In this document: piece by piece, positions 1-64,000 of the stretch
How positions within the stretch are numbered: position 1 is the first letter of the stretch
Layout of the letters: each line of letters starts with the position of its first letter
Origin: Paenibacillus sp. sptzw28
GTDB taxonomy: Bacteria > Bacillota > Bacilli > Paenibacillales > Paenibacillaceae
DNA length: 64,000 nt
Reading direction: 5' to 3'
Assembly (NCBI RefSeq): GCF_019550795.1
Contig: NZ_CP080545.1
Span: 3,878,001-3,942,000, forward strand
The notes under the pieces: generated by a model
Seen by the model: the letters and a program-made list of their open reading frames with translations, nothing else
Told to the model about the DNA's origin: nothing
Database searches by the model: none
Translations under genes and position numbers: made by a program

Positions 1-874
1 CAAGCCAATTCTCCAGTGTCGGATCAGATAAAAGCTTTTGTTCCAGCACGATCAGACTTACCTTATATATAATAATTGCAACTACTATAAGCGCTAAAGA
101 TCTTACCGCTCCGGAAAGTCGTCTTCGAGAGCCTGCTATGTAAACCAGCGATACGGCAAACCATCCGAACAAGAATGCCGACATCGGTGCGACGATCCAT
201 ACGCCAGCCCCTACTTGATGTCCGCTAAGCAACAATTTCACGGTAAATAATACACTCGCAATCAACCCGGTGAAAATCCACAGCCATTTACGGGTATCCG
301 GCTGGGCAACCTGCTTATACGTCATCCCCGAAGTTGATTGACGCCAACTGCGGTATCGCCCGGCTAGCTGGGTCACTGGAACTATTAATCCAATTAATGA
401 AGATAAATACTGCAGCCAATGGTATAGCCCGTCACCGGCAATTGTCGATTTGAGAACAGGAAATATATCGACAAAACCGCCTTGACTATGAGTCCATCCG
501 TCCATAAAGACGTGAGTCAAGAAACCAATAAACAGGGAAGTCGTAAATACGAACCACTCGCGCCATGAACGCAGCTTCCAACCGCCAAGTTGATTTTGCA
601 CAAAATGATCGAAGCCGCCTACGGCAGGCATAAACTTCGGGAGCACAGGCTTTAGAATCGTATGAAAGACAAATGCGAGCGAAATGGAGAGCGGCAAGCC
701 CAGCAGCATAAAGCCGCTCAGGGAATGGCCGATAGTCCGATAAGGCTCCATCGCCAGAAAATACTCCATATCCGGAGACATACTGCCAAGTACGAGCCCG
801 GTGATACTCATCCACTTTGGCGCTATCCGTCTCAGCGGCACCGCATACAACGGATGCGAAAATGTAAACGGCAT
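1..874 (-). CDS. DUF4184-type integral membrane protein (3' end cut by window edge)
   Basis: A frame open from an ATG at 872-874 to the left edge gives at least 291 residues with no stop. It opens with MPFTFSHPLYAVPLRR, the start typical of DUF4184 membrane proteins, which have no settled function. Several hydrophobic segments follow (around residues 50-70, 105-125, 150-170, 195-215, 230-250 and 265-285), consistent with a polytopic inner-membrane protein. An AG-rich Shine-Dalgarno (GAAAGAGG) precedes the ATG. It follows lepB by about 43 nt in the same direction, so it is probably co-transcribed with it. The true C-terminus lies outside the window. Confidence 0.72.
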   Translation of the reverse strand, partial: MPFTFSHPLYAVPLRRIAPKWMSITGLVLGSMSPDMEYFLAMEPYRTIGHSLSGFMLLGLPLSISLAFVFHTILKPVLPKFMPAVGGFDHFVQNQLGGWKLRSWREWFVFTTSLFIGFLTHVFMDGWTHSQGGFVDIFPVLKSTIAGDGLYHWLQYLSSLIGLIVPVTQLAGRYRSWRQSTSGMTYKQVAQPDTRKWLWIFTGLIASVLFTVKLLLSGHQVGAGVWIVAPMSAFLFGWFAVSLVYIAGSRRRLSGAVRSLALIVVAIIIYKVSLIVLEQKLLSDPTLENWL

Positions 875-917
875 TCTCTACCTCTTTCCCTCAGGATACA
901 TTACGAAATATGAAATG

Positions 918-1469
918 TCAGTGGAGTTGACCAAACTTATTAAGCGGCCAAAGCCGAAAAACAGCCCTTCCTTCAATGCTCGACATCGCAATTGGACCGA
1001 TAACGCGGCTGTCCTGACTGTTTTCCCGATTGTCTCCCATTACGAAAACTTTGCCCTCCGGAACTGTGTAAGGCACCGCAAGTCCGTTCGCATACGTTTC
1101 GCCTTTTACATATGGCTCTTCAAGCATTTTTCCGTTGATATATACATGTCCGTCTTTAAAGTTCAATACATCGCCCGGCAGTCCTATAACCCGTTTAATC
1201 AGCCGTTTATCGCTTTCCGGTCCATTAATAATGACGATGTCCCCCCGGCTCGGATGCTCAAACCGGTATGAGATTTTGTCTTCAATAAGCCGCTGCCCTT
1301 CTACAAGGGTTCGCTGCATCGAAATATTTTTCACTTCCGTTTGGGCGAAGGCGTAGTTTTGGATAAGAAGTGCAGCGACGACGGCGATCGTAAGCGATAG
1401 TACCCATTCTTGCAACTCGCGAAACCATTTCTTCTTCTTCGATTTCTGAAGCTCTGCGGTCACTTGCAT
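918..1469 (-). CDS. lepB: Signal peptidase I
   Basis: A type I signal peptidase of 183 aa, the usual size of the short Gram-positive SipS-like form. It cleaves signal peptides from exported proteins on the outer face of the membrane. One membrane segment lies at about residues 21-41 after a lysine-rich cytoplasmic start. The catalytic serine is S50 (in NISMQRTL) and the general base lysine is K92 (in RLIKRVIGLPGD). The conserved GDNRENSQDSR block is at 145-155. The usual proline two residues after SM is replaced by arginine. AGGAAGGAG precedes the ATG. A possible promoter lies at 1500..1528. Confidence 0.93.
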   Translation of the reverse strand: MQVTAELQKSKKKKWFRELQEWVLSLTIAVVAALLIQNYAFAQTEVKNISMQRTLVEGQRLIEDKISYRFEHPSRGDIVIINGPESDKRLIKRVIGLPGDVLNFKDGHVYINGKMLEEPYVKGETYANGLAVPYTVPEGKVFVMGDNRENSQDSRVIGPIAMSSIEGRAVFRLWPLNKFGQLH

Positions 1470-1499
1470 TTCTCCTTCCTGGTATAAAAAGGGATATCC

Positions 1500-1528
1500 A
1501 CTTTACTATATACGGCCGAACCTTTCAA
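1500..1528 (-). promoter_or_regulatory. Possible SigA promoter of lepB
   Basis: On the minus strand TTGAAA and TAAAGT are separated by exactly 17 nt, about 30 nt upstream of the lepB start and downstream of the ricA terminator. The -35 matches 5 of 6 and the -10 matches 4 of 6 consensus bases. This is a match by eye only. Confidence 0.4.
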
Positions 1529-1581
1529 TTAGTTGCTCTGATTGATTTTCCTGGGCGGTATAGGCACAAAATTTATATTAT

Positions 1582-1624
1582 CTTTTTAAAATAAGCCACC
1601 TGCCGGGCAATGGCAGGTGGCTTA
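1582..1624 (-). terminator. Rho-independent terminator after ricA
   Basis: A 13-bp perfect stem (1592-1604 with 1612-1624, core GCCACCTGCC/GGCAGGTGGC) with a 7-nt loop is followed on the minus strand by an A/T-rich tail containing TTTT. It lies just after the ricA stop and should end the miaB-ricA transcript. Confidence 0.85.
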
Positions 1625-1632
1625 CTTATTCG

Positions 1633-2127
1633 TTATTCGATACACTCTTCCGGATCTGAAGGGGACGCATCCTCAATATTGATTTTCTCCGCCACAGTGT
1701 CACGGATAACGGAAACGACCGTTTGCAGCAAATAATTAATGTCCGCCTGGCTTTGCTGGAACTCCGTTATAATTGGAATACCGTCCAGCTCGTCCTGAAG
1801 CGCGTCGATTTCTTTCTCGATCTTCGCAACCATGTCGGAATTTTTAAAGGTCGTTTCGAAAGCGACTATTTCCTTCTGCTTTTTCTTGATTAGCGCAATC
1901 AAATCCTGTATGCGGGTGTTGCCTTGAATTTGCTTCTCCGCGCGGCGAAAGTGCTGCACTTCCTCGGAAGTGAACAGCATATCGGCCAGTTCCTTCGTTT
2001 TGGCCATGATATCCGCACGCACGATTATATCCTCTGTTCTGAAGGACGGAATGCTGCAGCCGCCTTCATGCTCGTGGTCATGCTCCTGACATTGCTCCTG
2101 CTTCGCCGCAGTCTGTTCGTTAGCCAT
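1633..2127 (-). CDS. ricA: RicA (YmcA) subunit of the RicAFT complex
   Basis: A 164-aa YlbF/YmcA-family helical protein. The conserved core (FFRRAE-like block, then IPIITEFQQSQADINYLLQ) matches RicA, and it lies directly after miaB as in Bacillus. In B. subtilis RicA, RicF and RicT form an Fe-S complex that assists RNase Y mRNA processing and affects competence, biofilm and sporulation. The start at 2127 was chosen because GAGGAG abuts the upstream ATG at 2136 but is 9 nt from this one. The N-terminus carries an extra metal-ligand-rich stretch with C13, H16, H18, H20 and C24. A single Cys lies near the C-terminus. Confidence 0.85.
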   Translation of the reverse strand: MANEQTAAKQEQCQEHDHEHEGGCSIPSFRTEDIIVRADIMAKTKELADMLFTSEEVQHFRRAEKQIQGNTRIQDLIALIKKKQKEIVAFETTFKNSDMVAKIEKEIDALQDELDGIPIITEFQQSQADINYLLQTVVSVIRDTVAEKINIEDASPSDPEECIE

Positions 2128-2163
2128 TATCCCCATCTCCTCGCAATAATTACTGAGCTGAAT

Positions 2164-3771
2164 TTATGAAACCGCTTCTTCCGCAGCGGGTTTCGTTATC
2201 GCATCCGCCTTGATGTACCAGGTTTGCGAATCCGTGACGCGGGCATGGACGAATTGACCGATCCATTCCTTAGGCCCTTCCAGATGGACGAGCTTATTGG
2301 TACGCGTCCGTCCGGACAACACATTCGCATTGTTTTTGCTCTCGCCCTCTACAAGCACTTCGAGCAATTGCCCGCGCAGCTTGTGATGGCTTTCCCGGCT
2401 AAGCTCGGCGATCAGATCGTTCAGCTTGGCCAAACGGGCCTTCTTGACCGCAGCGGGAATATTGTCTTCCATATCCGCCGCCGGGGTTCCTTCACGCGGA
2501 GAATAGATAAATGTGTAGGCCGAGTCGAAGCCGACTTCACGGACGAGCGATAACGTTTCCTCGAAGTGTTCGTCGGTTTCACCGGGGAAGCCGACGATGA
2601 TGTCGGTCGTAAGCACGACGTCCGGGATCGCTTTCTTGATTTTGGCGACAAGCTCCAAGTACGTTTCCCGCGAATATTTGCGGCTCATTCGTTTCAGCAC
2701 GTCCGAACTGCCCGATTGGACAGGAAGATGAATATGTTCAACCAGATTGCCGCGGCCGGCGAGTACTTCGATAAGATGATCGTCGAAATCGCGCGGATGG
2801 CTGGTTGTAAAGCGGATTCGAGGAATGTCGATCTTCGATATATCCGACATCAGATCGCCGAACCGGTACTGTATATCTTCAAAGTCTTTGCCGTAAGCAT
2901 TTACATTCTGCCCCAGCAGCGTAATTTCCTTAAAGCCTTGACGAGCTAGCTCACGCACCTCCGCGATGACATCATCCGGACGGCGGCTGCGCTCTTTGCC
3001 CCGCGTATACGGTACGATGCAGTACGTACAGAACTTATCGCACCCGTACATAATATTGACCCATGCGCGCATGCCTTCGCGTTTCTTCGGAAGGTTCTCG
3101 ATAATGTCGCCTTCCTTCGACCACACTTCAACAACCATCTCTTTGCCGAACATGGCGTCCTGCAGTAAATGAGGGAGTCTGTGAATATTATGAGTACCAA
3201 AAATCAAATCGACAAACGGGTGCTTTTGCATAATCCTGCCGACCACAGACTCCTCTTGGGACATGCATCCGCACACACCGAGTATAAGCTCAGGCTTCTC
3301 CATCTTGAGATGCTTTAAATGTCCCAACTCGCCAAATACTTTATCTTCCGCGTTTTCCCGCACGGCGCACGTATTGAGTAAAATAACGTCCGCCGTCCTG
3401 CGATCCTCGGTCGCCTGATAGCCCATCTGCTCAAACAGGCCTTTCATAACTTCCGTATCATGTTCGTTCATCTGACAGCCGTAAGTCGTGATCAAATAAA
3501 ACTTGCCTTTCCCAAGCTGCTCCATCTCCGGCGGAATAGCAAATTCATAATGCACCTTTATATCTTCTTTGCCGCGGCTTTTCTCCTCTTTATAGCTCGG
3601 CGCGGAATTTATCGTGATCTCTCGTCCGCTTATCCGGTAAGTTGTTTTACCGTCATCTTCTTTCACCACTTTAGCGTTCGAGAAGTCGAAATATTTGGAG
3701 TAGTCTTTGGCGCCTTTGCCGGGATTCAATTCCGCTGGGTTCTGGCTCCCCTTGTTCACCTTGTGGTTCAC
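2164..3771 (-). CDS. miaB: tRNA-2-methylthio-N6-dimethylallyladenosine synthase MiaB
   Basis: A radical-SAM methylthiotransferase of 535 aa that adds the 2-methylthio group to i6A37 of tRNAs reading UNN codons. After an extension of about 90 residues the UPF0004 domain gives Fe-S ligands C99, C135 and C169. The radical-SAM CxxxCxxC follows at C244, C248 and C251. A C-terminal TRAM domain covers roughly residues 455-525. The start is GTG, preceded by AGAGGAAGG. It is translated ahead of ricA (36-nt gap) and divergent from the plus-strand dehalogenase gene. Confidence 0.95.
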
Positions 3772-3953
3772 TTCCTTCCTCTATACGTGCACCAATTGCT
3801 CTGAATGATATCGGTCCATTCCATGATTATATCAAAAGGGCGCGCGATTATAAAGCAAGAATGAGCGGCATTGCACCGCCATCCCGGTGCCCTATGCATA
3901 GCGGTACTTGAAGATTGAAGGTTCTCATAAACATACACAAGGGGGGAAAGAAG

Positions 3954-4637
3954 ATGCGTCCTATTAAAGCGATTGTATTTGATGCGTATGGCACATTGTT
4001 TGATATACATTCGGTCATATCAAAAATTGACCAATTATTCCCCGGTGAAGGAAAACAAATAAGTGAACTTTGGAGGAAAAAGCAGCTGGAATATACCTGG
4101 CTGCGTTCATTGATGGGACGCTATAGGGATTTCTGGAAGGTAACGGACGATTCCTTAGCGTTCGCTTTAAAAGCATTAAGATTACGGTCCGATGGTCAAA
4201 CTCGAAATATAATTCTTAATGAGTATTTAGTTTTAAAGCCTTATCCTGAAGTAGCTGCAGCTTTAGATCAATTACAGCATCTACCACTGGGGATCCTCTC
4301 GAACGGCACGCCTTATATGCTGTACTCGGTGGTGAATAATGCCGGGTTACACCATCTTTTTTCAACTGTGCTAAGCGTAGACTCACTTAAAATTTATAAA
4401 CCTTTTTCAGGGGTATACGAATTAGCTTCCGTTTATCTAGGCGTCAGCAGAGAAGACATCCTGTACGTTTCGGCCAATGCGTGGGATGCCGCAGGCGCAA
4501 AAGCTTTTGGCCTTATGGTATGTTGGGTCAATCGTTTGAATATGCCCTTTGACGAGTTAGATGTGGCACCCGACCTGATCGTAAGTAACCTGGATCAATT
4601 AATGAATATACTTGCCCGGCGCATGAAACTGTACTAA
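3954..4637 (+). CDS. (S)-2-haloacid dehalogenase type II (HAD superfamily)
   Basis: The only confident plus-strand gene, 227 aa. It matches the L-2-haloacid dehalogenase subgroup of HAD hydrolases, which displace halide from short 2-haloalkanoic acids through an aspartyl ester. Every catalytic position known from the Pseudomonas YL enzyme has a counterpart: D10, T14, R41, S116, K149, Y155, S173, N175 and D178. The ATG at 3954 follows AAGGGGGGAAAG; a TTG at 3915 in the same frame is a worse start. It sits between divergent miaB and convergent pduL. Its base composition looks more A/T-rich than its neighbours, which may point to transfer. The natural substrate is unknown. Confidence 0.85.
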   Translation: MRPIKAIVFDAYGTLFDIHSVISKIDQLFPGEGKQISELWRKKQLEYTWLRSLMGRYRDFWKVTDDSLAFALKALRLRSDGQTRNIILNEYLVLKPYPEVAAALDQLQHLPLGILSNGTPYMLYSVVNNAGLHHLFSTVLSVDSLKIYKPFSGVYELASVYLGVSREDILYVSANAWDAAGAKAFGLMVCWVNRLNMPFDELDVAPDLIVSNLDQLMNILARRMKLY

Positions 4638-4686
4638 ACCTGCAACGACATCCCATATATCGAATAATCGGTCAATATAATCGCCG

Positions 4687-5256
4687 TTACCCGATAATTT
4701 CCGCGGTATCCCCTGTTTTGGCGCCCGCCGCGTTCGCTTCGTCCGTATCGATATGCAGATCAAGCGCAAACTCCGGTGATACTCGGGCAATTACATTATC
4801 AAGCACAAGCCCCCGCTCACCTTGGAGACGAACCGAAAGCCGCTGCTTGTCTGTAACTCCGAAGCGTTCGGCATCGCTCGTATGGAAGTGAATATGCCTT
4901 GCAGCTACGATAACTCCCTCTTCGATCGTTACCTGCCCAACCGGTCCTTTAATGGTTATTCCGGCAGATCCAGCGATATTGCCGGATTCACGAACCGGCG
5001 GATTAATACCGAGGGTAAAAGCGTCCGTCCGCGATACTTCCAGCTGCGTCCGTTTACGTGCAGGTCCCAGAATACGAACCTTGGGAAATCCCCCTTTGGG
5101 TCCAATCACTTCAACAGTCTCGTTAGCCGCATATTGACCCGGCTGGGATAACGGCTTCATTACTGTCAGCTCCGCGCCTTTGCCGAATAACAGCTCCACA
5201 TGCTCCTGAGATAGATGAATATGTCTCGCAGATACGCCAACAGGTACCGATTTCAT
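4687..5256 (-). CDS. pduL: PduL-type phosphate propanoyltransferase / phosphotransacylase
   Basis: A 189-aa PduL-family enzyme that swaps CoA and phosphate on short acyl groups (acyl-CoA + Pi to acyl phosphate + CoA). Zinc-ligand signatures are visible: HIH at 12-14, HIHFH at 121-125, and H168 in the LDLHID block. It begins directly with the catalytic fold and lacks an N-terminal encapsulation peptide, and no microcompartment shell genes are nearby, so a cytosolic role is inferred. It lies downstream of korAB, whose acyl-CoA product could be its substrate, but a strong terminator separates them. Confidence 0.9.
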   Translation of the reverse strand: MKSVPVGVSARHIHLSQEHVELLFGKGAELTVMKPLSQPGQYAANETVEVIGPKGGFPKVRILGPARKRTQLEVSRTDAFTLGINPPVRESGNIAGSAGITIKGPVGQVTIEEGVIVAARHIHFHTSDAERFGVTDKQRLSVRLQGERGLVLDNVIARVSPEFALDLHIDTDEANAAGAKTGDTAEIIG

Positions 5257-5301
5257 CGTTTGACCATCCTTTCGCTGTTAACAGTTATTATTTCCCAAGC
5301 G

Positions 5302-5336
5302 ATAAAAGGCATACAGCCGCAGGGGCTGTATGCCTT
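5302..5336 (-). terminator. Rho-independent terminator after korB
   Basis: Stem AAGGCATACAGC/GCTGTATGCCTT with a short loop, followed on the minus strand by TTTATC. It lies between the korB stop and the pduL start, so pduL either relies on read-through or has its own promoter. Confidence 0.85.
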
Positions 5337-5353
5337 CGATAAAAAGCTTCGTA

Positions 5354-6220
5354 TTATCTGAATTCGGCAACCAGCTTGTCGAATTGATCTTGCGACAAGG
5401 ACAACTCCTGGTTGGCAAGACCCTGCTCTTTGAACCCGACAATAAGCTCGTCATACGCTTTACGTTCTTTATTTTGATAAATAAGACCGGTCAGCATGCC
5501 GCCCGTTTCCATGATTTTGTTCATGGCCGCTATACGGTTTGCCGGATCGTAATCCGGGAATTGCTCCAGATTAACGATATTTTCTTTAAACCAGTCGTAC
5601 GTGTTGACTTTGTTGAAGGTTACGCAAGGGCTAAATACGTTGATGAGCGAGAACCCTTTATGCTTCAGGCCTTCTTCGATCAGCGAGGTCAGCTGCTTGA
5701 GATCGCTCGAGAACGATTGCGCCACGAACGTTGCCCCTGCGGACATTGCAATTTCCAGCGGAGACAGCGTAGACTCGATCGAGCCCTCAGGAGTCGATTT
5801 CGTCTTGAAGCCTTCCGCGCTACGAGGGGACGTTTGACCCTTAGTCAAACCGTAAATTTGATTGTCCATGACGATGTATGTCACGTCCAGGTTACGGCGG
5901 ATGGCATGGACCGTGTGGCCCATCCCGATTGCAAACCCGTCACCGTCGCCGCCGGATGCGATAACCGTCAGTTCGCGGTTAGCGAGCTTAACGCCCTGCG
6001 CAATCGGCAGCGCGCGGCCGTGAATACCGTGCAGGCCGTAAGCGTTAATGTAACCGGAAATCCGGCCGGAACAACCGATACCGGAAATTACTGCAAGCTT
6101 CTCAGGCTCCAGGCCAACGTTCGCCGCCGCGCGTTGAATCGCCGCTTGCACGGAGAAGTCGCCGCAGCCCGGGCACCAGTTCGGCTTGACGTTATTACGA
6201 AACTCTTTAAATGTCGCCAT
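5354..6220 (-). CDS. korB: 2-oxoacid:ferredoxin oxidoreductase subunit beta
   Basis: A 288-aa beta subunit carrying the thiamine-diphosphate site. The N-terminal NWCPGCGDFSV (C16, C19) and GIGCSGR blocks, and GGDGDGFAIGMGH for TPP/Mg binding, are characteristic. With KorA it oxidatively decarboxylates a 2-oxoacid (2-oxoglutarate or pyruvate type) to acyl-CoA, reducing ferredoxin. The size fits the two-subunit KorAB form without an added ferredoxin domain. It starts 1 nt after the korA stop, so translation is coupled. Exact substrate preference cannot be read from sequence. Confidence 0.92.
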   Translation of the reverse strand: MATFKEFRNNVKPNWCPGCGDFSVQAAIQRAAANVGLEPEKLAVISGIGCSGRISGYINAYGLHGIHGRALPIAQGVKLANRELTVIASGGDGDGFAIGMGHTVHAIRRNLDVTYIVMDNQIYGLTKGQTSPRSAEGFKTKSTPEGSIESTLSPLEIAMSAGATFVAQSFSSDLKQLTSLIEEGLKHKGFSLINVFSPCVTFNKVNTYDWFKENIVNLEQFPDYDPANRIAAMNKIMETGGMLTGLIYQNKERKAYDELIVGFKEQGLANQELSLSQDQFDKLVAEFR

Positions 6221-6221
6221 C

Positions 6222-7955
6222 TTACACCAACTCCTTGCAAGCTTTGTATACTTCGGAAGGCAGGAACGGATTGCCGTCGTATTTCAAAAGGCTGTGAATC
6301 TTTTCCGCTTGGCCTACATTAAGCTTCACTTGAGCAGCAAGCTGGGCCGTCGCGTTATTCTCAAGCACGACTACGTTCTTCGCGCTGTCCATGTAAGATT
6401 TCACGAGGTCGGTCGGGAACGGATGAATTTGGCGAACCGTAATATGGTTCGTCTTGAGTCCGTCGTTCTCAAGACGGGTACGCGCTTCGTCGATCGTACC
6501 CCCGGTGGAGCCCATGCCGATTACGAGCAGATCCGCTTCGGCATAAGGAGCGTCAGCGCGAACAGCGTCGCGGATCAGCATTCCATCCAATTTCGTGAGT
6601 CGTTTATCCATCATTTTCTTCCGGTTGATCGCACTTTCCGAAGGACGACCGGTTTCGTCGTGCTCAACGCCGGTTACATGGTGCAAGCCGTTCTTGTCGC
6701 CGGGGATGACACGCGGCGATACGCCGTCTTCCGTCAGCTCGTAGCGCTTGAACAATTGGTTCTCCGGAAGCTCAGGCAGGTCGCGAACGAGCTTGCCGCG
6801 GTTGATCTGAATCTTATCCAGCTCCAGCGGTTCGCAGGACTGCTTGCCGAGCGAGAGCTGCAGGTCGGTCATAACAATGACCGGCACTTGATATTGCTCC
6901 GAAAGGTTGAAGGATTCGATCGTATCGTAGAAGCAATCTTCAATCGACGCCGGCGCGATGACGATTTTCGGAATTTCACCGTGCGTTCCGTAAACCATCG
7001 CGTTGAGGTCGGACTGCTCCTGCTTCGTCGGCAGGCCGGTAGAAGGTCCGCCGCGCTGCGTGTCGACAATGACAAGCGGAGTTTCGGTCATGCCCGCAAG
7101 ACCGATTGCCTCCATCATCAGGGACAGTCCGGGGCCAGCAGAAGCGGTCATCGTACGCACTCCTGCGTAGTTAGAACCGATGGCCATCGTAACTGCTGCG
7201 ATTTCGTCTTCGGTTTGAACGACTGTACCACCGAATTTAGGCAGCTTTTTAATCAAATATTCCATGATCTCCGATGCAGGAGTGATCGGATACGCCGCCA
7301 TCAGACGGCAGCCGCCCGCGACTGCGCCGAGACCGATACCCTCGTTACCGATCATAAACAGCTTTTGTTTACCGTCGGCAGGCTCAAGCTGGAACTCTTC
7401 AAGAGGTCCGCCGGCAAGGTCGAGTACGAAATCCGAGCCTCGTTTGACCGCTTCTACGTTCTTCTCGACGATCGCCGCGCCTTTACGGCCGAATTCTTCT
7501 TCAACCGCTTTATTGAACACGTCGATCGGCAGACCGAGAAGCGCCCAGGATGCGCCGGACGCTACCATGTTTTTCATTAGGGATGTACCGAGATCTTCAG
7601 CGATCGAAGTGATCGGAACCGGGAATAAACGTGCGTTAATGCCATCAGGCAGTGTGGGATTAAATTTCGCATCGGCTACTACGACGCCGCCCGCACGGAG
7701 CTCATGAGCGTTAAGATCGATGCTCTCTTGGTCAAATGCGACCAATATGTCCAAATCATCGGAGATCGCGCGAATCGGCTTCGTGCTGATCCGAATTTTA
7801 TTATTTGTATGACCACCCTTGATACGTGAAGAAAAGTGACGATATCCGTATAAATAGTATCCAAGCCGGTTAAGCGCAGTCGAGAAAATACGGTCCGTAC
7901 TTTCGACGCCTTCCCCTTGTTGTCCCCCGATTTTCCAAGACAATTGACTGATCAA
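6222..7955 (-). CDS. korA: 2-oxoacid:acceptor oxidoreductase subunit alpha (gamma-alpha fusion)
   Basis: A 577-aa partner of KorB. The N-terminal third is the gamma domain (GGQQGEG near the start). The rest is the pyrimidine-binding domain (GNEGIGLGAV, AYPITPASEIM, TASAGPGLSLM) and the TK C-terminal domain (VIGMGSTGGT). The proposed start is a TTG at 7955: GAGGAG lies 9 nt upstream of it, abuts the in-frame ATG at 7964, and the ATG at 8000 has no Shine-Dalgarno. The protein then begins MISQLSWKIGGQQGEG. It forms an operon with korB. A weak promoter candidate lies at 8045..8073. Confidence 0.9.
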   Translation of the reverse strand: MISQLSWKIGGQQGEGVESTDRIFSTALNRLGYYLYGYRHFSSRIKGGHTNNKIRISTKPIRAISDDLDILVAFDQESIDLNAHELRAGGVVVADAKFNPTLPDGINARLFPVPITSIAEDLGTSLMKNMVASGASWALLGLPIDVFNKAVEEEFGRKGAAIVEKNVEAVKRGSDFVLDLAGGPLEEFQLEPADGKQKLFMIGNEGIGLGAVAGGCRLMAAYPITPASEIMEYLIKKLPKFGGTVVQTEDEIAAVTMAIGSNYAGVRTMTASAGPGLSLMMEAIGLAGMTETPLVIVDTQRGGPSTGLPTKQEQSDLNAMVYGTHGEIPKIVIAPASIEDCFYDTIESFNLSEQYQVPVIVMTDLQLSLGKQSCEPLELDKIQINRGKLVRDLPELPENQLFKRYELTEDGVSPRVIPGDKNGLHHVTGVEHDETGRPSESAINRKKMMDKRLTKLDGMLIRDAVRADAPYAEADLLVIGMGSTGGTIDEARTRLENDGLKTNHITVRQIHPFPTDLVKSYMDSAKNVVVLENNATAQLAAQVKLNVGQAEKIHSLLKYDGNPFLPSEVYKACKELV

Positions 7956-8044
7956 AATGCCCATCTCCTCTTTTTGATGAACGTGCGTCTGCGACAACAT
8001 CCAACATATAAATAATTCTATTTAACAGTCACATAAATTTTATG

Positions 8045-8073
8045 ATGGTAGGTCCTAAAAAGCAAGGTGTAAA
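8045..8073 (-). promoter_or_regulatory. Possible SigA promoter of korAB
   Basis: On the minus strand TTTACA and TACCAT are separated by 17 nt, about 90 nt upstream of the proposed korA start and downstream of the dipeptidase stop. The -35 is 5/6 and the -10 is 4/6 to consensus. Weak support. Confidence 0.35.
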
Positions 8074-8141
8074 CGCTATTTTAAACATAGTTCTTTTCGA
8101 TGGTATCCATATCGGAAAGAGATTGAAGACATCCGGATTAA

Positions 8142-9089
8142 TCATTCGGGAAGATGCTTTGTCAAAAACCGCATGGCATTCTCGCTTAAGAAAGCTTTTA
8201 CCTGCTGCTGACTGTATCGTTTCAGCAGCTCTTCCTTCAAACCGGGCAGCTCCCCGGGATGCGAAAGGCCGATTACATGCGAATCGATGCCATCGAAGTC
8301 GGAGCCAAACATTAGCTGATGCTCTCCGCCAAGCTCGCACATGCGCTCGATATGCTTCAGAACATCGTCAACCGATGCCGCCCCTTCCGCACGGATAAAA
8401 TAAGGGACGAACGTAATACCGATCAGCCCGTCCTTCGCGATAAGCGCTTTGATTTGTTCGTCCGTCAGATTGCGCGGATGATCGCATAAAACGCGCGAAT
8501 TGGAATGTGAGGCGATCACTGGCTTGGTCGCCGTCTCCAGCATGTCCCAAAATGACCGCTCGGACAAATGAGATACATCTAATAGTATACCCAAATTATT
8601 ACATTCTTGTACAAATTCACGCCCTTTGGCTGTCAGTCCGCCTTGTCTCGGCTCCATAACGCCGTCAGCACCCCAATTGGCCCTATTCCACGTCAAGCCG
8701 GCTGCCCGTACCCCCAGATGAAACAAAATCCTCAGCATGGCCAAATCGCCTTGAAGCCCGTCCGCACCTTCAAGAGACAGCATGGCGCCGATCTTGCCGC
8801 TGGATTGAAGACTCCTGATATCTTCCGACGTTCGAACCCATTTCATATCCGGCTCACTGAGTATTTTCCGGTGAAACAAATCGATGCTGCGGAGAATCGG
8901 AGTCATCGTTTTTTCCATCTCGTCAGGTATATAAATGGCAAATGTCTGGAATACTGCCGCGGCATCTTTCAGTCTCGGCAGCGTTACATCCAGCTTGCCT
9001 TCCGTGTCTTCGGCAAAAGACAAACGGTCATCTTGAAGCAGCTTGTAAAGCACATCACAATGAAAATCCAACGATTGCAGCTTGGTCAT
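8142..9089 (-). CDS. Membrane dipeptidase-like peptidase, M19 family
   Basis: A 315-aa amidohydrolase-fold dipeptidase, which hydrolyses dipeptides using a binuclear zinc site. Metal-ligand motifs are visible in order: HCD (H10, D12), SLEGADG, DVSHLSE, ASHSNSR and GSDFDGID. No signal peptide is seen, so it is probably cytoplasmic like other Bacillales members. GGGAGG is 10 nt before the ATG. It sits between spoVS and korAB. Members of this family include renal-type dipeptidases and bacterial D-Ala-D-Ala or L,D-dipeptidases; which substrate applies here is open. Confidence 0.9.
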   Translation of the reverse strand: MTKLQSLDFHCDVLYKLLQDDRLSFAEDTEGKLDVTLPRLKDAAAVFQTFAIYIPDEMEKTMTPILRSIDLFHRKILSEPDMKWVRTSEDIRSLQSSGKIGAMLSLEGADGLQGDLAMLRILFHLGVRAAGLTWNRANWGADGVMEPRQGGLTAKGREFVQECNNLGILLDVSHLSERSFWDMLETATKPVIASHSNSRVLCDHPRNLTDEQIKALIAKDGLIGITFVPYFIRAEGAASVDDVLKHIERMCELGGEHQLMFGSDFDGIDSHVIGLSHPGELPGLKEELLKRYSQQQVKAFLSENAMRFLTKHLPE

Positions 9090-9127
9090 TCTTTAGTTAC
9101 CTCCCGAAATTTCCTCCGACTGCGCGC

Positions 9128-9156
9128 AAAAAAACCTGCCTACAGTGTAAACAGGT
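9128..9156 (-). terminator. Probable terminator after spoVS
   Basis: Minus-strand stem ACCTG/CAGGT (9152-9156 with 9134-9138) followed by seven T residues. The stem is short and the loop is 13 nt, so strength is uncertain. Confidence 0.5.
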
Positions 9157-9190
9157 CTACAATTCAGAGGTTAGCGTATATTCCATACCG

Positions 9191-9457
9191 CTATCTGGGC
9201 TCTACAATAAGCTTAATGGCGGTACGATCTTCTCCATCGATGACAATGTCCGTAAAGGCCGGGATACAGATCAAATCCACTCCGCTTGGCGCCACAAACC
9301 CACGGGCAATGGCAACAGCTTTTATAGCTTGGTTCAACGCACCAGCCCCGATCGCCTGCAATTCGGCCGCTCCGCGTTCACGCAGTACTCCGGCCAGCGC
9401 CCCTGCAACGGAATTCGGATTGGACTTTGCTGAAACTTTTAATACATTGACGTCCAT
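9191..9457 (-). CDS. spoVS: Stage V sporulation protein S
   Basis: An 88-aa SpoVS protein of full family length (an Alba-like fold). It begins MDVNVLKVSAKSNPNSVAGA and ends KLIVEPR. In B. subtilis, SpoVS affects progress past stage V and spore coat assembly. GAGGAGG precedes the ATG. A well-formed SigH-type promoter lies at 9504..9533, matching the SigH control known for the B. subtilis gene. It lies between ymdB and the dipeptidase gene; in B. subtilis the order ymdB-spoVS is the same. Confidence 0.96.
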   Translation of the reverse strand: MDVNVLKVSAKSNPNSVAGALAGVLRERGAAELQAIGAGALNQAIKAVAIARGFVAPSGVDLICIPAFTDIVIDGEDRTAIKLIVEPR

Positions 9458-9503
9458 GTTAAGTACCTCCTCGGGAATGATGGATGGATACCACTATTTA
9501 GAT

Positions 9504-9533
9504 AGTATTCGAGAGAGGCGAGAAAATTCCTTC
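9504..9533 (-). promoter_or_regulatory. SigH-type promoter of spoVS
   Basis: Minus-strand AGGAATTT (9524-9531) and CGAAT (9507-9511) are about 12-13 nt apart, matching the SigH pattern RnAGGAwwT and RnnGAAT. It lies about 50 nt upstream of the spoVS start. The match is by eye, but it agrees with known SigH control of B. subtilis spoVS. Confidence 0.6.
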
Positions 9534-9599
9534 TTTCTTGGTGAATAGTTTGCAAACTGTTCTGAATTGTGAGAATTTTCAAAGTTTCATATCAATCGG

Positions 9600-10394
9600 T
9601 TAAAGCATCAGCCAATCCGTTTCCGTCAATCTTATTTTTTGTATCCGCTTTGCAGTCCCTGTGAAATCATCAATTTCCGCCAGAACGGCATGAAAATGCC
9701 AATCCCCTTCATCGACGACGAAACGGACAGGCAGCTGCGTCTTAAATTTGTGAATGACCGCCGTACGCTCCATTCCGAGCACGCCTTCCTTGGAGCCAAC
9801 CATACCGACATCGGTCAAGAATGCTGTACCACCAGGCAAGATCGAATCGTCATTTGTTTGTACATGAGTATGCGTACCGACCACCAGAGAGGCACGCCCG
9901 TCCAGATACCAGCCCATCGCGATTTTCTCGGACGTCGCCTCCGCATGAAAATCGACAAGGATGCATTTGGTTTTGGACCTTAAGCTGTCAAGCAGCTCGT
10001 CCGCTTTACGGAATGGACAATCAATGGGCGGCAGGAAGGTCCTCCCCTGCAGGTTGACGATAGCGAGCTCTTTGCCGTTTGCCTTAATGAGAGCCACTCC
10101 TTGTCCTGGCGCTTCTTCCGAATAATTAGCCGGACGTACGATCCGGGGCTGCTCATCGATCCACTCGAAGATGTCTTTATTGTCCCACGTATGATTCCCC
10201 ATCGTGATACCATGGACACCTGCATCCAGCAGTTCCTTCACAATCTGAGCCGTAATTCCTCTGCCTGCTGCTGCATTTTCTCCGTTGGCTATAATAATAT
10301 GGGGATTATATTTACTCTTCAGCGAAGGCAGTACTTTCTTGACCGCCATGCGGCCTACACTCCCAACGATGTCCCCGATAAATAGAACGTTCAT
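9600..10394 (-). CDS. ymdB: YmdB-type metallophosphoesterase (2',3'-cAMP phosphodiesterase)
   Basis: A 264-aa member of the TIGR00282 calcineurin-like phosphodiesterases. Metal-binding blocks are visible: FIGDIVG near residue 5, NGENAAAGRG, MGNHTWDN, VDFHAEATSEK and VGTHTHVQTND. B. subtilis YmdB hydrolyses 2',3'-cyclic nucleotides and affects biofilm and motility cell fate. It lies right after rny as in Bacillus, with an intervening hairpin terminator at 10419..10447, so expression may depend on read-through. AAGAGGGG precedes the ATG. Confidence 0.93.
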   Translation of the reverse strand: MNVLFIGDIVGSVGRMAVKKVLPSLKSKYNPHIIIANGENAAAGRGITAQIVKELLDAGVHGITMGNHTWDNKDIFEWIDEQPRIVRPANYSEEAPGQGVALIKANGKELAIVNLQGRTFLPPIDCPFRKADELLDSLRSKTKCILVDFHAEATSEKIAMGWYLDGRASLVVGTHTHVQTNDDSILPGGTAFLTDVGMVGSKEGVLGMERTAVIHKFKTQLPVRFVVDEGDWHFHAVLAEIDDFTGTAKRIQKIRLTETDWLML

Positions 10395-10418
10395 CCTTCA
10401 ACCCCTCTTATATAATCA

Positions 10419-10447
10419 GAAAAGTGGCTGACTGGCAGCCACTTTTC
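10419..10447 (-). terminator. Terminator between rny and ymdB
   Basis: A 12-bp perfect stem (GAAAAGTGGCTG/CAGCCACTTTTC) with a 5-nt loop. The stem ends in TTTTC, so the T-run is part of the stem and the hairpin could act in both directions. Confidence 0.75.
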
Positions 10448-10467
10448 CGATTTCGCTTGCGATCTTG

Positions 10468-12006
10468 TTATTTTGCGTATTCAACGGCTCGCGTTTCGCG
10501 AATGACGGTTACTTTAATATGACCCGGATAATCGAGCTCGCTCTCGATTTTCTTCGTAATGTCACGCGCTAGGCGGAACGCTTCCGTGTCGTCGATTTTG
10601 TCGGGCTGTACCATGACGCGTACTTCACGACCTGCTTGAATAGCGTATGATTTCTCGACGCCTTCGAACGATTCGGAGATATCTTCAAGCTTCTCCAGAC
10701 GCTTGATGTAAGTTTCAAGCGTTTCCCGCCTTGCTCCCGGTCTGGCGGCCGACAGAGCGTCTGCAGCGCCAACCAGCATGGCAATAACCGATGTCGCTTC
10801 GCAATCGCCATGATGGGATGCGATACTGTTGATGACCACCGGATGTTCCTTGTATTTCTTCGCTAGCTCAACACCGATTTCCACGTGCGAGCCTTCCACT
10901 TCATGATCAAGCGCTTTTCCGATGTCATGCAGTAAACCGGCGCGTTTGGCAAGCGTTATATCAACGCCAAGCTCTGCAGCCATCAGACCTGATAAATAAG
11001 CGACTTCCATGGAATGCTTCAGTACGTTTTGCCCGTAACTGGTCCGATATTTCAAACGACCCAATATTTTGATCAAATCCGGATGCAAACCATGAACGCC
11101 AACCTCGAACGTTGCCTGTTCCCCATATTCGCGGATGCGTTCGTCCACTTCCTTACGCGATTTCTCGACCATTTCCTCGATACGTGCAGGATGGATACGT
11201 CCGTCCGCAACCAGTTTCTCAAGGGAAGTGCGAGCGATTTCGCGGCGAATTGGATCGAACCCGGACAAGATGACCGCTTCCGGTGTATCGTCGATTATGA
11301 GATCGATACCGGTCAACGTTTCCAACGCACGAATGTTACGGCCTTCACGTCCGATTATCCGGCCTTTCATCTCTTCGTTCGGCAGGGATACAACGGATAC
11401 AGTCGTCTCCGCTACATGGTCCGCCGCACAACGTTGGATAGCCAATGAAATGATGTCCCGCGCCTTTTTATCGGCTTCCTCTTTTGCTTGCTGCTCGATT
11501 TCTTTAATCATTTGCGCTGTTTCATGGCGCACTTCCTGCTCGACGTTGCTCAGGATTATCTGTTTGGCATCTTCCATCGTCAAGTTTGAAATGCGTTCAA
11601 GCTCATGAAGCTGCTGCTTGTAGAGAGAATCGATCTGCTCTTGTGTCTCCTCGATCCGCTTCTCTTTGTTGGCTACTTGCTCTTCTTTGCGTTCCAGCGT
11701 TTCTATCTTTTTATCCAACGACTCCTCTTTTTGCAGTAGCCGTCTCTCAAGACGCTGTACCTCATTACGACGTTCGCGAATGTCTCTCTCAGCCTCGGTA
11801 CGGAGCTTGTGGACTTCGTCTTTCGCTTCGAGGACCGTTTCTTTCTTAAGCGCCTCGGCTTCTTTCTTCGCATTGTCAAGAATCTGACTAGCGGCCTGCT
11901 CGGCGCTTGAGATCTTGGCCTCGGCGATCGACTTTCGAATAAAATAACCGATCCCAAAGAAAATTACGCCAACAACGAGAGCGATCGGAACTGTCCAAAT
12001 CGACAT
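10468..12006 (-). CDS. rny: Ribonuclease Y
   Basis: A 512-aa membrane-anchored endoribonuclease that initiates mRNA decay. Residues 4-22 form the N-terminal membrane anchor. A long charged coiled coil covers about 25-200. The KH domain ([16 protein letters not shown]) is at about 210-270. The HD domain with [12 protein letters not shown] is at about 335-430. Length is close to the family norm (about 520). GAGGAGGTGAG is 3-6 nt from the ATG. RicA, its cofactor subunit in B. subtilis, is encoded about 8 kb downstream in this window. Region 12007..12185 upstream is A/T-rich and no promoter could be chosen with confidence. Confidence 0.97.
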
Positions 12007-12185
12007 CTTCTCACCTCCTCGTTGCTCACCAAAGCAAACGCTTGGGACGATATTTTGTTTTACAGCCGGTTGTTAACCCGATTTCATACACTAAATTTGA
12101 CGAAAATAATCGTTTTGAATCAATTTTTGGAAGAAAAATCGATTCTGTAAGAAAGAATACAAACTTATTTTATCTTTTGTGAAAA

Positions 12186-12881
12186 TCAATTGTCAAGCAT
12201 GTCCCACTCTTCGTCGTCATCAGCTTCCTGCCCCGCTTCGTTTACCGCACGTTTAACAATGGAATCCGGGAACCCTCTGCGAAGCAAAAAAACAGCCAGT
12301 TTACGCTTTCGATCCCGGTGCTCGCCTTTTAAATACGGCCACTTTTTGTTCGCAGCGCGTATCGCCGCCTCGGCTTCCGATTCGGAGTCAAGTTGCTCCG
12401 ATGCTTCCTTGGCCGTGGTCTTTGCAATACCGCGCTGCTCCAGCTCCTGCCTGAGCAGGCGGCGCCCTTTCAATTGACTTCGCATCCGTTCGGCCGCGAA
12501 TCTATTGGCGTACGAAACATCGTCGACCAGATGCTCTTGCATTAGCCTTTCAATCGCTTTCTCGGCTGCACGCTCATCCATTCCCTTGCGCGATAAATAC
12601 CGCGATATTTCCTTCTGAGTACGAGGTCTGGCGCCCAAATAAGCGAGCGACATGACGTAAGCCCGATGATTGCTGTCTTCTTCTCCGATCTGTCTCAGCT
12701 CTTCGGGATATATCTGCCTTCCTTTCATGAGCCGAAACTTGATTAACAGATCCTCGTGCACCGATATAAAAGGCTCCTCGAGTTCATCTACATACAATTG
12801 ATACCTCTGTCTTTCTTTCCGGTCTTGCCGGACGGCTGTAATGAGAAGCATCCCCTCGCCCGCCCGCTCCTGATCAGTCAT
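12186..12881 (-). CDS. recX: Regulatory protein RecX
   Basis: A 231-aa RecX protein with its three-helix repeats (about residues 60-215), rich in Arg, Lys and Glu. RecX binds RecA filaments and tunes recombination and SOS. It follows recA after a weak hairpin, matching the usual recA-recX layout. Start choice: ATG at 12881 lies 12 nt after GGAG, while the in-frame TTG at 12890 is only 3 nt after it; neither is ideal, and the ATG was preferred. The C-terminus ends in an acidic stretch. Confidence 0.9.
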   Translation of the reverse strand: MTDQERAGEGMLLITAVRQDRKERQRYQLYVDELEEPFISVHEDLLIKFRLMKGRQIYPEELRQIGEEDSNHRAYVMSLAYLGARPRTQKEISRYLSRKGMDERAAEKAIERLMQEHLVDDVSYANRFAAERMRSQLKGRRLLRQELEQRGIAKTTAKEASEQLDSESEAEAAIRAANKKWPYLKGEHRDRKRKLAVFLLRRGFPDSIVKRAVNEAGQEADDDEEWDMLDN

Positions 12882-12916
12882 TATGGTCAACGACTCCTTT
12901 CAAAGTCCCTGCAAAC

Positions 12917-12939
12917 AGAAAAGCACCTGGGCAGGTGCT
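12917..12939 (-). terminator. Weak hairpin between recA and recX
   Basis: Minus-strand stem AGCACCT/AGGTGCT with a 4-nt loop followed by TTTTC. The short T-run suggests partial termination, which would lower recX relative to recA. This is inference. Confidence 0.55.
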
Positions 12940-12978
12940 CTTCGGTCTGTCATTTTCGTTATGTGCGAACCTGTTAGC

Positions 12979-14025
12979 CTAATCCAAATCCAGCTCTTCT
13001 TCCTCTTCATCGCCGCTGAATGTTCCGTTCAAGGCAGCAGCCGCCAAATTGCTGGCTTCGCGAATCTGATTCTCAATCGTTGCCGAGATATCACGGTGAT
13101 CCTTCAAGAACTGCTTTGCATTCTCGCGCCCTTGCCCGAGACGTTCTCCATTATAGGAGAACCATGCGCCGCTCTTTTGGACAATCTCCATTTCCACGCC
13201 GATATCGACGATACTGCCTTCTTTGGAAATGCCTTCTCCGTACATAATATCGATCTCCGCTTGTTTGAACGGAGGAGCCACTTTATTCTTTACCACCTTG
13301 ATACGCGTACGGTTACCCACCATGTCGTTGCCTTGTTTAATGGTTTCAATACGGCGGACATCAAGCCGAACGGTAGAATAGAATTTCAGTGCGCGTCCAC
13401 CGGGCGTCGTCTCCGGATTGCCGAACATTACGCCCACCTTCTCACGCAATTGGTTAATGAACATTGCAATCGTCTTCGATTTGCTGATTGCTCCGGATAG
13501 TTTGCGCAGCGCCTGCGACATTAGCCGGGCCTGCAAGCCGACATGGGAGTCACCCATCTCGCCTTCGATTTCCGCTTTGGGAACGAGTGCAGCAACGGAG
13601 TCGATAACAATGATGTCTACTGCGCCGCTGCGGACGAGCGCCTCGGCGATTTCGAGGGCCTGCTCGCCTGTATCCGGTTGCGATAGGAGCAGCTCATCAA
13701 TATTAACGCCGAGTTTACTGGCGTAAAGCGGATCAAGAGCATGCTCCGCATCGATGAAGGCGGCTTGTCCCCCGACTCGCTGAACTTCCGCGATGGCATG
13801 AAGCGCAACGGTCGTTTTACCGGATGATTCAGGGCCGTAGACTTCGATAATGCGGCCTCTCGGCAACCCGCCGATGCCAAGGGCGATATCTAGTGCAAGG
13901 GATCCGCTGGAAACCGTCTCGACTTGCATATGAGTGGACTCCCCGAGCTTCATGATGGAACCTTTTCCGAATTGTTTCTCTATTTGACGTAAAGCCATTT
14001 CAAGCGCAGCGCGACGATCTGACAA
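12979..14025 (-). CDS. recA: Recombinase RecA
   Basis: A 348-aa recombinase that forms ATP-dependent filaments on single-stranded DNA, drives strand exchange and stimulates LexA cleavage. Walker A GPESSGKT is at about 64-71; the Walker B-type [12 protein letters not shown], the L1/L2 loops and an acidic C-terminus ([10 protein letters not shown]) are present. The start was placed at a TTG (14025), giving [15 protein letters not shown] lies 10 nt upstream of it, whereas the ATG at 14043 has no Shine-Dalgarno and would sit within a few nt of the predicted transcript start. A LexA-type box lies upstream at 14095..14108. Confidence 0.97.
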
Positions 14026-14056
14026 CGAATCCACATCCTTCATAATTTATACTTTA

Positions 14057-14085
14057 ATGATACCTTGTTTTGGTTGCGTTGACAA
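14057..14085 (-). promoter_or_regulatory. SigA promoter of recA
   Basis: Minus-strand TTGTCA (14080-14085) and TATCAT (14057-14062) with an exact 17-nt spacer. Transcription would start near 14050, leaving a leader of about 25 nt to the TTG start and almost none to the ATG at 14043. Confidence 0.7.
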
Positions 14086-14094
14086 GACTTTTTA

Positions 14095-14108
14095 CGAACA
14101 TATATTCT
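14095..14108 (-). promoter_or_regulatory. LexA (SOS/Din) box upstream of recA
   Basis: Minus-strand AGAATATATGTTCG fits the Bacillus-type SOS pattern CGAACnnnnGTTCG with GAAT in the left half, the same half-site variation seen in the B. subtilis recA box. It lies just upstream of the -35 element. Confidence 0.65.
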
Positions 14109-14132
14109 TATTTATCCCCATCGGCCGATGAG

Positions 14133-14175
14133 CAAAAAAAAGAACCGCAGCAAAGTATTCTTCGCCACGGTTCTT
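14133..14175 (-). terminator. Rho-independent terminator after cinA
   Basis: Minus-strand stem AAGAACCG/CGGTTCTT extended by GGC/GC pairs, followed by eight T residues. It isolates recA from the cinA transcript. Confidence 0.85.
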
Positions 14176-14240
14176 CCGTCAACTAATGACGATTATAGTC
14201 GATCGCCGGCATTATGACAAGCTATTTCCTTAGGTATGCC

Positions 14241-15494
14241 CTACTCGTTCTTTGCGAGGATCTGCCACAGCCGGTAAAATGCAGACTTTGCAGCACGGAG
14301 CCGGATAATGCTGCGGCTTCCGCCGAGCTGGGCGGTATGCACGAGCGTCGGCTGACCGCGCCTTGCAATCGCAAAATATACAAGGCCCACCGGTTTCCCT
14401 TCGGTTTCGGACGGCCCTGCCACACCCGTCAACGAAACGCCAAAGTCGCTATCTGTCAATTCCCGGATCCGCTCCGCCATAAGAACAGCAGTCGACTCGC
14501 TGACCGCGCCCGGCGCCCCGGTTCCTTCAAGCTGGGACATCGGTATGCCGAGCAGCTTGTGCTTGACCGCATTTGTATACGTCACAACTCCGCCGTGAAA
14601 CTCGCCGCTGCTGCCGGGAACATTAGTGACAAGCTCGGCGAACAAACCGCCGGTAATGCTCTCGGCGCTGGCCAGCTTGAGTCCGGACGCTCTCAGCAGA
14701 CGTATTACAGCTTCCTCAAGGGGAATGTCCTCACGGGCAAACATGTGCTTGCCAACACGCTTCTTGATCTGCTCCTCCGCTTCATCCAGCAATACGGCAG
14801 CAGCCTGCTCGGTTAACGCTTTGGTAGAAATCCGGATAGCCACTTCACCTTCTTTGGCATAAGGGGCGATCGTCGGATCCGACTGTCGTTCGATTAAATC
14901 AATGAGCTCCTGCTCCAGACTGGATTCGCCTATGCCGGCAAATTTAAGCAGCCGCGAGTAAAGTTTGCGTTCTTCGCCGGATACGGCACGAAGCCACGCT
15001 TTCGCCGGTCCGTCGAACATCGGTTTCATCTCACCCGGCGGACCGGGCAGCAGCACGTAATGCGTGCCGTCAACGGTTATCGCATTGCCCACCGCAAGCC
15101 CGGCATCGTTCTCAAGAGGCTCGCAGCCTTCAATTATATTGGCCTGCCTCCGGTTGCTTTCGACCATATGTATGCCTCGCGCAGAGAACAACGCTTCGAT
15201 TTTGGCCATCGAAGGCTCATGAATGACAATCCGCTTATTTAGATAAGCGGCAAGCGCGTCTTTCGTCAGATCATCCTGTGTCGGGCCGAGCCCGCCTGTA
15301 AATACGATAACGTCTGCCCGCGTGCGGGCAAGCTCCACAGCTTGACGGATTCTACCCATATTGTCCCCGACGACCGTCTGGAAATAAACGTCGATCCCCA
15401 TTTCGGCCAGTCCCCGGGACAAATAAGTGGCATTTGTATTAACGGTTTGGCCAAGCAAGAGCTCGGTTCCGACAGCAATGATTTCAGCTCGCAT
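14241..15494 (-). CDS. cinA: CinA-family protein (competence/damage-inducible, NMN amidase domain)
   Basis: A 417-aa two-domain CinA. The N-terminal MoaB/Mog-like domain (TGGLGPTQDDLTK, GPPGEMKPMF) covers about 1-170. The C-terminal PncC-type domain with ASAESITGGLFAELVTNV is at about 255-415. In various bacteria CinA shows ADP-ribose pyrophosphatase and NMN deamidase activity, and it is often linked to recA. The ATG at 15494 has CGGAG 9 nt upstream; longer in-frame starts reach into an inverted repeat. It lies between pgsA and recA, the Bacillus order. Confidence 0.94.
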   Translation of the reverse strand: MRAEIIAVGTELLLGQTVNTNATYLSRGLAEMGIDVYFQTVVGDNMGRIRQAVELARTRADVIVFTGGLGPTQDDLTKDALAAYLNKRIVIHEPSMAKIEALFSARGIHMVESNRRQANIIEGCEPLENDAGLAVGNAITVDGTHYVLLPGPPGEMKPMFDGPAKAWLRAVSGEERKLYSRLLKFAGIGESSLEQELIDLIERQSDPTIAPYAKEGEVAIRISTKALTEQAAAVLLDEAEEQIKKRVGKHMFAREDIPLEEAVIRLLRASGLKLASAESITGGLFAELVTNVPGSSGEFHGGVVTYTNAVKHKLLGIPMSQLEGTGAPGAVSESTAVLMAERIRELTDSDFGVSLTGVAGPSETEGKPVGLVYFAIARRGQPTLVHTAQLGGSRSIIRLRAAKSAFYRLWQILAKNE

Positions 15495-15522
15495 CAGCAG
15501 CAGCTCCGTTCCTAATGTAATG

Positions 15523-15557
15523 AAAAGCATCATTCCTTCGCAATGAAGGAATGATGC
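15523..15557 (-). terminator. 13-bp hairpin between pgsA and cinA
   Basis: A perfect inverted repeat (GCATCATTCCTTC/GAAGGAATGATGC, loop 5 nt) followed on the minus strand by TTTTC. It could end the pgsA transcript, but it ends only about 30 nt before the cinA start, leaving no room for a separate cinA promoter downstream. Confidence 0.55.
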
Positions 15558-15578
15558 TCACAGTAAAAAAATCTTGAC

Positions 15579-16157
15579 TCATTCGCTAAGGGGAATGAGG
15601 TTTTTATTTTTGACGAAATAATCGATACCGGAGTAAACCGTAATAAGCGCGGCCACCCAGCTGGAAATAAGATCAAAGCGGAAATCGACAAAGGCGAATG
15701 GAAAATTGTTCAACAGAAGTGCGATAATCATCGTGATTTGAACGGCTGTCTTCCACTTGCCCCACGGGCTGGCCGCCAAAACCGCACCTTCAAGCAGGGC
15801 GATCTGGCGAAGTCCGGTAACGGCAAATTCGCGGCTGATTATGACAATCGCTATCCATGCATCCAATCTGCCCATCTCTACAAGGGAGATGAGCACCGAA
15901 GCGACTAGAAGTTTGTCGGCAAGCGGATCGAGCAGCTTGCCCATGTTGGTAACGATCTTGTTCTTCCGTGCGATGTAGCCGTCCAGTGCGTCTGTGCTGG
16001 CCGCGACGACAAAGATCAGTGTCGCTAATATTTGATTCCACGTTATGGAAAAATTTGCAAATGTCAACGGCTTCAGGTTAACGTTGATAAGCAGCAAAAT
16101 AATGATTATAGGCACTAAAAAAATACGGGCTAGTGTTATTTTATTGGCCAAATTCAC
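15579..16157 (-). CDS. pgsA: CDP-diacylglycerol--glycerol-3-phosphate 3-phosphatidyltransferase
   Basis: A 192-aa CDP-alcohol phosphatidyltransferase that makes phosphatidylglycerol phosphate, the committed step to PG and cardiolipin. The family motif DGx2ARx8Gx3Dx3D is complete in DGYIARKNKIVTNMGKLLDP followed by LADK, at about residues 59-83. Several membrane segments are visible (about 5-25, 30-55, 85-110, 130-175). The start overlaps the rimO stop by 4 nt, so the two are translationally coupled. Confidence 0.95.
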   Translation of the reverse strand: MNLANKITLARIFLVPIIIILLLINVNLKPLTFANFSITWNQILATLIFVVAASTDALDGYIARKNKIVTNMGKLLDPLADKLLVASVLISLVEMGRLDAWIAIVIISREFAVTGLRQIALLEGAVLAASPWGKWKTAVQITMIIALLLNNFPFAFVDFRFDLISSWVAALITVYSGIDYFVKNKNLIPLSE

Positions 16158-17485
16158 GAAGATAGCCCCTCCCCGGACATATCGAATTCATAAGCGTGCG
16201 TAATCCGCACCTTCTGAATTTCGCCGATACCGGCTTTGCAGTTCGCTATAAACACTTCGCCGTCGATTTCAGGCGCATCATAAGGCGAACGGCCTACATA
16301 AACATCACTTCTACCGTCGTAACGCTCGACCAGAACATCGATTTCACTGCCAATATGCTTCCCGCTATTCGCTTTGGAAACTTCCCTTTGAATTTCCATA
16401 AGCGTGTTCGCGCGCCATTCAATGACCTCGCTTGGAACATGGTCCGGCAATCTGGCCGCCGGTGTGTCTTCTTCGGTCGAATAGGAGAATACACCGAGCC
16501 GGTCAAATTTCATCTCTTTCACAAAATCGCATAGACGCTGGAAATCTTCGTCCGTTTCGCCCGGAAATCCGACAATAATAGAGGTGCGCAGCGCCACGTC
16601 CGGAATTCGCGCCCGGATTTTGGCGACGAGCTCGCGGGTATCGCGCTGACGGCCGGGACGGCGCATTCTTTTCAAAATCGAATCTTCGCTGTGCTGCAAC
16701 GGCATATCGATATAGTTGCAGATTTTCGGATTTGCTGCGATCGTATCAATCAGCTCATCCGTAAAAAATCCAGGGTAAGCGTAATGCAGCCGCACCCAAG
16801 CAATTCCTTCCACTTCGCTGACTCGGTTGAGCAGCTCGGGAAGCATAAACTTATCATACAAATCGGTTCCATAGTTTGTCGAATCCTGTGCAATCAAGCT
16901 GACTTCCTTGACCCCTTGCCCGGCTAACTGCTCAACTTCAGCCACGATCGACTCAATCGAGCGGCTGCGGAACTGCCCGCGCATAATAGGAATTGAACAA
17001 AAAGTGCATGCATTATCGCAGCCTTCCGCGATTTTCACATAGGCCGTGTAACGCGGAGTCGTTACAAGACGCGGCAGTTTCTGGTCATAATCGAATACCG
17101 GATTGCCTACCTTTACCGGTTTCTTACCACGCAGCGCTTCATCGACAATATCATTAATATGGTTAAAATCGCCGGTGCCGACGATACCGTCGATCTCCGG
17201 CATCTCTTCCATCAGCTGCCGCTTGTAACGCTGTGTAAGGCAGCCCGAGACAATAAGCGCCTTTAGACGTCCCGTCTGCTTGAATTCCGCCATATCCAAA
17301 ATCGTGTTCACCGATTCTTCTTTGGCTGCGTCGATAAAACCGCACGTATTCACGATAATAACCGTAGCGTCATCAGCTTGGTCGACCAGCTGATAACCCC
17401 GCTCGTGAATCAAGCCGGACATAATCTCCGAATCGACTAAGTTTTTCTCACAACCAAGTGTTACGACTTTTACCCGTTCTGTCAT
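16154..17485 (-). CDS. rimO: Ribosomal protein S12 methylthiotransferase RimO
   Basis: A 443-aa radical-SAM methylthiotransferase, paralogue of MiaB, that modifies the conserved Asp of ribosomal protein S12. First-cluster ligands are C12, C48 and C82; the radical-SAM cluster is C156, C160 and C163 (EGCDNACTFCSIP). A C-terminal TRAM domain (about 375-435) binds the protein substrate. The presence of RimO in addition to MiaB differs from B. subtilis at this locus and is common in Paenibacillaceae (recalled, not checked). Confidence 0.95.
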   Translation of the reverse strand: MTERVKVVTLGCEKNLVDSEIMSGLIHERGYQLVDQADDATVIIVNTCGFIDAAKEESVNTILDMAEFKQTGRLKALIVSGCLTQRYKRQLMEEMPEIDGIVGTGDFNHINDIVDEALRGKKPVKVGNPVFDYDQKLPRLVTTPRYTAYVKIAEGCDNACTFCSIPIMRGQFRSRSIESIVAEVEQLAGQGVKEVSLIAQDSTNYGTDLYDKFMLPELLNRVSEVEGIAWVRLHYAYPGFFTDELIDTIAANPKICNYIDMPLQHSEDSILKRMRRPGRQRDTRELVAKIRARIPDVALRTSIIVGFPGETDEDFQRLCDFVKEMKFDRLGVFSYSTEEDTPAARLPDHVPSEVIEWRANTLMEIQREVSKANSGKHIGSEIDVLVERYDGRSDVYVGRSPYDAPEIDGEVFIANCKAGIGEIQKVRITHAYEFDMSGEGLSS

Positions 17486-17625
17486 TGATGTGTCCCCCAG
17501 ATCTCCTCCGAAAAGCTATCTCCACAAGTATAATACATGGTCTATACAGTGTCAAAATCGGAAAAAGCCCCGCTTAGAGCCCGAATCGGCGCCAAGAAGG
17601 ACCTTATCGCATTAGAAAAAACAAC

Positions 17626-18117
17626 CTATCTGTAGTTGGTGAACTGCAATTCGATTTGCAAATCGGCTCCACGCAGCAATGTCATAACAGCCTGAAGATC
17701 GTCCCGGCTCTTGCCTGTGACCCGGATCTGATCGCCTTGAATCTGACTTTTCACCTTAAGCTTCGAATCCCGAATAAGAATATTGATCTTCCGCGAAATA
17801 TCCTGTTCAATGCCTTGCTTCAGCTTGATTCGCTGTCGGACCGTTCCGGCCGAGGCCGGTTCTATTTTTCCGAACTCCATGTTCTTAATCGGCACGCCGC
17901 GCTTAATCATTTTGGATTGCAAAACATCGATGACGCTCTTAAGCTTGTACTCGTCGTCGGAAGCGACAACCAATTCTTCTTTCTCAAGCTCAATGCTGCT
18001 TTTGCTGCCTTTGAAATCGAAACGCGATTCGATTTCCCGTTCCGCCTGCGTAATGGCGTTAGAGAGCTCCTGCATATCAACCTTTGAAACGATATCGAAT
18101 GAATTTTCCGAGCTCAT
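17626..18117 (-). CDS. YajQ-family nucleotide-binding protein
   Basis: A 163-aa YajQ/UPF0234 protein. It starts [21 protein letters not shown] and carries [14 protein letters not shown], both diagnostic. Two RNP-like folds are expected. Homologues bind nucleotides, including c-di-GMP in some proteobacteria; the role in Bacillales is not established. The ATG at 18117 was preferred to one at 18141 because AAAGGGG is 11 nt upstream of it and homologues begin here. It lies alone between rimO and the rodZ terminator, so it should have its own promoter, which was not identified. Confidence 0.92.
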
Positions 18118-18182
18118 TATGTAAGCAACCCCTTTTTCCATTTAATTCTTGTTCCGTATTATACCCGAAATTCAGATGCAAG

Positions 18183-18227
18183 AAAAGGCATCAATCCTGC
18201 CATGACCATCAGGATTAGATGCCTTTT
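18183..18227 (-). terminator. Rho-independent terminator after rodZ
   Basis: Stem AAAGGCATC + AATCCT paired with AGGATT + GATGCCTTTT, with a one-base bulge and 10-nt loop, ending in TTTTC. Strong, possibly bidirectional. Confidence 0.88.
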
Positions 18228-18239
18228 ATTGAAATCCGT

Positions 18240-19136
18240 CTATGTGTTAGGCTGTGATCCGTCGGAAGGCTCCAGCTGCATTTTCCTTGTGCCGATTTTA
18301 TTGCCGTCGTCAATTAAGACCCCATCAACCGTCACTTCAACCAGATTGGCGTGGGCGATATTGATGTAAACAGCCCCTTCTACATCAACAGTTGCCGTTT
18401 CATTGTCTTTGAGAGTTTGGGATAGAAGGATTTTCCCTCTGCTGCTGTTTTGGTTTACCCCTACCCAAGAGTTTCCACCGGTCACTTTAAACTCGATTTT
18501 GTGTGTACCCGTAGGCGATACCTTATAATAATCCGTCCGCCCGGATGTACGCTCCAGCGTAAGCGTCGTTTGAACGGCCGCCGGGGGCGTCGGATCCACA
18601 GGAGCAGGAGCTACCTTGTCGGTCTCTTGATTTGAGCCTGTGCCGTTCGAGCTTGTAGGCGGGGTATCGCCATTTCCGGTTTGCGGCGCCTGTGTCTGAT
18701 CCGTCATCTTCGTTTGATTAGCCGAATCCACATTACTACCGCCGGGCCTATTGATGGCATACACATATACGATTACGACGATCAACAACAGAAAGGACCA
18801 CATGAGCGCACGGAAACCCCAACGGCTCCAGGCATCGGATGAGGACCTGGACTGGGTTCGGCGCGGCCGTTGTACGGGTTCGGCAACCTGTTCCGGCACA
18901 GGCGAGGGTATTTCCTTCTGGTATAAACGAAGCACTTCTTCCGCATCCAGACCTACCGATTCCGAATAGTTTTTAACAAACGCGCGCACGTAAAAGGATC
19001 CCGGAAGAACTTTGTAGTTGCCTTCTTCAATGGCCTCCAAATAACGCTTTCGAATTTTGGTTAATTCTTGAATGTCATCTAGTGACAGGCCGCGCTGTTC
19101 ACGCGCTTTCCGGAGTAATGCGCCTAAATCCGACAT
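18240..19136 (-). CDS. rodZ: RodZ-like helix-turn-helix membrane protein (YmfM)
   Basis: A 298-aa RodZ/YmfM-like protein. An XRE-type helix-turn-helix domain (MSDLGALLRKAREQRGLSLD onward) covers residues 1-72. One membrane segment is at 108-127, and a low-complexity linker rich in T, Q, N and P covers about 130-195. A DUF4115 beta domain ends the protein at about 195-290. RodZ links the MreB cytoskeleton to the cell wall machinery. The ATG at 19136 has GGGAGGTG five nt upstream; longer frames at 19235 lack this. It is the last gene of the ymfK-rodZ unit. Confidence 0.92.
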   Translation of the reverse strand: MSDLGALLRKAREQRGLSLDDIQELTKIRKRYLEAIEEGNYKVLPGSFYVRAFVKNYSESVGLDAEEVLRLYQKEIPSPVPEQVAEPVQRPRRTQSRSSSDAWSRWGFRALMWSFLLLIVVIVYVYAINRPGGSNVDSANQTKMTDQTQAPQTGNGDTPPTSSNGTGSNQETDKVAPAPVDPTPPAAVQTTLTLERTSGRTDYYKVSPTGTHKIEFKVTGGNSWVGVNQNSSRGKILLSQTLKDNETATVDVEGAVYINIAHANLVEVTVDGVLIDDGNKIGTRKMQLEPSDGSQPNT

Positions 19137-19164
19137 GACCACACCTCCCGTTCGTTCATCTTCA

Positions 19165-19929
19165 TCAAAATTCATTGAACCCCGTTGTAAAGGATTCGTA
19201 CGTGATTTCTTCGTCCGGCGTGTTGCGTAATTCAATAATATAATCGAAATTATTGTATTCGTATGAGGACTCTTTAATAAAAATATCAGGATGCTCGATC
19301 ACCTTTGTGGAAGGAGATGCCATAATTTCCTGCAAAAGAGTATAATGCTTCTCATTGGAACGGATTGTGCTCACAATGCCGTCAATAATAAAAATGTTGT
19401 TCGGATTCATCTCTTCCTCGGAAAGCTGGCTTCGCACTGTCTGACGCAAAAGCGTCGACGATACAAACGTCCACCGTTTGTTCGAGCATACGCTTCCCGC
19501 AATAATCGACTCGGTTTTGCCAACACGGGGCATCCCCCTGAGTCCAATTACCTGATTGCCTTCTCGCTTGAAAACCTCGCCAAGGAAGTCAACAAGTAAA
19601 CCAAGCTCATCACGAGTAAATCGAAACGTCTTGCGGTCATCGGAGTCGCGCTCGATATATCTGCCGTGCCGAACCGCAAGTATATCCACAAGCTTAGGTT
19701 CGCGGAGCTTCAAAACCGTGATATTCTCAACCTTCTGCAGCATTTTCCCAAGAATTTCGATCTTCTCGTCGTCATTCGTTTGCAGCAGCATGCCTCGTGT
19801 ACGGTTCTCAACGCCATTGATGGTTACGATGTTTACTTCCAGCATTCCGAGCAGAGACGCGATATCGCCGAGCAGGCCCGGCCGGTTTTTATGTATCTTA
19901 TACTCCATATACCACTGTTTGATTTCCAT
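19165..19929 (-). CDS. ymfK: DUF3388 protein YmfK (ACT-like domain plus P-loop-like motif)
   Basis: A 254-aa protein of the Bacillales DUF3388 family, function unknown. The N-terminus (about 6-80) resembles an ACT-type regulatory domain (RPGLLGDIASLLGMLEVNIVTI). A P-loop-like GLRGMPRVGKTES lies at 129-141, suggesting nucleotide binding. The ATG at 19929 has GAGGTG four nt upstream. A good SigA promoter lies at 19982..20010. It is followed closely by rodZ. Confidence 0.88.
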   Translation of the reverse strand: MEIKQWYMEYKIHKNRPGLLGDIASLLGMLEVNIVTINGVENRTRGMLLQTNDDEKIEILGKMLQKVENITVLKLREPKLVDILAVRHGRYIERDSDDRKTFRFTRDELGLLVDFLGEVFKREGNQVIGLRGMPRVGKTESIIAGSVCSNKRWTFVSSTLLRQTVRSQLSEEEMNPNNIFIIDGIVSTIRSNEKHYTLLQEIMASPSTKVIEHPDIFIKESSYEYNNFDYIIELRNTPDEEITYESFTTGFNEF

Positions 19930-19981
19930 GAGACACCTCGTTTGTGGAAATGAAGAGCTTGTACGCTGTACCCGAAAGATT

Positions 19982-20010
19982 ATTCTACAATATTCGTCAT
20001 AATCCTGCAA
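19982..20010 (-). promoter_or_regulatory. SigA promoter of ymfK-rodZ
   Basis: Minus-strand TTGCAG and TAGAAT with an exact 17-nt spacer, between the ymfJ terminator and ymfK. Predicted leader about 45 nt. Confidence 0.65.
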
Positions 20011-20031
20011 GGTCTGTTGAAAACATTGCAG

Positions 20032-20057
20032 AAAAGCCCCCTTGAGGGAGGCTTTTT
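20032..20057 (-). terminator. Rho-independent terminator after ymfJ
   Basis: Minus-strand AAAAGCCTCCC-tcaa-GGGGGCTTTT hairpin (one mismatch) with T residues in the arm. It lies about 105 nt past the ymfJ stop. Confidence 0.75.
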
Positions 20058-20161
20058 GCCACATATCATCAAAAGTATAAAATTTTGCTGAATACTTTCT
20101 GATATGTCCAAAGGAAGAAACTTGCTCTACAGCCTGTGCGGCTCAGCGGTTCTTCACAAGC

Positions 20162-20413
20162 TTACGATTTTTGAACAAGCTTGACCATGAGCCTGGCAAT
20201 TGTTTTCTGTTCGTCTTCGTTGCCAACATCCCAAAGCTCTTTTAACGCGCGCTCCTGATCGTTCTTGGGATCAACTTTCGCATCGAGGAATGAACCGATT
20301 TCGAATGCAAGCTTCGCAATCGAATCTTCGCTTAAGCCGATTTCCTTGCCGTGCTCCACCCGATCGGCCAGAAACTGTTTCCATGTGTCAAAATTGGAAA
20401 GGACGGTTGTCAT
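20162..20413 (-). CDS. ymfJ: DUF3243 protein YmfJ
   Basis: An 83-aa member of the Bacillales DUF3243 family. It is predicted all-helical and acidic, with a DTWKQFLADRV start and an EQKTIARLMVKLV end. Function unknown. Location between ymfI and ymfK is the same as in B. subtilis. The start ATG is preceded by AAAGGAGG. A hairpin at 20480..20508 separates it from ymfI. Confidence 0.9.
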   Translation of the reverse strand: MTTVLSNFDTWKQFLADRVEHGKEIGLSEDSIAKLAFEIGSFLDAKVDPKNDQERALKELWDVGNEDEQKTIARLMVKLVQKS

Positions 20414-20479
20414 TGTGCTTGCGCCTCCTTTGCGTGTGTTGGCCGTTGTCCGGCAACATAACGTATTTTGCTCGCAAAG

Positions 20480-20508
20480 GGCTTATCTTATTCGACGAGT
20501 AATAAGCC
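20480..20508 (-). terminator. Possible terminator after ymfI
   Basis: Minus-strand GGCTTAT/ATAAGCC stem with further inner pairing, but only a short T-run (CCCTTTG). Moderate to weak. Confidence 0.4.
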
Positions 20509-20524
20509 GGAAATGTTTCACTGC

Positions 20525-21274
20525 TCAGGTTAGCCATCCACCGTTTGGACTTATGATTTGCCCTGTAATGTAAGCTGACTCCGGCAGCGCGAGGAAATAA
20601 ACAAGCGAGGCGATTTCATCGGGTTGGGCGAACCGTCCTACCGGTATTTCGGATTCAAGCGCTGTCTTCTCTTGAGCGTTCAAATTATCGAGCATGACCG
20701 TATCTACCGCCCCGGGGGCTACTGCATTCACCGTTACGCCGGAAGGCGCAAGCTCCTTGGCGAGCGCCTTTGTGAAAGCATTCATACCGCCTTTGGTTGT
20801 AGAATAGAGCACCTCGCAGGATGCGCCGGACATTCCCCAGATCGAGGATACGTTGATAATACGACCAAACCGCTGAGAGATCATTGTAGGCATGAATATC
20901 TGAGTGCATAAGAACATGCCCTTTAAATTAACCGCCATCACATCGTCCCATATTTCCTCGCTCACATCGCAGAGCATACCGTTATGGGCGATACCCGCAT
21001 TGTTGACGAGAATATCCGGCACCGAATCACGGAACGCCAGCTTCTCGCGCATTCTCAGAAGCTGATCCTTCGAACGCAAATCGGCCGCTACGGTCATCAC
21101 ATTTGCGGCGCCAAGCCGCATACATTCGCGCGCCGTCTCGTTGGCGGCCTCATGCGCTTCGTTATAATGAATGACGACATTCATGCTCTCCGCAGCGAAG
21201 CGGCGTGCAATTGCCGCTCCAATACCGCGGCTTCCCCCGGTCACAAGCACCGTCATTTCGTTTAATGTTTTCAA
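20525..21274 (-). CDS. ymfI: EF-P 5-aminopentanone reductase-like short-chain dehydrogenase YmfI
   Basis: A 249-aa short-chain dehydrogenase/reductase. The NAD(P) motif TGGSRGIG is at 12-19, followed by NNAG and the catalytic S/Y/K series (NVSSIWG ... YSTTK). In B. subtilis YmfI reduces the 5-aminopentanone group on elongation factor P. The proposed start is a TTG at 21274 that overlaps the ymfH stop in TTGA and has AAGGA six nt upstream; the ATG at 21256 lacks this. No efp gene is in the window. Confidence 0.9.
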   Translation of the reverse strand: MKTLNEMTVLVTGGSRGIGAAIARRFAAESMNVVIHYNEAHEAANETARECMRLGAANVMTVAADLRSKDQLLRMREKLAFRDSVPDILVNNAGIAHNGMLCDVSEEIWDDVMAVNLKGMFLCTQIFMPTMISQRFGRIINVSSIWGMSGASCEVLYSTTKGGMNAFTKALAKELAPSGVTVNAVAPGAVDTVMLDNLNAQEKTALESEIPVGRFAQPDEIASLVYFLALPESAYITGQIISPNGGWLT

Positions 21275-22557
21275 CCCGGATCCTTCGATACAATCGAAAC
21301 CGCCATCCGGTTCCAATCGAAATGGCTGCGCAGCCGCTCGTTCGCTTCTTGAAGCGTGATGCTTTCGTAGACCGGCAGAAGCTTAAACAAATCGGCTCCC
21401 CGAAAACGGTAGCGCGTGAATTCGCCGGCAATGGCCTCGGGGGAATTGAGCATCCGAAGGTAACTGCCGATTTTTTTACGCCTTGTTCGCTCAAACGACT
21501 GCTCGTTCAGCCCGCTTGTCCGGGCCGCTTCGATTGCTTCGCGCAATCTGGCAAGCAGTTCGTCGGGATCCCGTGTTTCGCCGCCTATGACCGAGAAAGC
21601 ATAGTCTTCGCTGCTGTTATATTCATGCCCGAATGAATCGGAGATCAAATTATCGTCATACAGCGCGTTATAAATCGGAGAGCTTGAACCAAGGAGAGCA
21701 TCCAGCATCAGCTTTGTGGCCAGTTCGGTGCGAAGAAGCTCGGCCGCTTCGAGAGGGGTCCGGTGCTCCTTGAAACCGATCATGCATTTGGGCAGGGATA
21801 CGGGAAGTACGGCCGTCTTGCGCTTCGTTTTAACAGCTGCCGGCTCTTCACCGAAGAAACGGTTGATCGGTCCCTGGGGCTCGAATGATTTCTTCGCTTG
21901 ATTGCTTCGCACAAGATCGATCACCTCGTCCGGCCGCACACCGCCCACAATAAAGAGAAACATATTGGATGGGTGATAGAACGTTTCGTAACAGCGGTAA
22001 AGCGTCTCCTTGTCGATCTTCCGGATTGATTCCGCGGTACCGGCGATATCGATGTGTACGGGATGGGCATTATAGAGAGCATCAATCAGCCCAAAATAAA
22101 CCCGCCAATCAGCATTATCGCGGTACATGTTGATCTCCTGCTCGATTATTCCCTTCTCTTTCTCCACGTTTTCATCCGTAAAGTAAGGATTCTGGACAAA
22201 ATCAAGCAGAGTTTCAAGATTCGCTTCAATTTGTTCGGTTGCAGAGAATAGGTATACCGTGCGGTCAAAGCTGGTATATGCATTGGCCGAAGCGCCCTGG
22301 GATGCGAAGGTTGCGAAAATGTCGCCGGCCGGTTCCTCGAACATTTTATGTTCAAGGAAATGAGCAATGCCGTCGGGGACTGACACCGGCTCCTGGTCAC
22401 CAACGGCAAACCGGTTGTCGATGGAGCCATAACGGGTTGAGAATGTGGCGTATGTCTTGCTGAACCCCTCTTTAGGAAGGATCACGACCTCCAGACCGTT
22501 TGGCAGCACTTCCCTGTAAATCGTCTCTTGTACCCCCGGATAAGCTAACGTCTCCAT
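21271..22557 (-). CDS. ymfH: M16-family zinc peptidase YmfH (catalytic-type subunit)
   Basis: A 428-aa M16 (pitrilysin-type) protein. The inverted zinc motif HFLEH is intact (H66, E69, H70), and the distal Glu is likely E139 in GIIEQEI. It forms a pair with YmfF, which lacks the motif, as in other two-chain M16B peptidases. Natural substrate not known; the B. subtilis locus has been linked to peptide processing. The gene follows ymfF by 4 nt and overlaps ymfI. Confidence 0.9.
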   Translation of the reverse strand: METLAYPGVQETIYREVLPNGLEVVILPKEGFSKTYATFSTRYGSIDNRFAVGDQEPVSVPDGIAHFLEHKMFEEPAGDIFATFASQGASANAYTSFDRTVYLFSATEQIEANLETLLDFVQNPYFTDENVEKEKGIIEQEINMYRDNADWRVYFGLIDALYNAHPVHIDIAGTAESIRKIDKETLYRCYETFYHPSNMFLFIVGGVRPDEVIDLVRSNQAKKSFEPQGPINRFFGEEPAAVKTKRKTAVLPVSLPKCMIGFKEHRTPLEAAELLRTELATKLMLDALLGSSSPIYNALYDDNLISDSFGHEYNSSEDYAFSVIGGETRDPDELLARLREAIEAARTSGLNEQSFERTRRKKIGSYLRMLNSPEAIAGEFTRYRFRGADLFKLLPVYESITLQEANERLRSHFDWNRMAVSIVSKDPG

Positions 22558-22561
22558 ATGC

Positions 22562-23842
22562 TTACCCCTCCTTCCCGTCGCGCAGGAAATAAATCGTATC
22601 CAGCTCTGTTTTGCGCGCTACCGCGGCGATTTGTTCCGCAGTCACTGCCTTCACCTGCGCAAGCAGTTCATCCGTCGATCGTTCGCGCCCTGACAATACC
22701 GCATTGAAATCGAACCCGATCATTTCATTGGCAGAATCCTGCAGCTCCCGCAGATGATTGGCTATCATCGCTTTGGTCTGGTTCATCTCCAAATCGCTGT
22801 AAGAACCGGTTCGCATTCCTTCAAGCTGCTTTTCGATAATTTCCGTAGCACGCTCGAAATTAGCAATCTCAATACCGGATTGTATCGTGCAAATACCTTT
22901 ATGGCCGTCCAGCCTCGATGCGGCATAATAAGCCAGACTCGCTTTTTCCCTGACATTCAAGAACAGCTTCGAGTGCGGGTACCCGCCCAGAATGCCGTTA
23001 TACATAAGTGCAGCCGGATAATCGTCATCCGCATAAGATGTATGCACGCGTAAGCCCATATTGAGCTTTCCCTGACTTACATCCATTCGTTCAATCACGT
23101 TACGGACCTTGTCGACCGCTCTTGCGGACGCCGGTCTGCCATATGAAGCAGGCTGGCCCTTGTCGAGCTGAAAGGCTTCCGATACAAGCGACTTCACTTC
23201 TTCAAGCGACGTGTCGCCTACTACATATAAATCCAATGCCGCTTCCGACAACCATCTGTGATACATCGCCGTTAGCGATGCTGGCGTGATGGCATCGATA
23301 TCTTCCAGCTTACCAAGCGGGTGGAGTCTGTACGGTTCGTCATGACACATTTCTTCCAGGCATCGTTCGGCGGCATAGCGGATTTTATCATTAATTATAG
23401 ATTCCAATCGCTTGCGTAAAGTCACTTTCTCAGCATCGACGTATTTGCCGCGAAGTTGTCCGTTCTCCGCAGCCGGATCGGTCAACACTTCCCCGAGAAG
23501 CTTCAAGGACGAGGCCAGCAAAGGCTGATTCGAAGAAACGAACCGGTCGTTAATGACATCCATCCGGAACTGAACGATCTGGGAGTCTCCCCGCTTGTAC
23601 ACATCGAATCCGAACCCCGCTCCATATAAATCGTCGAGCCGTTCGCGGAAAGCAATCGTTTCCGGAGTTGAAGCGGTCCCGCGTCTTAATACGAAAGGAA
23701 TTAAGGCTACTGGCGTAACCGTCTCTTCGGTTAGCGGCAAGCCGGCATACAGCGAAATGGAAAACGTCTTAAAGCGTTTGGTAGGTAAAACATGCAGCCT
23801 GATACGGTTATGCTGTCCTCGTTCAAATGCAGATTTGGTCAC
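22562..23842 (-). CDS. ymfF: M16-family peptidase-like YmfF (non-catalytic partner)
   Basis: A 426-aa M16-like protein. At the place where the zinc motif should be (about residue 48, ALIPFVLRRGT) no HxxEH is present, so it is most likely the structural partner of YmfH. The usual two M16 half-domains are recognisable. The start is GTG with AAGGGG nine nt upstream. First gene of the ymfF-ymfH-ymfI unit. Confidence 0.9.
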   Translation of the reverse strand: MTKSAFERGQHNRIRLHVLPTKRFKTFSISLYAGLPLTEETVTPVALIPFVLRRGTASTPETIAFRERLDDLYGAGFGFDVYKRGDSQIVQFRMDVINDRFVSSNQPLLASSLKLLGEVLTDPAAENGQLRGKYVDAEKVTLRKRLESIINDKIRYAAERCLEEMCHDEPYRLHPLGKLEDIDAITPASLTAMYHRWLSEAALDLYVVGDTSLEEVKSLVSEAFQLDKGQPASYGRPASARAVDKVRNVIERMDVSQGKLNMGLRVHTSYADDDYPAALMYNGILGGYPHSKLFLNVREKASLAYYAASRLDGHKGICTIQSGIEIANFERATEIIEKQLEGMRTGSYSDLEMNQTKAMIANHLRELQDSANEMIGFDFNAVLSGRERSTDELLAQVKAVTAEQIAAVARKTELDTIYFLRDGKEG

Positions 23843-23938
23843 GCTCGGCGTCCCCTTCCGCTTCAGTTTTCACATCTCTTTGGAGTAAATCTATTCCAAT
23901 TTCCATCTGTCTATTCCATTCTACCCGATCGGAAATGG

Positions 23939-23973
23939 AAGAAGCAACCCACATCGTCGGCGGGCTGCTTCTT
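23939..23973 (-). terminator. Terminator after sleB
   Basis: Minus-strand AAGAAGCA/TGCTTCTT stem extended by CCC/GGG, loop about 11 nt, then CCATTTCC. Lies just past the sleB stop. Confidence 0.7.
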
Positions 23974-23981
23974 GGGTGCGG

Positions 23982-24740
23982 CTACATACAAAAAATATGT
24001 TTTCCGATGGTTTTAACCTGAGGACGGGACCAAATCCATTTGGACGTGGCTGTTACAGGATTGAAATAATAGATGCAGCCTCCGGTGGGATCCCAGCCGT
24101 TAATAGCATCTTCCACCGCTTTCTTTGCGTTCTTGTTGGGTGTGAGCCAAATTTGACCGTCGGCAACTGCCGTGAATGCTCCCGGCTGAAAAATGACTCC
24201 CGATATCGAATGGGGAAAGCTGGGTGAACTTAGACGGTTTAAGATTACGGCTGCTACAGCTACCTGCCCGACATACGGCTCGCCTCGAGCCTCTCCGTAA
24301 ACGGCATTCGCCATCAGCTTCAAATCGTTAGCGGATAAGCCGAGTCTGGTTGATTTCGTGACATTGCCGGCGCGCGCCTCCGTCTTGCTTCCCCCCGGTA
24401 CGTCCGCAGCCGTTGGTTTCCAGTTTTTCGTAGCTTCCCAAAGCTTCACCTTTGTTTTCCCGGCCACAATACCGTCTGATTTTAGACCGAATTTCCACTG
24501 AAACCATGTGACGGCCTTGCGGGTAGACCAACCGAAATCGCCGTCAATTTCTCCGTCGAAGTAACCCAAGTACTTGAGCCGACCCTGCAGTTCAACGACG
24601 TCTTTTCCCGAAGAACCTACTTTTAATGTTGCGCGACTAAAGGTTTCGGCCGTTTTTTCGCTGTCTGCATGCTTAAGCGTAAACGCGCCGAACAATAGAA
24701 GGACGATGACGATGGTCACCGTAATTAAACGATTTCTCAT
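23982..24740 (-). CDS. sleB: Spore cortex-lytic enzyme SleB
   Basis: A 252-aa exported lytic transglycosylase that degrades cortex peptidoglycan during germination. A signal/membrane segment lies at about 5-22, a peptidoglycan-binding domain (VVELQGRLKYLGYFDG) at about 40-100, and the hydrolase_2 domain at about 130-252. The catalytic Glu is likely in ANAVYGEARGE. The ATG at 24740 opens directly into the signal segment; an ATG at 24782 only adds a charged extension. A SigG-type promoter lies at 24797..24827, matching forespore expression known for sleB. No ypeB is adjacent. Confidence 0.93.
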   Translation of the reverse strand: MRNRLITVTIVIVLLLFGAFTLKHADSEKTAETFSRATLKVGSSGKDVVELQGRLKYLGYFDGEIDGDFGWSTRKAVTWFQWKFGLKSDGIVAGKTKVKLWEATKNWKPTAADVPGGSKTEARAGNVTKSTRLGLSANDLKLMANAVYGEARGEPYVGQVAVAAVILNRLSSPSFPHSISGVIFQPGAFTAVADGQIWLTPNKNAKKAVEDAINGWDPTGGCIYYFNPVTATSKWIWSRPQVKTIGKHIFCM

Positions 24741-24796
24741 CCTGGAATCTGCCTTTCTCTTGCAAGTGGATTCGCAAAGCAAGCTGAGCTTATTCC

Positions 24797-24827
24797 TAGT
24801 ATGAGAAAACCGGTTCCCTTCTATGCA
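24797..24827 (-). promoter_or_regulatory. SigG-type promoter of sleB
   Basis: Minus-strand TGCATA (24822-24827) and CATACTA (24797-24803) with an 18-nt spacer. The -10 is a perfect match to the forespore SigG/SigF consensus CATnnTA. It lies about 60 nt upstream of the sleB start and just downstream of the spoIIIE stop. Confidence 0.62.
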
Positions 24828-24837
24828 CGATTATGGC

Positions 24838-27504
24838 TTATGAGCTAATCTTTCCTGCGTCGTACTGATCGAGTGTCATCATTACTTCGCGCGGTTTGCT
24901 GCCTTCATATGGGCCTACGACGTTTCGCGCCTCCATCTGATCGATCAGGCGGGCCGCACGGGTATAGCCGATGCGCATCCGGCGCTGAAGCAGCGACACG
25001 GACGCTTGCTTTGCTTCTATCACTATCCTGACAGCTTGATCATAAAGATCATCGAGCATTTCATCGCCTTCCGGGGCGGAATCATCCAGCTCAGGCACCA
25101 GGTCCTCTTTATATTCCGCTTCCGCTTGCCCGCGCGAGAAGGTGACGACCGCTTCCACTTCCTGATCCGATAAGAACGCTCCTTGGACGCGAATAGGCTT
25201 GGACATACCGACAGGGAGGAAAAGCATATCGCCGCGCCCGAGCAGCTTCTCCGCGCCGACCATGTCCAGAATCGTTCTCGAATCGACCTGCGACGATACG
25301 CCGAAGGCAATCCTTGAAGGGATATTCGCTTTAATGACACCGGTAATTACATCGACCGAAGGCCTCTGGGTCGCAATAATTAGATGGATGCCGGCTGCCC
25401 GTGCCATCTGCGCCAGGCGGCAAATCGCATCCTCAACGTCATTGGCCGCGACCATCATGAGGTCGGCAAGCTCGTCTACGATGACGACGATATAAGGAAG
25501 CACTGCTGCCGGATTCGCAGCCATTAATGTGTTATATCCCTCAATATTGCGCGTTCCCGATTTAGAGAACATTTCATAGCGTTTCTCCATCTCAACTACG
25601 ATCTTCTTGAGCGCGAGCGAAGCACGGCGCGGATCAGTGACGACAGGTGCAAGCAAATGCGGGATACCGTTATACACGTTAAGCTCAACCATCTTCGGGT
25701 CAACCATAAGAAACTTGACCTCATCGGGTTTGGCTTTATACAAAATGCTTGTAATGATGCCGTTGATGCACACCGACTTCCCCGATCCGGTAGCCCCTGC
25801 GACAAGCAAATGCGGCATTTTTGCAAGGTTGCCAACAATAGGCTGACCGGAAATGTCACGGCCAAAGGCGATCGACAGCTTCGAAGGCGCATTCAAAAAT
25901 GAAGGCGTCTCCATCACTTCACGCATTGTAACCACGGATACTTCCATATTGGGCACTTCGATACCGATAGCTGATTTGCCGGGTATCGGAGCTTCCATCC
26001 GGATATCCTTGGCAGCTAATGCCAGCGCAATGTCGTCGGTCAGTCCTACAATACGGCTTACCTTAACGCCGGTAGCCGGCTGCACTTCATACCTGGTAAC
26101 GGCCGGGCCGCGTACGACATCAAGAACTTTAGCACGGACCCCAAAGCTCTCAAGCGTAGCCTCCAGCTTACGTCTTGAATCATTCGCATCCGATATATCG
26201 CCTGTTTTAGCGCTTATGCCGGGCTTAGCCAGCAATGACAAAGATGGCATTTGGTAAGGCTTCGGGGCCGGTGGACGTGGTGTGATTGCCGCGTCCGGTT
26301 CCAGCCGCTCAATATCGTTCTCATCCAAAATCAGGCTTGCCGACGAAGGGCTATTTGAGATTGCATTCCCATGGCTGCCGCCCGAATGAACGGCATCACT
26401 CTCTTCATCCGAGTTACTAACCGGTCCTGCCTCTGACATCCAGTCCGGTAAGTCAGTAAGATTGCCTGCATGACCCGATTCTACACCGGACTGCTCATCC
26501 CACGGGAGAGCGTCATCTATTTCGGGATCCAGTGCCGGACTGTTTCCGTTTGCGCGGTAGGATTGCCACTCTACGCCTTCATCCTCTTCATCATCGTGCC
26601 AGTGAGGCAAGCTGCGTGCTTCCCTGTCATGGGACATTTGACGCTCTTCCATCAGCCACTCGCTGTCTTTGGCGGAAGCGGAATCCCCGTCTTGCTCCTG
26701 AACGTCATTGAACCAGGAAAAGAAAAGCGGCTTTCTCTTCGTGCGGGCGGGCCTTGCCGGTTGTTCATATTCTTCTTCTTCATCATCGAAGTCATCGCCC
26801 GGCAATACTGCGCCGTTTCTTCCATTTGGGTCCTTACCAGGTCCTGACGCGGCGAGCGGTGAGGGGCGTTTGACAAAAAACTTCATCCGAAGCAGCGATA
26901 ACAGGCGGCCTCCTCTGTTACGAATATTTCTTGCCAGCTCGACATATGATTTGCCCGTCATCAGCATGATCGAAATCGCAAACATTACGATCATGATAAA
27001 TTTCGCCCCAAAATAGCCGAAAAGCCAATAAAGCAGCGTATATTGAATGGCTCCCGCATAACCGCCGCTGACCGATTTTTCAATAATGATGGTTGGATCG
27101 TTTGAGGTCGAATCAATCAGCCCGCCCCTTACATCGCTGCCAAGCTGAGTTAGAATATACCCCGCGGTTAACCCGCCTGTAGGCTCCGTCTTCTGGTCCA
27201 TTACAGCAATCGAACTCATTAGCGTAAGTGCCAATACGAGCAGCAGTATGCCTGTTTTACGGTTCGACCAACCCGACGGCCACGCCCGCTTGATCATAAC
27301 GACCAGTCCCACATAAACGCCTACGAGCGCAAGAACGAAATAGAATTTGCCGAGTATCAGCCCAAACAGCTTGGACAAGGACCGGCCGACAGTGGCCTCT
27401 CCCGATAATGCGATGACCGATACCGTAATAAGCAAAATACCATACACTTCATATTTAAGACTCGCGCCCAGCGAGCTCTTTTTCTTTCTTCTCCGTTTGG
27501 CCAA
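24838..27504 (-). CDS. spoIIIE: DNA translocase FtsK/SpoIIIE
   Basis: An 888-aa DNA pump that moves the chromosome into the forespore and clears DNA from division septa. Four or so membrane segments fill about 18-185, and an acidic, low-complexity linker covers about 215-430. The motor domain has Walker A GATGSGKS at 570-577 and Walker B YIVVIVDE at about 671-678. The gamma winged-helix domain that reads the orienting sequences is at about 815-880. It is longer than B. subtilis SpoIIIE (787 aa) mainly through the linker. It follows ylzJ-tepA as in Bacillus. Confidence 0.95.
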
Positions 27505-27636
27505 ATTCAGTCACCTCTGGTTGCCATTATACCACAGGAGCCTGCCCCATGCTGCTACTATTCTCCATTTACGGCACCATTAGCAGCGCGGAAATGCCGG
27601 GCGGTGAAGGCACTTTGTGAATTTAAGCCGACCAAA

Positions 27637-27861
27637 TTATGAGGAATGACCCCCATACGCTACCACTGTACCCGGCGCCAATTCGGGACGCAAATATGCG
27701 TCCAGCGGGCATTCGAGCAGACGGACGATTCTGCCGATACCCGGAGATATCGGCTCAAGCTGCATGCGTACTTGACCAATCGTGAGATCCACATAGGGAC
27801 CGGGTTGCTTACTGAAGCCGTCGAATACGAGCTCCAACGGCATGCTTGTGTATAAGGTCAT
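27637..27861 (-). CDS. ylzJ: YlzJ-like small protein
   Basis: A 74-aa YlzJ-like protein: [16 protein letters not shown] start and a conserved [19 protein letters not shown] core. Function unknown. Its start overlaps the tepA stop by 4 nt (ATGA-type), so it is coupled to tepA; spoIIIE follows. Confidence 0.88.
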
Positions 27862-28601
27862 TGCCTATAACCTCCCGGCACTGTCTGCTTACGCTCCTCA
27901 ATGAGCCCTTTCAATTCCTGCAGGACCTGACCAATGCCGCCAACTGCGTCGATCAGCCCGTATTTCACCGCATCGACGCCGATTACGGTAGTCCCGATAT
28001 CACGCGTGAGCTCGCCCGTTTTAAACATCAGTTCCCGGAACATGGTTTCGGTAATATTGGAATGCGAAGTCACAAACCGCGTAACTCGCTCCTGCATCTT
28101 ATCCAAGTATTCGAAGGTTTGCGGAACTCCGATAACGAGCCCGTTCAGCCGAATCGGGTGTATAGTCATCGTCGCTGTCTCCGCGATAAAGGATTTGTTG
28201 CCCGCAACTGCGATCGGCACTCCGATTGAATGCCCCCCGCCAAGCACCAGTGTAACGGTCGGCTTGGTCATTGAGGAGATCATTTCGGCGATAGCAAGCC
28301 CTGCTTCAACATCTCCGCCGACCGTATTCAACACAATGATCATACCTTCAATTTTCGGGTTTTGCTCAGCTGCCACAAGCTGGGGAATTATATGCTCGTA
28401 TTTCGTCGTCTTATTTTGCGGCGGAAGGACCAAGTGACCTTCGACTTGACCGATGATCGTCATGCAGAAGATATTGGAATCCACGGACGGCGTCATTGTT
28501 TGGCCCAGTTGTTGAATGGTATCGACTGCTTGATTGGCGAATCTCCGGTCGCCTGAAGGATCTTGCTGTTCCATTTTTACAAATTGATCTTGTTCGAACA
28601 T
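27858..28601 (-). CDS. tepA: Translocation-enhancing protein TepA (ClpP-fold serine protease)
   Basis: A 247-aa ClpP-superfamily protein. The likely nucleophile is S125 in [11 protein letters not shown] and the histidine is H148 in [12 protein letters not shown]. subtilis TepA was linked to protein translocation and, with spore proteins, to germination-time SASP processing. The ATG at 28601 has GGAGGAAATAAAC directly upstream; an ATG at 28706 lacks a Shine-Dalgarno. It is separated from rnjB by a terminator. Confidence 0.9.
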
Positions 28602-28811
28602 GTTTATTTCCTCCTCAATGTTAATACCGATTCCAGGTACAGCTGTAGTGTCGGCGCTCTGCATAGTATGGAATGACAGAGTCAAATTATTCAAACGCGC
28701 GAACACTTCTTTGGAGCAAAGTAACAGCTATCCCGCCTTCCGGCGATGCAAATTTCCTTCCGTCGAAAACATGAGAACAAGAATGATGAAAATTTGTATT
28801 TACTTCATTAC

Positions 28812-28870
28812 AAAAAAAACGGCTCCCCCCTGCCCAGTTCGAAAACCGGTTCAGAAGAAAGCCGTCTTTT
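28812..28870 (-). terminator. Terminator after rnjB
   Basis: Outer stem ACGGCT/AGCCGT closed by a roughly 35-nt region, followed on the minus strand by eight T residues. The long loop makes it a less classical hairpin. Confidence 0.65.
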
Positions 28871-28882
28871 ATTAAAGAGTCA

Positions 28883-30562
28883 TTAAACTTCCATAATGAT
28901 TGGCAGTATCATTGGACGGCGGCGCGTCTGTTCGTACAAGAATCTCCCGAGCGCGTCCTTAACGTTTGTTTTGAGCGATGCCCATTCGTTGACTTTATCG
29001 TTCATCAGCTTATGCAGCGTCGAGGTGACAATGCGGTTGGCTTCTTCAAGAAGCCCTTCCGACTCGCGAACATAGACAAAACCTCGTGAGATAATATCAG
29101 GTCCGGACAAAATGGTGCCGTCTTGTTTACTCAGCGTGACAACGACAACAAGAATACCGTCTTGCGAGAGCAGCTTGCGGTCGCGCAGGACAATGTTGCC
29201 GACATCGCCGACACCAAGACCGTCAATCAGAACATTGCCGGCAGGCACTTTGTTCCCCTTGCGTGCCACTCCGCCTTGAAATTCAACGGTATCGCCATTA
29301 TCGATTACAAAAATATTTTCCTTCTCGATACCGACAGCTTCCGCAAGCAGCGCATGTTGGCGCAGCATCCGGTATTCACCGTGAATCGGAATAAAATATT
29401 TAGGACGAATGAGATTAAGCATCAGCTTTAATTCTTCCTGGCTGCCATGGCCCGATACGTGGACGCCGGATACGGAGCCAGGCCCATAAATAACGTTTGC
29501 TCCCAAGCGGAAAAGCTCATCGACCGTGCGTCCGACATAACGTTCGTTACCCGGAATCGGCGTAGCGGCAATAATAACGGTATCGCCTGGTAAAATATCC
29601 ACTTTACGATGAGTTGAACGTGCCATTCTCGTAAGTGCCGACATCGGTTCGCCCTGGCTCCCCGTCGATAAAACCACGACACGGTCGGCTGCCATTTTAT
29701 TGATTTCCTCCGGTTCGATAATCATCCCTTCAGGGATATTTAAATAGCCCAGCTCGGAAGCAATTGTGACGACGTTAACCATGCTGCGGCCAACAACTGC
29801 TATTTTGCGGCGCGTAGCCATCGCAGCATTAATTACCTGCTGGATCCGGTGAACGTTAGAGGCGAATGTGGCGACAACGACACGTTGAGTCGCTTTACGG
29901 AAAATATCCTCCAGCACAGAGCCGATAAGGCTCTCAGACGGCGTATATCCCGCCCGTTCGGCGTTTGTACTGTCCGACAAAAGCGCCAGAACTCCGCGTC
30001 TCCCGATATCCGCAATACGCTGCAGATCCGCGTATTGGTCGTTAACCGGTGTATGGTCGAATTTGAAGTCGCCTGTATGAACGACCGTCCCTTCCGGAGT
30101 GTCCAGACAAACCCCTACCGTATCGGGAATACTGTGATTGGTTTTGAAGAATGAAGCATGAATGGCGCCAAGCTGAACTTCCGATTCCGCGTTTATAAGG
30201 ATTCGCTTCGTTTCTCCGAGCAGTCCGGCTTCCTTCAATTTCCCTTCAATTAAACCAAGCGTTAGCTTCGTCCCGTATACCGGAACGTTCAGATGCTTTA
30301 AGATATAGGGCAGTCCGCCGATATGGTCTTCGTGTCCGTGGGTAATGAGAATGCCTCGTACTTTGTCCCGATTTTCGGTTAAGTAAGTAATGTCGGGTAT
30401 GACAATATCGATTCCAAGCATATCTTCTTCCGGAAATTTCAATCCTCCATCAACGACTACGATATCGTTCCCATATTGAACGACATACATATTTTTCCCG
30501 ATCTCTCCGACGCCGCCCAATGCAAATATGAGCAGCTTATCCTGGTTGTTCTTCTTTGACAA
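28883..30562 (-). CDS. rnjB: Ribonuclease J
   Basis: A 559-aa metallo-beta-lactamase/beta-CASP ribonuclease with 5'-3' exo- and endonuclease activity in RNA decay. Zinc motif H75-G-H77-E-D79-H80 is intact, the beta-CASP region covers about 215-360 and a C-terminal domain follows. The position between dapA and tepA is that of rnjB in Bacillus, rather than rnjA. The start is TTG with AGGAGG 11 nt upstream. The nearest strong promoter is about 380 nt upstream, so the mRNA appears to have a long leader with palindromic repeats. Confidence 0.93.
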   Translation of the reverse strand: MSKKNNQDKLLIFALGGVGEIGKNMYVVQYGNDIVVVDGGLKFPEEDMLGIDIVIPDITYLTENRDKVRGILITHGHEDHIGGLPYILKHLNVPVYGTKLTLGLIEGKLKEAGLLGETKRILINAESEVQLGAIHASFFKTNHSIPDTVGVCLDTPEGTVVHTGDFKFDHTPVNDQYADLQRIADIGRRGVLALLSDSTNAERAGYTPSESLIGSVLEDIFRKATQRVVVATFASNVHRIQQVINAAMATRRKIAVVGRSMVNVVTIASELGYLNIPEGMIIEPEEINKMAADRVVVLSTGSQGEPMSALTRMARSTHRKVDILPGDTVIIAATPIPGNERYVGRTVDELFRLGANVIYGPGSVSGVHVSGHGSQEELKLMLNLIRPKYFIPIHGEYRMLRQHALLAEAVGIEKENIFVIDNGDTVEFQGGVARKGNKVPAGNVLIDGLGVGDVGNIVLRDRKLLSQDGILVVVVTLSKQDGTILSGPDIISRGFVYVRESEGLLEEANRIVTSTLHKLMNDKVNEWASLKTNVKDALGRFLYEQTRRRPMILPIIMEV

Positions 30563-30623
30563 GTGAATCCGTACCTCCTAGAGTTTTACGAAGGAAAACC
30601 AACTTCATATGCAACCTGATTGG

Positions 30624-30636
30624 TTTACGAAGTAAA
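30624..30636. repeat. TTTACGAAGTAAA small palindrome
   Basis: TTTAC-GAA-GTAAA on the plus strand, sharing the TACGAAGTAA core with the copy at 31977..31997. A further partial copy TTTTACGAAG lies at 30584..30593. Confidence 0.55.
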
Positions 30637-30664
30637 AATTTTCATCCGCTACATGTTATATTTT

Positions 30665-30687
30665 TTACGAAGGAATAAGCTTCGTAA
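30665..30687. repeat. Palindromic repeat TTACGAAG..CTTCGTAA (copy A)
   Basis: An 8-bp inverted repeat around a 7-nt centre. On the minus strand it is preceded by ATGC, giving ATGCTTACGAAG, the same 12-mer as copy B at 31977..32001. No T-run follows, so it is not a typical terminator. Confidence 0.7.
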
Positions 30688-30939
30688 GCATGGTCAGTGG
30701 TTAGTGTATCAATTGATTCGCTAATGGCTTTTAAAAGCAGCTCAGCTGTTTTCCTTACCGAAATGCATCGGTAATGGCGGAGCCAAATCAGCTTGGCTGT
30801 CCAAATTTGTTGCGCCAAGATATATATACGATTAAGTTCCCAGCACAAAATTATTCGCTACATATATTCTCTTTGATTGGTCCCCGCTCCAAACCCTTTA
30901 ACAATTTCTAATATTTGCCGCACACCGTCACTTGTTATC

Positions 30940-30969
30940 ATTATACATGATTGAAAATATGAAAAACAA
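30940..30969 (-). promoter_or_regulatory. SigA promoter of rnjB
   Basis: Minus-strand TTGTTT (30964-30969) and a perfect TATAAT (30940-30945) with an 18-nt spacer, just downstream of the dapA terminator. Confidence 0.6.
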
Positions 30970-30990
30970 GTAACGGGTTCAATACCCCGG

Positions 30991-31021
30991 TAAAAAGAAA
31001 AACCGATGCAAGCGCACCGGT
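30991..31021 (-). terminator. Rho-independent terminator after dapA
   Basis: Minus-strand stem ACCGGTGC/GCATCGGT (8 bp, one G-T wobble) with a 4-nt loop, followed by TTTTTCTTTTT. Confidence 0.88.
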
Positions 31022-31077
31022 GGATGGCGAGTGCAATAAATTGGCAGCCCAAAACGAACCGCAGCCGCATCAGCCTG

Positions 31078-31953
31078 TTACTTAAGCAGCTCGCGGAGCG
31101 CATCCATTTCGGCTTCCGTAGGGCCGACCAGCGGTAACCGTACGCTTCCAACCGGCATTTCGCGGAGAGCAAGAGCCGACTTAACGAGAACCGGATTGGG
31201 AACAGGATGAGGCAGCTCAAACAGGCCTTTGAAGACCGGAAGGCATAAAGAATGCAGTTTTGCCGCTTTGGATGTATCGCCTTGGACGTAAGCTTCGATC
31301 ATTTGTTTCATTTCCGGACCGATGATATGGCTTGCTACGCTGATAACACCGTGAGCGCCAACCGACATCATGGGCAGAGCTGCACTATCGTCGCCGCTGT
31401 AGACGAGAAATCCTTCCGGAGCATCGGCGACGATTTGCGTCACTTGATCGGTAGACGCGCATTCCTTGGTGGCGATGATGTTTGGCAGCTGCGCCAGACG
31501 AAGCGTCGTTTGCGCCGACATGCTGACAACTGTCCGGCCCGGCACGTTATAAAGGATTACAGGCAGAGTTGTAGCTTCCGCGATTGCTTTGAAATGCTGA
31601 TAGATGCCTTCCTGGCTCGGTTTGTTGTAGTAAGGGACAACCAACAGAACGGCATCTACACCACACTGCTCAGCCGCTTTGGTCAAATGGATGGAATGGG
31701 CAGTATCGTTGCTGCCCGTTCCCGCAATGATTTTACAGCGTCCATTCACGCGTTCGACGGCAAACTTGAACAGTGCAATTTTCTCCTCATCAGTTAACGT
31801 CGGCGATTCGCCGGTCGTACCCGAGACAACCAGACTGTCGCTTTCTTGATCGTCGATCAAATAATCGATCAGCCGGCCGGTCGCGTTCCAATCGATCGCA
31901 CCATCCGCATTGAACGGAGTTACCATTGCGGTAACCAATCTTCCGAAATCCAT
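31078..31953 (-). CDS. dapA: 4-hydroxy-tetrahydrodipicolinate synthase
   Basis: A 291-aa aldolase that condenses pyruvate with aspartate semialdehyde, the first step committed to lysine, diaminopimelate and dipicolinate. The Schiff-base lysine is K163 (in IIATKECAS) and the partner tyrosine is Y135 (in LYNVPGRT); SGTTGESPTL is at 44-53. AGGAGGAG precedes the ATG. It ends the dpaA-dpaB-asd-dapG-dapA run. An 85-nt gap from dapG carries two back-to-back hairpins. Confidence 0.97.
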   Translation of the reverse strand: MDFGRLVTAMVTPFNADGAIDWNATGRLIDYLIDDQESDSLVVSGTTGESPTLTDEEKIALFKFAVERVNGRCKIIAGTGSNDTAHSIHLTKAAEQCGVDAVLLVVPYYNKPSQEGIYQHFKAIAEATTLPVILYNVPGRTVVSMSAQTTLRLAQLPNIIATKECASTDQVTQIVADAPEGFLVYSGDDSAALPMMSVGAHGVISVASHIIGPEMKQMIEAYVQGDTSKAAKLHSLCLPVFKGLFELPHPVPNPVLVKSALALREMPVGSVRLPLVGPTEAEMDALRELLK

Positions 31954-31976
31954 TTCCGACTCCTCCTAAAAGTTAT

Positions 31977-31997
31977 ACGAAGTAACTTTTACTTCGT
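31977..31997. repeat. Palindromic repeat ACGAAGTAA..TTACTTCGT (copy B)
   Basis: A 9-bp perfect inverted repeat with a 3-nt loop in the dapG-dapA gap. Minus-strand flank ATGCTTACGAAG is shared with copy A in the rnjB leader. It lies about 15 nt before the dapA ribosome-binding site. Confidence 0.75.
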
Positions 31998-32008
31998 AAG
32001 CATAGACC

Positions 32009-32029
32009 AAGTTTTGCGGGGCAAAACTT
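32009..32029. repeat. Second hairpin in the dapG-dapA gap
   Basis: AAGTTTTGC-ggg-GCAAAACTT, a perfect 9-bp stem with a 3-nt loop, 11 nt from copy B. No T-run follows. Together the two hairpins fill most of the gap. Confidence 0.7.
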
Positions 32030-32038
32030 GCAACCTAA

Positions 32039-33253
32039 TTATTCGTGAAGCGAGAATTTGGTATGAAGCGCTTGAAGCGCGCTTGCCATATAAATATCAC
32101 GGACAAGCACCCAAATCGTTGTGTTGGAATCTGCCGATTGCAGTATAGGAATTCCCTGTTCCGTCAGCGCTTCCACAATCCGCGCCATAATTCCCGGAAC
32201 ACCGTTCATTCCACCGCCGATTACGGAAATTTTAGCACAGCCGCTTATCGTTATCGGGCTAAAGCCGATCCGATGCAAAACATTTATCGCTTGCGAAGCA
32301 TCTTTATCGAATACGGTGTAAACCGCTCCACCTGGGTTCACGTTGATAAAATCGACACTTATTTGATGGCGGGCCATCGCCTGAAAAACCTGCAGCTGAA
32401 CATCGGAGTGGCCATCGGCTGCATGGACCGTGATTTGCGTTACCCCGTTAACATGAGTTACGCCTGTTACATAACGGTCCCGTACGACTGCCGCATGCTC
32501 AGTACTGAAAGTGTCGGTAACAAGCGTACCTTCGTCTTCCGAGAAAGTCGAGCGGACACGAAGCGGAATTCGGGCCTGCTGTGCAATTTCTACGGCCCGC
32601 GGATGAATGACCTTCGCGCCTTGGCGTGCCATATTGCATATTTCGGCATAGCCGACGACGGATAAAGGCCTTGCATCCTTCACAATCCTCGGATCTGCCG
32701 TTAAGATGCCGTTTACATCGGTATAAATATCGATACGCTCTGCCTTAAGCGCCGCACCAAGCGCTGTTGCAGAAGTGTCGCTTCCGCCCCGGCCAAGTGT
32801 GGTGAGCTCTCCGGATTCGGTCGCACCCTGAAATCCGGTTACAATGACCACGTTGCCTTCCTGCAGTGCCTTGAGTATAGGTTCGGCACGTATTTCCGTA
32901 ATTCGGGCCCGCCCGAACTGATTGTCCGTAATAATGCCCGCTCCTGCGCCCGTTAAGGCGACTGCAGGAATCGAATTGGCGCGGAGCAAATCGCACAGCA
33001 CGGCAGCGGAAATGATTTCGCCGCAGCCCAGCAGCATATCGAGTTCTCGGGACGGAAGGGAACGGCCATCCTCATGCAGCAGCGAAATTAATGTATCCGT
33101 TGCATAAGGATCGCCTTTACGTCCCATTGCAGAGACGACAACGACAAGTTGTAACTGTCGTTGCCGCTCTCTTTCAATATGTCGCAGCACGCACTCTCTT
33201 GCTTGATCGGTGGAAAGCGAAGTACCACCGAACTTTTGAACAAGGATTGGCAT
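32039..33253 (-). CDS. dapG: Aspartate kinase (DapG-type)
   Basis: A 404-aa aspartokinase that phosphorylates aspartate at the head of the lysine/threonine/methionine/DAP pathway. The kinase domain starts LVQKFGGTSL and has GFQGATESGELTTLGRGGSD. Two C-terminal ACT domains (about 265-400) are the usual site of feedback control. By position next to asd and dapA it is the diaminopimelate-responsive DapG type known from B. subtilis. The ATG at 33253 has GGGAGG seven nt upstream; the in-frame TTG at 33259 is too close. Confidence 0.95.
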   Translation of the reverse strand: MPILVQKFGGTSLSTDQARECVLRHIERERQRQLQLVVVVSAMGRKGDPYATDTLISLLHEDGRSLPSRELDMLLGCGEIISAAVLCDLLRANSIPAVALTGAGAGIITDNQFGRARITEIRAEPILKALQEGNVVIVTGFQGATESGELTTLGRGGSDTSATALGAALKAERIDIYTDVNGILTADPRIVKDARPLSVVGYAEICNMARQGAKVIHPRAVEIAQQARIPLRVRSTFSEDEGTLVTDTFSTEHAAVVRDRYVTGVTHVNGVTQITVHAADGHSDVQLQVFQAMARHQISVDFINVNPGGAVYTVFDKDASQAINVLHRIGFSPITISGCAKISVIGGGMNGVPGIMARIVEALTEQGIPILQSADSNTTIWVLVRDIYMASALQALHTKFSLHE

Positions 33254-33330
33254 GATCAAACCTCCCTATCCGCATACAAGGCGCCTACGGACCGCTCACG
33301 TTTGACCAACTGCTCCTGATGAATTCAGTA

Positions 33331-34368
33331 TTATTGGCCGATTGCGATATATTCCGCAATCTGTACTGCGTTCCAAGCTGCACCCTTGAGCAGGTTGTCG
33401 GAAACGATCCACATGTTGAGACCTCTGGAGGAGCCCAGATCGCGACGCAGCCGACCTACAAATACATCCGGCTTACCCGCGGCATCCGTTGCAAGCGGGT
33501 ACTGCTGACCTGCCGGATCGTCTACAACAACGATACCCGGAGCTTCCTCCAGCAGTTTCTTGACTTCTTCCAAATCATAATCGTTTTTCAATTCCACGTA
33601 CACGGATTCCGAATGACCGTACACGACCGGGATACGAACGCATGTAGCGGTAACGTCAATAGACTCGTCACCCATTATTTTCTTCGTTTCACGGACCATC
33701 TTCATTTCTTCGAGCGTATAGCCGTTGTCCTGGAATTTATCGATCTGAGGTATTGCGTTAAAAGCGATTTGATGCTTCACCGGAAGAGCACCGACCGGCA
33801 AAATATCCGGCTTTACAGCGTTTCCGTCAAGCGCTTCTCGTGTCTGGCGAAGCATCTCATCAATCGCACGGCTTCCGGCACCGGACACAGCTTGGTATGT
33901 GGATACGATTATACGGGAGATTCCATAACGGTCCTGAAGCGGCTTGAGCGCTGCGACCATCTGGATCGTCGAGCAGTTCGGATTCGCAATTATTCCTTTA
34001 TGTTCGTTTACTTTATCAATATTCACTTCGGGTACGACAAGTGGAGTTTCCGGATCCATCCGGTATGCGTTCGTATTATCAATACATATCGCGCCATGCT
34101 CCACTGCATGGGGGGCGAGCGCCTTGGTTACGTCGCCGCCGGCACTGAAAAGCGCGATTTCCACGCCTTTAAAGCTTTCCGGCGTCGCTTCTTCGACCGT
34201 ATGCTCCCGGCCCTTGAACATAATCTTAGTACCGGCCGAGCGTGCTGAAGAAAGCAGCTTCAGCTCGGCAATCGGAAACTTCCTTTTCTCAAGCAGACCG
34301 ATGATCTGTTCCCCTACTGCGCCTGTTGCCCCTACAACGGCAACGTTAAACAACTTCTGATTCGACAC
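33331..34368 (-). CDS. asd: Aspartate-semialdehyde dehydrogenase
   Basis: A 345-aa NADP-dependent enzyme that reduces aspartyl phosphate to aspartate semialdehyde, which DapA consumes. The N-terminal VVGATGAVGEQ is the nucleotide motif, the catalytic cysteine is C132 in ANPNCSTIQM, and the later active-site stretch is present. The start is GTG with GGGGAG ten nt upstream. It lies between dpaB and dapG in a same-strand cluster. Confidence 0.96.
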   Translation of the reverse strand: MSNQKLFNVAVVGATGAVGEQIIGLLEKRKFPIAELKLLSSARSAGTKIMFKGREHTVEEATPESFKGVEIALFSAGGDVTKALAPHAVEHGAICIDNTNAYRMDPETPLVVPEVNIDKVNEHKGIIANPNCSTIQMVAALKPLQDRYGISRIIVSTYQAVSGAGSRAIDEMLRQTREALDGNAVKPDILPVGALPVKHQIAFNAIPQIDKFQDNGYTLEEMKMVRETKKIMGDESIDVTATCVRIPVVYGHSESVYVELKNDYDLEEVKKLLEEAPGIVVVDDPAGQQYPLATDAAGKPDVFVGRLRRDLGSSRGLNMWIVSDNLLKGAAWNAVQIAEYIAIGQ

Positions 34369-34453
34369 CTGTTGTCGTCTCCCCTCAAAAATGAAACTTA
34401 TGTCAAGGATTACTCCAGCCGCATTTCAAACTGGCTGATGGCCCGGTACTAAA

Positions 34454-35047
34454 CTAATAATTAAACCGCTCGATAAGAAGCGGCTGCAACTGTTTCCCTT
34501 GCAGGGCGGCCTCGCAGGCTTCCGGAACCAAGTCCATTCTCGCTACGAGCGAATTTGGCTTTTGCTGAGGATTATCCTGCCCGAACGGTACAAAATAGAT
34601 ATTTTTGCAAACCAATAATTTCGCTATATTTGCCGCATTTAAACCAAGTCCGTCGTTTGTCGATATCGCCAATACGAGCGGGCGTTGGTTGCGCATTTGA
34701 GACTTCGCTGCCATAAGCACCGGACTATCCGTCATCGCATTTGCCAATTTACTGGTGGTATTACCGGTGCACGGCGCGATTACAAGTACGTCCAGCAGCT
34801 TTGAAGGCCCAAGAGGCTCCGCTTCGACAATCGTGGAAATAATCTCATTGCCCGTAGCCGATTTAAGCTGATGCTGCCATTCCGCCGAAGTACCGAATCT
34901 GGTATCGGTCGTCATGATGGTCTGAGTGACGATTGGAACGACATTCGCTCCTTCGTCAACAAAGCGCTTAATGACCGGAATTACTTCCGCAAACGTGCAA
35001 TGTGAACCGGAGAGTGCATAACCGACCGTTTTGCCTTGCCATTTCAT
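34454..35047 (-). CDS. dpaB: Dipicolinate synthase subunit B
   Basis: A 197-aa flavoprotein-fold subunit (SpoVFB). It begins MKWQGKTVGYALSGSHCTFA and has APCTGNTTSKLANAMTDSPV. With DpaA it makes dipicolinic acid in the mother cell for loading into the spore core. The start overlaps the dpaA stop by 4 nt, and GGGGG lies upstream; the longer frame at 35098 lies inside dpaA. Confidence 0.93.
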   Translation of the reverse strand: MKWQGKTVGYALSGSHCTFAEVIPVIKRFVDEGANVVPIVTQTIMTTDTRFGTSAEWQHQLKSATGNEIISTIVEAEPLGPSKLLDVLVIAPCTGNTTSKLANAMTDSPVLMAAKSQMRNQRPLVLAISTNDGLGLNAANIAKLLVCKNIYFVPFGQDNPQQKPNSLVARMDLVPEACEAALQGKQLQPLLIERFNY

Positions 35048-35943
35048 TGCCCATTCCCCCGTTGCCTGGTATCTTCCAAGATCAGCCGACTTAAACAATC
35101 CGCAATGATTCGTCCAGCGGTTTTAGGTGCGACGATACCTGGTAGACCGGGGGCGAGCAACGCTTTAATGCCCCGCTTCTCCGCAAAGCGAAAGTCCGTT
35201 CCGCCCGGCTTGGAAGCGAGGTCTATAATGACCGCTCGCGAAGGCAAATTTGCTATAATTTGCGCTGTGACTATCATAGTCGGAATTGTATTAAAAAGCA
35301 AGTCAATATTACTCACATAATGCAGCAGCTGACTGACGTAAAACGGCTCAAATCCCATTTCGGCAGCTCTTGCAAAATGCTCCTCCCGGCGTACGCCGAC
35401 TTTCACTTTAGCCCCGAGCCCCTGCAGCGTGCGGGCCAAGGTAAACCCTGTTCGTCCGATCCCGAGCACCATGCAGGAGGACCCGTGAATCGTAATGTCC
35501 GTATTCTGGATTGCGATCATAACTGCGCCTTCGGCCGTAGGAATCGAATTATATATCGCGACATCGTCCCGGTCGAACAGCTCAATTAACCGAATGTCGT
35601 ACTTTGCGCACAATCGGCGCAAATATGGTTTGGCCATCCCTGCATAAACGGTGCAATGCTTCGGCAGCAGCGACACATGGACTTCAGTTAATATGAGCTC
35701 GCGATCGCTGAACACAGCCGTAATGCGGCCGTCATCATCGGTTCCTACTGCCGGAAGCACGAGAGCGTCGGCGCTCGTAAACAATTCATCGCTTATCTCG
35801 GACCGTACCGCTCCATCCAGCGGAGTATGGAGCTGGTCAAAGCCGGCGACCGACACAATAGCATCGAGCTCAGTAAGCTTACGGATGACCTCAAGCTGTC
35901 TGGCGTCACCCCCCAGCAGCACGATCTGAACCCCTGTCAGCAT
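35044..35943 (-). CDS. dpaA: Dipicolinate synthase subunit A
   Basis: A 299-aa SpoVFA subunit. The N-terminal GGDARQLEVIRKL and the Rossmann-type VLGIGRTGFTLARTLQGLGAKV (about 153-174) are recognisable. AAAGGAG precedes the ATG. In B. subtilis the operon is under mother-cell SigK. A loose SigK-like pattern (CACC, 16 nt, CATAAGATG) lies at about 36031-36059, but its last two bases miss the consensus, so it was not listed separately. dpaB, asd, dapG and dapA follow in the same direction. Confidence 0.93.
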   Translation of the reverse strand: MLTGVQIVLLGGDARQLEVIRKLTELDAIVSVAGFDQLHTPLDGAVRSEISDELFTSADALVLPAVGTDDDGRITAVFSDRELILTEVHVSLLPKHCTVYAGMAKPYLRRLCAKYDIRLIELFDRDDVAIYNSIPTAEGAVMIAIQNTDITIHGSSCMVLGIGRTGFTLARTLQGLGAKVKVGVRREEHFARAAEMGFEPFYVSQLLHYVSNIDLLFNTIPTMIVTAQIIANLPSRAVIIDLASKPGGTDFRFAEKRGIKALLAPGLPGIVAPKTAGRIIADCLSRLILEDTRQRGNGQ

Positions 35944-36299
35944 AAGGGTATCACTCCTTTCCTCCCTGCAACCGCCCAGTATACTTAAATAAGTGCGGCT
36001 ATCAGTGAACCCTCTTCATTGGATATAGATCATCTTATGCGTGCGCCCAGAAGGGGGTGATAGACGCTTTTGCTTTCCAATGTGGTCGGTAACGCCACTC
36101 GGCATCGCTTCGGCGTTCACATGGCAAATCCGCAGAAGAGACAGCAAAGAGCCTCCCTTATGAAAGGGAGGCTCTTATTGAATAATACCCAGGCGCGGAT
36201 GCCGGGTCGGGATTAAATTGTAAACAGTTTCCAAATAAACAGTTCAAGTTAAAAAAGCAATAAAGAAAAATGCCGGTTGGGCAAGCAGAAAGAATTTAG
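35944..36299. other. Intergenic region between dut and dpaA
   Basis: About 355 nt with no gene. It holds the dut terminator (36147..36176) and presumably the dpaA promoter. The rest shows no other structure that I can support. Confidence 0.6.
36147..36176 (-). terminator. Rho-independent terminator after dut
   Basis: A 13-bp perfect stem AAGAGCCTCCCTT/AAGGGAGGCTCTT with a 4-nt loop. The T-run is within the arm (CTCTTTGC), so it may act in both directions. Confidence 0.85.
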
Positions 36300-36743
36300 C
36301 TAGGTTCCGGTGTGGCCAAAGCCTCCGGCTCCGCGGACTGTATCCGGCAGCTGATCGACCTCCGAAATCGCAATCTGGGGGACGACCTGGAAAAGCATTT
36401 GAGCAATACGTTCGCCGCGTTCGATCGTGAAGGGCTCCTGACCCAGATTGATCAGCAGTACCTTTACTTCACCGCGGTAGTCAGCGTCAATTGTACCCGG
36501 CGAATTGAGGCATGTAATACCATGCTTGAAGGCGAGCCCGCTGCGCGGCCGGATCTGGGCCTCCAGCTCGGCTGGCATTGCCATCGAGAAGCCCGTAGGG
36601 ATCAGTTTCCGCTCCCCCGGAGACAATGTTACAGGTTCATCTACGGCAGCATGAACGTCGAAGCCTGCAGCCAATTCGGACATTTTCCGCGGAAGCTGCA
36701 TATCCTCGTTGCCCGGAAGCCGCTTAAACAATACTTGATGCAA
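36300..36743 (-). CDS. dut: dUTP diphosphatase
   Basis: A 147-aa trimeric dUTPase that keeps dUTP out of DNA and supplies dUMP. The motifs are in order: [40 protein letters not shown] and the C-terminal [10 protein letters not shown] arm. The start is TTG with AGGAGG seven nt upstream and lies within the last 20 nt of the M16 gene. In B. subtilis this position holds ymxH instead. Confidence 0.95.
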
Positions 36744-37989
36744 GACTATCCCTCCTAAGTACCGAAGCCGCTTTATCGTTGGTGCCTACCATTGCCACTG
36801 CAAACGGGACGGAGAGCATTCTGCGCGTCACGTCCTGAATATCGCTCATTCTTACAGAGTCGATTCGTTCCAGCATTTCATCCAAGGTGTAGTGGCGGCC
36901 GAGCATCAGCTCGTTTTTGCCGAGGCGGTTCATTCTGCTGCTTGTGCTTTCCAGGCTGAGGATCAAGCTTCCCTTTAACTGCTCTTTGCCGCGGTTTAGC
37001 TCGCTGTCTGTCAGACCGTTCGCAGCCAAGTCGTGCAGCTGCTCCAGCGTCAAATCCAGCACTTCCTTAGTTTGCTTCGGCGCAGTTCCGGCGTAGACGG
37101 TGAACAATCCGCTGTCCGCATAGGATGTATGGTATGAGTACACGGAATATGCCAAACCGCGCTTCTCTCGGATTTCCTGAAATAATCTCGAGCTCATTCC
37201 TCCCCCAAGCGCATTATTGAGCAATATCATCGCATAAAGCTGGGGGTCCGCTATCGAACATCCAGGGAATGACAGGCAAATATGATTTTGCTCCGTCTTC
37301 TTCTTGTGGAAAATATAATTACCTTGAAATGCAGGTGAAGAGACGGCAATCTCTGCGCCTGTATTCTTGAAACCGCCGAATTGTTTCTCAAGAAGCTCCA
37401 GAAGCACGCTTTCTTCAACGTTCCCGGCTACGCTGATAACCGTGTTGTCAATCCGGTAATGACTGCGCATATAGCCGCGAAGCGCTTCCGCGTCCATACC
37501 GGCTAACCTTTCTTCCAGGCCGAGAATTGAATAAGCGAGCGGATGTTCGCCGAAAGCCGCCCGGGATGATTCATCATGAACCTTGTCGTCCGGCGTGTCT
37601 TCATACATCGAAATCTCTTCCAAAATCACATTTTTTTCCTTGCTTAGCTCTGCGGCATCCATTTCCGATTCAAAAAACATATCGGCCAATGCATCGACCG
37701 CAATCGGCAAATGCTGATCCAGTACCTTGGCGAAATAACAGGTGTACTCCTTCGCTGTGAAGGCATTCACATTGCCTCCGATACCGTCGAACAAATCAGC
37801 TATATCTTTCGCGCTGCGGCGAGCCGTTCCTTTGAACAGCATGTGCTCGATAAAATGGGATATGCCGTTATTTTCAAGAGTTTCATTTCGCGAACCTGTT
37901 TTTACCCAGATTCCGAATGATACCGATCTGCATGTTGGTATGTATTCCACTACAACGCGCAATCCGTTGCTAAGCGTATAATTGTTCAC
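36724..37989 (-). CDS. mlpA: M16-family zinc peptidase (MlpA/YmxG-like)
   Basis: A 421-aa processing-peptidase-like M16B protein. The zinc motif HFIEH is at H45-H49 and a distal [16 protein letters not shown] glutamate follows. The position between ylxY and dut/dpaA is that of B. subtilis mlpA (ymxG). The start is GTG preceded by AGGAGG. A third M16 gene in the window after ymfF and ymfH. Its substrate is unknown. Confidence 0.92.
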
Positions 37990-38043
37990 CGCGGTTCCTC
38001 CTAAAAGTTTCTGCTGAAAATCAATGACTCCACTATAACAAAA

Positions 38044-39039
38044 TTACTGTGCCGCCTCAACTAAAGAGATTCGCTTGGATGAGAGCGTTTCGCTCACCGT
38101 GCCAAGCGAAAGGCCTTTTTGCTTGATCGCGGCGATCATTCCCGGCAGCGCCTCACTTGAAGAATCGGTCGGGTGCATCAATATAAGCGAGCCCGGCTCC
38201 ACACGCGTTCTTATTTTTCGTACAATCGACGCTGCCTGAGGGTGCTGCCAATCGACGGTATCAAGTGTCCATAGAACTGTTTTCAACCCCTGCTCCGCCG
38301 CCACCTCTATTGTTGTCTTATTAAAATCTCCGGAGGGAGGAGCAAACCACTTATTGGATACCCCCAGCGTTGACTTAAGAAGCGCTTCTGTCTTGGCGAT
38401 TTGATTGTAAGCCGACTGGCGGTCTAGCTTGCTCATATCGGGGTGGGAGTAAGCGTGGTTCGATAACTCGTGGCCGAAAGACTGGATGAGCCGAGCCGCA
38501 TCCGTATTTTTTTTCAGCCATGATCCGTCGAGGAAAAAGGTCGCCTTTACGTTCTCCTTCTCCAGTGTTTTCAACATGGACTCCAAATACTCATTGCCCC
38601 AAGCGACGTTAATCATCAGCGCGACCATCGGCTTATTCGGGTTTCCTTTATAAATCGGCTCCGGTCCGAGCTCGTCGAGGCCGATCGTCGGCGGCACTTC
38701 CCTATAGACATAACGAATCGGCGCATGCTCAGGTGCATCCCGCATCAGCCGGTACGTCTGCTCCACATCGATTTCCAAACCATTATAACCCGGAATTGCT
38801 TTCCATATGCGATCCATCCTCGCATCGATGGGTGCGATTCTTCGTTTCACAGCTTCCTTTTCGATCGTTTCCCGTAATGAGCGGCTAAAATTGTCCGCAG
38901 CGATATTCAAACGGTACGTCGCGGAGGCCTGCCCCTGTTTTATCGCATCCACGTAGGAAGACAAAGGGCCGTTAAGCTTTACGAATAGAAGAAGTGCACA
39001 CATAATAGCCGCAAGTACGATCGCCATTTTCAGTTTCAC
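38044..39039 (-). CDS. ylxY: YlxY-type polysaccharide deacetylase-like sporulation protein
   Basis: A 331-aa NodB-fold protein with an N-terminal membrane segment (about 5-23) and a deacetylase domain at about 135-325. The zinc pair in HAYSHPD is kept. The first motif, FDISWGDE in PdaB-type enzymes, reads INVAWGNE here (about 143-150), so the catalytic and metal-binding acids are replaced by Asn. This argues for a non-catalytic protein, as may hold for the whole YlxY group. Start GTG after GGGGAG. Located between pnp and mlpA as in B. subtilis. Confidence 0.88.
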   Translation of the reverse strand: MKLKMAIVLAAIMCALLLFVKLNGPLSSYVDAIKQGQASATYRLNIAADNFSRSLRETIEKEAVKRRIAPIDARMDRIWKAIPGYNGLEIDVEQTYRLMRDAPEHAPIRYVYREVPPTIGLDELGPEPIYKGNPNKPMVALMINVAWGNEYLESMLKTLEKENVKATFFLDGSWLKKNTDAARLIQSFGHELSNHAYSHPDMSKLDRQSAYNQIAKTEALLKSTLGVSNKWFAPPSGDFNKTTIEVAAEQGLKTVLWTLDTVDWQHPQAASIVRKIRTRVEPGSLILMHPTDSSSEALPGMIAAIKQKGLSLGTVSETLSSKRISLVEAAQ

Positions 39040-39130
39040 CTATATCTCCCCACCCTTCTTCTTCATCCTATTATGGCTCGGCCGACATTATGAGAAGGAA
39101 CGAAGCGGGAAGACTTGTGTTTTATGGCAA

Positions 39131-39163
39131 AATAAAAAGAGACAGATGAAATCTGGCTCTTTC
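39131..39163 (-). terminator. Rho-independent terminator after pnp
   Basis: Minus-strand AAAGAGcCAGAT/ATCTGtCTCTTT hairpin with a 3-nt loop, followed by TTATTTT. Confidence 0.87.
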
Positions 39164-39197
39164 CGAGGTACATATGGTGTGAAATTCGCTAATCCGT

Positions 39198-41300
39198 CTA
39201 GGGTTGTGAAGGCACTTCCGGCGTTAGCACCGCTTTACGGGACAAATTAATGCGCCCTTGCTGGTCAATTTCCGTCACTTTAACGGTAATTTGATCACCG
39301 ATTTTGACAACGTCTTCCACTTTTGCGACTCGTTCGGTTGAAATCTGCGAAATGTGAACAAGTCCGTCTTTGCCAGGCAGAATCTCCACGAAGCAGCCAA
39401 ATTTCTCGATCCGTTTGACTGTTCCTAAATACACTTCCCCGACTACAACCTCACGAACGATGCCCTCGATAATTTGCTTGGCGCGCTCGTTGGCTTCTGC
39501 GTTGGAAGATGCGATAAAGACGGTGCCATCCTGCTCGATATCAATTTTTACGCCGGTTTCATCAATGATTTTATTGATGATTTTACCGCCGGAGCCAATA
39601 ACATCACGGATTTTATCCGGATGGATGCGCATAATGACGATTTTCGGAGCATATGGAGACAAGTCCTTACGCGGCTGCTGCATGACTTCAAGCATTTTGC
39701 CAAGAATATGCATGCGTCCTTCTCGGGCTTGTTCAAGCGCCTCAGCCAAAATCGCGCGATCGATTCCATCGATTTTGATATCCATCTGAATCGCCGTTAC
39801 ACCTGCAGCCGTTCCCGCGACTTTGAAGTCCATATCGCCGAGATGGTCTTCCATCCCCTGGATATCCGACAAAATGGAAAAATGCTCGCCGTCTTTAATC
39901 AGTCCCATGGCTATGCCTGCAACCGGGGCTTTAATTGGTACGCCAGCATCCATCATAGCCAGCGAACTGGCGCAGATACTTGCCTGGCTTGTCGATCCGT
40001 TCGATTCCAGCACCTCGGAAACGAGACGAATGGTATATGGGAAATCCGTCTCGGAAGGAATAACCTTGGATAGTGCCCGTTCGCCAAGTGCACCATGTCC
40101 GATTTCACGGCGGCCTGGAGGACGAAGCGGTCTAGCTTCACCGACGCTGAACGGCGGGAAGTTGTAATGATGCATAAACCGTTTCGTTTCGGCTAAATCG
40201 ATACCGTCGAGTATTTGTACATCACCAAGCGCCCCAAGGGTACAAATGCTGAGCGCTTGCGTCTGGCCGCGCGTGAACAAACCGGAACCATGCGTTCTTG
40301 GAAGCAGCGCAACATCGCACTCGATGGGACGGATTTCACCGAGTCCCCTACCATCCGGACGCACTTTGTCATGTGTGATTAAGCGCCGCACTTCTTCCTT
40401 GACGATGTCGTAAAGCACTTCCTTCACATCGCCGAGCAGCTCCGGTTTATCCGCATATTCTACTTCAAAATGAGCGACTGTCTCCGCATTGATATCATCA
40501 ATGGCTTCCTGACGTGCATGCTTCTCGGGAACGCGAACCGCTTCCACTAGCCTGTCCGCCGCATAGGCGCGAACCGCTGCGCTTACTTGCCCGTCCGGCG
40601 CTTTAAGCTTCACTTCCATTTTCGGCTTTCCTGCGAGTCCATGAAGCTCTTCAATCGTTGCGACGATCTTTTTAATTTCGTCGTGGCCGAACATGATTGC
40701 TTCCAGTACAACCGCTTCCGGCACTTCGTTCGCTTCCGCTTCCACCATCATTATGGCATCTTTCGTTCCGGAAACAACGACGTACACATCGCTTTTGCCT
40801 TCTTGCTCAACCGTAGGATTAATGACAAATTGACCGTCAATCCGGCCGACAACGACACCGCCGATCGGTCCGTTAAACGGGATGTCGGAAATCGTTAGCG
40901 CTGCGGACGTTCCGATCATCGCTGCAATTTCAGGCGTGCAATTCTGGTCCACACTCATTACGATATTCGCAATTTGCACCTCATTACGGAATCCCTCCGG
41001 AAACAAAGGACGAATCGGACGGTCAGTCAGACGACTGGACAGAATCGCTTTCTCGCTGGGACGTCCTTCACGTTTAATAAAGCCCCCGGGGATCTTCCCA
41101 ACCGCATACAGCCTCTCTTCGTAGTTGACCGTTAGCGGGAAGAAATCCAGATTCTTCGGTTCGTTCGATGCCACGACCGTACAGAGTATTACCGTTTCGC
41201 CATACTTAACGGTAACGGCGGCGTTAGCTTGCTTCGCCAGACGACCCGTTTCAAGCACAAGCGGGCGACCGCCGAGCGTCATTTCAACACGTTGTAGCAT
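39198..41300 (-). CDS. pnp: Polynucleotide phosphorylase
   Basis: A 700-aa 3'-5' phosphorolytic RNase. Two RNase PH domains (about 1-230 and 310-545) are joined by a helical linker. A KH domain ([20 protein letters not shown]) is at about 555-620, and an S1 domain ([24 protein letters not shown]) at about 622-690. The ATG at 41300 has AGGAGG six nt upstream. It is separated from rpsO by two terminator-like hairpins, but no promoter was chosen. Confidence 0.97.
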
Positions 41301-41403
41301 TAAATCCCTCCTGATTGCAACCGGGCACATCTAACGTCCCTGGTTGTCCTATTTTAGTTTTTCCATTCGACAACTTTCATGCCATTTCCTGCTGGGAAAG
41401 AAG

Positions 41404-41428
41404 ATAAAAGAAAAGCTCCTATTGGAGC
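41404..41428 (-). terminator. Second terminator downstream of rpsO
   Basis: Minus-strand GCTCC-aata-GGAGC followed by TTTTCTTTT, a compact classical hairpin. Confidence 0.8.
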
Positions 41429-41482
41429 GTCTCAAGGTAGTTTTCCTTATTTCTTGAATCTATAGTCGGCGTTACATTTACA

Positions 41483-41543
41483 AAAAGCAACCCGGCTCAG
41501 CCAAATCCGCTAATACGGTCGGCTGGACAACCAGGTTGCTTTT
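41483..41543 (-). terminator. First terminator downstream of rpsO
   Basis: Outer stem AAAAGCAACC/GGTTGCTTTT with an inner CAGCC/GGCTG pair. It starts just past the rpsO stop. Confidence 0.8.
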
Positions 41544-41556
41544 ATCCCCGCATCTC

Positions 41557-41826
41557 TTATCGGCGAAGGCCGAGTTTTTCGATCAATGCGCTGTAACGTC
41601 TAACGTCTTTATTTTTCAGGTAAGCCAACAGCTTACGACGTTGACCGACCATTTTGAGCAGACCGCGACGGGAGTGGTGGTCTTTCTTGTGCACCCGAAG
41701 ATGATCAGTCAAATTGACGATATTTTGCGTCAGGATAGCGATTTGAACTTCCGGAGAACCGGTGTCGTTCGCGTGGGTCTTGTGTTCGTCGATCAATTGA
41801 TTCTTACGCTCTTGAGTAAGTGCCAT
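41557..41826 (-). CDS. rpsO: 30S ribosomal protein S15
   Basis: The full-length 89-aa S15 protein, which binds the central domain of 16S rRNA. Contains [12 protein letters not shown] and [33 protein letters not shown] lies upstream of the ATG. A promoter at 41952..41980 gives a leader of about 120 nt, long enough for S15 feedback control as known in other bacteria, but the structure was not verified here. Confidence 0.98.
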
Positions 41827-41951
41827 CCTTGTTCACCTCCTTTATCATAATCGCCATTAGCCTCGCCGCCGCCGGTGAGATCGAGCAGGCCAAGCCAAGG
41901 TTCGTCTGCGAGTGAAGAGCATAACAGCTGTATCACTACGCAACGACTAAG

Positions 41952-41980
41952 AGTATATCACATTGTGCTATAAGAAGTAA
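41952..41980 (-). promoter_or_regulatory. SigA promoter of rpsO
   Basis: Minus-strand TTACTT (41975-41980) and TATACT (41952-41957) with an exact 17-nt spacer, between the ribF stop and rpsO. Confidence 0.65.
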
Positions 41981-41989
41981 ATGGAATGA

Positions 41990-42940
41990 TTATTTGAAAG
42001 CTGATAGGATACTTCGCGCCAGATCGGCATCCGAACGGATTTGTCCGATCAGCTCATCAAGAGAATTGAATTTCTTCTCGGCGCGTATATATGAGATGAA
42101 CCGGATGATCACTGGTTTACCATACAGATCACCGTTGTAATCCAACAGGTGGGCTTCGAGAACCGGCTTCGGAAGCTGTTCATGGAATGTCGGCTTAACG
42201 CCGATATTGAGCACTCCGGGAATTCGCTCCCCATCAACGTCAGCCATTATGGCATATACGCCTTGACGCGGAATGACGTATGCCGATTCCGGTTCAAGGT
42301 TCGCCGTCGGAAATCCGAGCGTTTTCCCCCGTCCTTCTCCGTGAACAACCGTTCCCCGCACCTGGTAGGGTGTGCCAAGAAGCTGTTCTGCCGCTTCCGG
42401 CCTGCCTTCGGCAAGCGCTTCCCGGACATTCGTACTGCTGACCTTGCTTCCGTTAAGCATAAGCGGTTCAACCACTTCAACCTCGACGTCCGGTGCCCCG
42501 AGCATCTTCAGCGTATCGGGTTTTCCCGCTCCGCGCGCCCCGAATGTGAAATCAAAGCCGACAATGGCTTTCTTCACCTGAAGAGGCCGCAGTACAAGCT
42601 GAACGAATTCACCGGGAGTGACGACCGAGAAATTCAGATCGAATTTCACGATGTACACGATATCGACGCCAAGACCGCGGAAGCGTTCCACCTTTTCCCG
42701 TAGGGGCGTCAAGCAGGACAGGTACTGCTGCCCTTGGCCCAGCACTTCCTTCGGGTGCGGATCAAAGGTCATCACAGCCGATTGGATGCCCGCGGAGCCC
42801 GCTGCTTCAACCGACCGGCGAATGACGTTTTGATGGCCTTTATGCACGCCATCGAAATGACCGATAGCCAGCGTCTTCGGCTGCGCCGAGCGAGCGGCGT
42901 CGGATAAGAGAACCGGATATTGCAAAGAAATAATTTCCAC
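41990..42940 (-). CDS. ribF: Bifunctional riboflavin kinase / FAD synthetase
   Basis: About 316 aa. The N-terminal nucleotidyltransferase domain has AIGHFDGVHKGHQ (about 25-38); the C-terminal flavokinase domain has GEGRGKTLGFPTANL (about 200-214). It makes FMN and then FAD from riboflavin. In B. subtilis the gene is called ribC. Start: two in-frame GTGs are possible; that at 42940 has GCAGG ten nt upstream, while the one at 42949 abuts it. Last gene of the rimP-to-ribF run. Confidence 0.94.
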   Translation of the reverse strand: MEIISLQYPVLLSDAARSAQPKTLAIGHFDGVHKGHQNVIRRSVEAAGSAGIQSAVMTFDPHPKEVLGQGQQYLSCLTPLREKVERFRGLGVDIVYIVKFDLNFSVVTPGEFVQLVLRPLQVKKAIVGFDFTFGARGAGKPDTLKMLGAPDVEVEVVEPLMLNGSKVSSTNVREALAEGRPEAAEQLLGTPYQVRGTVVHGEGRGKTLGFPTANLEPESAYVIPRQGVYAIMADVDGERIPGVLNIGVKPTFHEQLPKPVLEAHLLDYNGDLYGKPVIIRFISYIRAEKKFNSLDELIGQIRSDADLARSILSAFK

Positions 42941-42965
42941 TGCAGTCACACCTGCTTTATGAGCT

Positions 42966-43892
42966 TCACTTATTTTCAGTAGGCGTAAATACTTTGACCG
43001 CCTTTAGCATACCTGTGTCCGCGTCAACCTGGAACAAGCCGAGGAACATGCCGTTCTCTTCATAGAGACGAATGAGAGCATGCAATTCGAAAGGCTGCAA
43101 ATGTTGAACGTTGTCCAAAGGAATTTGCTTGCCTTGAAAAGCATGCAGAGCCATCCGGGCGTCGACCGCCGCTCGCGGAAGATGGTCGAGCGCAGCGTCG
43201 GCCGGCAGCAGCTTCGCCTCTAGTTCTCCTGAAGCTTGCAGCGTTTCGATCTCGTCAAGCGTCAGGCAGTGCTGCCTGGTAAATCCGCCGGACATCGTCC
43301 GCGTCAGCTCGGCCATCACCGCCGGCACTCCAAGCGCTTTGCCTATATCCACGCACAATGTGCGAATATAGGTCCCCTTGGAGCACTTGACGGAAAAACG
43401 TATTCTCGGATGGGGAATATCGAGTTCCATACCGAGCAGTTCGAGTTCATATATGGTAACAGGCCTTGCCTGCCGCTCTATAACGCGCCCCTCCCGGGCA
43501 AGCTCATACAGCCGCTTGCCTGATACCCGGACTGCGGAATACATTGGCGGAACCTGCTCGATTTCACCGACGAATGAAGCGAGCGCCCGGCGGATTTCCG
43601 TCTCTTGGATTGTAACGGAATCCACCTGCGATAATATGGTTCCGGTCAGATCCTCAGTATCCGTGCTAAGTCCGAGCTGAAGTACCGCTTCATACGCCTT
43701 CGGTCTCTCCTGTACGTATTCAACCACACGAGTGGCGCGCCCGATACATATCGGCAGAACTCCCGTTACTTGCGGGTCGAGCGTGCCTGCATGTCCGATC
43801 CGTTTAATGCGAAGCAGCCGCCTTACCTTCGCCACGACATCATGGGAAGTCCAGCCTGCAGGCTTCCAAACCGCCAATATGCCTTCCATCAT
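42966..43892 (-). CDS. truB: tRNA pseudouridine(55) synthase TruB
   Basis: A 308-aa enzyme that makes pseudouridine 55 in the T-loop of tRNAs. The catalytic Asp is D39 in GHAGTLDPQVTGVL, and KPAGWTSHDVV is near the start. A PUA-like tail ends the protein. Its start overlaps the nrnA stop (ATGATG context), so they are coupled. Confidence 0.96.
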   Translation of the reverse strand: MMEGILAVWKPAGWTSHDVVAKVRRLLRIKRIGHAGTLDPQVTGVLPICIGRATRVVEYVQERPKAYEAVLQLGLSTDTEDLTGTILSQVDSVTIQETEIRRALASFVGEIEQVPPMYSAVRVSGKRLYELAREGRVIERQARPVTIYELELLGMELDIPHPRIRFSVKCSKGTYIRTLCVDIGKALGVPAVMAELTRTMSGGFTRQHCLTLDEIETLQASGELEAKLLPADAALDHLPRAAVDARMALHAFQGKQIPLDNVQHLQPFELHALIRLYEENGMFLGLFQVDADTGMLKAVKVFTPTENK

Positions 43893-44899
43893 CGGTCCAG
43901 CGCCTCTCTTACCGCTTGCACAAGAATCGTAATTGCATCCGGTATCGGCCCGTCAAGTCTGCAGCCGGCTGCTCTAACGTGGCCGCCTCCGCCGAACGAT
44001 TGGGCGATAGCCGCAACATCCGCTTTTCCCGACGAGCGCATGCTCACTTTTACTTCGCCGTGTTCGGTTTCTTTAAATAAAATGCCGACCTCCACGCCTT
44101 CCACATTGCGCGCGTAGTTGACAAGACCTTCCAGGTCGTCGCCGACTGCACCTGTCTCCGCCATATCCGGGTAGGTTACAAAAAGCCATGCTATCCGATT
44201 ATCGTCGGAGAAAGTCAACCGGCTCAAACCGCGCTGCAGCAAGAGCAATTGAGATTTCGTCATACGTTCGAGCAAATGATCGGCGATCCAATGGCCCCGA
44301 ACACCCTTGGACAGCATAAGGGAAGCGATCTGCATTATGGATGGACTCGTATTCGAGTAACGGAATCCTCCCGTATCGGTCAACAGCCCGGTATATATCG
44401 CAGTAGCTGCTTCAATATCCGGGGAAATGCCGGAGTGCGAGATTAAATCATATAAGATTTCGACCGTTGCGGCAGCGTCCTCCTTAATCAGGTTAACCGC
44501 GCCAAAAGAATCGTTCGTAGGATGATGGTCGATATTCAACAGTTTCGCTTCCTCCGAGAAAACACCGGCTACGAGGCCGATCCGCCGAAAATCGGCGCAA
44601 TCGACCGCGATTATCCGGTCAAACTTCTCGGCAACGGGCTGCTTGATGAAGTTGATGATAGTGTCGGCGTCTTCTAAAAAATTCAGCCTGACCGGCACTG
44701 CCCCCTCATTGATCATCACCGCCTGCTTGCCTAGCCGGCGAAGCAGCCAGCCGATAACCAGGGTCGAGCTGATTGCATCGCCGTCCGGCTGTACATGCGA
44801 AACGACGAGAAAGCGGTCGCCGTCGCCAATGAATGAGAGCGCCTCATCAAGCTGCTTACGGTAAGCAGCAGAGAATGCCGTCTCCTGCCCGACCGTCAT
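43889..44899 (-). CDS. nrnA: Bifunctional oligoribonuclease / pAp phosphatase NrnA
   Basis: A 336-aa DHH/DHHA1 phosphoesterase that degrades nanoRNAs and dephosphorylates pAp. The motifs [28 protein letters not shown] and the C-terminal [13 protein letters not shown] are clear. It overlaps rbfA by 4 nt and truB by 4 nt. Confidence 0.95.
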
Positions 44900-45252
44900 T
44901 GGCCACCATTGCCGCGGTTGATCTGATCAAGAAGCGATTCGATTCGGCTTCCGTATTCAATGCTGCTGTCGAATTTGAACAGAAGCTCCGGCGTATGGCG
45001 CAGTCGAATCCTTTTACCAAGCTCGGAGCGGAGAAACCCGGTGCCTCGGGCTAAGGCTTTCAACGTTTCTTCCTTCTGTTCATCGCTGCCAAGAACGCTT
45101 AAGAACACTCGCGCTTGCGACAGGTCGCTGGTTACTTCAACACCGGTGACGGTGATGAAGCCGATCCGCGGATCTTTCAGCTCGGTTTGAATAATTTGGC
45201 TAAGCTCTTTCTTAAGCTGTTCGCCGACACGTCCTACGCGAACCTTCGCCAT
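44896..45252 (-). CDS. rbfA: 30S ribosome-binding factor A
   Basis: A 118-aa KH-fold 30S maturation factor. [29 protein letters not shown] and [17 protein letters not shown] are typical. It starts 8 nt after infB. The small ylxP gene found between infB and rbfA in B. subtilis is absent here. Confidence 0.96.
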
Positions 45253-45259
45253 AGGGCAA

Positions 45260-48013
45260 TCACCTCTCTACTGTTTCCATAACGTAGGCTTCGATCGTGT
45301 CTCCCTCTTTGAGGTCATGGTATTTATCCAGTGTAATACCGCACTCATAACCTTGGGCGACCTCTTTGGCGTCATCCTTGAATCGTTTGAGCGACTCGAT
45401 CTCACCATCGAATATAACGATACCGCCGCGAATCAGGCGCGCCTTGGCGGAGCGGGTGATTTTGCCGGAAGTTACCATACATCCCGCGATCGTACCTACT
45501 TTGCTGACTTTGAAAATGTTGCGGACCTCGGCTTGGCCGATGACGACCTCTTTATAAACCGGATCAAGCATGCCCTTCATCGCGTGCTCGATTTCATCAA
45601 TTACGTTGTAAATGATGCTGTGCTGGCGAATATCCACCTGCTCCTGCTCCGCAGTGGCGATAGCCTGCGGCTCCGGACGAACATTGAAGCCGATGACGAT
45701 CGCGTTGGAGGCGGAAGCCAGATTGATGTCGGACTCGGTGATTGCACCTACGCCGCTGTGAATGATCTTGACGCGTACGCCCTCGATGTCGATTTTACCG
45801 AGCGAGCCCTTAAGGGCTTCCGAAGATCCTTGAACGTCGGCTTTGATAATAACGTTCAAGTCTTTAATTTCGCCTTCTTTGATGTGTTTATACAAATCGT
45901 CGAGCGTAACGCGGGTATGTTCTCCCAGCTCGGATTGGCGCTGCTTGATGGCGCGGCGTTCAGCAATGGCGCGTGCTTTGCGCTCGTCCTCGAACACGAG
46001 GAACGGATCACCGGCCAGCGGCACTTCGGTTAACCCTGTGATTTCCACCGGCGTACTCGGTCCGGCTTCTTTCAGACGCCGGCCTTTGTCGTTCACCATG
46101 GCGCGTACGCGGCCGAAGCAGTTGCCCGCCACAAACGCATCGCCGATTTTGAGTGAACCGTGTTGAACGAGAATACGTGCAACCGGTCCTTTACCTTTGT
46201 CCAGCTCGGCTTCGATAACGGTACCGCGCGCCCGTTTGTTAGGGTTCGCTTTGTAGTCGTTCACTTCGGCAACGAGCAGTATCATTTCGAGCAGATCTTC
46301 AAGTCCTATGCGCTGCTTGGCCGAAACGTTGACGAAGATTGTATCTCCGCCCCATTCTTCCGGAACGAGCTCATAAGGGGTCAGCTCCTGCTTGATTTTA
46401 TCGGGATTCGCATCGGGCTTATCGATTTTATTGACCGCAACGATGATTGGAACTCCCGCTGCTTTCGCGTGGTTGATGGCTTCAACCGTTTGCGGCATGA
46501 CGCCGTCATCGGCTGCGACCACGATAATGGTGATATCGGTTACCTGCGCACCGCGCGCCCGCATGAGCGTGAACGCTTCGTGGCCCGGCGTATCAAGGAA
46601 CGTAATTTTCTTGTGGTTGATCTCGGCCTGATATGCGCCGATATGCTGGGTTATACCGCCCGCTTCGCCGCTCGTAACGCTCGTATGGCGGATAGCGTCA
46701 AGCAGTGTTGTTTTACCGTGATCGACGTGACCCATAATGGTTACGACCGGCGGACGGGTTTCGAGGTTTTCTTCTTCGTCCTTCTCTTCGAATGTCTCGA
46801 AGGCGTCCTCTTCGACCGGAATCTTCACTTCGACTTCAACGCCGTATTCTCCGGCGATAAGCTGCACCGTATCAATATCAACTTCCTGGTTAATTGTCGC
46901 CATTACACCAAGGAAAATAAGCTTCTTGATAACCTCGGATGCGTCTTTATGCAGCAGCTTGGCTAAATCGCCGACCGTCATATTTCCGCGTACGATAATT
47001 TTCTTCGGCGTGTTGTCAATCTTTTCTCTGCGTTCCTGCTGTTGGTTGCCTTTGCCGCGTTGATTCTTCCCGCCGCGGTTATTACCTTTATAATTGCTGA
47101 CTCTCGCATCGTCGAAGCGTTTGCCGCCTGCGTTACCCGGTTTGGTCTTCTTTCCGCCCCGATCGTCAGTTGACCCGGGACGGGATTCAAATGCGCGTCC
47201 TGCCCCTTGCGGAGCGCGGTTTTGCTGTTCCGGACGCGGCGCGCCGGAGCGAAATCCACCCTGACCGCCTTGACTTTGGCCGCCTTGGCCGGGACGCGGT
47301 GCGCCGCCCTGGCCTTGACCTGCAGGACGCTGGCCGCCTTGACCAAACCGTTGCCCGCCTTGGCCGCCGGCGCCTTGACCGCCTGGGCGTTGACCCTGGC
47401 CTTGCTGGCCGCCTTGGCCGAATCGCTGACCGCCCTGACCTTGGCCCGCCGGACGTTGGCCGCCCTGACCTTGACCTGCCGGACGCTGACCGCCTTGACC
47501 TTGACCTGTAGGGCGCTGACCGCCCTGACCTTGGCCTGCCGGACGCTGACCGCCCTGACCTTGGCCTGCCGGACGTTGGCCGCCTTGCTGCGATGCCGGA
47601 CGCTGCTGCTGAGTAATCGTACTTGCTTGTGTATTTGGTTTTGTTGTATTCATATTCCCCTGTTGGTCCTGGTTTGTATTTTTATTCATTGGTGCTGATT
47701 GTCCTTGGGTTGTGCTTTGCTGCGGCTTCCGTTCCAACTGCGGCCCTGCGGGACGGTTTGCCGTTTGTGCCGATGCGGAAACAGTCGCGTTCTCCTGAGC
47801 GCGCTTGGCTGCCGCATTGGATTTAATATCACGGAAAAATCCTTCTACTTTGTTGACCATCTCGTTTTCCATTACACTCATATGATTGTTGACCGGAAGA
47901 TTGAGACGCTTCAATATCGTAATGATTTCTTTGCTGCTCATATTGAGCGATTTTGCGTATTCATAGACTCGCAATTTATCCTTGTTGTCCTTGCTGTCTT
48001 GTGGTTTAGTCAA
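45260..48013 (-). CDS. infB: Translation initiation factor IF-2
   Basis: A 917-aa GTPase that places initiator tRNA on the 30S subunit. IF2_N modules lie at about 15-65 and 338-390. G1 GHVDHGKT is at 428-435, then DTPGHEAF and NKIDKP. Domains II, 3 and IF2-C follow. About 200 residues more than B. subtilis IF-2 come from a Gly/Gln/Arg/Pro-rich stretch at about 141-285. It includes six tandem decapeptides of the type [10 protein letters not shown] (141-200). The start is TTG with GGAGG nine nt upstream, overlapping ylxQ by 8 nt. Confidence 0.97.
47414..47593. repeat. 30-bp tandem repeat coding for decapeptides in infB
   Basis: Six consecutive 30-bp units encode [10 protein letters not shown] variants (residues 141-200 of IF-2); further imperfect G/Q/R units continue to about 47224. 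Adjacent units are nearly identical at the DNA level. Confidence 0.85.
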
Positions 48014-48347
48014 TATACTCCACCTCCGTAGGTTGGGTTAAGCTTTGTGTAATGCTCTTTGAGAATCCTGCGTCGGTAACGGCCATGAGAACCCGCTCCG
48101 ACTTGCCGATCGCCTCTCCAAGCGTGACCCGGTCAAATGCTTCTATCAGCTTCACGCTGTAAGTTCCGCATTTGTCCTGAAATTTCTTTCTTGTATTTTC
48201 CGATGCGTCGCCGGCCATAATGACAAGCAGCGCCTTCCCCTGCCGGACGGCTTTCAGCACAGTCTCATCACCGGTGATGAGCTTCCCCGCGCGCATCGCC
48301 ATTCCGAGTAAGGACAATGCCTTATGCCTCTGCTTCGTCATCATCAT
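48006..48347 (-). CDS. ylxQ: L7Ae-family ribosomal protein YlxQ
   Basis: A 113-aa L7Ae/L30e-family RNA-binding protein, with [21 protein letters not shown] typical of the kink-turn-binding fold. It starts at 48347, with AAGGA eight nt upstream, inside the end of rnpM (26-nt overlap) and overlaps infB by 8 nt. The longer frame to 48473 lies inside rnpM. The role of YlxQ is not established. Confidence 0.92.
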
Positions 48348-48645
48348 CAATCCGATCCTTGCCGGCGTTAAACGTATCTTCCACTGCGATAAAATCCTGC
48401 TCAAGCTGATCGTAAATTTCCGCGCCCACCGGTTGTTTAAGCGCGCGATCGAGCGCCTTTGTCTTCTTCGCAAGCTTGAAGCATGCCACCTTACCGCACA
48501 GGTACGCGCCGCGTCCTGCTTTCTTACCCGTCAGATCGATCAGAACCGTTTCATCTGGCGTACGGACAATGCGGATCAGTTCTTTCTTCGGCATCATTTG
48601 TTGGCAAGCGACGCATTTTCGAAGTGGAATTTTTCTTGGTCTCAT
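48322..48645 (-). CDS. rnpM: RNase P modulator RnpM (YlxR)
   Basis: A 107-aa YlxR/DUF448 protein. It has RKCVACQQMMPKKELIRIVR and GRGAYLC. B. subtilis YlxR was shown to bind and modulate RNase P RNA. The acidic tail (DDDDEAEA) overlaps ylxQ. AGGAGGGG precedes the ATG. A partial copy of the ATGCTTACGA motif lies in the gap to nusA. Confidence 0.93.
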   Translation of the reverse strand: MRPRKIPLRKCVACQQMMPKKELIRIVRTPDETVLIDLTGKKAGRGAYLCGKVACFKLAKKTKALDRALKQPVGAEIYDQLEQDFIAVEDTFNAGKDRIDDDDEAEA

Positions 48646-48696
48646 CTAGTTCCCCTCCTGAGGCGTTTTAAGAAAACGCGGCATCGTAAGCATACG

Positions 48697-49794
48697 CTAG
48701 TCGATGGAGACGGAGTCCTGATGCATCGCGTTCATCGGAGATTTCGGACGGCCATATTCCTGCTCCGCCTGCGTCTCGCTCTTAATATCGATTTTCCAAC
48801 CGGTCAGCTTCGCGGCCAATCGCGCGTTCTGCCCTTTAATACCGATTGCAAGCGACAGTTGATAGTCCGGCACGATGACGCGCGCCATTTTTTCCTGCTC
48901 ATATACGATAACTTCCAATACTTTGGAAGGACTCAGCGCATTTGCAACATACTCTTCCACACTGTCCGACCACCGGACAATGTCGATTTTCTCGCCCTTA
49001 AGCTCGGTAACGATAGTCTGGACGCGCATTCCTTTTTGCCCGACGCAGGAGCCAACGGGATCAACCTCGTCGTTGCGGGAATAGACAGCGATCTTGGAAC
49101 GGAAGCCGGCTTCTCTGGCGACGGACCGGATTTCTACCACACCGTCGTAAATCTCCGGCACTTCAAGCTCAAAAAGCCTTTTAAGCAGGCCTGGATGTGT
49201 CCGGGAGAGGAATATTTGCGGTCCCTTGGTCGTATTTTCAACCTTGGTAATAAACGATTTCACACGATCGCCGTGCTTGAATTTGTCTGTCGGCATCAAT
49301 TCCGTCAGCGGGAGAACCGCTTCTACTTTACCGAGATCGATGAACAGATTGCGTACATCCTGACGCTGTATAATGCCGTTTACGATGTCTTCCTCTTTGT
49401 CAATGAACGCATTATAAATCAATCCCCGTTCCGCTTCCCGGATCCGCTGGGTTACTACTTGCTTCGCGGTTTGAGCTGCGATGCGGCCGAAATCGCGTGG
49501 CGTTACTTCGATCTCTGCAATATCGTCCAGCTGGTAGTGCGGGTTGATTTCGCGGGAAGCTTCAACAGAAATTTCGAGACGCGGGTCGAATACTTCATCC
49601 ACCACGGTTTTGCGGGCGTACACCTTGATGACGCCGGTAAACCGGTTAATGTCAACGCGAACGTTCTGGGCAGTATTAAAATTGCGTTTGTAGCTGGAAA
49701 TCAAGGCAGCTTCAATCGCTTCAATCAAAACATCCTTGCTGATTCCTTTCTCTCTTTCGATTTCCGACAGCGCTTCTATAAAATCCATGCTCAT
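48697..49794 (-). CDS. nusA: Transcription termination/antitermination protein NusA
   Basis: A 365-aa NusA in the short Gram-positive form, without the C-terminal AR repeats. N-terminal RNAP-binding domain at about 1-125, S1 domain at about 135-200, and KH1-KH2 (VGSCVGQKGMRVQTIVTEL; LAIGIKGQNARLAAKLTGW) at about 225-345. It modulates pausing and termination. Follows rimP by about 60 nt. Confidence 0.97.
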   Translation of the reverse strand: MSMDFIEALSEIEREKGISKDVLIEAIEAALISSYKRNFNTAQNVRVDINRFTGVIKVYARKTVVDEVFDPRLEISVEASREINPHYQLDDIAEIEVTPRDFGRIAAQTAKQVVTQRIREAERGLIYNAFIDKEEDIVNGIIQRQDVRNLFIDLGKVEAVLPLTELMPTDKFKHGDRVKSFITKVENTTKGPQIFLSRTHPGLLKRLFELEVPEIYDGVVEIRSVAREAGFRSKIAVYSRNDEVDPVGSCVGQKGMRVQTIVTELKGEKIDIVRWSDSVEEYVANALSPSKVLEVIVYEQEKMARVIVPDYQLSLAIGIKGQNARLAAKLTGWKIDIKSETQAEQEYGRPKSPMNAMHQDSVSID

Positions 49795-49853
49795 TGGAAA
49801 ATAGTTCCCCCTTTCAATAGTCCCTTACGTTATAGTGCTGCCATCGCCTTCAA

Positions 49854-50315
49854 TTAGAAGACGATGGCCAAACGGGCACTGGCCATTTTGGCATATGGGA
49901 TCGTATGCTTCTTTTTGCCGATCTCGACGACCGCTTCTTCTCCATCGAACGAAAGGAGCGTGCCTTCGAACTCCTTGGATCCCCCGATAGGCTCATACGT
50001 TGTAATAAAGACGTGTTTGCCCACCGCTTTGCGAACGTCGTCCGGTTTCTTTAGCGGCCTCTCTGCTCCAGGCGATGAAACCTCGAGAAAGTAAGCCTCT
50101 GTGATCGGGTCCTGCTCATCGAGCTTCTCGCTCAGAAACTCGCTGACACGGCCGCATTCGTCAATATCGATGCTGCCTTCTTTGTCGACGAATACGCGGA
50201 GAAACCAGTTGCCGCCTTCTTTGACGTATTCCACGTCAACAAGCTCAAATCCATTTTCGTCAAGAAACGGACGGACCATTTCTTCCACGACGGTTTTGAT
50301 TTTAGCTGTGCTCAA
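49854..50315 (-). CDS. rimP: Ribosome maturation factor RimP
   Basis: A 153-aa 30S assembly factor (B. subtilis YlxS, 156 aa). It starts [17 protein letters not shown] and contains [25 protein letters not shown] and [12 protein letters not shown]. The start was set at a TTG (50315) with AGGGGG ten nt upstream. The open frame continues to 50438, but those extra residues translate the tandem repeat array and are not RimP. First gene of the nusA-infB operon; no confident promoter found. Confidence 0.95.
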
Positions 50316-50334
50316 AAATGATGTACCCCCTACT

Positions 50335-50633
50335 GCAACTGTTAATCGCGTTTGTAGCGGCGATTCGGTTGTCAGTGAAATTTTGCAACTGTTAATCGCG
50401 TTTGTAGCGGCGATTCGGTTGTCAGTGAAATTTTGCAACTGTTAATCGCGTTTATAGCGGCGATTCAGTTGTCAGTGAAATTTTGCAACTGTTAATCGCG
50501 TTTATAGCGGCGATTCAGTTGTCAGTGAAATTTTGCAACTGTTAATCGCGTTTATAGCGGCGATTCAGTTGTCAGTGAAATTGGCAACTGTTAATCGCGT
50601 TTGTAGCGGCCATCAGTTGTTAGTGAAATCTAT
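50335..50633. repeat. Tandem array of about six 50-bp palindromic units
   Basis: Units start at 50335, 50385, 50435, 50485, 50535 and 50584. Units 1-2 are identical to each other, units 3-4 are identical to each other, unit 5 differs from 3-4 only at its end (49 nt), and unit 6 is degenerate. A seventh, very degenerate remnant may reach about 50676. Each unit holds CAACTG(tt)AATCGC ... GCGATTCAGTTG, a 12-bp stem with a 2-nt bulge and 10-nt loop. There are no unique spacers between units. The array begins about 20 bp upstream of the rimP start, next to its Shine-Dalgarno. Confidence 0.93.
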
Positions 50634-50701
50634 AACTGTTGACGGCTCTGGGCCAATCAATCGGTTAGTTGTCAGTCGTAAAAAGGTGTTGACAAAACGT
50701 A

Positions 50702-50723
50702 AAGAGTGGGTTTCCCCACTCTT
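50702..50723 (-). terminator. Terminator downstream of polC
   Basis: A 9-bp perfect stem AAGAGTGGG/CCCACTCTT with a 4-nt loop, then TACGTTTTG on the minus strand. Confidence 0.75.
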
Positions 50724-50847
50724 CTGCGAAAAAGTCGTATCATCAGCATTGCCAGAAAGATTATACCATAACCATCTTGTGGTGACAACAAATGAATTGT
50801 TATGGCGCTTAAGAGTACGTCTCGGCTGCGGGAAAGCTGCACCCGGC

Positions 50848-50892
50848 GTTTCCTGAAGAAAGCTTGCTTCCTCGCTTCGGCTTTCCGGAAAC
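50848..50892. repeat. Inverted repeat just past the polC stop
   Basis: GTTTCC/GGAAAC with inner GAAAGC/GCTTTC pairing, about 12 nt beyond the polC stop. It lacks a T-run; it may stabilise the 3' end or help termination. Confidence 0.5.
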
Positions 50893-50903
50893 CAATAAAT
50901 AAA

Positions 50904-53900
50904 TTAGAACAATGATAGCTGGTTGGACTCGGGAAGGCCGCGGAAACATCCCATTCCGCCAAGCACTTCGATAATCGTTTTCGATGCTTTTGACTTCTGC
51001 TGGAAGTCCTCCACCGAGAGGAATTCGCCTGCTTCGCGCGCGGCTGCAATGTTGCGGGCGGCGTTGTCGCCGATACCCGCGATGGCCGCAAACGGCGGAA
51101 TGAGCGAGCTGCCGTCGATTATGAACCGGGTAGCATCGGAACGGTAAAGGTCGACCGGTTTGAATGAAAAGCCCCGTGCCGTCATCTCCAGTGCCATCTC
51201 CAGCAGCGATACCGAGCCTTTCTCCTTAGGCGTGGCGCTGAACCCCTTCGATTCAATTTCGATAAGTTTACGCAAAATAGCATCATAACCCTGGCAAAGC
51301 AGTTCCAGATCGAAATCTTCCGCTCGAACGCTAAAATACGTCGCATAATAAGCAATCGGATAATAAAGCTTGAAGTAAGCAGTTCGTACTGCCGAAATAA
51401 CATAAGCGGCGGCATGCGCCTTCGGGAACATATACTCGATCTTCAGACACGAGTCGATATACCACTGCGGCACCTTGCACCGCTTCATTTCGTCAATCCA
51501 CTCCGGTGTCAGCCCCTTGCCTTTCCGCACGCTTTCGGTAATTTTAAATGCGAGCCCCGCGTCCATTCCCGCCTTATATATCAGGTAAAGCATGATGTCG
51601 TCGCGGCAGCCGATTACAGTCTTAATTGTACACGTCCGATTCTTGATCAGCTCCTGCGCATTGCCGAGCCAAACGCCGGTTCCGTGGGAGAGACCCGATA
51701 TTTGGAGCAGGTCCGCAAAGGACGACGGCTTCGTCTCCTCGAGCATCTGCCGAACGAACTTCGTTCCCATCTCCGGCACTCCATAAGTGGCGACAGGAGA
51801 GCGGATTTGTTCCGGCGTCACGCCCAGTGCCTCCGAGGAGTTGAACATGCTCATGACCTTCGGATCGTTCATCGGTATCGTCGTCGGGTCGACGCCAGTC
51901 AAATCCTGCAGCATCCGCATCATCGTCGGATCGTCGTGCCCGAGAATATCAAGCTTGAGCAGGTTCTCATCGAATGCATGGTAATCAAAATGCGTCGTTT
52001 TCCACTCCGCGCCCGTATCGTCAGCCGGGTATTGCACCGGCGTAATATCTTCCACCTCGATATATTCAGGTACGACTACAATGCCGCCGGGATGCTGGCC
52101 CGTGCTTCGCTTAACTCCGGTACAGCCGCTGGCAAGCCTTGAAAGCTCTGCCCCGCGCCATTTCTTGCCATGATCTTCTTCATACTTTTTGGTAAACCCG
52201 AATGCCGTCTTCTCCGCGACCGTACCGATCGTTCCCGCACGATATACGTTTTTCTCCCCGAAAATCACTTTAGTGTAATTATGAGCTATCGGCTGATATT
52301 CACCTGAGAAGTTAAGATCGATATCGGGAACTTTATCTCCCTTGAAGCCGAGGAACGTTTCGAACGGTATGTCCTGTCCCTCGCCTTTGAGCGGTTTACC
52401 GCAGTTCGGGCAGGTCTTGTCCGGCAAATCGAAGCCGCTCGGGTAGCTGCCGTCCAGGAACCACTCGCTGTATTTGCACGTTTCACTTAGACACGTGTAG
52501 TGAGCAGGCAGCGGGTTTACCTCCGAAATGCCGAGAAACGTAGCCACCACCGAGGAGCCGACCGACCCCCTGGAACCGACCAGGTAGCCGTCCTCGTTAG
52601 ACTTCTTGACCAGCCGTTCGGAAATCAAATAGTTTGCCGAGAAGCCGTATTTGATAATAGGAACAAGTTCCTTCTCCAGCCGCTGAACGACAATATCGGG
52701 CAAGGGTTCACCGTACATCCGTTTTGCCGTGTCATAGCACTTGGTCCGGATTTCATCATCCGCGCCTTCAATAATAGGCGAGAACAATCCGTTGTCCGTC
52801 GGTCCGCCTGTCTTCGGAAACATTTGAAATTCTTCGAACCGCTCAGCCAGCTCCGACGTATTTTTCACTACGACCTCATAAGCCCTGGCTTCGCCCAGAA
52901 ATGCGAATTCCTCAAGCATCTCTTTGGTCGTCCGGAAATGAGCGTCCGGTTTGCGGATGTCTTTGAGCGGGCTAAAGCCTGTTATGCCGTGAATGGTGAT
53001 ATCACGGAACATTTTGTCCCGGGGAAGCAAATAATGGACATTTCCTGTGGCGATGACCGGCTTGCCCAGCTTGTCGCCGATTTCGCAGACGCGCCGAAGC
53101 GCCTGCTCGATTTCGGCGCGACTGGCGACAAAACCCTTCTCCACCAGATGCATGTAGAAGGTGACAGGCTGAATTTCAAGCACATCGTAGTAACGCGCCG
53201 CTTCCTCGGCTTCCTCAACCGATTTGTTCATTACCGTTTCAAAAAACTCGCCCTTCTCGCAGCCTGAAACGATCAGCAGCCCTTCTCTCAGCTCGGAAAG
53301 CTTGCTCTTCGGAATAGAGGCGACACGTTTAAAATATTGCGTATGAGACAGCGATATGAGCTTGAATAAGTTCTTCTTGCCCACAGCATTAAGCGCATAA
53401 ATGCAGCAGTGGAACGGACGCATGTTGGATAAATCGAGTCCGACATAATCGTTCAGCATATGAAGGCCCGTTATGTTCCGTTGAACGGCGTCGCCTATGA
53501 GTCCGAATAGAACGCCGCCGAGGACGATTGAATCGTCGATGGCCCTGTGATGATTTTCCAGACTTATTTTATATTTATCCGATAGCGTGTTCAGCCTATG
53601 GTTCTTCATCGTCGGATGAAGGAAGCGGGCGAGCTCCAGCGTATCCAGCACCGGATTCCTGACCTCCGGCATTCCCAGCCTCTTGCAAGCCGCCTGAATG
53701 AAGCCCATATCGAACCGCGCATTATGCGCCACCAGCACCGAAGATCCGATGAAATCCACAAATTCGCGAAGCATCGGCTCAAGCTCCGGCGCATCCTGCA
53801 CCATATCGTTCGTTATGTTCGTCAGCTGCTGAATGTTGTAGGGAATCGCTTCGTGCGGGTTAATGAAGGTCGAGAAACGGTCAATTTCCTTCCCTTCCCG

Positions 53901-55232
53901 CATTTTCACGCCGGCAAGCTCGATAATCTTATTGTTGACGACAGACAATCCGGTCGTCTCAATATCAAATACGACATATTCGGCCGTTTGCAGCGTTTCT
54001 TCGCGCGGGTTAAGGACCATTGGAACGGCGTCGTTGACGACATTGGCTTCCAGACCGAACAGCACCTTGATCCCATGCTTCTTCGCCGCCTTCGCAGCGT
54101 CGGGATAGCACTGCACATTACTGTGATCGGTAATGGCGATTGCTTTATGTCCCCACTTCGCCGCTTGTTTTATGTACGCGTCAACGGGCGTCACGGCGTC
54201 CATCGTGCTCATTGTCGTATGAAGGTGAAACTCGACGCGTTTTTCTTCCGCATCGTCTTTGGCTTCCTTCGGCGGCACTACTTCATGAAGATCGGAGGGC
54301 ATCATGACGAGCTCGGGTTCCTGCATGAACCGGTCGTATTCTACGCGCCCGCGGGCTTTGATCCATTTGCCGTTGGACAGTTGACTAAGCACCTTGACGT
54401 CGTCCTTCGTCTTGGCGAACATTTTCATCGCGATCGAATCGGTAAAATCCGTTACGTTAAATGTAAAGAGCGTGCTGCCGTTGCGAAGCTCCTTCACATC
54501 TAGAGCGAAGACTGAGCCCTGGACGGTTACCTTCTTCTCTTCCTCGACGATGTTCATTACAGGCACCGGTTCATCGCGTATGTCATAACCGACGACGAGC
54601 CTCACTTCGCCCTCCTCCACCGGAGGAGCTTCGGACGCTGCGCTGCTTATCATTTGCTGGATGACTTCCCGCTCTTCCCGGTCGCGCTTCTGAGCGAACT
54701 GTTCATAAGCCTCCTGGCTTTGCTGCCCTACCGCCAGCTTCACTCTGCAAGTCCGGTCAAACTGCTCCTCGAAGAATCGAACCGCCATTTCGTCGATCTT
54801 CTTCTTGCGGGCAAGCTCAAGACCCATCTCATCGAGCAGCGCGATCGTGAGGAGGCCGCCTTCGGCTTCCATCTTCGCCTTGCCGAGCCAGCCGTTCACC
54901 GATGCGTTATGCTGCTGTACCCATTCGACGAATGCCGGCCAATATTCCAGCAGCACATCGTCCGTCAACACGGCTTCCTCATAGCTGAATTTAAATGAAA
55001 TCTCTGCAATATGTGCAAACTTAGACTGTACAGTGCGGCAAAAAACACCAAAAGCCGGTAAAGGAACCAAGGACGCTTTGCGTATGCAAAACGTCCATTC
55101 CCGGTTGCTCCGGCTCACGATCACTTTGTCGATATACCCGTCCCCAAAATGTTCATCCGTCAATTGCTGCGGCAGCTCCGACTGCTTGAGAAGCAGTTCG
55201 AAACGATGCCGCTTTTCCCCGGTTTGGCTCAT
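50904..55232 (-). CDS. polC: DNA polymerase III PolC-type alpha subunit
   Basis: A 1442-aa Gram-positive replicative polymerase (B. subtilis 1437 aa). N-terminal domain to about 215, OB fold at about 220-320, and a PHP domain starting near the HLHT at 336-339. It is split by the proofreading exonuclease domain (VVFDIETTGL at about 421-430). The zinc-finger cysteines (CLSETCKYSEW ... CPNCGKP), the catalytic palm, fingers and a C-terminal duplex-binding region follow. The ATG at 55232 has GGGGAGG directly upstream; the frame at 55388 runs back into proS. It follows proS by about 20 nt. Confidence 0.97.
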   Translation of the reverse strand: MSQTGEKRHRFELLLKQSELPQQLTDEHFGDGYIDKVIVSRSNREWTFCIRKASLVPLPAFGVFCRTVQSKFAHIAEISFKFSYEEAVLTDDVLLEYWPAFVEWVQQHNASVNGWLGKAKMEAEGGLLTIALLDEMGLELARKKKIDEMAVRFFEEQFDRTCRVKLAVGQQSQEAYEQFAQKRDREEREVIQQMISSAASEAPPVEEGEVRLVVGYDIRDEPVPVMNIVEEEKKVTVQGSVFALDVKELRNGSTLFTFNVTDFTDSIAMKMFAKTKDDVKVLSQLSNGKWIKARGRVEYDRFMQEPELVMMPSDLHEVVPPKEAKDDAEEKRVEFHLHTTMSTMDAVTPVDAYIKQAAKWGHKAIAITDHSNVQCYPDAAKAAKKHGIKVLFGLEANVVNDAVPMVLNPREETLQTAEYVVFDIETTGLSVVNNKIIELAGVKMREGKEIDRFSTFINPHEAIPYNIQQLTNITNDMVQDAPELEPMLREFVDFIGSSVLVAHNARFDMGFIQAACKRLGMPEVRNPVLDTLELARFLHPTMKNHRLNTLSDKYKISLENHHRAIDDSIVLGGVLFGLIGDAVQRNITGLHMLNDYVGLDLSNMRPFHCCIYALNAVGKKNLFKLISLSHTQYFKRVASIPKSKLSELREGLLIVSGCEKGEFFETVMNKSVEEAEEAARYYDVLEIQPVTFYMHLVEKGFVASRAEIEQALRRVCEIGDKLGKPVIATGNVHYLLPRDKMFRDITIHGITGFSPLKDIRKPDAHFRTTKEMLEEFAFLGEARAYEVVVKNTSELAERFEEFQMFPKTGGPTDNGLFSPIIEGADDEIRTKCYDTAKRMYGEPLPDIVVQRLEKELVPIIKYGFSANYLISERLVKKSNEDGYLVGSRGSVGSSVVATFLGISEVNPLPAHYTCLSETCKYSEWFLDGSYPSGFDLPDKTCPNCGKPLKGEGQDIPFETFLGFKGDKVPDIDLNFSGEYQPIAHNYTKVIFGEKNVYRAGTIGTVAEKTAFGFTKKYEEDHGKKWRGAELSRLASGCTGVKRSTGQHPGGIVVVPEYIEVEDITPVQYPADDTGAEWKTTHFDYHAFDENLLKLDILGHDDPTMMRMLQDLTGVDPTTIPMNDPKVMSMFNSSEALGVTPEQIRSPVATYGVPEMGTKFVRQMLEETKPSSFADLLQISGLSHGTGVWLGNAQELIKNRTCTIKTVIGCRDDIMLYLIYKAGMDAGLAFKITESVRKGKGLTPEWIDEMKRCKVPQWYIDSCLKIEYMFPKAHAAAYVISAVRTAYFKLYYPIAYYATYFSVRAEDFDLELLCQGYDAILRKLIEIESKGFSATPKEKGSVSLLEMALEMTARGFSFKPVDLYRSDATRFIIDGSSLIPPFAAIAGIGDNAARNIAAAREAGEFLSVEDFQQKSKASKTIIEVLGGMGCFRGLPESNQLSLF

Positions 55233-55252
55233 TATTTCCTCCCCAAAAAGAC

Positions 55253-56701
55253 TCAATACGCCCGGGCAAATACAACCGTATGCTTCGCTTTCTCGCCGCA
55301 AACGAGACATTGTGTCTTCTGCTGCGCAGGCTCGAAAGGAATGTTGCGGCTTGTCGCTCCGGTTTCTTCTTTCACTTGCCTCTCGCATGACTCAGAACCG
55401 CACCACCCGGCCAAAGCGAAACCGCGTTTTTCTTCCATGAGCGATTTCATTTCGTCCAGTGTTTCAACAGAATAGGAGTGCTCCGCGCGGAACTGCTTAG
55501 CCCTCTCCAGCATGCCGGCCTGAATTTCATCCAGCATACGCTTGATTTCGGCAACAAGGTCGGCCTGTGAGACAACCCGTTTCTCTCCGGTCAACCGGGA
55601 GACGAGTACAACCTGTCCGTTCTCCATATCGCGAGGACCAAGCTCAAGTCGAACAGGCACGCCGCGCATTTCGTATTCATTGAACTTCCAGCCGGGGCTG
55701 ACATCGCTGCGGTCGTCCACTTTAACACGTACGCCGGCCTTTTTCAGTTCTGTATACAGCTCGTCCACTCGTCCAATAACCTGCTCGCGCGTTTTCGGCG
55801 GCCCTATCGGAATCATTACCACCTGTGTCGGCGCCACTTTAGGCGGAAGCGCGAGACCACGGTCATCGCCGTGCACCATGATCAGAGCTCCTATGAGACG
55901 CGTCGTTGATCCCCAGGAGGTCGTATGTACGAACTGCTGTGTATTCTCCCGGTCCAAATATTTAATATCGAAGGCGACTGCAAAGTTCGTGCCCAAATAA
56001 TGTGACGTCGCGGCCTGCACGGCGCGTCCGTCCTTCATCATCGCTTCGATTGAAAAAGTGTCGACAGCGCCAGCAAATTTCTCCGATGGCGTCTTTTGTC
56101 CGACGATAACCGGAATCGCCAGGAAATTTTCGGCGAAATCCTTATAGATGCTCAGCATTTGATTCGTCTCGCCGCGAGCTTCAGCTTCCGTTTCATGCGC
56201 TGTGTGGCCTTCCTGCCACAAAAACTCGGTAGTTCTCAGGAAAGGCAGCGTCCTTTTCTCCCAACGGACAACGTTCGCCCACTGATTAATGAGGACAGGC
56301 AAATCACGGTATGATTGAATCCATTTCGAGTACATATGACCGATAATCGTCTCGGATGTCGGCCTGATCGCAAGCCGCTCCTCAAGCTTCTCTCCGCCCG
56401 CTTCGGTTACCCAAGGCAGCTCCGGATTAAAGCCTTCCACATGCTCCTTCTCCTTCTGGAAGAAGCTCTCCGGAATAAAGAGCGGAAAATACGCATTGCG
56501 GTGGCCCGTTTCCTTGAACCGCCGGTCGAGCTCATCCTTCATATGCTCCCAAATCTCGAATCCATCCGGCCGGAACACGATACATCCCCGCACCGGCGAA
56601 TAATCCATTAATTCGGCTTTCTTGATCACATCGATGTACCACCGGGAGAAATCTTCGCCCTGTGGTGTTATCTCCGTTACAAACTGCTTCTCCTTCGACA
56701 T
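55253..56701 (-). CDS. proS: Prolyl-tRNA synthetase, short (ProS type 3) form
   Basis: A 482-aa class II aminoacyl-tRNA synthetase for proline. The length and the order of motifs (ITPQGEDFSRWYIDVI; RPTSETIIGHMYSKW; FLRTTEFLWQEGHTAH) match the short, archaeal/eukaryal-like form. It lacks the large editing insertion of the 560-570-aa bacterial type found at this position in B. subtilis. The C-terminal domain has a zinc site (GWCGSESCE ... CLVCGEKAKHT). It sits between rasP and polC. Confidence 0.95.
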   Translation of the reverse strand: MSKEKQFVTEITPQGEDFSRWYIDVIKKAELMDYSPVRGCIVFRPDGFEIWEHMKDELDRRFKETGHRNAYFPLFIPESFFQKEKEHVEGFNPELPWVTEAGGEKLEERLAIRPTSETIIGHMYSKWIQSYRDLPVLINQWANVVRWEKRTLPFLRTTEFLWQEGHTAHETEAEARGETNQMLSIYKDFAENFLAIPVIVGQKTPSEKFAGAVDTFSIEAMMKDGRAVQAATSHYLGTNFAVAFDIKYLDRENTQQFVHTTSWGSTTRLIGALIMVHGDDRGLALPPKVAPTQVVMIPIGPPKTREQVIGRVDELYTELKKAGVRVKVDDRSDVSPGWKFNEYEMRGVPVRLELGPRDMENGQVVLVSRLTGEKRVVSQADLVAEIKRMLDEIQAGMLERAKQFRAEHSYSVETLDEMKSLMEEKRGFALAGWCGSESCERQVKEETGATSRNIPFEPAQQKTQCLVCGEKAKHTVVFARAY

Positions 56702-56708
56702 AACCGTT

Positions 56709-57989
56709 TCAGTGCTCCCCTCTTACCAATCGCAAAATGTCATTGTACGTGACGGCCAGCATAAGCAGCATCAGCATAGCAAAGCCGATAAAATGCACCA
56801 TGCTTTCACGGTTCGGATCGATCGGTCGTCCGCGAACCGCCTCCAGCCCGAGAAAGATTAAACGGCTGCCGTCCAGAGCCGGTATCGGCAGTAAATTGAA
56901 TATCCCAAGGTATAGGCTGAGCAGCGCCGCCCATGAGGTGAGCTCCGTTATTCCTTGTTCAGCAATTTGACTTGTGACCTGCGCTGTCCGAACGGGTCCG
57001 CCGAGGTCATCAAGCTTGAATTGGCCCATAATCAGTTTTTTGAAGCCGTCAAAAATACTGATCGTCATCGCTTTCATTGCTTTGCCCGCGAGCGTAAAGG
57101 TTTCGCCGAACCCTACGGGACGTGTCGGATACGCGGCTGAAATTCCCACCTTACCTTCTCCGGTTGTCGGATCCGGGCGAGGCGTGATTTTAAAGCTTAT
57201 CGGTTTTCCGTCCCGAAGGACGTTAAACGTTATCGGAACATTCGGCGATTTACTGATTAGTCCGATCATTTTCTCGTAATCGGTCCCGATTTTGACCCCG
57301 TTAATTGAGTCAATCACATCACCCACGTGCAAATCCGTCTTCGATGCCGGCATTCCTTCGCTGATATTGCCGATCAGCAAACGATCGGGATGATCCATCG
57401 GTACGCCCGCCATTTGATAATAAGCGGCAAACAAAGCAAATGCGAGAACAAAGTTCATCACCGGGCCGGCCACAATCGCAAGCGCTCGCTGACCAACCGT
57501 TTTGCTTCCGAATTGACGGTCAATCGGAGCTATTTGAGTTTCTTTGTTTTTGGAAACCATAAGCGCTTTGGGTTCAATATCATAGGTTTCCACTACACCG
57601 TCGGATACAAGTACAAGCTTGAGCGCTTTCTCAATATCAATGGATTCGACTTCACCACGAACGACATTCGAGCGCTCATCGAGCCTATCAAGAAATAACC
57701 TCGTTACCCGGTTGTCGACCAGTCGGACTGCAATGGTTTGTCCCGGCTGTATTTCGACAAGCTCAGGGTCTTCCCCTGCCATCCTTACGAATCCGCCTGC
57801 GGGAACCAAGCGCAGCGTATAGCGCGTTTCTCCACGTTTAATTGAAAACAGCTTCGGTCCGAAACCGATCGCGAATTCCCTGACCAAAATGCCTGCGCGC
57901 TTCGCAAAGTAAAAATGACCCCACTCGTGGATAGTCACAATAACGAAGAAAACCATTACCGTCAAAAAGACGATCTGTATCATGTGCAT
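56709..57989 (-). CDS. rasP: Site-2 zinc metalloprotease RasP/RseP
   Basis: A 426-aa intramembrane protease. It cleaves membrane-embedded anti-sigma factors and signal peptides. HEWGH is at 21-25 in the first membrane segment, a PDZ domain covers about 180-270, and NLLPIPALDGSRL, with the third zinc ligand, is at about 375-387. The ATG at 57989 has AGGAGG 11 nt upstream; the frame open to 58103 runs into dxr. Confidence 0.95.
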   Translation of the reverse strand: MHMIQIVFLTVMVFFVIVTIHEWGHFYFAKRAGILVREFAIGFGPKLFSIKRGETRYTLRLVPAGGFVRMAGEDPELVEIQPGQTIAVRLVDNRVTRLFLDRLDERSNVVRGEVESIDIEKALKLVLVSDGVVETYDIEPKALMVSKNKETQIAPIDRQFGSKTVGQRALAIVAGPVMNFVLAFALFAAYYQMAGVPMDHPDRLLIGNISEGMPASKTDLHVGDVIDSINGVKIGTDYEKMIGLISKSPNVPITFNVLRDGKPISFKITPRPDPTTGEGKVGISAAYPTRPVGFGETFTLAGKAMKAMTISIFDGFKKLIMGQFKLDDLGGPVRTAQVTSQIAEQGITELTSWAALLSLYLGIFNLLPIPALDGSRLIFLGLEAVRGRPIDPNRESMVHFIGFAMLMLLMLAVTYNDILRLVRGEH

Positions 57990-58068
57990 CGCTGCCTTAG
58001 CCTCCTGTTCGTAACGGCTTGTACTAAGATTATCATTATTCTCCCGTCCGATACAAGAGAACCAAAGT

Positions 58069-59208
58069 TTAGACGGATGACGCTTCGTTTCGAGCCCAGG
58101 CATCGACCTCGGCGATCGCTTGCAAATCCGTTACGTCCTGAACAGTGTGCCGGCTAAGCACCTGCTCGATAATGCGCTCGATTTCAAGGAAAGTGACAGC
58201 CCCCTCAAGGAAACGGGCGACTGCTGTTTCATTGGCGGCATTGAAAACCGTAGGCGCCGATTTTCCCGCTTTGCCGCTCTCATAAGCCATCCGCAGACAA
58301 GGGTAACGTTCGAAATCAATTTCGCGAAAATGCAGCGCGCCAATCTTTATCAGGTTGAGTGATTCCGTTGGTGTCGGACGGCGCTGCGGGTAAGTTAGGG
58401 CATATTGTATCGGTATTCGCATATCGGGCAGTCCAAGCTGCGCGATAATGCTGTTATCTATAAATTCCACATAAGAATGGATGATGCTCTCCGGATGAAT
58501 GAGGACGTCGATCTGTCCGTAATCAAGATCGAACAGCCAGCGCGCTTCAATAACCTCAAGCCCTTTGTTGACCATTGTTGCGGAATCGATCGTTATTTTG
58601 GCACCCATCGACCAGTTCGGATGATTGAGCGCTTCCGCCACAGTCACCCCTTCAAGCTGATCCCTGGTACGGTCGCGGAACGAACCTCCGGAAGCGGTCA
58701 GTGTGATTCGTTTGACAGCAGAGCGGGGTTCGCCGTTTAAGCATTGAAAAATAGCCGAATGCTCGCTGTCGATGGGGAGTACGTTTACGCCTTTTTCGGC
58801 CGCCCGCTTCATGACGAGATGACCTGCAGTAACTAGCGTTTCCTTGTTCGCCAGACCGATATCTTTGCCCGCTTCAATGGCTGCCATAGTCGCCTTCAAT
58901 CCGCGGCTGCCGACGATAGCCGTAACGACGGTATCCGCTTCGGTGGCAGCAGCGATCTCGATAAGTCCCTCTTCGCCGAACAGCACTTTCGTTCCTTGCG
59001 GAAGATAAGGGGCCGCTTCATCCGCCAGCGCTTTTGTCGACAAGCAGACCATACGCGGACGAAACCGCTTTGATTGTTCAATGAGCAGCTCCACATTTGC
59101 ACCAGCCGCAAGACCGAGCACTTCGTACGCCTCCGGCTCGCTGCCGACAACATCCAGCGTCTGCGTTCCGATGGAGCCGGTTGAACCGAGAATCGTCAGT
59201 TTTTTCAT
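58069..59208 (-). CDS. dxr: 1-deoxy-D-xylulose 5-phosphate reductoisomerase
   Basis: A 379-aa MEP-pathway enzyme that makes MEP from DXP with NADPH. N-terminal LGSTGSIGTQTLDV, then ANKETLV, LPIDSEHSAIFQ, and LTASGGSFRD. Precursors feed UppS, encoded just upstream. It follows cdsA by 15 nt. Confidence 0.97.
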   Translation of the reverse strand: MKKLTILGSTGSIGTQTLDVVGSEPEAYEVLGLAAGANVELLIEQSKRFRPRMVCLSTKALADEAAPYLPQGTKVLFGEEGLIEIAAATEADTVVTAIVGSRGLKATMAAIEAGKDIGLANKETLVTAGHLVMKRAAEKGVNVLPIDSEHSAIFQCLNGEPRSAVKRITLTASGGSFRDRTRDQLEGVTVAEALNHPNWSMGAKITIDSATMVNKGLEVIEARWLFDLDYGQIDVLIHPESIIHSYVEFIDNSIIAQLGLPDMRIPIQYALTYPQRRPTPTESLNLIKIGALHFREIDFERYPCLRMAYESGKAGKSAPTVFNAANETAVARFLEGAVTFLEIERIIEQVLSRHTVQDVTDLQAIAEVDAWARNEASSV

Positions 59209-59223
59209 TATTCACCTATCCTT

Positions 59224-60021
59224 CTAGCTTAAAGGCACCAGTCCGGTCATAACCAGCAGCGGAAAAACAACGAGCCAGCTGTCGCAACGGTCCAGCACGC
59301 CGCCATGTCCCGGAAGTATTGCTCCAGTATCTTTTATCCCCCTTACCCGCTTGTAGGCGGATTGAATGAGGTCTCCAAGCTGCCCTGCCACTGCCGCGAC
59401 GAGTCCGATCATTAACGCTTTGTCCAAATGGATTGCGTCCGGAGCCGCAAAGGAGAACATAACCGCAACCGCCATTGACAGCACCACACCGCCCAAAGAA
59501 CCTTCGATCGTCTTATTAGGACTTATTGAAGGCCAGAGCTTATGCTTGCCAATGGTGCGACCGACGAAGTAAGCGCCGATATCGGAAGCCCAAATCGCTC
59601 CAAAAGCCGCGCAGCTCATAAGCAGTCCATGAGAGTCGGCGTTACGGACTTCAAACATCGCATGAAAACCATAACCGACGTATAGCGCCCCAAGCAGAAG
59701 AAGAGCGGCGCCATCGATTGTCATATCGTTTTTCGTAAATACGGTAATCGTGAGCAGCAAAAAGAGAAGAAGCCAAAGCGTATGTATGGCATTGGGCTGA
59801 GCCAGGCCGAGCGCATCCCACGGAATCAGCACGACAAACATCCCGGCGAAACCGATGAGCGAAGCCGGATGATGCCACCGCAGTCCGTTCATTCGGGCAT
59901 ATTCCCCAAAGCCGGTAATAGCGAGCAATAATAGCAGTCCATAATAATACCATCCGCCCAGCACCGTCATAAGGACGAATACGGCGCCTCCGATGACACC
60001 CGTTACAATTCGTTGTTTCAA
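59224..60021 (-). CDS. cdsA: Phosphatidate cytidylyltransferase
   Basis: A 265-aa membrane enzyme that makes CDP-diacylglycerol, the substrate of PgsA. Multiple membrane segments, and the signature GxxxxSxxxRxxGxKD-type region reads SAYKRVRGIKDTGAILPGHGGVLDRCDS near the C-terminus. The start was set at a TTG (60021), giving MKQRIVTGVIGG, with GGAGAG about nine nt upstream; the frame open to 60147 runs into uppS. Confidence 0.95.
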   Translation of the reverse strand: MKQRIVTGVIGGAVFVLMTVLGGWYYYGLLLLLAITGFGEYARMNGLRWHHPASLIGFAGMFVVLIPWDALGLAQPNAIHTLWLLLFLLLTITVFTKNDMTIDGAALLLLGALYVGYGFHAMFEVRNADSHGLLMSCAAFGAIWASDIGAYFVGRTIGKHKLWPSISPNKTIEGSLGGVVLSMAVAVMFSFAAPDAIHLDKALMIGLVAAVAGQLGDLIQSAYKRVRGIKDTGAILPGHGGVLDRCDSWLVVFPLLVMTGLVPLS

Positions 60022-60047
60022 AGGTAGACACTCTCCAGTAGTGCCGG

Positions 60048-60812
60048 TTACAGACCGCCGTAGCGACGAGCCCGACGCTGATATTCGCGAACGGCATCGT
60101 GAAAATGTTCTTCCGTAAACTCCGGCCAGTAGACGTCGGTAAACCACATTTCGCTATAGGCGAGCTGCCATAACATAAAATTGCTGAGCCTGAGTTCACC
60201 GCTGGTTCGGATGAGTAAATCAGGGTCGGGAATACCGGCTGACAAGAGATGCTCGGCCAGGTGGGAATCCTCAATATCCTGAGGAGCCAATCTTCCGGCC
60301 TGCACCGCTTCGCTGATCTGTCTCACCGCTCCGATCATTTCCTTACGGCTGCCGTAATTGAGCGCAAAATTGAGAACAAGACCTGTATTGCCGGCCGTCT
60401 GGCGCACCGCTTCTTCTACGGCCTCAAGCGTATGTGACGGTAAATCTTCCTTATACCCCATCATCCGAACCTGGACGTTATTCTCAATTAGTTCCTTAAG
60501 CTCGATTGACAAAAATTGCTGCGGAAGCTTCATTAGAAACTCGACCTCCGCCTTCGGACGTTTCCAATTTTCTGTTGAAAACGCGTATAACGTCAAGTAT
60601 TTCACACCGAGCCGGTCGGCCGCCATCGTGATTCGTTTAACCGTCTTCATCCCGGAATGATGACCGGCAATACGCGGAAGTCCCCGGTTTTTGGCCCATC
60701 TGCCATTGCCGTCCATAATGATTGCGATGTGCTGCGGTATGTTATCCGTATCAAGCGCCTGCGGCAGTAATGCGGACGTTTTGCCGAAAAAGGCTCTCAA
60801 TCGCTGAAACAC
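60048..60812 (-). CDS. uppS: Undecaprenyl diphosphate synthase / isoprenyl transferase
   Basis: A 254-aa cis-prenyltransferase that builds undecaprenyl-PP, the lipid carrier for peptidoglycan. IAIIMDGNGRWAKNRGLPRIAGH (about 29-51), STENWKRP and DLLIRTSGELRLSNFMLWQ are diagnostic. Start GTG with a G-rich Shine-Dalgarno. It is separated from frr by a terminator. Confidence 0.97.
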   Translation of the reverse strand: MFQRLRAFFGKTSALLPQALDTDNIPQHIAIIMDGNGRWAKNRGLPRIAGHHSGMKTVKRITMAADRLGVKYLTLYAFSTENWKRPKAEVEFLMKLPQQFLSIELKELIENNVQVRMMGYKEDLPSHTLEAVEEAVRQTAGNTGLVLNFALNYGSRKEMIGAVRQISEAVQAGRLAPQDIEDSHLAEHLLSAGIPDPDLLIRTSGELRLSNFMLWQLAYSEMWFTDVYWPEFTEEHFHDAVREYQRRARRYGGL

Positions 60813-60845
60813 ATGTTCATCCCCCCACCGCTAACGTCGATTTAT

Positions 60846-60871
60846 GCAACAAACCCCACCTGTCGGAGGGG
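60846..60871 (-). terminator. Terminator after frr
   Basis: Minus-strand CCCCtCC-gaca-GGtGGGG hairpin (one mismatch) followed by TTTGTTG. Lies between frr and uppS, so uppS may be partly separate. Confidence 0.6.
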
Positions 60872-60888
60872 CCGGTGAGCGTGATTCA

Positions 60889-61442
60889 TTATACTTCCAT
60901 AATTTCTTTTTCTTTTGCAGCGAGCACCTTATCTACTTCAGCAATCCATTTATCCGTGGTCTTTTGAACATCTTCCTGGTGACGGCGCGATTCATCTTCG
61001 GAAATTTCGGTTTTTTCCAATTTCTTAATATCGTCGTTGGCGTCGCGCCGGATGTTCCGGATTGCGACTTTCGCTTCCTCGCCGAATTTCTTCGTCATCT
61101 TCACGAGTTCGGTTCGGCGCTCCTCCGTCAGCATCGGTATTCCGATGCGGATGGTGCTGCCGTCATTGGAAGGGGTGAGTCCCAAATCAGATTTCTGAAT
61201 CGCTTTCTCGATAGCGCCAAGTGATGATTTATCCCAAGGCTGAATCAGGAGCGTTCTGGTATCAGGCGTATTAATGTTCGCCAATTGATTGATCGGGGTC
61301 ATAGAACCGTAATATTCAACTTGGACGCGGTCGAGCAGTGCCGGAGTAGCGCGGCCTGCACGAAGCGTTGAAAGATCGCGTTTTAATGCGCCGACCGCTT
61401 TGTCCATGCGATCTTCCGCACTTTTCTTGATTGACTGTGGCA

Positions 61443-61443
<1 letters not shown>
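60889..61443 (-). CDS. frr: Ribosome recycling factor
   Basis: A 184-aa RRF. With EF-G it splits post-termination ribosomes. [25 protein letters not shown] and [30 protein letters not shown] are diagnostic. The GTG start shares a base with the pyrH stop. Confidence 0.97.
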
Positions 61444-62213
<770 letters not shown>

Positions 62214-62237
62214 CTATTTTTTAAATGTTCCGCATTC

Positions 62238-62267
62238 AAACGAACAAGGCGGGGCGGACGCCCCGCC
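62238..62267 (-). terminator. Hairpin terminator after tsf
   Basis: A perfect 8-bp GGCGGGGC/GCCCCGCC stem with a 4-nt loop, then TTGTTCGTTT on the minus strand. The T-run is interrupted. Confidence 0.7.
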
Positions 62268-62285
62268 CCGCCTAGAGAGTTCGGA

Positions 62286-62936
62286 TTACAGTTTTGCTTG
62301 CGACATTACTTCTGCAACGAAGTTGTCTTCTTTCTTCTCCATGCCTTCGCCAAGCTCATAACGAACAAAACGGCGGATCGAAATGTTTTCGCCGATCGTG
62401 CTGATTTTTTCCTTCAACAGCGTAGCGATCGTTTTGTCCTGGTCTTTAATGAATGGCTGCTCCAGCAGACAGAACTCTTCGTAGTATTTACCAAGACGGC
62501 CTTCCACCATTTTCTCAACGATGTTAGCAGGTTTACCTTCATTCAGCGCTTGAGCTTTCAGGATCTCGCGTTCTTTGTCCAACTCTTCCTGGGATACTTC
62601 TTCGCGGCTGACGAATTTCGGGTTTGCCGCTGCAATTTGCATTGCGATATCACGGGCGAATTCGCGGAATTGATCTGTTTTGCCTACAAAGTCGGTTTCA
62701 CAGTTGATTTCGACGAGAACGCCGATACGGCCGCCTGCATGAATATAGGATTCTACAACGCCTTCCGTTGCGATACGTCCTGCCTTGTTTGCCGCGGCAG
62801 CAAGACCTTTCTCACGCAGCAGATCGGTTGCTTTCGCCAAATCGCCATTTGCTTCTTCCAATGCTTTCTTGCAATCGAGCATTCCTGCGCCAGTCTTTTC
62901 ACGCAATTCTTTAACTGCACTTGCATTAACCGCCAT
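62286..62936 (-). CDS. tsf: Elongation factor Ts
   Basis: A 216-aa EF-Ts, short form as in many Firmicutes. It exchanges GDP on EF-Tu. The N-terminal UBA domain ([25 protein letters not shown]) and core ([15 protein letters not shown]) are intact. ATG start with AGGAGG upstream. It follows rpsB after an attenuator-like hairpin. Confidence 0.97.
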
Positions 62937-62973
62937 GATGGAGACCTCCTGGTTTTATTAAAAATTATACATT

Positions 62974-63018
62974 CGAAAAAAGGGCGGTGAGAGGTTTATC
63001 ACCTTCTGACCACCCTTT
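62974..63018 (-). terminator. Attenuator-like hairpin between rpsB and tsf
   Basis: Minus-strand AAAGGGtGGT/ACCgCCCTTT outer stem with an inner AAGGT/ACCTC pair, then TTTTCG. Probably lowers tsf relative to rpsB. Confidence 0.7.
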
Positions 63019-63040
63019 CTTGCTGACTTGTATAGGACGA

Positions 63041-63739
63041 CTATGCCGTCGTTTGTTCGCCTTGGTTCGCTTCCACAATAGCATCAGCCATTTTTGCAGT
63101 GAGCAATTTAACTGCGCGGATTGCGTCGTCATTACCAGGAATGACATAATCGATTTCGTCCGGATCGCAGTTCGTATCAACGATACCAACGATTGGGATA
63201 CCAAGCTTGCGTGCTTCGGCAACCGCGATGCGCTCTTTACGAGGATCGATGATGAAGAGGGCGCTTGGCAAGCCTCTCATACCTTTAATGCCGCCGAGGA
63301 ATTTCTCAAGACGATCCTTCTCTTTACGGAGAATGATGACTTCCTTCTTAGGCAGCACATTGAATGTACCGTCTTCTTCCCATTTCTCAAGCAATTTCAG
63401 ACGATCGATACGCTTTTGGATTGTTTGAAAGTTGGTAAGCGTACCTCCGAGCCAACGTTGGTTGATGTAGAAGTTGCCGCAACGCTCAGCTTCTTCTTTA
63501 ACCGAATCCTGCGCTTGTTTTTTCGTGCCGACGAAGAGCATTGTTCCGCCTTCTTCCGCTATAGAGCGAACGAAGTTGTAAGCTTCTTCGACTTTCTTGA
63601 CCGTCTTTTGCAGGTCAATGATGTAAATACCGTTCCGTTCAGTGAAGATATAACGATCCATCTTCGGGTTCCAACGACGAGTCTGATGACCGAAGTGCAC
63701 CCCAGCTTCAAGCAGCTGTTTCATGGAAATAACCGCCAT
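63041..63739 (-). CDS. rpsB: 30S ribosomal protein S2
   Basis: A 232-aa S2 protein starting [20 protein letters not shown]. It has [12 protein letters not shown] and [22 protein letters not shown]. The ATG at 63739 has AGGAGG ten nt upstream; the open frame at 63793 has no support. A promoter lies at 63869..63898 with a leader of about 120 nt. Confidence 0.98.
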
Positions 63740-63868
63740 CTCCACAACACCTCCTGTATAATGGTTTTTTTTGTTTTCCTCCGCCAATATCATTTTTCGT
63801 CAAAACTTCGACCTGGCCGAAGCACCCTTGACGAAATTAATCGGCGTGTGTTTTTAACACCGTCAATT

Positions 63869-63898
63869 AATATACCACATCTGTATGGGCCCATGCAA
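63869..63898 (-). promoter_or_regulatory. SigA promoter of rpsB
   Basis: Minus-strand TTGCAT (63893-63898) and TATATT (63869-63874) with an 18-nt spacer. The leader contains a small GGTGTT/AACAC hairpin. Confidence 0.55.
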
Positions 63899-63939
63899 CA
63901 GCATTTGACAGCGGTACATGGCAAGATGTGAACGTTCAT

Positions 63940-64000
63940 TTAATCCCGCTTTAATCTTGCAAGCTCTGCCTCTAGATTCTTCATTGGAAGCGGAGTGCCT
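63940..64000 (-). CDS. Possible C-terminus of an upstream gene
   Basis: From the right edge, one minus-strand frame reads GTPLPMKNLEAELARLKRD and then a TAA at 63940-63942. The charged heptad-like composition looks coding (coiled coil). Only 19 residues are visible, so identity is unknown; at this position Bacillales often have a motility or FapA-like gene. Another frame is also open, so this is weak. Confidence 0.35.
   Translation of the reverse strand, partial: GTPLPMKNLEAELARLKRD

Follow-up and report, generated by a model that had tools for sequence, protein, structure and literature searches.

Among the small repeats described so far, REP elements offer the closest comparison for the sequences considered here, and the passages of PMC3733652 and PMC8266576 that concern them provide the features used in that comparison, namely size, extragenic location, bulged hairpins, subfamilies and clustering. 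PMC3733652, in the portion relevant here, also names RUP, Bcr1, EFAR, ERIC and NEMIS as MITE-like small repeats. A family of attenuator hairpins in the leader of rimP has been described separately, in part of PMC2965389. Here we compare with these systems a tandem array of palindromic units that lies directly ahead of rimP in the 64-kb window, by which we mean the whole stretch of DNA that was analysed.

The tandem array and the rimP leader

The array comprises six units of 42-43 nt at positions 50333-50623 that recur with a period of 50 bp (49 bp once), together with a degenerate seventh unit at 50630-50675 (Table 1). Tandem Repeats Finder places it at 50334-50629, with a period of 50, 6.0 copies, 96% matches and a score of 522, which is the highest among the five rows returned for the window. 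This period and the mapping of individual units bear out the initial annotation, which had proposed a tandem palindromic array upstream of rimP-nusA-infB; nusA and infB, the genes after rimP, are presumed to be such from their translations. The claim that the array abuts the rimP Shine-Dalgarno is likewise correct, as unit 1 ends at 50333, the GGGGG occupies 50330-50326 and the TTG start codon lies at 50315-50313. An assembly artefact is unlikely, given that the genome is one contig and that arrays are present in other assemblies too. Elsewhere in the window, at 47424-47587, GC-rich repeats of 30 bp and 90 bp lie within the presumed infB frame and encode a Gly/Gln-rich stretch.

Table 1. Positions in the window of the rimP leader features and of the array units
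Feature	Position	Strand	Description
Predicted promoter of the rimP operon	50760..50788	-	TTGTCA-17-TATAAT; 11/12 match; TG before second hexamer
Attenuator-like hairpin of the rimP leader	50702..50723	-	AAGAGTGGG..CCCACTCTT, then T run; upstream of array
Unit 7	50630..50675	-	strongly degenerate; by eye, similar stretch at same place in relative G016
Unit 6	50582..50623	-	42 nt; partial degeneration, weakened inner stem
Unit 5	50533..50575	-	sequence identical to unit 3
Unit 4	50483..50525	-	sequence identical to unit 3
Unit 3	50433..50475	-	subtype with all stem pairs intact
Unit 2	50383..50425	-	subtype of unit 1
Unit 1, closest to rimP	50333..50375	-	43 nt; terminal CAG directly before Shine-Dalgarno; outer-stem C-A mismatch
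rimP Shine-Dalgarno, GGGGG	50326..50330	-	2 nt past unit 1
rimP	49854..50315	-	start TTG, stop TAA; NCBIfam RimP 199.3 bits against a cut-off of 163

On the minus strand, which is the direction of rimP, units 1-5 read CTGACAAC[CT]GAATCGCCGCTA[CT]AAACGCGATTAACAGTTGCA[AG] and are joined by linkers of 6-7 nt that carry nearly one sequence throughout the array. The division of these units into two subtypes (1-2 and 3-5), distinguished by two linked positions, had been noted before and is confirmed: one loop base differs, and an outer-stem U-A pair is replaced by a C-A mismatch in units 1-2, with unit 1 differing additionally by its final G. The minimum free energies are -10.7 and -9.1 kcal/mol for units 1-2 and -13.1 kcal/mol for the fully paired subtype (units 3-5), and both subtypes fold better than shuffled sequences (z of -3.4 and -4.7). 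The complete rimP leader also folds better than its shuffles, with z of -5.0 on the minus strand and -6.5 on the plus strand. In the predicted fold of the entire leader the array units pair partly with one another, so the row of six equal hairpins that had been envisaged is only one of several folds, although hairpins in the leader are possible.

The array occupies the space between the attenuator-like hairpin and the rimP Shine-Dalgarno. A GAGTGGG/CCCACTC hairpin, with one substitution allowed, is present upstream of rimP at all 49 Paenibacillus loci, of which 29 have a TTGTCA/TATAAT-like pair with at most two substitutions. Because these elements lie upstream of rimP, the array is probably situated in the leader RNA; it would be transcribed between attenuator and Shine-Dalgarno, with an effect on the operon that is expected to be modest at most. 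Attenuator and start codon are separated by 51 to 405 nt across the 49 loci, and by 386 nt here. By lengthening the leader, the array could change how accessible the Shine-Dalgarno is or how fast the mRNA decays. The hairpin at 50702-50723, being a G-rich/C-rich hairpin followed by a T run upstream of rimP, fits the rimP-leader attenuator as characterized in part of PMC2965389, and the array itself does not have this form. The attenuator shares the leader with the array and lies just upstream of it, but it is a separate and widespread terminator-type hairpin, of which the array is no part.

The array is not a general component of the rimP operon, since a model of the hairpin unit yielded just two weak matches (E of 0.68 and 3.8) when applied to 50 rimP loci from named records, all but one belonging to Paenibacillus; the former match lies beside rimP in locus L106. 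Hairpin-type tandem repeats were found in none of 48 other rimP leaders. Weak CTGMCAG..CTGCAG hairpins, chosen by eye, precede rimP in four close species, with z of -1.4 to -2.3, and a conserved hairpin at this position in relatives is therefore only partly supported. In the rimP promoter region of Paenibacillus nanensis (L118), a different tandem repeat of 44 bp (3.4 copies, 91% matches) reiterates a TTGTCAC stretch upstream of the gene.

A dispersed family with a conserved fold

The pattern CTGACAAC..GTTGCAG has 18 matches in the same genome and none for a reversed control; one of the 18 (L006) apparently lies in coding sequence and was taken as chance. A covariance model, R1, built from 17 units yields 47 matches with E of at most 1, and the 33 of these that fall below 1e-8 are distributed over 10 places. 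The shorter core AACYGA..TAACRGTT matches 60 times, five of them as overlapping second matches in one array, against 6 for the control, and adds five places, including a sister type with a CAC/GTG foot. The hairpin family thus resides at about 15 places in this genome. Arrays or single copies are found next to or ahead of rapZ, ytxH, araA, a helicase gene, rimP, an acyl-CoA ligase gene (NCBIfam match below cut-off) and genes for a periplasmic binding protein and a serine protease, whereas antisense copies lie beside a MutS-type gene, smc/ftsY (smc being a presumed identity), tsaD and argS. As the element also accompanies unrelated genes, in both orientations, a role specific to rimP is unlikely. 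The later sets of array rows omit 13 of 113 model matches, of which 12 are weak reverse-strand echoes and one is a duplicate locus.

The units are built on a common plan. A 3-bp foot with one unpaired 5′ base leads into CAACYG/CRGTTG and a 3′ bulge, and beyond these lies an inner stem of about 6 bp, which has its own sequence at each locus but still pairs. The 3′ bulge is AA in 26 of 34 units and AG in five. By eye, unit ends are mostly CTGN/..CAG, with TTG/CAA, GTG/CAC and CAC/GTG also represented, and the flanking bases change between arrays. For 33 units, 93.9% of cells are paired compared with 75.5 ± 1.2 in shuffles, both-side changes number 75 compared with 20.2 ± 3.7, and the covariation score is 0.488 compared with 0.160 ± 0.016; none of 500 shuffles was as high for any of these three measures. 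Two further measures stand at the shuffle level, namely the number of pairs with a both-side change (7 versus 6.7) and of further pair types (17 versus 17.8). When whole arms were exchanged among 34 units, drawn from 33 of 40 clusters (weak and sister-type ones were left out, as was L088, whose 3′ arm contains an additional base), the observed values were again higher, with 94.1% paired versus 84.1 ± 1.0 and 58 both-side changes versus 16.7 ± 4.8.

Many units in the covariation set were found by the structure model, and their counts consequently lean toward structure. The fairest test is therefore that on core matches, which are chosen regardless of the inner stem: 29 of 33 distinct matches of at least 27 nt in the same genome, or 14 of 16 when counted by place, can form four or five of five inner pairs, compared with 2 of 80 among the listed matches of at least 27 nt in other genomes, a background that leaves out the known carriers G013, G029 and G071. 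The covariation is strong, and it is the fold that is conserved and not the stem sequence. Both the 3′ bulge and the bulged 5′ base persist across loci, genera and one other family. This combination of covariation and retained bulges favours recognition of the element as a folded single strand.

A larger form of the element was encountered in genus g33, where two genomes, G146 and G160, contain at least 17 and at least 15 matches, respectively, on many contigs (17 candidates were scored per genome). These copies (loci L263-L294) sit within an element of about 140 nt. It opens with an AT-rich hairpin, which a linker connects to a small GCCGCC..GGACGGC hairpin; the family hairpin, here of the CAC/GTG type, and a conserved tail then follow. 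The AT-rich hairpin covaries, with both-side changes at 7 of 37 predicted pairs among 15 aligned copies. Each genome has its own variant, as TAACGGTT is present in all 16 of the G146 copies that could be read, from 17 fetched, and TAGCGGTT in 14 of 15 G160 copies, which suggests recent copying within each genome. Four loci of this element have no match in Rfam. By eye, the element, with about 15 similar copies per genome, is often located just after terminators.

Distribution and unit number in relatives

The unit is present in related genomes, so that its absence from all of them, which the initial annotation had named as a refutation, does not apply. These genomes probably represent Paenibacillus and its family, as judged by RimP identity to named records. 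With the unit model, 10 of 58 other genomes match at E <= 0.001 (11 of 59 including this one), and across the family 15 of 343 others match at E <= 1e-6 (16 of 344), in 4 of 19 genera. A core model, R2, matches 9 of 392 genomes of the order at E <= 0.001, and among these nine only G071, with two full units bearing a TTG/CAA foot (L242), lies outside the family; the large genome sets were searched with faster filters, at which weak matches are lost. The 16S-23S rRNA spacer of L212 (G285) also contains a family unit, at 1501-1544, and apparently a second one close by; L219 has the same flanks (the rRNA being confirmed for L212).

Separate species carry the element at the same genes. It is found at rimP in this genome (G000), in G016 and weakly in G010; at rapZ in G000 and G016, with a remnant visible by eye in G013; at ytxH in G000, G013 and weakly G007; at dpaA in G003, G014 and G013; and at the acyl-CoA ligase gene in G000 and G013. 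Elements at the same gene have different stems in separate species. Units inside one array are often identical. Whole units have been gained or lost between close relatives. At dpaA, G014 has three units and G003 two, a difference of exactly one 47-bp unit between flanks that are 90-95% identical; the two aligned units differ in their loops in step between the genomes, and a third loop occurs in the additional unit, the first of the G014 array. Upstream of these dpaA arrays (L083, L084), G014 and G003 share a nearly invariant stretch of about 100 bp, possibly a promoter region. Seven units in G011 correspond to four in G010 at another locus. G010 also contains one unit between what we take to be nadE and acpS; the corresponding loci of G011 and of nine further genomes gave no match to the model. 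The terminator just downstream of this site is alike in G010 and G011, and the comparison of filled and empty sites reveals a discrete unit with no clear target duplication, between flanks that are only about 75% alike. A similar comparison of the rapZ insertion site recognised 9 of 22 loci, the intergenic regions being too diverged.

Possible origins of the array

The array, the dispersal of its unit, a constant fold with covariation, shared gene positions across species and the gain and loss of whole units are all observed, and the array before rimP probably arose where a REP-like hairpin repeat, dispersed in Paenibacillus and relatives, expanded locally. Of the options put forward in the initial annotation, a family-specific palindromic element expanded by slippage is accordingly the best supported, ahead of protein binding, titration of a factor or tuning of the operon, and its suggestion of stepwise unit duplication appears to be right. 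In such a scheme, a single palindromic unit of about 42 nt would arrive or persist in a short intergenic space and would multiply head to tail via replication slippage or unequal recombination; units would then drift and re-homogenise inside each array, with the fold (foot, bulged base, CAACYG/CRGTTG and a mostly AA 3′ bulge) kept and the inner stem free to be re-coded. The copying machinery of the family is presumed. Counting against a REP-like repeat are the failure of our search to find any enzyme able to move the element, the low copy number in the genome, at about 15 places, and a placement just before the Shine-Dalgarno that would also fit a selected mRNA role.

In the form that such an mRNA role might take, hairpins before the Shine-Dalgarno would act as a 5′ stabiliser or as sites for an RNA-binding protein, with copy number tuning the dose. 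This would accord with the 15 of 42 array rows, at eight distinct genes, in which 15-21 nt that include a Shine-Dalgarno separate the array end from a start codon, with the location of the rimP array downstream of a predicted promoter and a known attenuator, and with the retention of the AA bulge in most units. Sense rows also outnumber antisense rows by 24 to 9 in our assignment, from which sister-type and some weak rows were left out and in which two were unclear, but the split becomes 16 to 9, which is not significant, once same-gene loci are counted once, and the bias is for that reason not used as proof. Furthermore, antisense sites exist (L064, L068, L071, L072, L075, L077, L080, L085, L096 and one in L086), and they keep the fold as well as sense sites do, the best unit averaging 12.9 of 14 pairs in the 9 antisense and the 24 sense rows alike. 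Neither strand is favoured by the mismatches, as G-U (26) and A-C (27) are equally common, and the ratios by placement, 22:18 in sense and 4:9 in antisense, are not significant. Given also that the downstream genes are unrelated and that units are present in a 16S-23S spacer, we consider a cis-regulatory RNA an unlikely explanation for the array.

A passive origin would require neither recognition nor function, since slippage together with template-switch mutation could yield self-correcting tandem palindromes. The identity of units within many arrays, their differences in step between close species and the missing strand preference would all be expected of such a quasi-palindrome, and template switching within palindromes could create compensatory changes without selection. 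It should, however, remove unpaired bases and so erase bulges, and yet those on the 3′ and 5′ sides persist. Because the core AACYGA/UAACRGUU is common to unrelated loci, copying is needed in addition to local correction, and a purely passive origin is quite improbable. Mobilisation as a true REP element by a Y1 (RAYT/TnpA_REP) transposase would accord with the size, extragenic place, bulged hairpin, alternative paired-stem subfamilies and clustering outlined in the relevant parts of PMC3733652 and PMC8266576. The copies in G146 and G160 look recent. Against such mobilisation, PF01797 has no match in this genome, and among the element-bearing relatives (10 in the 59-genome set) its only match is a marginal one of 24.1 bits inside a 694-aa frame in G016; seven of the 59 genomes match PF01797, six of which have no element. 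Inspection of the units by eye revealed neither a GTAG nor a CGTC tag that is constant, and the arrays run head to tail with no regular alternation. A true REP element of this type is thus highly improbable.

A locally expanded, REP-like family remains the reading that we prefer. A possible but doubtful further reading is a new class of mobile folded-strand repeat that operates without a Y1 transposase, in which a bulge-defined CAACYG/CRGTTG hairpin whose inner stem is free to change would be copied by some other enzyme through the genomes of Paenibacillus and relatives, amplified in place and co-opted as a copy-number-variable hairpin before Shine-Dalgarnos, including that of rimP-nusA-infB. 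With the REP transposase absent from this genome, what else moves or multiplies such hairpins becomes a question. The gain and loss of whole units at the same genes between close species supplies a natural series of 0, 1, 2, 3 and 6 hairpins for expression tests, which could be used to ask whether hairpin number near a ribosome-binding site alters expression. Annotation of CRISPRs and promoters can likewise be misled by arrays of this sort.

A phage or plasmid origin was rejected, as no similar DNA was present among 50,697 phage or 72,556 plasmid records. The window has no gathering-level match in Rfam, and a search of 10 loci with E up to 1 yielded nothing beyond rRNA and, outside the element, a single ZTP match below threshold. 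The array resembles a CRISPR in that direct repeats with internal dyad symmetry stand in a row; it is not one, as had been concluded earlier, because it has no spacers, only its short linkers of nearly one sequence. Like the MITE-like repeats RUP, Bcr1, EFAR, ERIC and NEMIS, members of the family are small, non-coding, dispersed and often beside genes, but they consist of a single hairpin in tandem arrays, for which neither a clear target duplication nor a parent transposase was found. The likeness to REP, BIME and REPIN sequences is greater in kind: the units are extragenic palindromic hairpins of the 20-40 bp order used to define REP/RAYT systems and share with these 20-50 nt imperfect palindromes the occurrence of bulges in some, alternative paired-stem subfamilies, clustering and dispersal. 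The family differs from them in lacking the GTAG tag, in the absence of a Y1 transposase from this genome, in its one-orientation, head-to-tail arrays and in having far fewer copies, with the 47 matches of the model (E of at most 1) and the 60 of the core pattern falling below the more than 100 copies of REP. No description of this repeat, nor of a REP-like system in this group, was found in the open-licence literature, and the family thus adds a REP-like system whose host range also differs from that of REP, being found here in Paenibacillus and relatives.
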